Assembly: GCA_026391715.1 (NCBI GenBank)
Contig: JAPLDO010000089.1
Coordinates: 1-35,580 of the forward strand
Reading direction: 5' to 3'
Source: Bacteroidota bacterium
GTDB taxonomy: Bacteria; Bacteroidota; Bacteroidia; Bacteroidales; FEN-979
DNA: 35,580 nucleotides
Every line of letters begins with the position of its first letter. Position 1 is the stretch's first letter. The notes under the pieces are model-generated. The model was given only the letters and a program-made list of their open reading frames with translations. It made no database searches and was not told where the DNA came from. A program made the translations under genes and the position numbers. Below, in pieces: positions 1 through 35,580 of the stretch.

Positions 1-17
1 AAGGGGGTATAAAAATC

Positions 18-119
18 AAAATTTGGCTAAAGCCCGGTATATCAGCAACTTGAATTGCCACTACCTTAAGGTAGTGGCAATTGATAACCAGATAGTTACT
101 GGACTTTAGTCCAAATTTT
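18..119. repeat. Palindromic dispersed-repeat-like element (REP/MITE type)
   Basis: The core at 53-82 is a perfect 30-bp palindrome with arms AATTGCCACTACCTT and its exact complement. It is flanked by two smaller palindromes, GGCTAAAGCC at 25-34 and GGACTTTAGTCC at 101-112. The outermost bases AAAATTTGG (18-26) and CCAAATTTT (111-119) are also complementary, so the whole stretch can fold into one nested structure. Similar GGACTNNAGTCC palindromes are common in intergenic DNA of Bacteroidetes, where they resemble REP elements mobilised by Y1-type (RAYT) transposases. No transposase gene is present here. The mobile-element reading is inference; the symmetry is seen directly. Confidence 0.6.
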
Positions 120-183
120 TTCCTTTTCGGAGTAGGCTCAAGATTCCGGAAGAGTTTTTTTTATCTAATAGGTGGAAGTCCCT

Positions 184-191
184 TATCTTTG
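184..191 (+). promoter_or_regulatory. Candidate -7 box for the Ntn-hydrolase lipoprotein gene
   Basis: TATCTTTG matches the Bacteroidetes -7 consensus TAnnTTTG and is followed by GCAC. No convincing -33 TTTG lies 19-21 bases upstream, only a T-rich run. Transcription would start near 198 and leave a leader of about 155 nt before the start at 353. The leader holds a 31-codon open frame from 229 that looks non-coding. Confidence 0.4.
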
Positions 192-352
192 CACTTTAAA
201 ATTAATTTTCAAATCGCGACCCGCCAATATGAACAGAAAAATGAAAATGTTGGCGCCTGCGTTGCAAATGTATCGGGTGAAAATATTCTCCCAAACATAC
301 CTTACCTTAACGGGATCAAGTTGATAAGTATCATTTTAAATCTTTCTTCATT

Positions 353-1666
353 ATGACACACATTAAATTTTTCTTCATTATGGCGCTTGCAACCTCCTTA
401 ATAATGAGCGGGTGCAAAAGTAAAACCGACGATGCTGTTCCGGCAGAACAACTTGGGTCAAAGTATCTCCATCCAACCGGAATAACCATTCTTTCATTAA
501 AAGGCACCTATTTTGAAATGGGGAAGCAGTATGGCCGCCACATGAAAACGGAGTTGAAATATTGGTCCAACTACTACGAAACCACATGGAAAGCCGCCAA
601 TCCGGAAGTATATAATTATGTTTCCAATGAATTATTGATAGAAATGAACAAATTATATATGAGCAATAAAATCGTAGAATTCCTGGATGGGGTTGCGATC
701 ACTGCCGGAATGACTAACAATGAGGTGTATCGTCTCGACCAATGTTGTGCATTTGATTATGCGTTCAGCGGTCACATTCCGATACTAAAGGGCGCTGCCT
801 GCACCTTTGTCGGCGCTTTTGGGGCAGCCACCGGGGGGCATACCATCATCGCCCGGAACCTTGACCTGCAACGACCGCTGGCCGTGCGGGAATACAACAG
901 CGTGATCACGGTCATGCACCCTTCAGACGGCGATCATAAAGTGGCTACCTTCGGATTTGTCGGATTTCCGCAGGGATATGTACTGATGAATCTCGACAAT
1001 ACTGTCGTGACGGAGTATAATACAGGAAACTCAGCCGATAAAGGCTCAGACTTTGATGTTTTGTCAAGAGACATGATGGATCTTGCATTCGATGCAATTA
1101 CGGATAGAAACAACACGGATGCCCAAACAACCGCTGAATACCTGAGAACCGGAAGGCTGCTCTCGCCATCATTTTTTGGCGTGGCCGATAAGAATACCGT
1201 GTTGGTCGTGCAACGCGCCATGTACCAGGATGGTGTTATTACCGAAAACAGTATTGGAAATAACATCAACGGCGTGACTAATGTGTTTCTCGACAGTATC
1301 ATGCATAAAGTCAAGTTAAATATCTACAACGCCTCCACTGCTGTTGACGGCGCTGAAAAAGGACTCGATACGCCTGCTCGCGGAATGGTTCGCTGGGTAA
1401 ACCTTGTCAATTATTTTAAAGCACACCCGACAGGTCTTGATATTGACGCAATGAAAACCATTATTGCTACCGACATTGCCGACAGCGGTGTTTTTATCGG
1501 CGGGTACGAGCAGGAGGGAACCAATACCTTCTGTAAAACCGACGCCACTTTTGGTTCCGTTGTGATCGATCTGAGCGACCTCACCCAGGTATGGTGGCTC
1601 AGGTATGATTATGCAACAAAGAATAAGACTTGGGATATGGTGGACCTGACGCAGAATATTAACTGA
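353..1666 (+). CDS. Lipoprotein Ntn-hydrolase, C45 / choloylglycine hydrolase-like family
   Basis: This 437-residue protein begins with a lipoprotein signal ending in the lipobox LIMSGC (Cys21), so it is probably anchored in a membrane facing the periplasm or surface. A region at 46-70 (SLKGTYFEMGKQYGRHM) matches the start of acyl-CoA:6-APA acyltransferase-like (peptidase C45) proteins. The segment AACTFVGAFG with Cys150, followed by GGHTIIARNLDL (161-172), is the expected nucleophile region of this Ntn-hydrolase group, in which a self-processed N-terminal Cys cleaves a linear amide. The substrate cannot be read from sequence; bile-acid conjugates, N-acyl amides and peptides are all possible. 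A 13-bp direct repeat, TTTCTTCATTATG, puts two in-frame ATGs at 353 and 380. The first is preferred because the second would leave only 11 residues before the lipobox Cys. The gene stands alone and ends facing glmS. Confidence 0.75.
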   Translation: MTHIKFFFIMALATSLIMSGCKSKTDDAVPAEQLGSKYLHPTGITILSLKGTYFEMGKQYGRHMKTELKYWSNYYETTWKAANPEVYNYVSNELLIEMNKLYMSNKIVEFLDGVAITAGMTNNEVYRLDQCCAFDYAFSGHIPILKGAACTFVGAFGAATGGHTIIARNLDLQRPLAVREYNSVITVMHPSDGDHKVATFGFVGFPQGYVLMNLDNTVVTEYNTGNSADKGSDFDVLSRDMMDLAFDAITDRNNTDAQTTAEYLRTGRLLSPSFFGVADKNTVLVVQRAMYQDGVITENSIGNNINGVTNVFLDSIMHKVKLNIYNASTAVDGAEKGLDTPARGMVRWVNLVNYFKAHPTGLDIDAMKTIIATDIADSGVFIGGYEQEGTNTFCKTDATFGSVVIDLSDLTQVWWLRYDYATKNKTWDMVDLTQNIN

Positions 1667-1710
1667 TTAACCACAATCAATTCTGACGACCAACTTGTCC
1701 CCGTTGGAAA

Positions 1711-3549
1711 TTACTCTACCGTAACCGACTTTGCAAGGTTTCGCGGTTGGTCAACATTGCGGTTTAGCATTACGGCGATGTGGTAGGAGAGCAATTGCAG
1801 GGGGATTGTCGCGAGAAGCGGGATCAGCGCCTCCAGCGTATCGGGGATTTCAATCCAATGATCGGCAAGAGCTTTAACGGTTTCGTCGCCTTCGGTTACG
1901 ATGGCAATGATTCTGCCTTTGCGGGCTTTAACCTCTTCGATATTGGTGATTACTTTTTCGTAAATTCCACGGCGTGTAGCTATGAATACCACGGGCATAA
2001 GTTCATCAATCAGCGCAATTGGACCGTGTTTCATCTCTGCTGCGGGATATCCTTCGGCATGAATGTAGGATATTTCTTTCAATTTTAAGGCGCCTTCGAG
2101 AGCTACCGGGAAATTATAACCTCTTCCGAGGTACAACGAATTTTTTACATCCTTGTAAATCGTTGCTATATCTTTTATTTTCTGGCTGAGTTCCAGAATT
2201 TGCTGAACTTTGGCAGGGATTCTATCGAGTTCGATAAGAATTTTCTGAAATTCTGTTTGCGAAATGGTTCCCTTTTTCTGCGCTAACAATAACCCCAAAA
2301 GAGTAAGAACTGCAACCTGCGCGGTAAACGCTTTGGTTGACGCCACGCCTATTTCGGGTCCGGCATGGGTGTATATGCCGGCGTGAGTGGCGCGCGCAAT
2401 AGAAGAGCCAACAACGTTGCAGATTCCCAGTACCGTTGCCCCTTTTGATTTGGCAAGCTCAATGGCAGCTAAAGTATCTGCGGTTTCTCCCGATTGAGAT
2501 ATTGCGATAACAACATCATCTTCACCAAGCACCGGATTCCGATATCTGAATTCCGACGAATATTCAACCTCAACCGGTATGCGGGCAAAATCTTCGATCA
2601 GATACTCGCCAACCAACCCGGCATGCCACGAGGTTCCGCAGGCTGTAATTATGATTCGTTTTGCATTAAGAATTTTCTGCTCCCAGTCGCGGATACCGCC
2701 CAGGGTAACTATTCCCTGATCAACATGAAGCCGCCCGCGCATCGAATCATAAATGGAATGAGGTTGTTCGTAAATCTCTTTCAGCATGAAATGGTCAAAA
2801 CCACCCTTTTCTATTTCACCAAGGCTCATGGCGAGCTTTTCTATGTAGGGAGTTTGCTTCTGGTTAAGGATTGTTCTGATTTGAATTTCATGATCGCGTT
2901 CAATTATAGCGATTTCTTCATCATTCAGGTAAACTACATTGTTGGTATATTCAATTATCGGCGTAGCGTCGGATGCAATAAAAAACTCATCTTTTCCCAC
3001 GCCAATCACCATCGGACTCCCTTTTCGGGCGGCAATAATTTTATCGGGAAAATCTTTTGCCAGGATTACGATGGCATAAGCGCCGATTACCTCATTAAGC
3101 GCCACCCGCACAGCTTCTTCCACCGATACATGCTCGTTGATCATAATATCTTCGATCAGATGAACAAGAACTTCCGTGTCGGTATCGCTTGTGAAAGTAT
3201 AGCCCCTGTTTTTCAATTCACTGCGTAAAACCGTATAGTTTTCAATAATCCCGTTATGGATTATTGCCAGGGTTTTATTTTGCGATAGATGAGGGTGTGC
3301 ATTGATGGTATTCGGTTCGCCGTGGGTTGCCCATCGCGTATGCGCCATGCCTATGTTACCTGAAACATCGCTGCCGGCAACAAAATCTTCGAGGTCTGAA
3401 ACTTTACCTTTGCATTTGAAAACCCTGAGGTCGTCATTCAGCAGGCATACTCCGGCGCTGTCATATCCCCGGTATTCCAACCGGTGCAATCCTTTCATCA
3501 GAAGAGGATAAGCGTCGCGAGGACCAATATAAGCTACAATTCCGCACAT
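1711..3549 (-). CDS. glmS: Glutamine--fructose-6-phosphate aminotransferase (isomerizing)
   Basis: GlmS converts fructose-6-phosphate and glutamine to glucosamine-6-phosphate, the entry step to UDP-GlcNAc for peptidoglycan and lipid A, in the cytosol. The 612-residue length is normal. It starts MCGIVAYIG, with Cys2 as the glutaminase nucleophile once Met is removed; the class II amidotransferase domain covers about 1-220 (TRWATHG, HNGIIENY visible). Two SIS sugar-isomerase domains follow, with CGTSWHAG, SQSGETADT, ASTKAFTAQ and a second SIS domain with EGALKLKE and AEMKHGP. It ends in the canonical LAKSVTVE tail. It is the last gene of a minus-strand series after the glycogen-synthase-like and DUF4270 genes, with an 84-bp gap and a candidate promoter of its own. 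No glmS ribozyme was seen, as expected for this phylum. Confidence 0.98.
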   Translation of the reverse strand: MCGIVAYIGPRDAYPLLMKGLHRLEYRGYDSAGVCLLNDDLRVFKCKGKVSDLEDFVAGSDVSGNIGMAHTRWATHGEPNTINAHPHLSQNKTLAIIHNGIIENYTVLRSELKNRGYTFTSDTDTEVLVHLIEDIMINEHVSVEEAVRVALNEVIGAYAIVILAKDFPDKIIAARKGSPMVIGVGKDEFFIASDATPIIEYTNNVVYLNDEEIAIIERDHEIQIRTILNQKQTPYIEKLAMSLGEIEKGGFDHFMLKEIYEQPHSIYDSMRGRLHVDQGIVTLGGIRDWEQKILNAKRIIITACGTSWHAGLVGEYLIEDFARIPVEVEYSSEFRYRNPVLGEDDVVIAISQSGETADTLAAIELAKSKGATVLGICNVVGSSIARATHAGIYTHAGPEIGVASTKAFTAQVAVLTLLGLLLAQKKGTISQTEFQKILIELDRIPAKVQQILELSQKIKDIATIYKDVKNSLYLGRGYNFPVALEGALKLKEISYIHAEGYPAAEMKHGPIALIDELMPVVFIATRRGIYEKVITNIEEVKARKGRIIAIVTEGDETVKALADHWIEIPDTLEALIPLLATIPLQLLSYHIAVMLNRNVDQPRNLAKSVTVE

Positions 3550-3587
3550 ATTTATATGGATTAAAAGTTACCAGCTAAAAAAACAGC

Positions 3588-3620
3588 CAAAACTACAAAG
3601 AAAAACCGGTATTACCCAAA
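3588..3620 (-). promoter_or_regulatory. Candidate promoter for glmS
   Basis: On the minus strand a TAGTTTTG -7 box (3588-3595) lies 21 bases after a TTTG -33 box (3617-3620), matching the Bacteroidetes TTTG / TAnnTTTG promoter spacing. It sits in the 84-bp gap before glmS, so glmS may be transcribed both from here and by read-through from upstream. Confidence 0.45.
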
Positions 3621-3633
3621 ATCAATATTTTCT

Positions 3634-5001
3634 TTAATTGAAGGCGGTATAGGTAATTTTTAATTGAAACCTGCCTGAATTATCGCCTGGAACAAGGGGT
3701 TTTGTGCCATTCAGGATTATGCGGTTCGGGGTGACAAAACTCGTAATTGGCGAATTAACCATGATATAGAGGTCAAAACTGCTTTTATAAACTTTTTGCA
3801 GGATGTTTTGCATGTGTTGTGTCAACCTGAAAAAATATGACCTTGTGGTTTCATTATATGTTCCGCCGAAATAGGAGGTTCCCTCGCTCTGGTCTATAAG
3901 GTATCCGATTCGCCCGGCGCTATCCTGCCTTACCAGCATCAGAGTTGGGGGCGGCGAATAAATTGTGTCGGTTTCAAAGTTTTTCAATTCCAGTATTGCA
4001 TCGTTGATTACGATTGCTTTCCCTTTTCCAAAGGCGCTGAAATTCGGGAATTTCAGTTTGATTTTAACGCCGCCCATTCCCTGGAGGAACAATTTATCGG
4101 CGCCTCTGAGTGAATCGTGATTCAGAATCTGCTGTTTCAGATCCTGACTTGCATCAAGATATCCGTTATGATCAATATGCAGAAACCTGGCACAGCTCTC
4201 ATTCAGTAACATATTAAACTTCAGGGAATCATTAGCCGGGACATCCCCGTCGTGGTAATAAACCACAAGTTGGGAAACATTCCCGGTTATCGAGAAATTC
4301 AGCATCGCGCCTTTAATATTAACCGGAGAAGCAGTTACATAGAGACCCTTCACAAATTTGACAAACGCGCTGTTTGTCAGCAACGCGCTTGCAGGGGCAT
4401 AAAGGATTTTATTGCCGAGATAGTTGGTCAGATTATTCAGGTTTATTCTAAGATGAGGCGCCAGTTTCGACGTACCTACCTGGATGCTGTCGGATATATT
4501 GGGAACAAAATCCTGGTCGGCAAGCAAGGTTGGATACGTACCAAGCGTTTGATTTGAAAAATGGACGCTGTCGTAAACAAGGTCGTCGGATATCTCATAC
4601 ACTTTAACATTTTGTTTTGTAAGAGTATCGCCGTAATAACCATTGTAAAACAGCACGAGAACCAATGAGTCGAGAACGGGATTTTTGCCAAAATCGGGAG
4701 CTTCGTTAGAGAGTCGCACATGAGTGTAAAAGCTGGTGGTAGTTTTTCCGAAAACCGGATCGAGGATAGAACCCAATATCAGCGAGCCGTGTTTATCGGT
4801 ACGAACTGAATCCTGTCGAACAGAAAAAGCCTCAACAGTGCATGTATCGGTAGTTCTGACGTTCAGTGTATCGGAAGGAGGAAGAAGATCAATCCCTATT
4901 TCATAAGGGTCTTTGTTGCATGAAAACAATGCAAAAATGATCAAAATACCAGCAATGATTTTAGCAGGGGTTGATTTGCCGACAAGGTTCAAGACGTTCA
5001 A
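3634..5001 (-). CDS. DUF4270 family lipoprotein
   Basis: This 455-residue protein has a lipoprotein signal with lipobox ALFSC (Cys28). The N-terminus reads DPYEIGIDLLPPSDTLNV, and the segment LGSILDPVFGKTTTSFYTHVRL is characteristic of DUF4270, a Bacteroidetes-specific family of large, beta-rich envelope lipoproteins with no known function. The length is usual for the family. It lies 15 bp after the short glycogen-synthase-like gene and 84 bp before glmS. The same three-gene neighbourhood is common in Bacteroidales, which suggests a role tied to envelope or polysaccharide metabolism, although this is only inferred from context. Confidence 0.88.
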   Translation of the reverse strand: MNVLNLVGKSTPAKIIAGILIIFALFSCNKDPYEIGIDLLPPSDTLNVRTTDTCTVEAFSVRQDSVRTDKHGSLILGSILDPVFGKTTTSFYTHVRLSNEAPDFGKNPVLDSLVLVLFYNGYYGDTLTKQNVKVYEISDDLVYDSVHFSNQTLGTYPTLLADQDFVPNISDSIQVGTSKLAPHLRINLNNLTNYLGNKILYAPASALLTNSAFVKFVKGLYVTASPVNIKGAMLNFSITGNVSQLVVYYHDGDVPANDSLKFNMLLNESCARFLHIDHNGYLDASQDLKQQILNHDSLRGADKLFLQGMGGVKIKLKFPNFSAFGKGKAIVINDAILELKNFETDTIYSPPPTLMLVRQDSAGRIGYLIDQSEGTSYFGGTYNETTRSYFFRLTQHMQNILQKVYKSSFDLYIMVNSPITSFVTPNRIILNGTKPLVPGDNSGRFQLKITYTAFN

Positions 5002-5016
5002 ATTAGTAGGTTGCTG

Positions 5017-5844
5017 TTAATCCACCGCTACAGAATCGTGAACCAGTATCTCGTCATAGAATTCGTTATATGCGTCAATATAACGATCCATGGGTTGATA
5101 TTCGAGGTGAGGTTTATCAATATCTTTCAGATATTGCACCAGTTCGGGATTTACTTTGGGTGAACCAATTACCACACCGTCGGAAAAATCAATGGCGGCT
5201 TTAATCACATTAACGTAATCAGGGGTCTTATAGTGTTTGAGATCCTTGGAATTTATTCCCGGAAGTTTGATTTTGGTTGCATAATCCTTATGCATCAACT
5301 CATTAAAGTCGTCATCGTAGATCGAAAAAATCACTTTCGTATCTGTGAAAATAGGATTATCGCAATAGGCTTTTTTAATGTATAAGGGAATCAGGCTGGT
5401 TATCCACCCATGACAGTGAACAACATCGGGACTCCATCCTAATTTTTTTACGGTTTCAAGAACCCCGCGGGAATAAAAGATAGCGCGTTCGTCGTTATCC
5501 GCGAAAAACTTGTTGTTTTTATCGTGCAACTGGAATTTGCGTTGAAAATAATCTTCATTGTCAATAAAGTAAATCTGCATCCGCGCCTGCTGAATCGAGG
5601 CTACCTTGATGATTAACGGATGATCGGTATCGTCAATAATCAGATTCATGCCCGACAAACGGATAACCTCGTGAAGTTGGTTGCGCCTTTCATTGATATT
5701 GCCGTACCGAGGCATAAATGTTCGGATTTCCCTGCCACGCTCCTGAATTCCCTGCGGGAGGTATCTTCCGATTATGCCCATGGGACTTTCCTTCAGATAT
5801 GGGGTGATCTCCTGCGCAACAAACAAAACTTTCGCTTTTTCCAT
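5017..5844 (-). CDS. Glycogen/starch synthase-like protein, catalytic-domain-only short form
   Basis: The protein resembles the N-terminal GT5 domain of glycogen/starch synthases: KVLFVAQEITPYLKESPMG at its start, RGREIRTFMPRYGNINERR near 35-55, and DVVHCHGWITSLIPLYIKKAY near 143-163. The C-terminal GT-B half with the ADP-glucose-binding site is absent; the family member ends at about 275 residues instead of about 470. Such short forms are usual in Bacteroidetes next to DUF4270 and glmS, often with panC nearby. The frame is open to 5889, but ATG at 5844 is chosen because it has a good ribosome site (GGAAGGAC) and starts exactly where homologues do (MEKAKVLF). The upstream extension carries no conserved sequence. 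Whether it has any transferase activity is doubtful. Confidence 0.85.
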   Translation of the reverse strand: MEKAKVLFVAQEITPYLKESPMGIIGRYLPQGIQERGREIRTFMPRYGNINERRNQLHEVIRLSGMNLIIDDTDHPLIIKVASIQQARMQIYFIDNEDYFQRKFQLHDKNNKFFADNDERAIFYSRGVLETVKKLGWSPDVVHCHGWITSLIPLYIKKAYCDNPIFTDTKVIFSIYDDDFNELMHKDYATKIKLPGINSKDLKHYKTPDYVNVIKAAIDFSDGVVIGSPKVNPELVQYLKDIDKPHLEYQPMDRYIDAYNEFYDEILVHDSVAVD

Positions 5845-5886
5845 GTCCTTCCTGTCTATTTTAACCCTATTTGAAAAATTCGTCTG

Positions 5887-5894
5887 CAAAGATA
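5887..5894 (-). promoter_or_regulatory. Candidate -7 box for the glycogen-synthase-like / DUF4270 / glmS operon
   Basis: TATCTTTG on the minus strand is an exact TAnnTTTG match, about 42 bases before the chosen ATG at 5844. The nearest TTG upstream (5919-5921) has a 24-base spacer, longer than the usual 19-21, so the -33 box is uncertain. Confidence 0.45.
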
Positions 5895-6214
5895 CTAAAA
5901 AAAAAATTAATACTTTCCAAACCTTTATTGTAAAATAATGATTATTATCTGATTATAATTTATTTTACAGTTTGTTGAAAAAAAAGTGGTTTTTGATGTA
6001 TTACCTTTTGCCCCCTTTCCTGATTAAACAGTACAATTGAAATTTAAAAAAGGGGGGATAAACCAATGGACTAGTTGATGGGAGAGAAACAGATTTGTTC
6101 CGGTGGAGCGTTTCTGTTTCGGGAGCAAGACCACGCTTCCTGAAAAACAGGGTCAACCGCAAGTTGCCGGCGGAGAAAGGCAGCAAAATCTTTAACATTT
6201 TAATATTTTAAGTC
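5895..6214. other. AT-rich intergenic region between divergent genes, no gene seen
   Basis: About 320 bases with homopolymer A runs near 5898-5907 and a very AT-rich stretch to about 6000. An open frame on the minus strand (6001-6198) has no ribosome site, a low-complexity composition and no recognisable motif. I see no RNA gene. The stretch must contain the promoter of the rightward gene at 6215, but I found no clear TAnnTTTG box for it. Confidence 0.5.
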
Positions 6215-6691
6215 ATGAAAAAGTTTTTCGTTTTTTCGATGTTAAGCGCTCTTCTTCTAACAAGCGATCTTTTTGCCACTGAAGTAAAACCAATTCCTGC
6301 GGCTGGGGATGATCTTATTCTCAACCTGAAAATCATTTTCCATCGCCCAAAGTATGAATGTGGTCGCGGGTTTGGTATTTGCGTAATTTTTAATATTAAC
6401 TGGGAAGATGCGCAGGTTAATAATGACCAAACCCATTGTTTGGCTAAAGGCAGCATAAATGAACGGAACCAGCTTACTATTGTAATCGCCGAATCAGAAT
6501 TGAACAAGTATGATGGTGGCTCTGCTTTACCTTACTTCAGGGACAAAACAACAATTCCCATCCTTGATCCTTATCCACTTACACCAGAATTGTGCCGGGC
6601 GTTTGGCGCTAATCCGCCTCTCACAATCAAACCCGGGAACTATCCGGTAAGCTTTGAAAACGGAGTATATACCGTAATTTTCCAACTTTGA
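6215..6691 (+). CDS. Small exported protein of unknown function
   Basis: This 158-residue protein has a clear Sec signal peptide (MKKFFVFSMLSALLLTSDLFA, cleavage near residue 21). The mature part is about 137 residues, beta-rich, with three Cys near its centre and one further on (ECGRGFGICVI, THCLAKG, ELCRAFG), which could form disulfides in the periplasm or outside. The end reads PGNYPVSFENGVYTVIFQL, a pattern seen in several uncharacterised Bacteroidetes exported proteins. I do not recognise a named family. It is followed by a terminator-like hairpin, so it is probably a single-gene unit. Confidence 0.7.
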   Translation: MKKFFVFSMLSALLLTSDLFATEVKPIPAAGDDLILNLKIIFHRPKYECGRGFGICVIFNINWEDAQVNNDQTHCLAKGSINERNQLTIVIAESELNKYDGGSALPYFRDKTTIPILDPYPLTPELCRAFGANPPLTIKPGNYPVSFENGVYTVIFQL

Positions 6692-6698
6692 AAAAGCT

Positions 6699-6752
6699 GC
6701 TGCCCTTAAACAAAAGATAACCGAACTTTTAATCTGGCTGTTTAAGGGCAGC
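6699..6752 (+). terminator. Hairpin with 13-bp stem after the small exported protein
   Basis: The arms GCTGCCCTTAAAC (6699-6711) and GTTTAAGGGCAGC (6740-6752) are perfectly complementary, with a 28-nt loop, followed by CTTTTAACTTT. The left arm begins 7 bases after the stop codon. It fits a Rho-independent terminator with a weak U-tract, though the loop is large; a regulatory inverted repeat is the alternative. Confidence 0.55.
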
Positions 6753-6784
6753 CTTTTAACTTTGTTAAAAACCAGGAACCAGCT

Positions 6785-7408
6785 ATGAAAACAAACTTCT
6801 TATTGTATGGAAAATTAGTAATTCTTTCCATTTTATTCGTAATCGCAAACAGTTGTAAATCATATATTAAATTAAAACATGGCATCTCAAATCCTGACGA
6901 AGAAACGCCCGGTTCGCTGATAACCTTTCTTGAAAAGCAGAATTTTCCGACACAAAACCTGTACATGTTTTCCGATTCATCCGCATACTGTAATGCGCTA
7001 AGAAAAGACATTTTCCGAAAAAATCTTTTAAGTCATTTGATCTTCGACCGAAAAGGAAACCTTACATACAGGGATACTACAAAATGCCAGTGGGCGGGAT
7101 ATAAGCTTATATGCGCCTTGCATCCTGATTCGATTTACTTAACTACCAATGAACTGACAGTAAACCAGGTACTCGAAAATATTGTCCCGTTTGGGTTGGG
7201 TAATGGAAAAAATCAAGGCGATCCGACGCCAGATTTCACCATTATTGTCACATGGGCAAAATTTCTTGGAAAGTACAATTATCGGCTTTTTGATCTTGAA
7301 GGCGCTCTAAAAGAGAATAAAAACGCGAAAATCCGACTAATCTGGCTGAATATTGATATGCAGAAAAGCTGGCATTTAAAACCCAGCCAAAAGATGTCAT
7401 TCAAATAA
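6785..7408 (+). CDS. Lipoprotein of unknown function
   Basis: A 207-residue protein with a hydrophobic N-terminus and lipobox IANSC (Cys24). The mature part includes FPTQNLYMFSDSSAYC (54-69) and HLIFDRKGNLTYRDTTKCQWAGYKLI (from about 80), which loosely recalls thioredoxin-fold lipoproteins of Bacteroidetes, but no CxxC motif is present and I would not assign an activity. It ends with a basic tail. It is 73 bp before a probable outer-membrane barrel gene on the same strand, so the two may be co-transcribed and work together in the envelope. The start ATG is the only one that gives a complete signal peptide. Confidence 0.68.
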   Translation: MKTNFLLYGKLVILSILFVIANSCKSYIKLKHGISNPDEETPGSLITFLEKQNFPTQNLYMFSDSSAYCNALRKDIFRKNLLSHLIFDRKGNLTYRDTTKCQWAGYKLICALHPDSIYLTTNELTVNQVLENIVPFGLGNGKNQGDPTPDFTIIVTWAKFLGKYNYRLFDLEGALKENKNAKIRLIWLNIDMQKSWHLKPSQKMSFK

Positions 7409-7481
7409 TTTCTCTCTCCCGGCTTTCAGGAATCCCATAAAAACAAAACCATGAATATTTTAAAACCTGAAACCGGTGTTG

Positions 7482-8420
7482 ATGTGTGGAAAGATAAGAG
7501 GGGTTTGGATTTTACTATCATTGCTGGTAACAGTAACAATATATAGCCAGAACCTTGTTTTGAATGATAAAATGACGCTGGTCTCCCTAAAGGATTTCGT
7601 CGCGCCCGGAGTCTCGCTTATACGGTTTCGTTTTTCCCAGGATTTGGAGTATTCTTTGACATGCTCCAATGCTCTTTTTTTTAACTGGCAACAGGATAAT
7701 GGACCGGGACAAATCTCGTTTCTTCAGCGGCTGAATTATCGAACAAAGTTCAGCAATGAGCGCAATATTCAGATTACCAATGTACTCGCCCATGATCTTG
7801 GGATGCAGTTTTTTTTCGACAGTATTTCGCGATTTTACCCGGACGCCAGTACACTCGATACCAAAGTGGAAGTGAAACCGTGTCGCCGCTTCACCATTTT
7901 CTTTTCATCACGACTCGCAACGCGAATATTCAACGCTTATGATTACGCGCCGGATGATTCCGGAATCTATCAGAAAATTCTTAATTCCTCATTTCTGACG
8001 CCCCTGGTTTGTAACTTTTCTGCCGGAATAGGTTGGAATAATCCACGATTTGCCGTGATAAATATTGGACTGTCAGGAGCTAAGCTCACCTACGTGTGGA
8101 ATAAAGACATTTATACTCAACTAAAGGTTGATAAATTTTTTGGCGTACCCGCAAACAAAGACGTCTATTTTGAATATGGTTTAACGGCGCAGATCGTGAT
8201 TGATCAGAATTTTCTGAAGCGCGTTCATTGGAATTGCGACATGCTGGTTTTTAAAAACTTCGAGAAACCTATTGATTTGACTGTCAAAAATCTGATTGAA
8301 ATTAAAATCAATAAATTCATTCGGGGATCCATTCAAACAAAATTATTATACGAGGAAGAGGTAAGCCGGCGACTTCAGATTGAAAACCTGATATCAGTCG
8401 GTTTCTGTGTTAAATTATAG
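7482..8420 (+). CDS. Probable outer-membrane beta-barrel protein, DUF3078-like
   Basis: The protein (312 residues from ATG at 7482) has a signal peptide MCGKIRGVWILLSLLVTVTIYSQ and then alternating hydrophobic beta-strands. The order of blocks, for example DLEYSLTCSNALFFNWQ (strand and turn), NVLAHDLGMQFF and the C-terminal KNLIEIKINKFIRGSIQTK followed by VGFCVKL, resembles DUF3078 proteins, which are Bacteroidetes outer-membrane barrels of unknown function. The open frame extends to a GTG at 7476, but ATG at 7482 is the natural start. The terminal aromatic/hydrophobic residue expected for barrel insertion is replaced by Leu. Function is unknown; the DUF3078 assignment is moderate. Confidence 0.65.
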   Translation: MCGKIRGVWILLSLLVTVTIYSQNLVLNDKMTLVSLKDFVAPGVSLIRFRFSQDLEYSLTCSNALFFNWQQDNGPGQISFLQRLNYRTKFSNERNIQITNVLAHDLGMQFFFDSISRFYPDASTLDTKVEVKPCRRFTIFFSSRLATRIFNAYDYAPDDSGIYQKILNSSFLTPLVCNFSAGIGWNNPRFAVINIGLSGAKLTYVWNKDIYTQLKVDKFFGVPANKDVYFEYGLTAQIVIDQNFLKRVHWNCDMLVFKNFEKPIDLTVKNLIEIKINKFIRGSIQTKLLYEEEVSRRLQIENLISVGFCVKL

Positions 8421-8440
8421 CCAATTCATTTGGAAAACTC

Positions 8441-8448
8441 TAATTTTG
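8441..8448 (+). promoter_or_regulatory. Candidate -7 box for the five-module oxidoreductase gene
   Basis: TAATTTTG matches TAnnTTTG and is followed by CA, 32 bases before the ATG at 8480. No TTTG sits at the usual -33 distance; the nearby TTTG at 8429-8432 is too close. The gene therefore probably has its own promoter, but the upstream element is unclear. Confidence 0.4.
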
Positions 8449-8479
8449 CAACCTCAAAATAACTACTATAATACTTGCT

Positions 8480-11400
8480 ATGTACAAAATCTCGAAACAT
8501 CCGATTATCGAAATCCCTGATGTTGAAAAATCTGTTTTTCTTTTTGACGGACAGTCCGTTACCGGTGAAAAAGGATTCACAATCGCGGCAGCTTTACATC
8601 AGGCGGGTTTTCCCGTTCACAGTCACAGTCTGACTAACCGCGAACGCAGCCTCGAATGTGGTATTGGCAAATGTGGCGCCTGTGAAATGGTGGTTGACGG
8701 ACAGATCAAACGCATCTGCATTACCACTGTTGACGGCGTTAAAGAGGTGAAGGAAATCCCGCCCGACTATTCTCCTTATGCAGCCCCGGTTAAAAAAGAC
8801 ATTCCGATTAATGTTTACAGAACATCGGTTGCAATCATTGGAGCCGGTCCCGCCGGGCTTGCCGCCCGCGAAGAACTTAACAAACATAAGGTTTCCAACA
8901 TCGTAATTGACAATAATGATAAAATCGGCGGGCAGTTTCTCATGCAAACCCACCAGTTCTTCTTTTTCGAGAAAGAGCAGAAATTTGGCGGTATGCGCGG
9001 CTTCGACATTGCAAAAACACTTGCCGGCGACAGTCATGAAGGAATTTTTCTCAACTCCACTGTTTGGGATATTCTTGAAGGCGGCAGAATCGCCATAAAA
9101 AATATTCGTTCCGGCGAAATCTATTTTGTTGACGCCGAATATCTCATTGTAGCTACCGGCGCTGTGCCGTTCATGCCTGCTTTTGAGAACGACGACCTTC
9201 CGGGTGTATATACCGCCGCCGTTGTTCAGAAAATGATGAACTCTGAACTGACGCTTCTGGGAAAAAACATCCTAACCGTTGGCGCCGGAAATATCGGATA
9301 CCTTACATCTTACCAGTTGATGCAGGCAGGCGCGCGGGTTACAGCCATTCTCGAAGCAATGCCGTGCGAAGGCGGTTTCCCTGTCCAGGCAAACCGGGTA
9401 AGGCGTCTCGGAATCCCTGTCCTCACCTCACACATCCTGCTGAAAGCCATTCCAAATGAAAACCACAACGGCATAATTGGCGCGGTTGTAGCCGAATGTA
9501 AAAACTTCAAACCCATTCCGGGTACAGAGAAAATATTAGAAGGAATTGACGCCATCAATATCTGCACCGGACTTGTCCAGGACGATCAATTGCTCATCAA
9601 AGGCAACGAGATTTTCGGTCGCCGTTGCTTCGGCGCCGGCGATGCAATAAGAATTGGTGAGGGAACAAGCGCTGTGCTCCGAGGTAAACAAGCTGCTTTT
9701 GATGTTCTTCAGGAGATGGGCGAACGGTTTGATTACGACGAATTTCTTTCATTATCTAAAGAATACATTGATTCGCAGCAACACCCCGTAAGAGTGATCC
9801 GGGAACCTTACCAGCCATCGCCGGAACGAATGAATGAGAAAGGATTTGTTCTTATTGACTGCCTTTACGGATTTGCCTGTAATCCCTGCGCCTTTGCCTG
9901 TCCTCACGGCGCAATCACAAAGTCGTCAACCAGTACCGTTCCCGAAATTGATTTTCAAAAGTGCATCGGATGCATGGATTGTGTTTACCAGTGTCCAGGA
10001 CTTGCGATTTTTGGCTACAATCTAAAAAAGAACTGGCTTTTTTTGCCGATTGAATATGAGGCGGAGGAGAAAGCAGAATGTTTTCTTGTTGATAACTTTG
10101 GAAAGATTCTTGGCGAAGGAGTTATTGAAAAGATACTCCGGAAACCCAATAAAACAAATATTGCCCGCGTAAAATCGCTCACTCTGCACGGAGAGCGGTT
10201 AAGTCAGGCGCGTGGTTTCATTGTAAAGGAGAACTATCCCAAACCGGTTAGTTTCAATCCTTACCAGACCGTGGCAAAGGAGGCTACTTATGTTTGCCAC
10301 TGCGACGATGTAACCCTCGAAGAGATTCTCGAAACAATCGGCGATCGTAAATTTATCTCAGTTGACGAAGTGAAGCATACAACCCGGCTGGGGATGGGCG
10401 CCTGCCGCGGGAAACGTTGCATCAAGCGGTTAAAATCAACTCTTTCGGGCTCCGGTATCTCCATTGTAGGCGAACCCACGCCACGCGGACCGCTGTCGAA
10501 TCAGGTCGCAATGGGCGAGCTTTATCCCCGGCTTGTGCATGAAAACGTTATTACCGGTATAAATGGGAAAAAACCGGAAAAAATTAAAGTGAAATCACTC
10601 GTCGCAGGCGGCGGAATTGGCGGGAGCGCGCTTTTCCGTTACCTTGCCGAAGCTGGTATGGCGCCGGTATTGATCAACTTCGGGCGCGGCGCTTCGTGGC
10701 GAAATATTGCAGGAGGTCGTCCGAATTTCTCCATTCCTGAACTTTCCGATATTGCAACCCATAACCACGAGATTTTCAAGGATCTTCAGAAAATTCACAA
10801 TATTGACTACCGCCCGATTCTTTATGTGACTTTTGCGCACGACGAAACAATGTACAGGGCGCTAACTGAATCAATGTCATGGTCGGATGCCTTTATGGTT
10901 GATCCGAAAGATTTTGTAAAGGAAATATCGCCCCGGATCAATCCTGAACTGACAACTTATCAGTCGGCGTTGATAACGCGCAATTGCTGGCAGGCAACCC
11001 CCGGAAGAGTCATTGATCTTATCAGGCAAATGGGAATCGGTAATGGCGGCAAAGTTGAAGAGGATTGCAAACTTATTGACGTAAATAAATCCGGCAACAG
11101 CTACTTTGTGCTGGTTCAGAACCATCAGCATGATTACGTGGAATATGAAACGGATATTTTTATCAATGCAATGGGTCCCGAAGGCGATAAATTTGCGCGA
11201 CAGCTTGGTATTGAAACCGGACTGTTCCCAATTAAACATCAGGCGTTTATAACGCGTCGTTTGCCCATGCTTGGCAAAGCCGGGCTGCCATTGCCTATGC
11301 TTATTGACCGGCGCCGTTACAAAGGCTTCACCGCCGTTTACGGACAACAGCTTGCCGAAACCGGACAGATTATCGGTTGCGCTTCTCCTGCAATAGAACC

Positions 11401-11713
11401 GATGGAGGCAGATAAAAACATCAAAATCAACTCGCAGGATTTTGTTGAAATTGCTTCGGAAATCTTTACCAACTGGATTCCTGAGCTTTCTTCAGTCGGC
11501 TTTCAGGCAGTTTGGGCTGGCTATTATGTTGAGCCGCGCATGATTATTGACGCCGAACTTGGATTGTTTCTGGGTTTGCGAGGACAAGGTTTCATGCTGG
11601 GCCAATACCTTGCGAAAATTTTTGTGGATAAACTCCTGGGCAAACCTGCCCCATCCTATTTCGACAGGCTGAAATTAAGTGGGGATGGGATGTTGGAAAA
11701 AGCGTTTAAATAG
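8480..11713 (+). CDS. Five-module FAD/Fe-S oxidoreductase (HcnABC / dye-linked proline dehydrogenase-like fusion)
   Basis: This 1077-residue chain contains, in order: a [2Fe-2S] domain with Cys60, 65, 68 and 80 (GIGKCGACEM), as in sarcosine oxidase alpha and HcnA; a pyridine-nucleotide oxidoreductase with FAD motif GAGPAG (121-126) and second dinucleotide motif GAGNIG (268-273); a ferredoxin domain with two cluster motifs, Cys461/467/470/474 and Cys495/498/501/505; a BFD-type [2Fe-2S] site with Cys606/608/642/647; and a second FAD oxidoreductase of the DAO (glycine oxidase/HcnC) type with GGGIGG at 710-715. These are normally separate subunits in hydrogen cyanide synthase, opine oxidase or archaeal dye-linked L-proline dehydrogenase. 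The C-terminal DAO module would oxidise an amino or imino acid and pass electrons through the clusters to the first flavin. A proline or hydroxyproline-like substrate is suggested only by the adjacent proline dehydrogenase. No signal peptide; cytosolic. Confidence 0.85.
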   Translation: MYKISKHPIIEIPDVEKSVFLFDGQSVTGEKGFTIAAALHQAGFPVHSHSLTNRERSLECGIGKCGACEMVVDGQIKRICITTVDGVKEVKEIPPDYSPYAAPVKKDIPINVYRTSVAIIGAGPAGLAAREELNKHKVSNIVIDNNDKIGGQFLMQTHQFFFFEKEQKFGGMRGFDIAKTLAGDSHEGIFLNSTVWDILEGGRIAIKNIRSGEIYFVDAEYLIVATGAVPFMPAFENDDLPGVYTAAVVQKMMNSELTLLGKNILTVGAGNIGYLTSYQLMQAGARVTAILEAMPCEGGFPVQANRVRRLGIPVLTSHILLKAIPNENHNGIIGAVVAECKNFKPIPGTEKILEGIDAINICTGLVQDDQLLIKGNEIFGRRCFGAGDAIRIGEGTSAVLRGKQAAFDVLQEMGERFDYDEFLSLSKEYIDSQQHPVRVIREPYQPSPERMNEKGFVLIDCLYGFACNPCAFACPHGAITKSSTSTVPEIDFQKCIGCMDCVYQCPGLAIFGYNLKKNWLFLPIEYEAEEKAECFLVDNFGKILGEGVIEKILRKPNKTNIARVKSLTLHGERLSQARGFIVKENYPKPVSFNPYQTVAKEATYVCHCDDVTLEEILETIGDRKFISVDEVKHTTRLGMGACRGKRCIKRLKSTLSGSGISIVGEPTPRGPLSNQVAMGELYPRLVHENVITGINGKKPEKIKVKSLVAGGGIGGSALFRYLAEAGMAPVLINFGRGASWRNIAGGRPNFSIPELSDIATHNHEIFKDLQKIHNIDYRPILYVTFAHDETMYRALTESMSWSDAFMVDPKDFVKEISPRINPELTTYQSALITRNCWQATPGRVIDLIRQMGIGNGGKVEEDCKLIDVNKSGNSYFVLVQNHQHDYVEYETDIFINAMGPEGDKFARQLGIETGLFPIKHQAFITRRLPMLGKAGLPLPMLIDRRRYKGFTAVYGQQLAETGQIIGCASPAIEPMEADKNIKINSQDFVEIASEIFTNWIPELSSVGFQAVWAGYYVEPRMIIDAELGLFLGLRGQGFMLGQYLAKIFVDKLLGKPAPSYFDRLKLSGDGMLEKAFK

Positions 11714-11738
11714 TTACCAACTTACCAACTAAAACACA

Positions 11739-12650
11739 TCACCCTCCAACAAACAACGCCTTGATAATATGCGTTGCCATCTTCGGATTTTCTTTCAGCC
11801 GGCGGGTTGAATAGCCAAACCAGTCCTTGCCAAATGGCACATAAACACGCATTGTGTGACCTTTATCAACAATAGTTTTCCGCAACTCGGGTGTGACGCC
11901 GTACAGCATCTGAAATTCATATTTATTCTGAGGGGTCTTATATTTTTCAATCAACCTGTAAGCGCCGTCAACAAGTTGCTTGTCGTGGGTAGCAATGGCA
12001 GGATAAAAACCATTTTGAAGCATATATTCAAGGTCATTAAGGTAATGATCATTGATCTCCTGGTATTTCTTATATGCAATCGCTTCATGTTCAACATAAA
12101 TTCCTTTGCAAAGTCTGAAGTTCACAGGCGTTTCCAACCTATTCAGATAGCTAAGGTTGGTCAGGTCATTCAGCGTGCGCTTCATGTAGGCTTGCACCAC
12201 TAGTCCGACATGCTTTGGAAATTCGGCATGCAATCTTCTGAAAAGATTGATTTCCATGTCGGTACACTGAGAATCCTCCATGTCAATCCGAACAAAATTG
12301 CGATATCCTGCCGCTTTTGCAATAATATCGCGGATATTCCGGTAACAAGCCTCTTCATCAATCAACAACCCAAAACTGGTTGGCTTTAACGAATAATTGC
12401 CATCAATCTTCTCCGTTTCGATCCGATCAATTATATTCAGATACGCCTGTTTGTTTTCATTTGCCTGATCAAGCCGTGTGATAAACTCGCCAAGGAGGTC
12501 TATCGTAATTTTTATCCCTTTCGCATTGAGCTCCTTGCATACCTTCACGGCGGCGTCAAGAGTTTCGCCGGCAATGTATTTTCGCGAAAACACCCATACC
12601 AGCTTTTTCGGCGTCAAAGGGAGTATTTTTGTAATCAATTGGTTGATCAT
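11739..12650 (-). CDS. Proline dehydrogenase (stand-alone, TIM-barrel)
   Basis: The enzyme oxidises L-proline to pyrroline-5-carboxylate with FAD. The 303-residue protein carries the family motifs in order: FVRIDMEDS (about 138-146), NFRLCKGIY (about 196), ATHDKQLVD (about 239), YEFQMLYGV (about 263) and RVYVPFGKDWFGYSTRRLKENP near the end, which includes the Arg pair that binds the proline carboxylate. It is a monofunctional form with no P5C dehydrogenase domain, and no P5C dehydrogenase gene lies in the window. It is tail-to-tail with the large oxidoreductase (25-bp gap) and divergent from the DUF177 operon. Confidence 0.93.
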   Translation of the reverse strand: MINQLITKILPLTPKKLVWVFSRKYIAGETLDAAVKVCKELNAKGIKITIDLLGEFITRLDQANENKQAYLNIIDRIETEKIDGNYSLKPTSFGLLIDEEACYRNIRDIIAKAAGYRNFVRIDMEDSQCTDMEINLFRRLHAEFPKHVGLVVQAYMKRTLNDLTNLSYLNRLETPVNFRLCKGIYVEHEAIAYKKYQEINDHYLNDLEYMLQNGFYPAIATHDKQLVDGAYRLIEKYKTPQNKYEFQMLYGVTPELRKTIVDKGHTMRVYVPFGKDWFGYSTRRLKENPKMATHIIKALFVGG

Positions 12651-12684
12651 AAGTTCATTTTATTGAGGGTTATGTTCATTAAGG

Positions 12685-12692
12685 CAAAGATA
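12685..12692 (-). promoter_or_regulatory. Candidate -7 box for the proline dehydrogenase gene
   Basis: TATCTTTG on the minus strand matches TAnnTTTG exactly, 34 bases before the ATG. A TTTG at 12719-12722 on this strand lies 26 bases upstream, too far for a standard -33 box; it is part of the inverted repeat shared with the divergent promoter. Confidence 0.45.
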
Positions 12693-12706
12693 GACGGAAA
12701 TAGTTA

Positions 12707-12738
12707 TTTGGTAATCACCAAATTAATTTTTAATTTTG
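12707..12738 (+). promoter_or_regulatory. Candidate promoter of the DUF177-rpmF-plsX-fabH operon with embedded inverted repeat
   Basis: A TTTG -33 box (12707-12710) and a TAATTTTG -7 box (12731-12738) are separated by 20 bases, a full match to the Bacteroidetes promoter pattern. The inverted repeat TTTGGT-AATC-ACCAAA (12707-12722) covers the -33 box and the start of the spacer, a position where a repressor could act. Transcription would begin near 12745, giving a very short leader before the GTG at 12758. Confidence 0.5.
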
Positions 12739-12757
12739 CGGCCTTTTAAAGGTAAAG

Positions 12758-13285
12758 GTGAATTACCCGGAACAATACCAGATTGCATTCGGCGGCTTGA
12801 AACCCGGAACATATATTTTCGATTTTCAAATCGGAGAAGAGTTCTTTGAACAGTTTGAAAACACTGGTATCAGCAATGGAACAATTGCCGTAAAAGTGAC
12901 TATGGTAAAAGAAGATCGCATGATGGATATGCACTTTGCGCTAAATGGAAGTTTAGTTGTACCTTGCGACCGTTGCAACGAACCGGTTGAATTGGAAGTG
13001 AAGGGGGATGAGCGGCTCATTGTTAAACCTGGCGACCACTATTTTGAGGAAAGTGAAGATGTTCAAATTATTCCAGAAACAGACTATCACTTTGACATTG
13101 CGCCTTTTCTTTATGAATATATTCAACTAATGCTGCCAATAAGAAGAGTTCATCCGGAGGATGACAATGGAAACAGTAAGTGTAATCCGGAAATTATTAA
13201 GAAACTCACGGATTTACATTCGGAAACAGAGCCGGATCCCCGATGGAACGTTCTTAATAAACTGAAAGAAAAATTTAAATCGTAA
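12758..13285 (+). CDS. DUF177 (YceD) family protein
   Basis: YceD/DUF177 proteins are almost always encoded just before rpmF; in plants and bacteria a homologue is linked to 23S rRNA accumulation. This 175-residue copy shows the expected features: a start resembling MN..EQYQIAFGGLKPG, a central LVVPCDRCNEPVELEV with the CxxC pair Cys70/Cys73, the DIAPFLYEYIQLMLPIRRVHP block and the C-terminal DPRWNVLNKLKE. The start is GTG, chosen because the homologous N-terminus begins there and no ATG lies upstream in frame. It is the first gene of the rpmF-plsX-fabH operon, with an 18-bp gap to rpmF. Confidence 0.9.
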   Translation: MNYPEQYQIAFGGLKPGTYIFDFQIGEEFFEQFENTGISNGTIAVKVTMVKEDRMMDMHFALNGSLVVPCDRCNEPVELEVKGDERLIVKPGDHYFEESEDVQIIPETDYHFDIAPFLYEYIQLMLPIRRVHPEDDNGNSKCNPEIIKKLTDLHSETEPDPRWNVLNKLKEKFKS

Positions 13286-13303
13286 ATCGTAAATAATTTA
13301 ATT

Positions 13304-13489
13304 ATGCCACACCCAAAACATAAAATTTCGACCACCCGCAGGGATAAGAGAAGAACGCACGACAAAGCGGTGGCTCGTACCACTATTGTTTGTTCAAACT
13401 GTAACACTTCTGTCCTTTACCACCGCGTATGCCCTGAATGTGGTTATTACCGAGGAAAACAGGCTGTTGTAAAAGCTGCTGCGGAATAA
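13304..13489 (+). CDS. rpmF: 50S ribosomal protein L32
   Basis: This 61-residue basic protein starts MPHPKHKISTTRRDKRRTHD, typical of Bacteroidetes L32. It has the zinc-ribbon cysteines Cys30, Cys33, Cys43 and Cys46 (CSNC and CPEC), so it is the zinc-binding form and not the Cys-free paralogue. It lies between DUF177 and plsX, the usual order. Confidence 0.98.
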   Translation: MPHPKHKISTTRRDKRRTHDKAVARTTIVCSNCNTSVLYHRVCPECGYYRGKQAVVKAAAE

Positions 13490-13512
13490 TGATCTAATTT
13501 AAATCGTAGCCA

Positions 13513-14472
13513 ATGAAAATCGGTCTTGATGTTTTAGGGGGTGACTTTGCGCCCAGGTCTGCCATGCTTGGAGCCATCATGGCGCAAAAGGACCTTCCTG
13601 ATTCCGATCAATTGGTGTTGATCGGTGGTAAGGAAAAAATCCTCTCTTTCCTGAAGGAAGAAAATGTTAGTCCCGATAAATTTGAAATTGTCGACGCTCC
13701 CGATATGATCGAGATGGACGAGCAGCCAACCAAGGCTCTGCTAAACAAGCCCGATTCGAGTATATCAGTTGGTTTTAAATTATTGAAACACAAAGAAATT
13801 CATGCCTTTGCGAGCGCTGGAAGCAGTGGGGCTATGATGGTGGGATCAATCTACAGCGTGAATACTATTCAGGGTATCATACGACCAAGTACACCAGCCT
13901 ATATTCCCAAGGAAAACGGAGGTTCATCGGTTTTAATTGATGTTGGAACAAATCCAGACGCCAAACCCGATGTAATGTACCAGTTTGGAATCCTCGGATC
14001 GCTTTTTGCAAAACATGTTTTTCATATAAAGAAGCCGCGGGTTGGCTTGCTTAACATCGGCGCGGAAGAGAAAAAAGGAAGCCTGACCACACAATCAGCT
14101 TTTCAACTGATGAAAGATTCCAAAGATTTTCATTTTGTCGGTAATGTTGAAGGTCGCGAGTTGTTTCGCGACAATGTCGACGTAATCGTTTGCGACGGAT
14201 TTGTTGGCAACATTGTACTCAAGCAGGTTGAAGCGATGTACCGGGTTCTCGTTAAAAGAGGAATCAAAGACAGCTATCTCGACCGGTTCAACTATGAAAC
14301 TTATGGCGGCACTCCCATTCTCGGCGTTAATTCAACTGTGATCGTGGGTCATGGAATATCAAATGCAAATGCCATCCGAAAAATGATCCTTATGGCAAAA
14401 GAGGTGCATGACGCTAAACTATCCATGAAAATCAGGCATGCCCTCGAGCATTTTTCTCTCAATAACATCTAA
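13513..14472 (+). CDS. plsX: Phosphate acyltransferase PlsX
   Basis: PlsX makes acyl-phosphate from acyl-ACP and phosphate, the first step of the PlsX/PlsY route to phosphatidic acid, at the inner face of the membrane. The 319 residues show the family blocks: [14 protein letters not shown] at the start (the usual form is DAMGGD, so Val and Leu replace residues in the loop), [14 protein letters not shown] near 99-112, [32 protein letters not shown] and [11 protein letters not shown]. It is 23 bp after rpmF and 5 bp before fabH, in line with one transcript. Confidence 0.97.
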
Positions 14473-14477
14473 TTAAC

Positions 14478-15467
14478 ATGTCGAAACTCAGAGCGAAAAT
14501 TTCAGGAATCCATGCATGGGTTCCTCCTTATATATTGACTAATAAGGAGTTGGAAGCTATGGTGGAAACAACCGATGAATGGATTATGTCACGCACCGGA
14601 ATCCGTGAAAGACATATTCTCAAAGGCGAAGGACTTGGAACTTCTGATATGGGCGCTGAAGCGGTGCGCGGGTTACTCGAAAAAACAGGAACCAATCCAG
14701 AGGATGTTGAATTGCTGATCTGCGCAACGGTTACTCCTGATATGACTTTCCCGGCAACTGCCAATATCATCAGCCATAAAGCGGGGCTAAAGAATGCTTT
14801 CAGTTTCGATCTCAATGCCGCTTGTTCGGGTTTGCTTTTCGCATTAATCACCGCGTCGAAATACGTTGAAACAGGAATGTATAAAAAGGTGATTGTAGTC
14901 GGCGCCGATAAAATGTCGTCAATCACCGATTATACCGCCCGCGAAACCTGTGTCCTTTTTGGCGACGCAGCCGGCGCGCTGCTGCTCGAACCAACTACCG
15001 AAAATGTCGGCATAATGGATTCGCTTACCGGAACCGATGGTTCTGGGCGCGTTCATCTGCACATGAAAGCAGGCGGCTCTTTAAAACCGGCTTCACATGA
15101 AACGGTTGACGCCAAAGAACACTTCATTTATCAGGAAGGTCAGCCGGTATTCAAGTTTGCAGTTACCCGAATGGCTGATGTCTCCGCCGAAATTATGGAG
15201 AGAAATCATCTTACCGCCGATGATATCTCATACCTTGTGCCGCACCAGGCAAACCTGCGGATTATTGACGCCACAGCCCGCCGAATGGGTATTGGCAAGG
15301 AAAAGGTAATGATCAACATTGACCGTTACGGAAATACCACCGACGCCACCATTCCATTATGTCTCTGGGAATGGGAAAATAAACTGAAAAAAGGCGACAA
15401 CATAATACTCGCTGCCTTTGGCGGTGGATTCACCTGGGGTTCTATCTGGGTGAAGTGGGCGTATTAG
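14478..15467 (+). CDS. fabH: 3-oxoacyl-ACP synthase III (beta-ketoacyl-ACP synthase III)
   Basis: FabH starts fatty-acid chains by condensing acetyl-CoA (or a branched acyl-CoA) with malonyl-ACP. The catalytic triad can be read: Cys116 in [10 protein letters not shown], His256 in VPHQANLRI and Asn286 in [10 protein letters not shown], matching Cys112/His244/Asn274 of the E. coli enzyme. The 329-residue length is normal, and it ends [18 protein letters not shown] as expected. Bacteroidetes make iso- and anteiso-branched lipids, so a branched primer is likely, but this is inference. It is the last gene of the operon; no clear hairpin terminator follows. Confidence 0.97.
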
Positions 15468-15470
15468 ACA

Positions 15471-15525
15471 GTTCAAAGTTCAAAGTTCAAAGTTTAAAGT
15501 TTCAGGTTCAAAGTTCAAAGTTCAG
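15471..15525. repeat. Tandem 7-bp repeat (GTTCAAA), about 7.5 copies
   Basis: Units of GTTCAAA begin every 7 bases from 15471. Copies 1-3, 6 and 7 are exact; copy 4 is GTTTAAA, copy 5 is GTTTCAG and the last is partial. The array starts 4 bases after the fabH stop codon. Arrays of this type are common after genes in Bacteroidetes genomes and vary in copy number by slippage. It is too short-period for a CRISPR. Confidence 0.85.
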
Positions 15526-15832
15526 AATAAGCTCGAAGATGAACTTTATTATGCCGTTTGCGCAGATGTAAACTGTTAGATATTTAACAGAATAACGCAA
15601 TTGTTAAAAAATGTTAAATGTCGGTATTTACCTGAGTAACCCGGTTATTTTCTTAAATTTACATTCCCTTTTCACATCGTATTTTCGATCATTTATATCC
15701 GGGTAATTTTCTCTTAACCAAGTGATATTATGAGTATTGATTATCTATCGCAGTTTTTTCTTTTCTACAATCCATAAACCCCATATATATATATTATTTA
15801 CAAATTAATTAGTATTCACAAAACCTAAAAAC
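15526..15832. other. AT-rich intergenic region before the giant surface protein gene
   Basis: About 300 bases with no gene. It includes small symmetric sequences such as GTTAGATATTTAAC (15576-15589) and a TA dinucleotide run near 15784-15794. The promoter of the T9SS protein must lie here, but I found no full TTTG / TAnnTTTG pair. Confidence 0.45.
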
Positions 15833-18800
15833 ATGATTATGAGAAAATTAGTACTGATTATTTCAGCGATGATTTTGTGGTTGGGAGTATTTTCACAAGG
15901 CACTCTCCCATACAACGATGATTTTGAAAGCTATACGACCGGTGGCTTTCTTGCAGTTCAAAGCCCCCTGTGGTGGACCACATGGAGCAACTTACCCGGA
16001 TCAGCCGAAGACGGTCAGATCAGCACAGCCTTTGCCCACAGCGGAACCAAATCGGTTCTTTGTGATGAAGTCCCTTCTCCTGCAACTGATCAGATTTGGA
16101 AACTTGGAAACAAAACAACCGGAGCTTATGACGTTAAATGGTGGATGTATATTGAAACCGGCAAATGCGGTTACTTTAACATTCAGCATTTCCAGTCGCC
16201 AGGCACTGAATATGCTTGTGAAATTTATTTTCGCACAAGCGGCGCGGGTGAACTTTTAGCCGGAAGCGCTACTCCTTTCGCTTTTACTTATCCAAAATCT
16301 ACCTGGTTTGAGGTTATCAATAAAATAGATCTTGACGCCGACCTTATTAAACTCTATGTAAACGGCATTTTAGTGCATGAATGGCCATTTCATTATCAGG
16401 CTGGCAGCACCACAGGCACCAAACAACTTGGAGGTATTGACTTGTATGCGGGAGCCAAAACCGGCACTGGTGAATTACCCAAATTCTTTTTCGATGACGC
16501 CTCTTACGTAGCGTTTGTTGCGCCAACTGATCCAATTATAAGCGTGGCTCCTACCAGTCTCTCCGCTACACTTGCAACTGGTCAGACACAGGTTAAGCAG
16601 CTTACAGTTGCAAATACTGGCGTTGCAAACCTTATCTTCAATACAAGTATTATTTTAAATTCTGATGCGCCGGGCGTAAACCAGGTTGCAATGATTTCAA
16701 ATCCGAGCCGCCAGTCTTCAATGTCGCTGAGCAATTGCTATGCTTCTCCCAATTCGACGCCTTCCGCCCCGAAAACTAAAACCGATGCGCCTGGCGCGAC
16801 TGCCATTTTACATTATGATGGCGATAATTCTTCGGCAATCGGATGGAATTCGCCGCCAATAACTATCACTGTTGCAGCAAGGTTTCCAAATGCCATGACA
16901 TTACCGGTTGCAGGTATGAACCTTGTTTCTGTTGATGTTTATATTAATGCGCTTAATACCACCGGAAGCAATTTGATGACTGTGAAAGTATATGGTATGG
17001 GCACTACTTATGAACCAGGTCCTGTACTCAGTTCGCAAACTTTTACTCCGGCTGGCGCAGCATGGGAAAATGTCGTCCTTACTACTCCTGTCCCGATGAC
17101 CGGTCAGGATATTTGGATTGGATACCAGTTTACACAAACCGACGCAGGAATCTATATTCCAGGTACAGATGCGGGACCAAACGATCCCAACGGCGATTTT
17201 CTTAGCAGCGGCGTTGGCTGGTCACATCTTTCAAACAATCCGCTTCTTCTTCGTAACTGGAACATTCGCGGCAACCTCGACGGTACGCCATTCCCTCAGT
17301 GGGTTTCAGTTGCGCCACTCTCCGGAACTGTTACCCCTGGCGGCAATCAGGTTCTCGATGTAACTTTTAACGCTGCCAACCTTGCGCAAGGCAGTTATCA
17401 AGGAGTTATCCGCATCCTGTGCAATGACCCGGTAACGCCACAGGTTGATGTTCCTGTTACATTAACCGTTGTTGCTATAAATTGCCCGTTACCCACTGGT
17501 CTTGCAGCAACCAATATCACTAACTCAGGCGCTTCAATAGGATGGACCGGCGCGCCAATGGTTCAAATTGATTATGGCTCTGTTGGTCATGCCGCCGGAA
17601 CCGGAACTATTATTCCAGGCGTTGTCACCAATCCGTATGGTTTAACGGGGTTAAATTCCCTCACCTCATACCATGTTTATGTACGACAGGATTGCGGCTC
17701 GGGCGTTTTCAGCCCCTGGGCAGGACCAATAACGGTTACAACTCTGGAACAATATACAACCACAGTTTATCCATTTAACGTTACCGATGGCACCGGTTAT
17801 ATAACAAATGGCTCCTTCCTGAAAAAAGGTCCCTGGATGAATGCTTCTGCAACTGTTAACGATACTTCAGGACGTGGATATGTAAAATTCGACATTTCAA
17901 GCTTGCCGGTTAATGCAATTATTACCAAGGCAACTCTGAACTATTACTATTTTGGCGGAGTTGGAACATCTACTGCCGTCAATGGTATATATTCACTTGC
18001 CAACGATCCGGTTACAACCTCAGGCGCAATTCTGCACTCCGATTGCGGAGATGGTGCGCCGTCGTGGTCCGGCACATGGACAGGAACTCCTCCGCTATGG
18101 TTTAATTCAACATTAAATGCCATTGGTAATGGTTATATTACCGACCAGTTAGCGGCAGGTTGGGCTGGTTTTGGTTTCACGAGAACATCCACTTCGTTAT
18201 TCAGGTTTTCAGGTTATAATGACGCCACCCACAAACCGAATTTGCAGATTGAATACCATGTGGCTACCACTCCTTTATTCAGCGTTTCGCCTTCTTCAAA
18301 GAATTTTGAACAGGTAAATCTTGGCATTCAGTCGCTACCTCAAATCTTTACAATAAAGAATGCAGGCATCGGAACAATCACAGTTGATGCTTTGGTTCTG
18401 GAAGGCGTTGATGCAAGCCAGTTTGTACTTACCGATGGAACAACCTATTCAAAAGTTCTTGGACCTGGAGCTTCATACACTGTGAGCGTTGTGTTTAAAC
18501 CTACATCAACAGGCGATAAAACTGCTAATCTTAGAATTACAGAAAATGAGATTGATCATTTTGTAGCCTTAACAGGTAATGGTTATCTCAACTCACCGCA
18601 GAATCTTACCGCTACGCCGGTAATAGGACCTTACGTGAATCTTACCTGGGCAGCTCCTTTACCACTTGAAGAGATTCGTTTCGACGATAATTCCGCTGAA
18701 ACATTTTACTGGATAGGCTCGCCTACAACAACCCTACAGCGGTTCTATACCAAGATTACAATACCAGCTAACGGAACACTTACAAACATTGGCGTACTGT

Positions 18801-19948
18801 CTCGCAGCTCTACTCCGACAAATTGGGAATCCATCAGTCTTTGCCCCGATAACGGAGGCATCCCTAACCTGATATCCCCGATTCAATCTTTTGCAAGCGT
18901 GCCGGTAACCTCGGCTACAGGGCAGTGGGTACTCAAATCACTCACTACGCCTCTTGCAGTTACAGCGGGACAAACTTTTTACATTGTTACCCAATGGACT
19001 GCCGGCAGCACTGTTGGACCAACTGTTGGCACCGACACATACAGCAACCATTACCGTTGCAGCTACTCATCAAATGGAGGAGCTATCTGGGTTACTTTCC
19101 CATATAACCTGATGATGCGCGCATACATGACAGTTCCCGGCGATAACAGTTCCAATGAAGCGATTGTTCTCACTTCGGGAAATGAGGTGGAAGGAATGCA
19201 GAATTTACCAACTTTGAATATTGCCGCAGAACCTAAACCCATAATCCACCAGCTTAGTTTTACAGCGCCTGCCATTCTGATGCCGTCCAATCCTAACCGG
19301 TCATTTACTAATTACACGCTGCACCGCGGTACTGTTTCCGGAACCTATACAACTACCGTCACCGGTATTTCAGGTACTACTTACCAGGATATTACCACAG
19401 CCCCAACCACGCTTTACTATTATATGGTTTCTGCTCTTTATTCCAATGGCGTTGCCAACTCCAACGAAGTTAACGTAACAACGTTTGAAACCTGTCCTGT
19501 TCCAACTGCGCTCACCGCAACGGGCATTTCCACCATTTCAGCCAATCTGGGCTGGAATCCCAATGGCACTGCCGAATGGGCAATTGAATGGGGTCCTGCA
19601 GGTTTTATTCAGGGTCAGGGAATAATGATTCCCAATACCACGTTAAACCCATATACCCTTAACCAACTATCGCCCGGAACATCTTATAGTTTTTATATCC
19701 GCAGTATTTGTGGCGGCGGTTTGTTCAGTTCGTGGGCTGTCCATACACCTTTGCCACGCTGTGTCCAAGTTTTCCGGCTCCTATCTCCGAGAATTTTGAA
19801 CTCGCCACTTTCCCACCTGCATGCTGGAGTAAAAGCCTCGGCACACAGGAATGGACGCGTTCAACAGACGCCAGCGGATATGGTATTGGCGCTGCCTCTG
19901 CCTTCGCCGATTTTTTCAATTTTGAATTGGCTACGCCTTTTGACCTGA
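15833..19948 (+). CDS. Giant T9SS-exported surface protein, N-terminal part (frameshifted)
   Basis: A signal peptide (MRKLVLIISAMILWLGVFSQG) is followed by: a concanavalin/LamG-like domain (about 25-230, ending in a FFFDDASYVAF block); Ig-like segments with ISVAPTSLSATLATGQTQ (about 237) and WVSVAPLSGTVTPGGNQ that frame an inserted domain; an Fn3 domain (LPTGLAATNITNSGASIGW); a beta-rich carbohydrate-binding-like domain (SGRGYVKFDISSLP); an ASPM/hydin-type domain (FSVSPSSKNFEQVNLG); and further Fn3 domains ending SYSFYIRSICGGGLFSSWAV. After about 19740 the reading frame turns to non-homologous sequence and stops at 19948. The rest of the protein continues in another frame from 19741. The intact product would have about 1888 residues. 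It is presumably attached to or released from the cell surface and may bind polysaccharide or mediate adhesion. A second ATG at 15839 is an equally good start. Confidence 0.85.
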   Translation: MIMRKLVLIISAMILWLGVFSQGTLPYNDDFESYTTGGFLAVQSPLWWTTWSNLPGSAEDGQISTAFAHSGTKSVLCDEVPSPATDQIWKLGNKTTGAYDVKWWMYIETGKCGYFNIQHFQSPGTEYACEIYFRTSGAGELLAGSATPFAFTYPKSTWFEVINKIDLDADLIKLYVNGILVHEWPFHYQAGSTTGTKQLGGIDLYAGAKTGTGELPKFFFDDASYVAFVAPTDPIISVAPTSLSATLATGQTQVKQLTVANTGVANLIFNTSIILNSDAPGVNQVAMISNPSRQSSMSLSNCYASPNSTPSAPKTKTDAPGATAILHYDGDNSSAIGWNSPPITITVAARFPNAMTLPVAGMNLVSVDVYINALNTTGSNLMTVKVYGMGTTYEPGPVLSSQTFTPAGAAWENVVLTTPVPMTGQDIWIGYQFTQTDAGIYIPGTDAGPNDPNGDFLSSGVGWSHLSNNPLLLRNWNIRGNLDGTPFPQWVSVAPLSGTVTPGGNQVLDVTFNAANLAQGSYQGVIRILCNDPVTPQVDVPVTLTVVAINCPLPTGLAATNITNSGASIGWTGAPMVQIDYGSVGHAAGTGTIIPGVVTNPYGLTGLNSLTSYHVYVRQDCGSGVFSPWAGPITVTTLEQYTTTVYPFNVTDGTGYITNGSFLKKGPWMNASATVNDTSGRGYVKFDISSLPVNAIITKATLNYYYFGGVGTSTAVNGIYSLANDPVTTSGAILHSDCGDGAPSWSGTWTGTPPLWFNSTLNAIGNGYITDQLAAGWAGFGFTRTSTSLFRFSGYNDATHKPNLQIEYHVATTPLFSVSPSSKNFEQVNLGIQSLPQIFTIKNAGIGTITVDALVLEGVDASQFVLTDGTTYSKVLGPGASYTVSVVFKPTSTGDKTANLRITENEIDHFVALTGNGYLNSPQNLTATPVIGPYVNLTWAAPLPLEEIRFDDNSAETFYWIGSPTTTLQRFYTKITIPANGTLTNIGVLSRSSTPTNWESISLCPDNGGIPNLISPIQSFASVPVTSATGQWVLKSLTTPLAVTAGQTFYIVTQWTAGSTVGPTVGTDTYSNHYRCSYSSNGGAIWVTFPYNLMMRAYMTVPGDNSSNEAIVLTSGNEVEGMQNLPTLNIAAEPKPIIHQLSFTAPAILMPSNPNRSFTNYTLHRGTVSGTYTTTVTGISGTTYQDITTAPTTLYYYMVSALYSNGVANSNEVNVTTFETCPVPTALTATGISTISANLGWNPNGTAEWAIEWGPAGFIQGQGIMIPNTTLNPYTLNQLSPGTSYSFYIRSICGGGLFSSWAVHTPLPRCVQVFRLLSPRILNSPLSHLHAGVKASAHRNGRVQQTPADMVLALPLPSPIFSILNWLRLLT
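19736..19745 (+). other. Single-base frameshift joining two halves of one gene
   Basis: Upstream frame 2 reads ...LFSSWAV up to 19740; downstream frame 1 reads PYTFATLCPSFPAPISENFE from 19741. Adding one base here, for example a third C in GTCC, restores SSWAVPYTFATLCPSFPAPISENF, a phrase typical of the Fn3-to-MAM linker in these proteins, and makes the total length 1889 codons. It may be a real mutation or a sequencing error. Confidence 0.85.
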
Positions 19949-21498
19949 TGACGCTGAATTTCGACGCCACCTCTTTGTATATCCCGGTTTTGAAATTTGA
20001 CTATGCTTATGCCGCCTATTCCGCTTCATATATAGATTCGCTGAAAATCTATTATTCTATCAACAATGGAGTATCCTACACCTTGCTTGCAGGCATGGCT
20101 GGCGGACCTTCGGGAATACTTAATACAGGCGGAACCACTACATCTGCATTTATTCCAACAGCCAATCAATGGGCAACTTATTCCATACCGATACCTGTCG
20201 GGGCAAATATTATCCGCTTTTCAGGTGTTAGCGCCTGGGGTAACAACTTGTATCTCGATAATGTAAAGATAGAGGGTTCCGTTCTTCCTATCGGAATGAC
20301 AGCTCTTGTTACCAATAATTCGTGCGCATTTTCCTGCGATGGCGCTATTGATCTAACAGTAACAGGCGGAGTATCGCCTTTTACTTATATTTGGAGCTGT
20401 GGCAGCACAACGCAAGATCTAACTTCAATTTGTGGAGGCATTTACTATGTTACTGTTACTGATGCAGCCAATTCAACGGCTACAGGAAACTGGACAGTTA
20501 TTGAGCCTTCTGAAATTATTGTATTAGGAGCGCCTTATGGTAACGTCGTAACCTGTTATGGAGGGAGCGATGGACAGCTTTCTGCAAACCCGTATGGTGG
20601 AACGCCTCCATATACCTATTTATGGAGCAACCAAGCCACTACCAGTACCATTACCGGATTACCAGCAGGACATTATTCCGTTCAGGTTACAGATTCTCAC
20701 TTTTGTTGGGGATCGAATGGTTTCATGGTTCTAGAGCCCACGGAAATCATCGTTACTGGATTGATTATGCCAGCTTCATGTCCAAACGCCGCTGACGGAA
20801 GCATTGATCTGATTGTGCTCGGTGGAACCCCCGGATATACATTCTTGTGGAGTAACGGAGCAACTACTGAGGATATCGCCGGACTTACTGCCGGATCTTA
20901 CTCGGTAACTGTTACAGATTTCAACAACTGTGTGAAAACTAAAAGCTTTACAGTTACACTTGCCTCCAATGTTTGCCCAATAATTACAGTCACCGGCAAC
21001 GTTACCGCAACTGCTTGTTATAATGCTTACGAAATAATTAATGTAGCCGGAACTCCGAACACATTTACGGTTTTTGGCGGCGGCAGCGCAACCTTTATTG
21101 CAGGTCAGAAAATCTTCTACTACGCAGGAACCAAAGTGTTATCAGGCGGTTATATGCTTGGCAAAATCGCTCCGAACGGTCCTTGGTGTTCTCCACAGAA
21201 AATTACTGAAGCTCCTGCCGGTCAGGAGGAATTGATAGCAGGTACCGGAAATGCCTTCTTCAGCATTTTCCCGAACCCGACTAACGGTAATTTCACCCTT
21301 GTACAGAAAACAGAAAAACTGTACAACAATGTTAAGGTGGAAATTTACGGTATGAATGGCGAGAAAATAATTTCCGCTTCAATGATAGGCGAGAAACAGC
21401 ATGAGTTCAAAACTGCTGATCTTCCATCGGGACTTTACTTTGTAAGAGTGGTTGCTGATAGTTATGTTGAAACCATGAAATTGGTGAAAACGAGGTAA
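19741..21498 (+). CDS. Giant T9SS-exported surface protein, C-terminal part (frameshifted)
   Basis: This part contains a MAM/cleaved-adhesin-like domain (PISENFELATFPPACW through NNLYLDNVKIEG), three SprB-type repeats (DGAIDLTVTGGVSPFTYIW, DGQLSANPYGGTPPYTYLWS and DGSIDLIVLGGTPGYTFLWS, each followed by a YSVTVTD-type strand), a short beta domain (GQKIFYYAGTKVLSGGYM) and a type A T9SS sorting domain at the end (FFSIFPNPTNGNFTLVQ ... LPSGLYFVRV ... MKLVKTR). It has no start of its own: the frame is open only back to a TTG at 19708 inside the upstream coding region. It should be read as the 3' half of the preceding gene. Confidence 0.88.
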   Translation, partial: PYTFATLCPSFPAPISENFELATFPPACWSKSLGTQEWTRSTDASGYGIGAASAFADFFNFELATPFDLMTLNFDATSLYIPVLKFDYAYAAYSASYIDSLKIYYSINNGVSYTLLAGMAGGPSGILNTGGTTTSAFIPTANQWATYSIPIPVGANIIRFSGVSAWGNNLYLDNVKIEGSVLPIGMTALVTNNSCAFSCDGAIDLTVTGGVSPFTYIWSCGSTTQDLTSICGGIYYVTVTDAANSTATGNWTVIEPSEIIVLGAPYGNVVTCYGGSDGQLSANPYGGTPPYTYLWSNQATTSTITGLPAGHYSVQVTDSHFCWGSNGFMVLEPTEIIVTGLIMPASCPNAADGSIDLIVLGGTPGYTFLWSNGATTEDIAGLTAGSYSVTVTDFNNCVKTKSFTVTLASNVCPIITVTGNVTATACYNAYEIINVAGTPNTFTVFGGGSATFIAGQKIFYYAGTKVLSGGYMLGKIAPNGPWCSPQKITEAPAGQEELIAGTGNAFFSIFPNPTNGNFTLVQKTEKLYNNVKVEIYGMNGEKIISASMIGEKQHEFKTADLPSGLYFVRVVADSYVETMKLVKTR

Positions 21499-21511
21499 CC
21501 CCACCCCCTTT

Positions 21512-21571
21512 CCCCTCCCAAAAAAGGGAGGGGAGAATCTGCCCCCTCCCAAAAATGGGAGGGGGTTTTTT
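21512..21571 (+). terminator. Double GC-rich hairpin, second one with T-run
   Basis: The first hairpin is CCCCTCCC / GGGAGGGG (21512-21533) with an A6 loop. The second is CCCCCTCCC / GGGAGGGGG (21542-21565) with a 6-base loop and TTTTTT directly after it (21566-21571), a textbook Rho-independent terminator. It lies 14 bases after the surface protein stop. Such CCCCTCCC-A-GGGAGGGG units are also spread as repeats in Bacteroidetes genomes. Confidence 0.8.
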
Positions 21572-21726
21572 GTGGCAAAATGTCTTATATAATCAAACAA
21601 CTGACAAAAACTAAAGTGCGGGTGGATTTGCGACCGCATGAAACAACAGAAAGCCTATGAAAACAAGAACCATATCCCTTATCAGCTCAAAGGCTAATAA
21701 AAAACCAGCACGAAACAAAATAATAC

Positions 21727-21772
21727 TTGCATTTTGGAGAACTTAGACTATCTTTGCAGAGTGAATATTCAC
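21727..21772 (+). promoter_or_regulatory. Promoter and palindromic candidate operator of the efflux operon
   Basis: A TTG -33 box (21727-21729) and a TATCTTTG -7 box (21749-21756) have a 19-base spacer. Directly after, at 21761-21772, is the perfect 12-bp palindrome GTGAATATTCAC, about at the expected transcription start and 26 bases before tetR. This is a natural site for autorepression by the TetR protein encoded next. The role is inference from position and symmetry. Confidence 0.6.
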
Positions 21773-21797
21773 ATACTTTTGTTTTTAACTCAATATT

Positions 21798-22385
21798 ATG
21801 TCCAAAGAACTTTCCGACAGACAAGTAGAAATCATTGAGGCGGCCAGTAGAATACTGACTTTAGAAGGTGTTGGCGGGTTGACGATAAAAAACCTGGCGA
21901 AAGAAATGAAATTTTCTGAAAGCGCTATATACCGGCATTTCACAAGTAAGGAGGAAATTATCATTGCCATGCTGACATTTTTAGCCGACAGCATTGACCA
22001 ACGGTTGTCCAATATATCCGGCTCATCAGATCCTGAAGAACATTTTAAAGCCCTGTTCCGTGAACAATTCAGGTTTTTCGACTTACATCCTCAATTTGTT
22101 GTCGCGGTATTTTCCGACGGGCTTATGGAAGAGACCCAACGCATCAATGACGCCATACTGAAGCTAATGAGTATTAAAATGAAACATTTGATGCCCGACA
22201 TTATGGAGGGACAGCAAAAAGGTGTTTTTACAAATGCCATTACAACTGATGAAATGGTGCATATCGTTATGGGTGCATTCAAACTTCAGATGTTTAAGTG
22301 GAGAACCGCAAATTTTCAATTCGATTTAAAACAGAGCGGCGAAAACATGATTCAATCTATCCTTACACTAATCAGAACCAAATAA
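21798..22385 (+). CDS. TetR/AcrR family transcriptional regulator
   Basis: This 195-residue protein has an N-terminal TetR helix-turn-helix (about 8-55: IIEAASRILTLEGVGGLTIKNLA, then FSESAIYRHFTSKEEI with the typical YRHF recognition helix). The rest is the helical ligand-binding and dimerisation domain. It is the first gene of an RND efflux operon, with 19 bp to the tolC-like gene, so it most likely represses its own operon and is released by an exported compound. The ligand cannot be told from sequence. Confidence 0.93.
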   Translation: MSKELSDRQVEIIEAASRILTLEGVGGLTIKNLAKEMKFSESAIYRHFTSKEEIIIAMLTFLADSIDQRLSNISGSSDPEEHFKALFREQFRFFDLHPQFVVAVFSDGLMEETQRINDAILKLMSIKMKHLMPDIMEGQQKGVFTNAITTDEMVHIVMGAFKLQMFKWRTANFQFDLKQSGENMIQSILTLIRTK

Positions 22386-22404
22386 GTAAAAAATTTTCCC
22401 AATT

Positions 22405-23733
22405 ATGTTAGTAAATATTCACAAACACAGAATCAGTTTATTGCTGTTCTTTGCGGCGCTCGTTACCGGGAATGTGAACAGCCAGGTATGGACCTTGCAA
22501 CAGTGCATTGATACAGCCCTGGTGAACAACAAGAATTTGCAAATAAGCCGGAACTCCAGTGAAATTGGAGATCAGAGACATAAAGAGGCACGGGCAACCC
22601 TGATTCCCAAAGTAAATGTCAATGCCGATTACCGCTACTATGCCAACCTGCCCTACCAGTTTATGCCATTGTCGGCTTTTGGGGGACCTGACGGGCAATT
22701 TAAAGAGGTGCAATTTGGCGTTCCGCATAACATCAATGCCAATCTTCAACTTACGATGTCATTGTATAATCCTCAAGTGTATGGAGCCATCCAATCAACG
22801 AAGATCGGAGCGGAAATCAGCGGATTGCAGGTGCAGAAAACAACGGAGCAAATCTTTTTTGAAATATCCAATTTGTACTATAATGCACAAATCCTGAATA
22901 GTCAGCGTGCATTCATTGACAGCAACCTCATAAACAATAAGAAATTGCTGAAGAACCTGCAATTGCTCAAAGAACAATTGCTTGCGAAAGGCGCTGATGT
23001 TAGCAAGGTACAGTTGCAAATTGACCAACTGACCAATCAGGGCGAAATAATCGGCAACAAATACGAACAGGTGATCAATGCCTTGAAATTCATCATGGGA
23101 ATCTCCGGGGAACGCCACATTGGCATTGAACCTCTGTCACTATACCATCCTGATAACCGGGATTATAAAAACGCTTCGACCATCGAATTCCGTCTTTCGG
23201 AAATACAATCAAAATTGCTGGTCAGCGAACTCCGGACATTGAAGAATTCACGGTTGCCATCCCTGGCGCTATATGGCTTTTATGGCGTCAGTGGCTTTGG
23301 CTATGACAAACAACCATACGAGTTTTTGAAATTTTATCCCATCGGATATGGAGGACTTCAATTGACCTATCCCCTTTTTAACGGGTCAATCACCCAAAGG
23401 AAAATCAACCAGAAGAAACTTGAAGTCAGGAACAGTGAACTCCAGCAGAGTTTAATAACGGAACAAACTAATATGCAGATTGACAATGCCCGGCAGCAGA
23501 GGTTGGTTGCACAACATTCACTGGAAACCACCCGCTCGCAAATAGCGCTTGGACAATCCGTTTATGGGCAAACGATTTTGCAGCAGGCACAAGGCACGGC
23601 AGGTTTGCCAGATGTTCTGCTGGCTGACAATGCATTGCGCGAAGCCCAGCAAAACTACCTTACCGCAGTGGTTGAATATCTAAAAGCAGATTTGGAATTA
23701 AAAAAATTAACAGGCAACATTTTAAATAAATAA
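22405..23733 (+). CDS. TolC-family outer-membrane efflux protein
   Basis: This 442-residue protein forms the outer-membrane channel of a tripartite pump. It has a signal peptide (ISLLLFFAALVTGNVNSQ) followed directly by WTLQQCIDTALVNNKNLQISRNS, the usual opening of OEP proteins. Two long helical hairpin repeats follow, with a YPLFNGSITQRKINQKKLEVRNSEL segment near 328-352 that matches the second OEP repeat. It overlaps nothing but is only 3 bp from the next gene. The first codons hold GTAAATATTCAC (22411-22422), one base from the candidate operator at 21761. Confidence 0.93.
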   Translation: MLVNIHKHRISLLLFFAALVTGNVNSQVWTLQQCIDTALVNNKNLQISRNSSEIGDQRHKEARATLIPKVNVNADYRYYANLPYQFMPLSAFGGPDGQFKEVQFGVPHNINANLQLTMSLYNPQVYGAIQSTKIGAEISGLQVQKTTEQIFFEISNLYYNAQILNSQRAFIDSNLINNKKLLKNLQLLKEQLLAKGADVSKVQLQIDQLTNQGEIIGNKYEQVINALKFIMGISGERHIGIEPLSLYHPDNRDYKNASTIEFRLSEIQSKLLVSELRTLKNSRLPSLALYGFYGVSGFGYDKQPYEFLKFYPIGYGGLQLTYPLFNGSITQRKINQKKLEVRNSELQQSLITEQTNMQIDNARQQRLVAQHSLETTRSQIALGQSVYGQTILQQAQGTAGLPDVLLADNALREAQQNYLTAVVEYLKADLELKKLTGNILNK

Positions 23734-23736
23734 GCT

Positions 23737-24786
23737 ATGAAAAAAGTCCTTTATATCGTCATACCGGTCATGTTGTTTGCCATCGTGGTTATTCGTTTAA
23801 TGAACAACAAAGAAACGGCACGGCAACAAGTTTATCAATATAACAAGGAAGAAGCCGTTAACGTGAATGCCGACACCTTGCTTATGGCGGATATTGATGC
23901 TGATTATTCGTTTTCCGGAACCTTTGAACCGAACAAGGAAACGAAACTTAGCGCTGAAATCCAGGGTAAGATTAATTGTATTCTTGTGGATGCAGGCAGC
24001 AATGTGAAAAATGGGCAGCCCTTGTTACAATTGGATAACTCATTGCTGAAGCTGCAACTTCAATCAGTCGAAGTACAAATTGAAGGGCTGGAGGCTGATG
24101 TAAAGCGTTATACGATCCTCACAAATGCCGATGCCGTTCAGGGAGCGCTGCTGGAGAAAGCCGAGCTGGGTTTGAAATCTGCCAAAGTTCAAAGAAGCTC
24201 CTTGCTGGAGCAGATCAACAAAACAACCATCACAGCGCCATTTGAAGGAGTGGTCACGGCAAAACTGACCGAGGTGGGCGCATTTGCAGCCCCGGGCGTT
24301 CCATTGCTTCAAATTACGGATATCGCTCAGTTGAAATTTACTGTAACCGTTCCCGAAACGGATTTGAATTTGTTCAATGCCAATATCTCCTATAATGTCG
24401 TCGCGGATGCCTTTCCTGCGATCGTTCTTTCGGGGAAGGCGACTCTGATCGGAAGCAGGGCAAATGTCGCCGGCAGTTTTCCGGTGCAGATCGCCATTCA
24501 AAACACGCCAGACTTAACAATCAAAGCCGGAATGTTTGGCAAGGTGTTGCTGGCAGAAAGGAAAGGAGGCAAACGCATGATCATCCCGGCTTCTGCCATC
24601 GTCGGGTCATCGGTTCACCCACAGCTTTACCTGGTTGAAAACGGAAAAGCGGCGCTCAAAGATATCACCGTTTCAACCCGAGCCAAAAACAAAGCAGTGG
24701 TGAGCGCGGGATTAAAGGAAGGCGATGTAATGATCACCGGCGGGTTCATCAACCTTTTTAATGGAGCCAATGTTACCGTTAAATAA
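23737..24786 (+). CDS. RND efflux periplasmic adaptor (membrane fusion protein)
   Basis: This 349-residue HlyD/AcrA-type protein has an N-terminal membrane anchor (KKVLYIVIPVMLFAIVVIRLM). The split lipoyl domain is visible: FSGTFEPNKETKLSAEIQGKI then VDAGSNVKNGQPLLQLDN, and after a short helical hairpin TITAPFEGVVTAKLTEVGAF. The beta-barrel domain (LLQITDIAQLKFTVTVPETDL) and membrane-proximal domain (IPASAIVGSS, ... EGDVMITGGFINLFNGANV) follow. It links the inner-membrane pump to the TolC channel and lies 11 bp before the pump gene. Confidence 0.94.
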   Translation: MKKVLYIVIPVMLFAIVVIRLMNNKETARQQVYQYNKEEAVNVNADTLLMADIDADYSFSGTFEPNKETKLSAEIQGKINCILVDAGSNVKNGQPLLQLDNSLLKLQLQSVEVQIEGLEADVKRYTILTNADAVQGALLEKAELGLKSAKVQRSSLLEQINKTTITAPFEGVVTAKLTEVGAFAAPGVPLLQITDIAQLKFTVTVPETDLNLFNANISYNVVADAFPAIVLSGKATLIGSRANVAGSFPVQIAIQNTPDLTIKAGMFGKVLLAERKGGKRMIIPASAIVGSSVHPQLYLVENGKAALKDITVSTRAKNKAVVSAGLKEGDVMITGGFINLFNGANVTVK

Positions 24787-24797
24787 ATCGGGGAGCC

Positions 24798-27700
24798 ATG
24801 AATATCACACAAATATCAATCAATCGTCCTTCGCTGATCATCGTTCTTTTCAGTGTGCTGACCTTAGCCGGATTTATCGGATATAAAAATCTGAGTTACG
24901 AACTGATGCCCGATTTCAATCAGCCGGTAGTGGTAATCAAAACCCTGTATCCTGGCGCTGAACCACCGGAAGTAGAAACTTCAGTTTCTCGCAAAATCGA
25001 AGATGCACTCTCCAACCTCGAAGGAGTGGACTATCTGGTAACCAAATCACTGCCCAATGCCTCCATCATTATTGTCAACCTGAAATATGGTACCGACCTG
25101 GGAAAAACCATGCAGGATGCTCAGCGCTACATTGATAATATCCGCAAAGATTTACCTTCGGATATCCTGAGTCCGGTCATGAGCAAAGTTTCCCCCAACG
25201 ATTTACCGATCATGTCGGTCAGCGCTGCCAGTAATTTACAGGGAACAGAATTTTATCAGAAAATGAAAGATGAATTCCTTCCGCAAATACAGCAGTTAAA
25301 AGGAGTGGCGGAAATCACCCTGTTGGGTGGCGAAGAGCGGGAAATAGAGGTAAAGGTCAACCAGGAAAAATTGAAATTATATAGAATTTCGCTTTCACAG
25401 GTCACAGAAGCCATTAACCGTTCGGGGCTGGATTTGCCTGCCGGGAAAGTTCAAACCAACACCGAAAATAATTCCGTCCGGTTAACCGGAAAATTTTCCA
25501 CCATTGACGACATTAAAAATGTGCAGGTGGCGATGCCTGTTGCCGGAAGTCCGGTATATGTGAAAGATGTTGCAACTGTTATGGATGGAATCAAGGAAAT
25601 CACATCCATCAGCCGCTACAATGGAAAGAACGGCATTGGATTATTATTAAAAAAGCAAGGCGACGCCAATGCAGTGGACGTTTCAAGGCTGGTTCGGGCA
25701 AAATTTAAATCCATTGAACAGCAATATGCCACTGCCGACGTACAATTTGTGATTGCCGATGACAGCACGGATAAAACCATCGCGGCAGTTGACTCTGTTG
25801 TTTTCGATTTGTTTCTGGCGGTAATCCTCGTTTCATTGGTCATGCTGTTGTTTCTGAGAAGTTTCAGGAATTCGCTGATCGTACTCATTGCGATTCCAAC
25901 TTCGCTGGTGACTGCTTTTGCGGTCATGTGGATTCTGGGCTATACGCTGAACCTGATGACGTTGCTGGCCATGTCGCTGATTATAGGCATCCTGGTTGAT
26001 GATGCCACGGTGGTATTGGAAAACATTCAACGCCATCTCGATTTGAAAAAGGACAAACGTGTTGCTGCGCTGGATGGTAGAATGGAGATTGGGTTTTCTG
26101 CATTATCCATCACTTTGGTAGATGTTGTGGTGTTTCTGCCAATATTGTTCCTGCAGGTTTTTGTTGCCGATATGCTCAAACAATTTTCGATTGTGGTTGT
26201 TACTTCAACGCTCACCAGCTTATTGGTTGGCTTTACCCTGACTCCCTGGCTGGCGTCCAGAATAGGTAAATCCGAGGATTTACAACCAACCAACTTTTTC
26301 AATCGTTTTTTACTTTGGTTTGAACAAAATCTGAAGAAATTCATCAAATGGTATGGGGTACAACTGGAATGGGTACTCGCGCATAAACTCATCTTTGCAG
26401 GAATTGTGCTGATGCTGTTTGTATTTACCGGGGTCATGTTTAAACAAGGCATTATCGGCAAAGAGCTCATCGCCACAGGCGACCAGGGAAAATTCCGGCT
26501 GAACCTCGAATTTGACAAATCAACATCCGTTCAACAGAACAACATCCGGTCGAGACAAATTGAAGACTTCATCCTGCGGGAACCCGGGGTGGCAACCGTA
26601 TTCAGTAACATCGGAGGTCCGGGTACCGGTATCGGCAGTCTTGGCGTTGGGGCATCCAACAAAACTGAATTTACTATCCAGTTAAAACCTGCCGGCGAAC
26701 GAAACAACCGGCATACCGAGGAATTCATGAAGCAATCGCGGGAAGCGCTTCAAAAGCAGTTCCCGGGGATCAACTACTCCATGTCTGCATTGGGGTTAAT
26801 CCCGCGTACCGCGCCCATTGAGTTGACCGTGAGCGGAAACAATGTCGCTCTGGTCATGAAAACAGGAAATGCTTTAAGATCCGTGATCGAAAAAATTCCA
26901 GGCGCCGATAATGTTCGTTTATCTGTGGAAGAAGGAAGCCCTGAATATAAAATCATTCCTGACAAGGATAAACTGCAGCGATTTGGATTAACCACCGCTT
27001 ATGTGGGAATGAACATCAGAAGCGCCTTTACGGGAAACGACGATGCGACATTAACTGAAAACGGAACGGAATATCCTGTAAGAATCTGGCTGGATGATTT
27101 CAATCGTAAAAATTTCGAAGATGTCAACAAACTGACCATTGTAAACCCAATGGGCATGCCCATTGAAGTAAGGCAATTTGCGGAAGTAGCGCAGGACAAC
27201 TCTCCATCTTTGCTCGAAAGAAAGGATCGTCAGCCGGCAGTGACGTTGACTGCGGAAGCCCTGGGCCGGCCTTCGGGAACCGTGGCCGACGATGTGGTTG
27301 CTTATCTCAGGAAAAACCCTTTGCCTGAGGGCATTCAAATGACCTGGGGCAGCGACATCAAAAGACAGAACGACAGCTTCGGCGCTTTGGGGTCGGTATT
27401 GATGGTTTCGTTTCTGCTCATCTATTTGATCCTGGTGGCGCTGTACGATAGTTTCATCTATCCGCTTGTCGTATTGTTCTCCATTCCTGTAGCAGTAATC
27501 GGCGCTTTTCTCGCTTTAAATTTAACGATGAGTAATCTGAGTCTGTTTTCATTGCTTGGTCTGATAATGCTTATGGGGCTGGTCGCAAAAAACGCAATCC
27601 TGATCGTGGACTTTACCAACCAGTTAAAAGCCGAGGGGAAAAGTGTCAAAGAAGCATTGATCATTGCCGGGAAGGAACGTATGCGTCCCATTTTAATGAC

Positions 27701-27893
27701 CACCCTTTCGATGGTGATCGGGATGTTGCCGATCGCGCTTGCAAAAGGAACAGCCAGTGAATGGAAGAACGGACTGGCATGGGTGATTATCGGCGGACTG
27801 CTTTCATCACTTATCCTGACGGTTTACCTGGTTCCGGTGGTGTATTATGCAGTTGATAGTTTGAAACAAAAATTCATGAAAAAAGAAAAATAA
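24798..27893 (+). CDS. RND family efflux transporter permease (AcrB/MexB-like)
   Basis: This 1031-residue inner-membrane antiporter uses proton flow to export compounds. It starts MNITQISINRPSLIIVLFSV with the first membrane helix and GYKNLSYELMPDFNQP. The proton-relay residues are present: Asp401-Asp402 in GILVDDATVVLEN (as AcrB Asp407/408) and Lys931 in GLVAKNAILIVDF (as AcrB Lys940). This combination places it in the HAE (hydrophobic/amphiphilic) branch and not the heavy-metal CzcA branch, which has a DxxxD/E pattern in this helix. Two large periplasmic loops lie between helices 1-2 and 7-8. It is the last gene of the tetR-tolC-adaptor-pump operon. Confidence 0.96.
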   Translation: MNITQISINRPSLIIVLFSVLTLAGFIGYKNLSYELMPDFNQPVVVIKTLYPGAEPPEVETSVSRKIEDALSNLEGVDYLVTKSLPNASIIIVNLKYGTDLGKTMQDAQRYIDNIRKDLPSDILSPVMSKVSPNDLPIMSVSAASNLQGTEFYQKMKDEFLPQIQQLKGVAEITLLGGEEREIEVKVNQEKLKLYRISLSQVTEAINRSGLDLPAGKVQTNTENNSVRLTGKFSTIDDIKNVQVAMPVAGSPVYVKDVATVMDGIKEITSISRYNGKNGIGLLLKKQGDANAVDVSRLVRAKFKSIEQQYATADVQFVIADDSTDKTIAAVDSVVFDLFLAVILVSLVMLLFLRSFRNSLIVLIAIPTSLVTAFAVMWILGYTLNLMTLLAMSLIIGILVDDATVVLENIQRHLDLKKDKRVAALDGRMEIGFSALSITLVDVVVFLPILFLQVFVADMLKQFSIVVVTSTLTSLLVGFTLTPWLASRIGKSEDLQPTNFFNRFLLWFEQNLKKFIKWYGVQLEWVLAHKLIFAGIVLMLFVFTGVMFKQGIIGKELIATGDQGKFRLNLEFDKSTSVQQNNIRSRQIEDFILREPGVATVFSNIGGPGTGIGSLGVGASNKTEFTIQLKPAGERNNRHTEEFMKQSREALQKQFPGINYSMSALGLIPRTAPIELTVSGNNVALVMKTGNALRSVIEKIPGADNVRLSVEEGSPEYKIIPDKDKLQRFGLTTAYVGMNIRSAFTGNDDATLTENGTEYPVRIWLDDFNRKNFEDVNKLTIVNPMGMPIEVRQFAEVAQDNSPSLLERKDRQPAVTLTAEALGRPSGTVADDVVAYLRKNPLPEGIQMTWGSDIKRQNDSFGALGSVLMVSFLLIYLILVALYDSFIYPLVVLFSIPVAVIGAFLALNLTMSNLSLFSLLGLIMLMGLVAKNAILIVDFTNQLKAEGKSVKEALIIAGKERMRPILMTTLSMVIGMLPIALAKGTASEWKNGLAWVIIGGLLSSLILTVYLVPVVYYAVDSLKQKFMKKEK

Positions 27894-28162
27894 GCCCAAG
27901 TTTTTTGATTTTTCGCAGTCTAATCAGTAAAGCCATAAAATGGGATGTGCGACAATTTTGAAGCGAGAGGTCAGGGAGGAGAGGCTTTTCCGTTTTTGGC
28001 TTTTAGTGACAGTTACTACTCCAACAAAAGTCAGGGGCAACCTCATTTTAAGCGCTTTTCGCAGGATGATCATTTCAGGGGAGAATCGGAACCGTTGTAC
28101 TTCTCCACCACCTGGTCCTGGGCATCCTTGTCCATTGCCCATTCCTGGTGGCAGGGAGTACC
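27894..28162. other. Intergenic region between convergent genes, no gene assigned
   Basis: About 270 bases. Several overlapping open frames on both strands (for example 27940-28227 and 27924-28142) have no ribosome site, no signal and Pro/Arg-rich low-quality composition, so I treat them as non-coding. No hairpin with T-run stands out. The region is more GC-rich and G-run-rich than other gaps here, which may mean degraded coding sequence or a dispersed repeat. Confidence 0.4.
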
Positions 28163-29308
28163 CTATAAACCGGGTGATTCATTCAATTTTTGATATGATT
28201 CTAAAAAGTATCGTTTCACATAAATGATGACTAAACTTGTAAGTGGAATTCCAATAAGAATTCCCTGAGTACCCAATACATAACTCCATACACTAATTGC
28301 CAAAACCATTATTACCGGATTCATTCCAATATTTTTCTCAATAATGAATGGGTTTAATACAGTTTCTTCTACCAAACTGGCGAATACAAACACACCGGTT
28401 ACAATTGCATAATAAAACAAGAAACCATGAGCGCCTTCAGTTGAAAGCGCCAAACAGGAAATAGAAATTGGAATAAGCGCTATGTATTGAAAATATGGAA
28501 TGTAGGAAAGTAAAACAATTAGAATCGTAAAAAGGATAAATCCGGGTAGATTTAAAATGATAAACGCTGTAAGATAAATGATTGAAAGTAGTAAAACAAT
28601 TTTTGTCCTCAACGAAAAATATTTTATAAAGCTTTGATTAAAATCGTTGATAACAAGTTGGAACTTAGCGTTAAACTTACCTCCAAAATATCTTTTTCGC
28701 CAGGCGTCAAAGTATTCGATATTAAACAAAATAAGCACAAAATAAGCAATTGACGATAAGGCAATGAACAAAATGCTGAATTTTGATTTTTCACTCGTTT
28801 CACTTTTTGAATTATTTGTGAAAACAGAAGCAATTTTGTTAAATGCATCTTCAATTGCTTTGGTATCAATTCCTGTTTCACCGGAACTTGTCAAACTTGT
28901 TTTAAGTGAATCAGCCTTTATTTTTATTTTCGTTTCTAACTCATCAGCATCGTAAAACTTTTCTAAATAATTCTTTATCTTTTGCCCGGCATAATCTAAT
29001 TTATCTTTATTTTCAGTTTTCAATATGTGGAAACTATTTTGTAAGCGGTTGAAATCTTTGTTGATATAAACTGCAAAAAACAAAAAAAACAGCAGTAAAA
29101 GGCTGGTAATACCAATAAGAAAAAAAGAAGTTGCCAAATTTTTATTCCTGACAAATTTCTGAATGAATGTAATAACCGGCTGACATTTGAATGCCAGTAT
29201 TAACCCGATAATGAAAGGCAGTATAATACCATACAGATAATGAAAAGTCATTGTAAATAATATTATAAATATTGCTACAATTATTTCGTTTTTGTACTTT
29301 GTAAACAT
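28163..29308 (-). CDS. AI-2E family transporter (UPF0118)
   Basis: This 381-residue integral membrane protein begins with two helices (IIVAIFIILFTMTFHYLYGIILPFIIGLILAF), followed by a third, a cytosolic or periplasmic charged region (about 88-170) and then five or so helices. The C-terminal block VEETVLNPFIIEKNIGMNPVIMVLAISVWSYVLG and GIPLTSLVIIYVKR is diagnostic for the AI-2E exporter/PerM family. Members move autoinducer-2, or act as Na+/H+ antiporters, or have unknown substrates; none can be picked here. The gene is AT-richer than the neighbouring efflux operon. Confidence 0.9.
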   Translation of the reverse strand: MFTKYKNEIIVAIFIILFTMTFHYLYGIILPFIIGLILAFKCQPVITFIQKFVRNKNLATSFFLIGITSLLLLFFLFFAVYINKDFNRLQNSFHILKTENKDKLDYAGQKIKNYLEKFYDADELETKIKIKADSLKTSLTSSGETGIDTKAIEDAFNKIASVFTNNSKSETSEKSKFSILFIALSSIAYFVLILFNIEYFDAWRKRYFGGKFNAKFQLVINDFNQSFIKYFSLRTKIVLLLSIIYLTAFIILNLPGFILFTILIVLLSYIPYFQYIALIPISISCLALSTEGAHGFLFYYAIVTGVFVFASLVEETVLNPFIIEKNIGMNPVIMVLAISVWSYVLGTQGILIGIPLTSLVIIYVKRYFLESYQKLNESPGL

Positions 29309-29346
29309 GAATTTTTAAGTTTTGTGATTTTGATATTTTTGCCAAT

Positions 29347-29360
29347 AGTGAAAGTTCACT
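29347..29360. promoter_or_regulatory. Inverted repeat upstream of the AI-2E gene
   Basis: AGTGAA-AG-TTCACT is a perfect inverted repeat with 6-bp arms, 39 bases before the start of the minus-strand AI-2E gene. It shares its half-sites with the candidate TetR operator at 21761-21772. Operator function is inferred only from position and similarity. Confidence 0.35.
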
Positions 29361-29479
29361 TACTTTATTTATCTGTTTTTCGTTGATTTTCGCTGATTAA
29401 CTCGGATAAAAATGTCGGATAACATTTTTGAAAATTTGGTTCTGTGGAAATCCGGGATTCTGGAACAATTCGTTCATGG

Positions 29480-30178
29480 TTAAATAAAAAAGATGGCAAT
29501 GTAATAAATGCCAACCAATATAAATAAAACCGCTACCACTCGGCGGAACCACAACTCAAATATTTTGATGCTGTCGTAAAGTTTACCAACATTACCTACG
29601 GCATACGCAAGTAACCAGGCAAAAATAATTACCGGTAACCCGGTTGCAATGGCAAAAACGACCGGCAAATACAATCCGCTGACGCTGCTTATCGTAATGG
29701 GAATCAGCATGGCAAAATAAAGAACTCCGCTGTATGGACAAAATGCCATGGCAAACACCATTCCCAGTAACAATGTTCCCCAATAGCTGCGTTTGCTGTG
29801 TTCTCCAATTTTTTCAGTAAGCTTGGAAAAACCGGGAAATTTTATATTGATAAAGTCGAGCATTAACAGTCCGATGATGATTAGCAATGGTCCAAGGAGT
29901 TTTTCACCCCATCCCTGGAAAAGCATCGTGACATGCATTTTACTGGCGCCGAAAAAAAGAATTACCCCCAAACCTGTATATGAAACTGCGCGGCCCAGCG
30001 TGTAAACCAAACCTTTGATAAAAACCCTTCTTCGGTTGTCAATATCACGACTGATAAACCCGATTGCCGAAATATTGGTTGCCAGTGGACACGGACTGAT
30101 AGCAGTCATTAATCCCAGGATAAATGCTGTAAGTGCAGCATACTGTGAGTTTTCAAGAATTGCCTGAAGATATTGCAT
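29480..30178 (-). CDS. arsG: ArsG-type (CcdA/DsbD-like) permease of an arsenical efflux system
   Basis: This 232-residue protein has six predicted membrane helices. The opening LTAFILGLMTAISPCPLATNISAIGFISRDIDNRRRVFIKGLVYTLGRAVSYTGLG has the CcdA-like Cys30 in SPCPLATN, and the second Cys148 lies in MAFCPYSGVLYFAM. The SPCPLATNI-IGFISRDI-NRRR pattern is that of the ArsG family, reported to work with ArsF in export of aromatic arsenicals or to support nitroreduction; a generic CcdA thiol/electron carrier is the alternative. It is the only complete gene of its operon: the upstream arsF, thioredoxin and arsR genes are damaged. An 8-bp tandem repeat precedes its start. Confidence 0.82.
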   Translation of the reverse strand: MQYLQAILENSQYAALTAFILGLMTAISPCPLATNISAIGFISRDIDNRRRVFIKGLVYTLGRAVSYTGLGVILFFGASKMHVTMLFQGWGEKLLGPLLIIIGLLMLDFINIKFPGFSKLTEKIGEHSKRSYWGTLLLGMVFAMAFCPYSGVLYFAMLIPITISSVSGLYLPVVFAIATGLPVIIFAWLLAYAVGNVGKLYDSIKIFELWFRRVVAVLFILVGIYYIAIFFI

Positions 30179-30184
30179 AATTTT

Positions 30185-30208
30185 TGCTATTTTGCTATTT
30201 TGCTATTT
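30185..30208. repeat. Tandem 8-bp repeat (TGCTATTT) x3 between arsF and arsG
   Basis: Three exact copies of TGCTATTT lie immediately upstream of the arsG start codon (minus strand reads AAATAGCA). They replace a normal ribosome-binding region and cover the end of the arsF remnant. Such a short tandem repeat can change length by slippage and so shift arsF-arsG spacing. Confidence 0.8.
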
Positions 30209-30485
30209 AAACATTCCATCCACAGCTTTCTTTATTTCCGCTTTTAAAAGTAATCTCACCATTTTTCACCTGCGCCGCGAATTGAGTTTCAACGGCATCT
30301 TTCGATACTTTTTCCAAGTTGTTGCAAGTCATGCAACGTCGGGTGAAGTGGAAATAGAAAACCTCTATCTTTTTCCCGGTCGCCAATGATGACAGCGCAT
30401 TTGGGGAAGAGGATGAACTCCCTGAACAGGCATAGACGCCGATTGCCACAGATAACAAAAACAAAAAACAAATGATCCTGTTCAT
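30207..30485 (-). pseudogene. arsF: ArsF-like lipoprotein with internal deletion
   Basis: The first 80 residues are normal for ArsF: a lipoprotein signal with Cys20 (GVYAC), then EVFYFHFTRRCMTCNNLEKVSKDAV with the redox pair Cys51/Cys54, then VKNGEITFK. After this the frame reads SGNKESCGWNV and stops at 92 residues, where ArsF proteins continue to about 130-150. Read in the next frame, the same DNA gives LKAEIKKAVDGMFK and a stop at 30203-30205, which looks like the true family C-terminus. The middle of the gene (a few dozen codons) is therefore missing, and the two ends are joined out of frame. ArsF is the partner of the ArsG permease. A truncated product could still be lipidated and keep its CxxC. 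Confidence 0.72.
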
Positions 30486-30495
30486 AATCGCGGTT

Positions 30496-30672
30496 TTATT
30501 TGGTTAACAATTGCTTGATTTCATCTGATGAAGGAACGCGCCCTTTCAATACCACCTTGCCATCAATAACCAGCGCCGGAATGGAATTTACGCCAAATTT
30601 CATGATTTCCATAATGTCGTCAATTTTGGTAATGGCAGCGTTTATACCATTCTTCTCAACCACTTCAAATGT
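30496..30672 (-). pseudogene. C-terminal remnant of a small thioredoxin-family protein
   Basis: The frame reads TFEVVEKNGINAAITKIDDIMEIMKFGVNSIPALVIDGKVVLKGRVPSSDEIKQLLTK, the C-terminal two-thirds of the roughly 80-residue thioredoxin-like proteins (MTH895 / redox-active disulfide protein 2 type) found in ars operons. Visible are the cis-Pro loop SIPALVIDGKVV and the final helix. The N-terminal GTGCxxC active site is absent: upstream sequence belongs to an ArsR start in another frame. The open frame extends to 30729, but that part (LKPLRIRQGCTSW...) is an accidental reading of the arsR DNA. It lies 10 bp before arsF. Confidence 0.75.
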
Positions 30673-30769
30673 TATCAGCAAGAAAGTCCAGGATGTACAC
30701 CCTTGCCGTATGCGCAATGGCTTTAGCATACCTGGTCATTTTCTCCTGGGTTTCTGTATAATATTTCAT
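30665..30769 (-). pseudogene. arsR: N-terminal remnant of an ArsR-family repressor
   Basis: From ATG at 30769 the minus strand encodes MKYYTETQEKMTRYAKAIA then HTARVYILDFLADNI and a stop: 34 residues. The stretch RYAKAIAHTARVYILDFL is the first helix block of ArsR/SmtB repressors (usual form ARYAKALxHPxRIxIL). The metal-binding site and winged-helix DNA-binding part, about 70 further residues, are missing. The frame runs directly into the thioredoxin remnant at about 30672, so one deletion has removed the 3' end of arsR and the 5' end of the thioredoxin gene. It is too short to be found by usual ORF cut-offs. Confidence 0.72.
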
Positions 30770-30792
30770 TTCTGCAATCACGTCGTTTTGTA

Positions 30793-30828
30793 TTTCGTAG
30801 AATGACGAAAAAAGGTAAGGCAAATATA
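30793..30828 (-). promoter_or_regulatory. Promoter and candidate ArsR operator of the ars operon
   Basis: On the minus strand a TATATTTG -7 box (30821-30828) is followed by the inverted repeat TTTCGT-N6-ACGAAA (30793-30798 and 30805-30810), about 24 bases before the arsR start. The position between -7 box and gene and the 6-6-6 symmetry suit an ArsR-family operator. No clear -33 box was found. The site seems intact even though the repressor gene is truncated. Confidence 0.55.
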
Positions 30829-30999
30829 CAAGAAAAAATGCAGATTGAGGAAATTTGGAAGCATTCTCAATAAGGAGATGCCATATTATCTGGAAACGTC
30901 ATTATAGACCACGGCACTATTGAAGGAACACTTTGTGGGATCAAGACGTTTAACAGCGATTTTCGCAGGGTTAAATACTGGTCATAATTTACTCCTAAT
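30829..30999. other. Spacer with no assigned gene between ars promoter and transposase remnant
   Basis: No complete gene. A plus-strand frame from 30874 to 30987 without a start reads GDAILSGNVIIDHGTIEG and ends RRVKYWS before a stop; it has natural-looking composition and may be the last 37 codons of a lost gene. I could not identify it. The 3' end of the neighbouring transposase remnant is at 31000. Confidence 0.35.
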
Positions 31000-31256
31000 T
31001 TAGGGTGTCCAGATAAACTCCATTTCCATATTGTTAAGCCAGGGAACGACGACTGGTTTTTGTAATTTTCCGACATCCAGTAAAATTGGTGTATGAGATC
31101 TTTTTCTCATTTTAATTTGAAATTTCTTGCCATCAAAAACGACCGTTCCGGGTGTATTTATAAATTTCTTAAAAATTGCAGGTGCGAGCGTTTTTTCAAT
31201 CTTCTAAGGTCATGTGCAAAAATATGATATAATGTATCGGCGATCATTGTCCATAA
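31000..31256 (-). pseudogene. C-terminal remnant of a DDE-type transposase, frameshifted
   Basis: From about 31256 the minus strand reads ILWTMIADTLYHIFAHDLRRLKKRS. After a one-base shift near 31184 it continues APAIFKKFINTPGTVVF, DGKKFQIKMRKRSHTPIL, LDVGKLQKPVVVPWLNN, MEMEFIWTP and a stop at 31000-31002. This order (short helix block, then FINTPG, KIRKRxHTPIL, PWL and a final EWT-type end) looks like the C-terminal part of transposases common in Bacteroidetes. The N-terminal catalytic part is absent, and the remnant abuts the histidine kinase fragment. I am confident the sequence was coding, less so about the exact family. Confidence 0.6.
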
Positions 31257-31604
31257 AATATCAATATGTTTGGTAGCATAATACTCAATTTGTTCTCAAA
31301 TGCAGTAAAGTTTACGCCAAAAAACGGGTACATCGCAATAATGGCAAAGTCTTTACCTGATACTTGGGTAATGATTTCAATAAAGGATAGCGGCATTGGA
31401 ATGACAAAAGAAATGATTGACAGTATTTTTAAAATTGATATAAATATGAGCCGCAAGGGCACTGAAGGCGAATCCAGTACTGGGTTAGGCTTTATTATCT
31501 GCAAGGATTTCATTGAGAAACATGGTGGAAAAATCTGGGTGGAGAGTGAAGTTGAGAAAGGCAGTATTTTCAATTTTACCATTCCAGGAAGTCCGACCAA
31601 TTGA
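31257..31604 (+). pseudogene. C-terminal ATPase domain of a sensor histidine kinase, 5'-truncated
   Basis: The frame contains the HATPase_c motifs in order: N box MFGSIILNLFSNAVKFTP, G1 box DSGIGM, an F-box-like SIFKID and G2 box STGLGFIICKDFIEKHGG, ending with the usual GSIFNFTIP. The sensor, HAMP and His-containing dimerisation parts are missing. A stop codon at 31254-31256 lies just before the surviving frame, exactly where the transposase remnant begins on the other strand. The ATG at 31266 falls within the N box region and is not a genuine start. No response regulator gene is next to it. This is the tail of a kinase gene lost by a deletion or insertion. Confidence 0.82.
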
Positions 31605-31673
31605 AACAAAGGATTTAAATTGCTACAATTACTTTATTCCAACAGACAAAAAATAACTTCGACATTTTTAATT

Positions 31674-31693
31674 TACTTGTAAACATACAAGTA
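31674..31693. promoter_or_regulatory. Inverted repeat before the AraC/HMA regulator
   Basis: TACTTGT-AAACAT-ACAAGTA has perfect 7-bp arms and a 6-bp spacer and ends 5 bases before the ATG at 31699. It could be an autoregulatory operator or a leader hairpin overlapping the ribosome site. No TAnnTTTG box was found close upstream. Confidence 0.45.
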
Positions 31694-31698
31694 TTTCC

Positions 31699-32304
31699 AT
31701 GATGAAATTGACAACTTTTCCTGTCCGGACGATCAATGTGAAGAACATGACTTGCAATTGTTGCATTTATGTAATTCGCCATGAATTAGCTTTGGATGGA
31801 ATTGAACTCCATGATATTAAGCTGGGCACAATTATTCTTTCACACGACACGAAGAAAATATCCATGAAAAAGATCGAATCGATCATTGAGAGTTTTGTTT
31901 TCGAAATCATCATTAACAAGGAAAAAGTACTGGTTGAGCATATTAAGCAGGCAGTAATCGACCTGGTTCATAACTCGACCTATAATGCAATGGTTCGTAA
32001 TTCAGATTATCTTGTTGAGCGGTTCGGAATGTCATACTCCTATATATCGACCCTCTTTTCAAAACATGAAAGTAAAACTCTCGAAAAATTCACTATCCTC
32101 CATAAAATTGAGAAAGTCAAAGAACTAATAGAATATGGAGAACTTACTCTAAGTGAAATTGCATACATGATGGGATACAGCAGTGTCCAGTATCTCTCAA
32201 GCCAATTCAAGACGATAACAGGAATATCCGTAACGGAATACAAAGTGACGCCTTCACACAACAGGTCAGGTCTTGATAAATTGATCCTGGGTGAAATTTT
32301 CTAA
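31699..32304 (+). CDS. AraC-family regulator with N-terminal HMA-like metal-binding domain
   Basis: This 201-residue protein starts with a domain like heavy-metal-associated (HMA) folds: VKNMTCNCCIYVIRHEL at 14-30 carries the MTCxxC motif (Cys20, Cys23) with an additional Cys22, and the next segment GIELHDIKLGTIILS follows the HMA strand order. A linker leads to a C-terminal AraC helix-turn-helix (about 100-190) with SYSYISTLFSKHESKTLEKFTILHKIEKVKELI and LTLSEIAYMMGYSSVQYLSSQFKTITGISVTEYK. Bacteroidetes use such HMA-AraC proteins near metal efflux or copper genes, so a role as metal-sensing activator is likely, but no such gene is adjacent here. It follows the truncated kinase. Confidence 0.85.
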   Translation: MMKLTTFPVRTINVKNMTCNCCIYVIRHELALDGIELHDIKLGTIILSHDTKKISMKKIESIIESFVFEIIINKEKVLVEHIKQAVIDLVHNSTYNAMVRNSDYLVERFGMSYSYISTLFSKHESKTLEKFTILHKIEKVKELIEYGELTLSEIAYMMGYSSVQYLSSQFKTITGISVTEYKVTPSHNRSGLDKLILGEIF

Positions 32305-32336
32305 CCAAATGCCAGATACATATATTTTGTAATTAA

Positions 32337-32376
32337 TGAACATTTGTTCATAATTGTAAAATATTGTCTATTTTTG
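32337..32376 (+). promoter_or_regulatory. Promoter with candidate DUF134 operator before the NifX-like gene
   Basis: The palindrome TGAACATTTGTTCA (32337-32350) overlaps a TTTG that could serve as -33 box (32343-32346); the -7 box TATTTTTG is at 32369-32376 with a 22-base spacer. The palindrome has the form TGAAC-N4-GTTCA, as does the one at 33394-33407, and the DUF134 regulator gene lies between the two. An operator blocking the -33 region is inferred. Confidence 0.5.
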
Positions 32377-32407
32377 CACTTCCAACGGACAATAAAAAAA
32401 ACAAGTT

Positions 32408-32773
32408 ATGAAAATCGCGATCCCATTTCACAACGGATATGTTAACGAACATTTTGGTCATTCCGAAAATTTTGCCATTTTTACCATCAACCCCGAAAAC
32501 CAGATAGTTGATCGTACCGTTATCAAAGCTGATGAAGGTTGTGGATGTAAGTCGGGGATTGGAGCAGTTCTGGCAAGCGAAGGAGTCACGCTGATGCTTG
32601 CAGGAAATATTGGCGGCGGCGCCATTCATCACCTTTATACCGAAGGTATTGAGGTTATTCGTGGTTGTTCAGGACCTGCTGAAGAAGTTGTTATAAATTA
32701 TCTGAACGGCGCTGTTACTGATGGTGGTCAAACCTGTGAGCAACATGCAGGATGTAATTCACACCCTCATTAA
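32408..32773 (+). CDS. NifX/NifB-like dinitrogenase iron-molybdenum cofactor family protein (COG1433)
   Basis: This 121-residue protein has the NifX-type fold: MKIAIPFHNGYVNEHFGHSENFAIFTI at the start with the conserved NEHFGHS, then GCGCKSGIGAVLASEGVTLMLAGNIGGGAIHHL (45-78) and the C-terminal helix VVINYLNGAV. It also has a Cys/His-rich tail (CEQHAGC, SHPH) that could hold metal or an Fe-S cluster. Such proteins occur outside nitrogen fixation in many anaerobes, next to DUF134 and Mrp/NifB-type ATPases; their role may be Fe-S or metal cofactor handling. Its last 4 bases overlap the end of the convergent DUF134 gene. Confidence 0.9.
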   Translation: MKIAIPFHNGYVNEHFGHSENFAIFTINPENQIVDRTVIKADEGCGCKSGIGAVLASEGVTLMLAGNIGGGAIHHLYTEGIEVIRGCSGPAEEVVINYLNGAVTDGGQTCEQHAGCNSHPH

Positions 32774-33369
32774 TCTTTGCCTGATAATCCGATCTTTTTG
32801 AGATAGAGTTGATGATGGTAGCTGTTTTCGCGAATCATTTGTTTTCCGCATTGCGTACATGAACTCTCCCTGCATGGGACGCCCGGTTGATGAGGGATTT
32901 TGGTGTTGCAATTCAGGCAAATACAAAATCCAGGTTCCTCTTCGTGCTTTTGATGTTCAACAATATCGGGTTTATTTGATAATTTTCTGATTTTATCGGC
33001 ATTACAAAACGAACAGGACTGCATTGCCTGTGAGCTGATCAGAAGTTTATGACAGGTTTCACAACGATACCAGTACTCGTCCGTGTGATAATCTCCACCC
33101 CCGATAAATATGGCTTTGCCATCAACAAAAGCCTCGGCAATTGTACGGCGGGCTTTTTCATAAATCCTTGTCAGGGTTGGACGCGAAACAGCCATCTCGT
33201 TGGCTGCCTGTAACTGGGTCATGCCCAAATAATCCAACAAACGGATCGCCTCATATTCTTCGAAAAAAAGAATAACGGGTTCCAGATCAGAGATTGGGAT
33301 CCCAAAAGGTTTGAATCCCTCCATCTGGGGCGGATGCGTTACATTGCGTTTTCTTTTAGGTCGTGGCAT
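32770..33369 (-). CDS. DUF134 family DNA-binding regulator with zinc-ribbon extension
   Basis: The first 90 residues are a DUF134 domain: MPRPKRKRNV, a region with PVILFFEEYEAIRLLDYLGMTQ, and helix-turn-helix AANEMAVSRPTLTRIYEKARRTIAEAFVDGKAI. DUF134 proteins are sigma-like HTH regulators. The rest is a Cys-rich extension: Cys103/106 and 119/122 form one probable zinc ribbon (YRCETCHKL, CSFC), and Cys149/151/154, 166 and 171/174 a second metal-binding site (CICLNC, CTQC). The gene converges on the NifX-like gene with a 4-bp overlap and diverges from cydA. The Cys sites suggest metal or redox sensing, which is inference; the likely target is the TGAAC-N4-GTTCA palindrome on either side. Confidence 0.88.
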   Translation of the reverse strand: MPRPKRKRNVTHPPQMEGFKPFGIPISDLEPVILFFEEYEAIRLLDYLGMTQLQAANEMAVSRPTLTRIYEKARRTIAEAFVDGKAIFIGGGDYHTDEYWYRCETCHKLLISSQAMQSCSFCNADKIRKLSNKPDIVEHQKHEEEPGFCICLNCNTKIPHQPGVPCRESSCTQCGKQMIRENSYHHQLYLKKIGLSGKD

Positions 33370-33393
33370 ATTGCAGCTAAATTAAGACACTTA

Positions 33394-33446
33394 TGAACAT
33401 AAGTTCAGATAAATTATTACTTTTGTTCCTTGCATTGCAAAAGTAA
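33394..33446. promoter_or_regulatory. Divergent DUF134/cydA control region with palindrome and facing -7 boxes
   Basis: The palindrome TGAACATAAGTTCA (33394-33407) has the same form as that at 32337. Next comes TACTTTTG on the plus strand (33418-33425), a -7 match for cydA, and TACTTTTG on the minus strand (33438-33445), a -7 match for the DUF134 gene. Both are part of a 9-bp inverted repeat TTACTTTTG / CAAAAGTAA (33417-33425 and 33438-33446). No clear -33 box was found for either direction. The palindrome overlaps the -33 zone for cydA and lies in the leader of the DUF134 gene. Confidence 0.5.
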
Positions 33447-33468
33447 CCGAATTACTTAAAACCCTTTT

Positions 33469-35028
33469 ATGGAACACATTGATTTTTCTCTTGTTGATTG
33501 GTCGCGGGCGCAGTTTGCGCTCACTGCCTTGTATCATTGGATATTTGTACCGCTTACCCTTGGGCTTTCTTTCATTGTTGCCTTCATGGAAACTCTCTAT
33601 GTTAAGACAGGAAACCCGGAATGGAAGCGCATTACCAAATTCTGGATGACCCTGTTCGGGATCAACTTTGCCATTGGTGTAGCTACCGGGATCATTCTGG
33701 AATTCCAGTTTGGCGCCAACTGGTCGAACTATTCATGGTTCGTGGGCGACATTTTCGGCGCGCCGCTTGCCATTGAAGGAATCATGGCGTTTTTCCTGGA
33801 AAGCACCTTCATTGCAGTCATGTTTTTCGGCTGGAAAAAGGTAAGCAAATCCTTTCACCTTCTATCAACATGGCTCGTGGCGATTGGGTCAAATCTTTCA
33901 GCATTATGGATCCTGGTTGCAAACGGATGGATGCAATATCCAACAGGCATGAAATTCAATCCTGATACGGTACGAAATGAAATGGTTAATTTTTGGGAAG
34001 TACTTTTTTCACCGGTCGCCATAAACAAATTTCTGCATAGCGTTTCCCAGGGTTATGTGTTGGCGTCTATATTTGTAATTGGAGTCAGCGCTTGGTATTT
34101 ACTGAAGGAGAGGGAACAGTTTTTGGCAATGCGTAGCATCCTTGTCGCCGGAGTTTTTGGATTGCTTTCCATCCTTTTTGTCATTCTTACCGGTGATGGA
34201 TCGGCCAGAACGGTTGCAAAATATCAGCCAATGAAGTTCGCTGCAATGGAAAACCTATACGTTGGTCAGCAAAATGCTCCGCTCGCTGCAATAGGCATCC
34301 TGCATAAAGACAATGCCGAAGGCGAACACAAAAAGGAGGATTTCCTGTTTAAAATTGAAATTCCAAACATGTTGTCGTACATGGCATTCCTCGATGCAAA
34401 CGCTTATGTTCCCGGGATAAAGGATTTAGTTCATGGAAACCCACAACACAACATTTTATCTTATAAAGAACGAAGTGAAAAGGGTCGGATTGCCATTGCC
34501 TCGCTTGCGGAATATAAAAATGCCAAAAAAGCAGGGAATGACAGCCTCTCAGCAGCGGCATTAAAGCGGTTTGAAGAAAATTATCCACATTTTGGTTACG
34601 GTTACTACGCCAATCGTGATGTTCATGAACTGGTTCCCAGTGTTCCAACCTCCTTCTATTCTTTCAGGATCATGGTCGGGCTGGGATTCCACTTCCTGGC
34701 ATTATTCATTGTCGTATTATGGCTGACCCTGAAAAATAAAATTGAATCAAAGCGGTTCATTCTATATACAGCGCTCTGGACAATCCCATTTGGTTATCTG
34801 GCTTCCATGCTGGGTTGGGTAGTCGCTGAAGTTGGCCGTCAACCATGGGTGATCCAGGATATTCTGCCTACTATTGCAGCCGTTTCACAGATTAAAACAT
34901 CTTCAGTGCAGATGACATTCGGGTTGTTTATGATCATTTTTACCGGATTACTGATAGCTGAGATCAAGATCATGACCACTCAGATTAAGAAAGGTCCGGC
35001 AACAGAAGGTTTATCAACTATTCATTAA
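33469..35028 (+). CDS. cydA: Cytochrome bd ubiquinol/menaquinol oxidase subunit I
   Basis: CydA is the quinol-oxidising, three-haem subunit of the high-affinity bd oxidase in the inner membrane, used at low oxygen. The 519 residues include the haem ligands His23 (ALYHWIFVPLT), His190 (KFLHSVSQG) and Met402 (RIMVGLGF), the proton-channel glutamates Glu103 and Glu111 (AIEGIMAFFLES) and the start of the Q loop at KYQPMKFAAMENL (251-263). The Q loop region has the shape of the short-loop/non-E. coli type with an additional charged segment (about 285-375). It lies 18 bp before cydB. Oxygen use by bd oxidase suits an anaerobe that tolerates traces of oxygen. Confidence 0.97.
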   Translation: MEHIDFSLVDWSRAQFALTALYHWIFVPLTLGLSFIVAFMETLYVKTGNPEWKRITKFWMTLFGINFAIGVATGIILEFQFGANWSNYSWFVGDIFGAPLAIEGIMAFFLESTFIAVMFFGWKKVSKSFHLLSTWLVAIGSNLSALWILVANGWMQYPTGMKFNPDTVRNEMVNFWEVLFSPVAINKFLHSVSQGYVLASIFVIGVSAWYLLKEREQFLAMRSILVAGVFGLLSILFVILTGDGSARTVAKYQPMKFAAMENLYVGQQNAPLAAIGILHKDNAEGEHKKEDFLFKIEIPNMLSYMAFLDANAYVPGIKDLVHGNPQHNILSYKERSEKGRIAIASLAEYKNAKKAGNDSLSAAALKRFEENYPHFGYGYYANRDVHELVPSVPTSFYSFRIMVGLGFHFLALFIVVLWLTLKNKIESKRFILYTALWTIPFGYLASMLGWVVAEVGRQPWVIQDILPTIAAVSQIKTSSVQMTFGLFMIIFTGLLIAEIKIMTTQIKKGPATEGLSTIH

Positions 35029-35046
35029 TCGCTAAAAATCTGAATT

Positions 35047-35580
35047 ATGTTCGAAACATTTTCATATATCACTTTGCAGGAATACTGGTGGATCATCATT
35101 TCATTACTGGGAGCCCTCCTGGTTTTCCTGATGTTTGTCCAGGGAGGGCAAACACTTATATACACCCTTGGAAAAACCGAAGACGAACGCACCGTTCTGG
35201 TCAATCTACTTGGCAGAAAATGGGAATTTACCTTTACTACCCTGGTCACCTTTGGCGGCGCATTTTTCGCATCGTTCCCGTTGTTTTATTCCACCAGTTT
35301 TGGCGGCGCCTACTGGGTATGGATGCTCATCCTTATCGCATTTGTGGTTCAGGCTGTTTCGTATGAATACCGGTCGAAACCCAACAATTTCTTCGGGCAC
35401 CGCACTTATGAAGTGTTGCTTTTTATCAATGGATTGCTTGGAACGGTACTCATTGGCACATCCGTTGCCACCTTCTTTAGCGGTTCTGCTTTTGTAGTTA
35501 ATAAAATGAATCTGACCAACCTTACAGGTGACAAAATGCCCATCATCTCTGAGTGGACTGGCCTTGCATACGGTCTGGAA
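35047..35580 (+). CDS. cydB: Cytochrome bd oxidase subunit II (partial, runs off window)
   Basis: The frame from ATG at 35047 is open to the window end (178 codons). It starts MFETFSYITLQEYWWIIISLLGALLVFLMFVQGGQTL, the usual first helix of CydB with a Gln-rich GGQ turn, and continues with LGRKWEFTFTTLVTFGGAFFASFPLFYSTSFGGAYWVWM (loop and helix 2-3) and EYRSKPNNFFGHRTYE, a CydB signature. CydB pairs with CydA as the structural partner. About half of the gene lies beyond the right edge. Confidence 0.95.
   Translation, partial: MFETFSYITLQEYWWIIISLLGALLVFLMFVQGGQTLIYTLGKTEDERTVLVNLLGRKWEFTFTTLVTFGGAFFASFPLFYSTSFGGAYWVWMLILIAFVVQAVSYEYRSKPNNFFGHRTYEVLLFINGLLGTVLIGTSVATFFSGSAFVVNKMNLTNLTGDKMPIISEWTGLAYGLE

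Follow-up and report, generated by a model that had tools for sequence, protein, structure and literature searches.

A predicted single-chain dehydrogenase of the PDH1/HcnABC kind in the Bacteroidales, with an inserted dicluster ferredoxin and an FMN motif that looks lost

The opine dehydrogenase OdhABC, D-hydroxyproline dehydrogenase (D-HypDH), and HcnABC each consist of three subunits (alpha4 beta4 gamma4; PMC4575208). For the opine dehydrogenase, two FAD, one FMN, and one [2Fe-2S] cluster are described over these subunits, and no [4Fe-4S] cluster is named there. The same paper gives the [2Fe-2S] motif of the gamma subunit as C-X4-C-X2-C-X11/12-C and places the FMN between alpha and beta, with an Arg-X-Trp FMN motif in the beta subunit (PMC4575208). 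PDH1, the dye-linked L-proline dehydrogenase of Pyrococcus horikoshii (1y56), is made of two chains, alpha and beta.

In the window, which is the whole 35,580 nt stretch of DNA that was analysed, the gamma Fer2_4, alpha flavoprotein and BFD, and beta DAO modules are found in gamma-alpha-beta order in one polypeptide of 1077 aa, encoded by an ORF with an ATG start (8480..11713, + strand) that is present as a single copy in its genome. A Fer2_4 [2Fe-2S] domain (residues 20-85, 8537..8734, +; Pfam 39.7 bits, cut-off 22.8) has the ligands C60-x4-C65-x2-C68-x11-C80, the spacing of which fits the gamma motif. It is followed by a PDH1-alpha-like flavoprotein at approximately residues 116-405 (8825..9694, +), delimited by Pfam, by phmmer to 1y56_A, and by conservation (Pyr_redox_2 at 116-295, 70.0 bits, cut-off 26.1), which contains the FAD motif GAGPAG (121-126), a second dinucleotide motif, GAGNIG (268-273), E292, and G387-D388. 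Eight cysteines (C461/467/470/474 and C495/498/501/505) mark a dicluster ferredoxin insert with two predicted [4Fe-4S] clusters (residues 461-505, 9860..9994, +). The Fer4 models fall slightly below cut-off here (Fer4_9 26.2 against 27; Fer4 21.0 against 21.1), however a 63 % identical relative on a Parabacteroides distasonis plasmid passes (29.4 against 21.1). A BFD-like [2Fe-2S] domain (residues 604-653, 10289..10438, +; Fer2_BFD 34.6 bits, cut-off 26), with the site C606-H-C608 and C642-RGKR-C647, aligns with the C-terminal part of 1y56_A. Its spacing, C-X-C-X33-C-X4-C, differs from the published C-X-C-X15-20-C-X4-C; 1y56_A itself has X31 in the alignment, and the published range may therefore not be diagnostic of these enzymes. 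The alignment with 1y56_A runs to its residue 490 of 493 at query residues 668-681 (10481..10522, +), where the PDH1-alpha-like part ends, ahead of the fusion joint. The PDH1-beta-like DAO domain, identified by Pfam, phmmer, and Foldseek, then occupies residues 707-1050 (10598..11629, +; 97.2 bits, cut-off 27.9), with its dinucleotide motif GGGIGG at 710-715. The Pfam matches of the chain include no aminomethyltransferase domain and no Pro_dh domain (PF01619), the latter being found in a separate neighbouring gene.

These results bear out the initial annotation in its five domains in one chain and their order, in the residue positions of the motifs it named, and in its count of two flavin and four Fe-S sites, there being two FAD-type sites and four clusters by motif. 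The structure prediction of the whole chain that it had proposed gives a confident AlphaFold model (pLDDT 88.5, pTM 0.86), in which pLDDT is below 50 at residues 737-739. The kinship it had suggested to the archaeal L-proline dehydrogenase is likewise supported, with phmmer matches to both PDH1 chains (E 8.3e-8 and 8.7e-15) and Foldseek TM-scores, by target length, of 0.77 for 1y56_A and 0.81 for 1y56_B. PDH1 provides the best PDB relatives of both halves by sequence, and its chains rank third and fourth by fold. The BFD domain and C-terminal stretch of alpha and the WAGYY of beta are kept, and the protein is a fusion of PDH1-like alpha and beta chains with an inserted ferredoxin. It differs from PDH1 in being one chain rather than two, in that insert, in the loss of the FMN Arg, and in its N-terminal [2Fe-2S] cysteines, which have no counterparts at the aligned places of 1y56_A.

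Conservation was assessed in an alignment of the query and 96 sequences, selected at less than 84 % pairwise identity out of a full-length, non-redundant set of 147. Each of the 16 cysteines predicted to bind clusters is present in 97/97 sequences, therefore the domain pattern is not due to chance; only C362 and C967 of the eight other cysteines in the query are equally invariant. The place of the Arg-X-Trp motif is taken by A1010-V1011-W1012 (11507..11515, +), and the Arg is replaced in 97/97 (Ala in 94, Ser in three), although it is kept in 1y56_B and in all five aligned relatives outside the family. From these alignments, the FMN motif looks lost in the five-domain chain. The second dinucleotide motif is GAGNIG in 96/97 and GSGNIG in the other, whereas GNGPLN, GSGPLN, or GSGPLL is aligned there in four proteobacterial relatives, a GxGPL pattern in a set that does not include HcnB and OdhA themselves. 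E292 does not discriminate, since an acid is also found there in relatives with a non-canonical second motif. At the FAD-ribose acid position of the DAO domain, all 97 have Asn (Asn733). The replaced FMN Arg and the canonical second dinucleotide motif are the new points. The initial description, in which the chain carried all five redox modules of the HcnABC and dye-linked proline dehydrogenase complexes, was overstated, as no [4Fe-4S] is named for the opine dehydrogenase (PMC4575208). The dicluster ferredoxin comes on top of that scheme, and FMN, which the description had not mentioned, is the part of it whose motif looks lost.

A search of 295 genomes sampled from the order gave 115 matches at E up to 1e-60, of which two (G556 and G575), being 31 % relatives, were removed, leaving 113 carriers; in 109 of these the gene is one full frame. 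In a phylum-wide sample of 395 genomes, with at most two first-pass candidates scored per genome, 142 have a match with an E of 1e-3 or lower, the only full-length one being that in the window's own genome and the next best having an E of 3.8e-7. Parabacteroides distasonis, a named species of which there are isolates, also has the gene (for example WP_048927274.1), annotated just as 'FAD-dependent oxidoreductase'. Widespread occurrence, which had been set against novelty, therefore holds within the order, and a literature search, mostly without subscription papers, found no study of such a single chain. An apparent natural split of the gene at one locus (L104) is instead a scaffold gap, the translation there containing X residues and a duplicated segment. 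One contig (L085, one of 80 shown) is titled Phycisphaerae; the gene downstream groups with those from four other survey loci, which weakly suggests mis-binning.

The chain is a widespread form of the PDH1/HcnABC kind, and the single-chain fusion is by itself not new. Four-domain single chains are encoded on plasmid p3 of Azospirillum brasilense (WP_137143392.1, 984 aa) and on plasmid pAU20b of Aureimonas AU20 (WP_244493230.1, 967 aa). These share Fer2_4, Pyr_redox_2, BFD, and DAO in one polypeptide with the fused enzyme and are 20-31 % identical to it in aligned pieces, but they have no detected ferredoxin insert, keep Arg-X-Trp, and have a non-canonical second motif. They adjoin genes for amino-acid ABC transporters and dihydrodipicolinate-synthase-like proteins (207.8 and 204.7 bits, dapA cut-off 206.15), a neighbourhood resembling hydroxyproline clusters. 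The fused enzyme could accordingly be a D-proline or cis-4-hydroxy-D-proline dehydrogenase, like D-HypDH, the heteromeric enzyme found in Pseudomonas and Azospirillum, which belongs to the same superfamily (PMC4575208). This is very unlikely, since, when one genome per family is taken (119 genomes, 53 carriers and 66 non-carriers), the proline racemase/hydroxyproline epimerase family PF05544 shows no association with the gene (4/53 carriers, 5/66 non-carriers) and 49 of the 53 carriers have no match to it.

Membership of other families is not supported. The top whole-chain Foldseek match is SoxA of heterotetrameric sarcosine oxidase (1vrq, 2gag), with poor superposition (TM 0.43-0.44 by target length), and SoxB matches the DAO part. 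The chain scores 63.4 bits with the SoxA model TIGR01372 (cut-off 1164) and 47.6 bits with the GlpA model TIGR03377 (cut-off 552.8). The DAO part also weakly matches models of type 2 glycerol-3-phosphate oxidase and GlpA (21.5 and 18.4 bits, cut-offs 460 and 425), which could point to an unusual glycerol-3-phosphate dehydrogenase. However, 11/53 carriers and 24/66 non-carriers have glycerol kinase (TIGR01311 at an E of 1e-150 or lower; OR 0.46, p 0.07), and this identity is highly improbable.

In two other Bacteroidales genomes (loci L167 and L168), a 29-31 % identical Fer2-flavoprotein-ferredoxin-BFD module makes up the C-terminal half of a protein of 1290 aa that also has parts resembling NuoG/hydrogenase and MvhD. 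There the DAO domain is encoded separately, in an adjoining gene, Arg-X-Trp is kept, and the upstream gene looks NuoEF-like. Together with the additional dicluster ferredoxin, the canonical NAD-type motif, and the two flavins, this module is consistent with a reductive or confurcating enzyme, in which either NADH and/or ferredoxin would supply the electrons for a reduction at the DAO site, or substrate oxidation would be coupled to both NAD+ and ferredoxin. The relative is distant, however, and this direction or coupling is considered improbable.

The gene neighbourhood provides the first pointer to a substrate, which the initial annotation had left open. A full-length target was present at 230 loci; after exclusion of the 83 whose flank was shorter than 1.5 kb on a side, and then of near-duplicates (97 % or more), 134 loci in 73 lineages remained. 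In the window, a classical proline dehydrogenase gene (Pro_dh, PF01619; 303 aa) is convergent with the fused gene (11739..12650, - strand); its nearest NCBIfam model is the Thermus-type, below that model's cut-off. Pro_dh recurs within 1 kb of the fused gene in 6/73 lineages (20/134 loci), against approximately 0.05-0.07 lineages expected for a random gene, and is absent from that distance in the other 67. It is downstream and convergent in one lineage and upstream and divergent in five, in the form seen in the window (303-328 aa) in four lineages and, in two, as a different form of 389 aa that has 22 % identity to the window's Pro_dh over the aligned part. Within 1 kb, the genes that recur most often are YceD (19 lineages), a glgA-like gene (nine), plsX (eight), Pro_dh (six), and fabH (four). 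YceD is always downstream on the same strand and the glgA-like gene always upstream on the opposite strand, and the lipid and ribosome genes look like an old shared location rather than a functional grouping. There is no constant operon partner among the 73 lineages, as would be expected of a complete enzyme.

Co-occurrence within the order also points to proline. P5C dehydrogenase (TIGR01236) is present in 95/113 carriers and 79/182 non-carriers (OR 6.9), or 42/53 and 28/66 with one genome per family. In genomes lacking Pro_dh, it is present in 25/37 carriers and 14/80 non-carriers (OR 9.8; 12/19 and 8/32 with one per family), leaving 12 of the 37 Pro_dh-less carriers also without TIGR01236. 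It is over cut-off in 16 of 19 genomes of the window's genus, although the window's own genome has no match at 1e-100, the best being 1.1e-46, below cut-off. Pro_dh presence as a simple predictor of the fused gene shows no clear association (76/113 against 102/182, p 0.07).

The control gene hutH, counted as over cut-off at a best E of 1e-165 or lower (147 genomes), is found in 79/113 carriers and 68/182 non-carriers (OR 3.9; 5.2 in the set thinned to one per family). This association is about as strong, and much of the P5C dehydrogenase signal can therefore reflect a shared amino-acid-degrading lifestyle. In a logistic model with Pro_dh and hutH, the P5C dehydrogenase term stays (z 5.15; thinned, z 2.62), as does the hutH term when P5C dehydrogenase is included (z 3.08; z 2.92 after thinning). 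In stratified tests, covering 294 of the 295 genomes, the link vanishes in thinned Pro_dh-negative, hutH-positive genomes (8/11 against 3/4) and remains in those negative for both (4/8 against 5/28, p 0.086). Proline metabolism is the best substrate lead, from Pro_dh adjacency and P5C dehydrogenase co-occurrence, but it is only a moderate one because hutH co-occurs about as strongly.

An enzyme of the same architecture and electron path could instead act on another amino or imino acid, for example glycine, sarcosine, an N-alkyl or opine-like amino acid, or pipecolate, the proline link being a by-product of amino-acid-fermenting life. The hutH result is consistent with this, as is the DAO part, which is 21 % identical to PDH1-beta and returns proline, sarcosine, glycine, and dimethylglycine enzymes alike in the fold search, with the sarcosine and glycine oxidases scoring alike by Foldseek. 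BjOdhB2, moreover, groups near the archaeal L-proline dehydrogenases yet is described as not using L-proline (PMC4575208). Against it, the adjoining Pro_dh genes recur in two forms and two orientations and are specific to proline, and the P5C dehydrogenase term survives adjustment; another substrate is a real possibility, if a doubtful one. A one-chain cyanide synthase with the function of HcnABC is scarcely credible, given the extra ferredoxin, the lost FMN motif, the association with amino-acid degraders, and the presence across the order.

The explanation preferred, tentatively and at a little under an even chance, is a soluble, self-contained flavin/Fe-S dehydrogenase whose substrate is an amino or imino acid, L-proline being the most probable, formed by fusion of PDH1-alpha-like and PDH1-beta-like parts with the dicluster ferredoxin inserted. 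In such an enzyme, hydride transfer from the substrate's C-N bond would reduce the DAO FAD. Instead of an interface FMN, the motif for which looks lost, the BFD and dicluster ferredoxin clusters would carry the electrons to the second FAD, from which NAD+ would be reduced at the canonical dinucleotide motif, GAGNIG; the N-terminal [2Fe-2S] may connect the chain to ferredoxin or to a different carrier. P5C, the product, would pass to P5C dehydrogenase and so to glutamate. Electron transfer from proline to NAD+ is uphill, which counts against this explanation, as do Asn733 at the FAD-ribose acid position, the low pLDDT at residues 737-739, and the lack of a TIGR01236 match over cut-off in the window's own genome.

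A more specific and rather unlikely form of the proposal is that the enzyme is an FMN-less, Fe-S-wired proline:NAD+ dehydrogenase, perhaps NAD+/ferredoxin-confurcating, which in anaerobic Bacteroidales would supplement or replace classical PRODH, with the inserted dicluster ferredoxin having taken over from the FMN relay, and would permit quinone-independent proline catabolism. Loss of the FMN Arg together with acquisition of the ferredoxin would then be a testable case of relay replacement, and a soluble multi-centre electron wire would be expressible from one gene. It would also explain proline use without a membrane quinone in genomes with P5C dehydrogenase and no PRODH, a combination found in 39 of the 295 sampled genomes, 25 of them carriers.

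The open reading frame at 8480-11713 (+), encoding a single chain of 1077 aa, is real, and every motif named in the initial annotation sits at the residue reported there. Pfam places Fer2_4 at residues 20-85, Pyr_redox_2 at 116-295, Fer2_BFD at 604-653, and DAO at 707-1050, with Fer4-type matches at about 460-510 scoring slightly under the cut-off. The genome has one copy of this fused gene. When the query was aligned with 96 relatives (57-86 % identity to it), none of the 97 sequences lacked any of the 16 predicted cluster cysteines.

For the entire chain, AlphaFold2 gave a mean pLDDT of 88.5 and a pTM of 0.86; residues 59-63 and, in the DAO part, 737-739 are weak spots. In the whole-chain Foldseek search, SoxA (1vrq_A, 2gag_A) ranks top with poor overall superposition (TM 0.43-0.44 by target length), followed by the beta (1y56_B; TM 0.81, 21 % identity) and alpha (1y56_A; TM 0.77, 16 % identity) chains of PDH1, the dye-linked L-proline dehydrogenase of Pyrococcus horikoshii, with dimethylglycine dehydrogenase, D-arginine dehydrogenase, glycine oxidase, and SoxB close behind. 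By phmmer, 1y56_A matches query residues 22-268 and 597-681, stopping three residues short of the PDH1-alpha C-terminus, and 1y56_B matches the DAO part. The enzyme is therefore a PDH1-like alpha-beta fusion, joined near residues 682-705, whose alpha part has gained a ferredoxin insert.

According to PMC4575208, Arg-X-Trp is the putative FMN site in beta subunits of the superfamily. It is present in 1y56_B and in five other aligned relatives (Azospirillum, Aureimonas, Roseicitreum, Ensifer, and the Bacteroidales locus L167); the fused-enzyme family has Ala-X-Trp (94/97) or Ser-X-Trp (3/97) at this place. At the second dinucleotide motif, 96 of the 97 family members read GAGNIG and one GSGNIG, whereas in four proteobacterial relatives this site is GNGPLN, GSGPLN, or GSGPLL. 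Glu292, behind this motif, is invariant (97/97) and is no discriminator, since the same four relatives are also acidic there. Asn733 is found in 97/97 where an acid usually stands after the DAO GxGxxG. These motifs suggest that the FMN relay was lost, with Fe-S clusters used in its stead, and that a NAD site is present.

Most likely, the substrate would be oxidised at the DAO FAD, electrons would travel via the BFD domain and the dicluster ferredoxin to the FAD of the flavoprotein, and this would reduce NAD+; the N-terminal [2Fe-2S] may be a second electron port. It is very probable that the single chain is a dehydrogenase of some amino or imino acid; the whole mechanism with L-proline as substrate stands a little below even chances. 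Electron transfer from proline to NAD+ is thermodynamically uphill, and would therefore call for pull by P5C removal, another acceptor, or ferredoxin coupling.

This is not a new kind of enzyme, because each module is known and the fusion has precedents. Plasmids of Azospirillum brasilense (984 aa; locus L270 4953-8967) and Aureimonas sp. AU20 (967 aa; locus L271 3058-6868) encode single chains with Fer2_4, Pyr_redox_2, BFD, and DAO but without the ferredoxin, 20-31 % identical to the query in aligned pieces. They adjoin amino-acid ABC transporter, dihydropyrimidinase, and DHDPS-like genes, and this four-domain fusion likely has a pathway of its own. In two other Bacteroidales genomes an operon-like set (L167 1873-9337; L168 2392-9853) encodes a 1290-aa protein combining NuoG/hydrogenase-like and HdrA2/MvhD-like parts with the query's Fer2-flavoprotein-ferredoxin-BFD module. 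It is preceded by a gene of about 798-800 aa, NuoEF-like by eye, and followed by a separate DAO oxidoreductase gene, whereas DAO is fused in the query; together these genes may encode an amino-acid dehydrogenase complex that is linked to NADH and possibly bifurcates electrons. New and widespread in the fused enzyme are the five modules per chain, the lost FMN motif, and the gained ferredoxin, and a literature search found no study of a five-module single-chain enzyme.

Among near relatives, 33 out of 41 match at E <= 1e-3, 26 of these with E 0 and 24 at full length. In the order sample 115 of 295 genomes match at E <= 1e-60; removing G556 and G575, which have a different 31 % relative, leaves 113 carriers. 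The gene is a single open frame of whole or near-whole length, 58-100 % identical and without inner stops, in 109 carriers, with pieces or only a part seen in G476, G563, G594, and G697. In a phylum sample of 395 genomes the full-length gene was found in its own genome only. At least 579 of at least 590 pattern-matching stretches in the contig collection encode a relative; among the 80 matches listed, 78 titles name Bacteroidota organisms, the exceptions being one 'uncultured bacterium' and one Phycisphaerae. One of 37 matching plasmid records covers >=80 % of the query, that of a Parabacteroides distasonis strain (L268 15001-18237; 63 % identity, annotated 'FAD-dependent oxidoreductase'). Since rlmD and ppdK are also on this record, it may be a chromosome piece. 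On one side of the copy is a 138-base gene annotated Na-translocating decarboxylase subunit beta, on the other a phage-integrase-like gene; a DUF3078-annotated gene lies about 4 kb upstream.

Across the 295 genomes, 178 have classical proline dehydrogenase (Pro_dh) and 174 have P5C dehydrogenase (P5CDH; TIGR01236 at E <= 1e-100). Pro_dh is found in 76/113 carriers versus 102/182 non-carriers (p 0.07), and P5CDH in 95/113 versus 79/182 (OR 6.9, p 1.6e-12): 25/37 versus 14/80 in Pro_dh-less genomes (OR 9.8, p 1.9e-7) and 70/76 versus 65/102 in Pro_dh-bearing ones. These p values take kinship into account by thinning only, to one genome per family (n=119; 53 carriers, 66 non-carriers), which gives 42/53 versus 28/66 (p 7e-5), 12/19 versus 8/32 without Pro_dh (p 0.009), and 30/34 versus 20/34 with it. 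The hutH controls are associated too, over the cut-off (79/113 versus 68/182, OR 3.9; thinned OR 5.2) and as any family match at E <= 1e-120 (107/113 versus 111/182, OR 11.4; thinned OR 14.8), therefore the fused gene is a feature of amino-acid degraders in general. In a logistic model of P5CDH on fused gene, Pro_dh, and hutH the gene term is kept (z 5.15; thinned z 2.62), as in the mirror model of hutH on fused gene, Pro_dh, and P5CDH (z 3.08; thinned z 2.92). Among thinned Pro_dh-negative genomes, the hutH-positive show no P5CDH link (8/11 carriers versus 3/4 non-carriers) and the hutH-negative a non-significant one (4/8 versus 5/28, p 0.086). In the thinned set, proline racemase/hydroxyproline epimerase (PF05544) shows no association (4/53 versus 5/66); glycerol kinase is in 11/53 versus 24/66 (OR 0.46, p 0.07), thus not all catabolic genes accompany the fused gene. 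No TIGR01236 match in the window's genome is strong, possibly through an assembly gap, since 16 of 19 genomes of the genus have one.

No constant gene partner was found in 134 non-redundant loci, grouped into 73 lineages by 80 % single linkage. Neighbours within 1 kb include YceD (19 lineages), glgA-like (nine), plsX (eight), Pro_dh (six), and fabH (four). Pro_dh is notable among them for varying in both position and form. It is downstream and convergent in the window's clade (a short, Thermus-like gene at 11739-12650 (-) in the window), whereas in five lineages it lies upstream and divergent at a distance of 156-335 bp. The window's form of Pro_dh, with 303-328 aa and 63-78 % identity to the window's own protein, occurs in four lineages; the other two have a different form of 389 aa, with 22 % identity to the window's over the aligned part. 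Chance would give 0.05-0.07 of 73 lineages (two flanking genes, Pro_dh odds 2 in 2000 to 2 in 3000), although an old common location can inflate the count of six, and 67 of 73 lack Pro_dh there. On the midpoint-rooted gene tree adjacency requires seven changes versus a mean of 18.9 with shuffled labels; it is therefore partly inherited and partly recurrent. By open-frame length, Pro_dh in the order is about 303, about 390, or, at PutA length, about 1130-1210 aa, in different genomes.

The gene immediately upstream of the fused one, 7476-8420 (+), reaches 23 bits against DUF3078, below the cut-off of 25; in the first survey, 25 loci had a same-strand gene of like size at this place. A superoxide-dismutase-like gene (by eye) is near the fused gene at L075, L079, L096, L100, and L187, within 1 kb in 3/73 lineages and in the flanks of eight, in varying orientation. 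Elsewhere in the window, a large protein with HYDIN-type Ig-like and fn3 domains (15833-19948 (+)) and an open reading frame with SprB repeats and a Por secretion tail (19708-21498 (+)) share 241 bases in different frames, and may be a single adhesin split by a frameshift. By eye, 31699-32304 (+) encodes a regulator with a CxxC heavy-metal-associated-like N-terminus and an AraC-type DNA-binding end.
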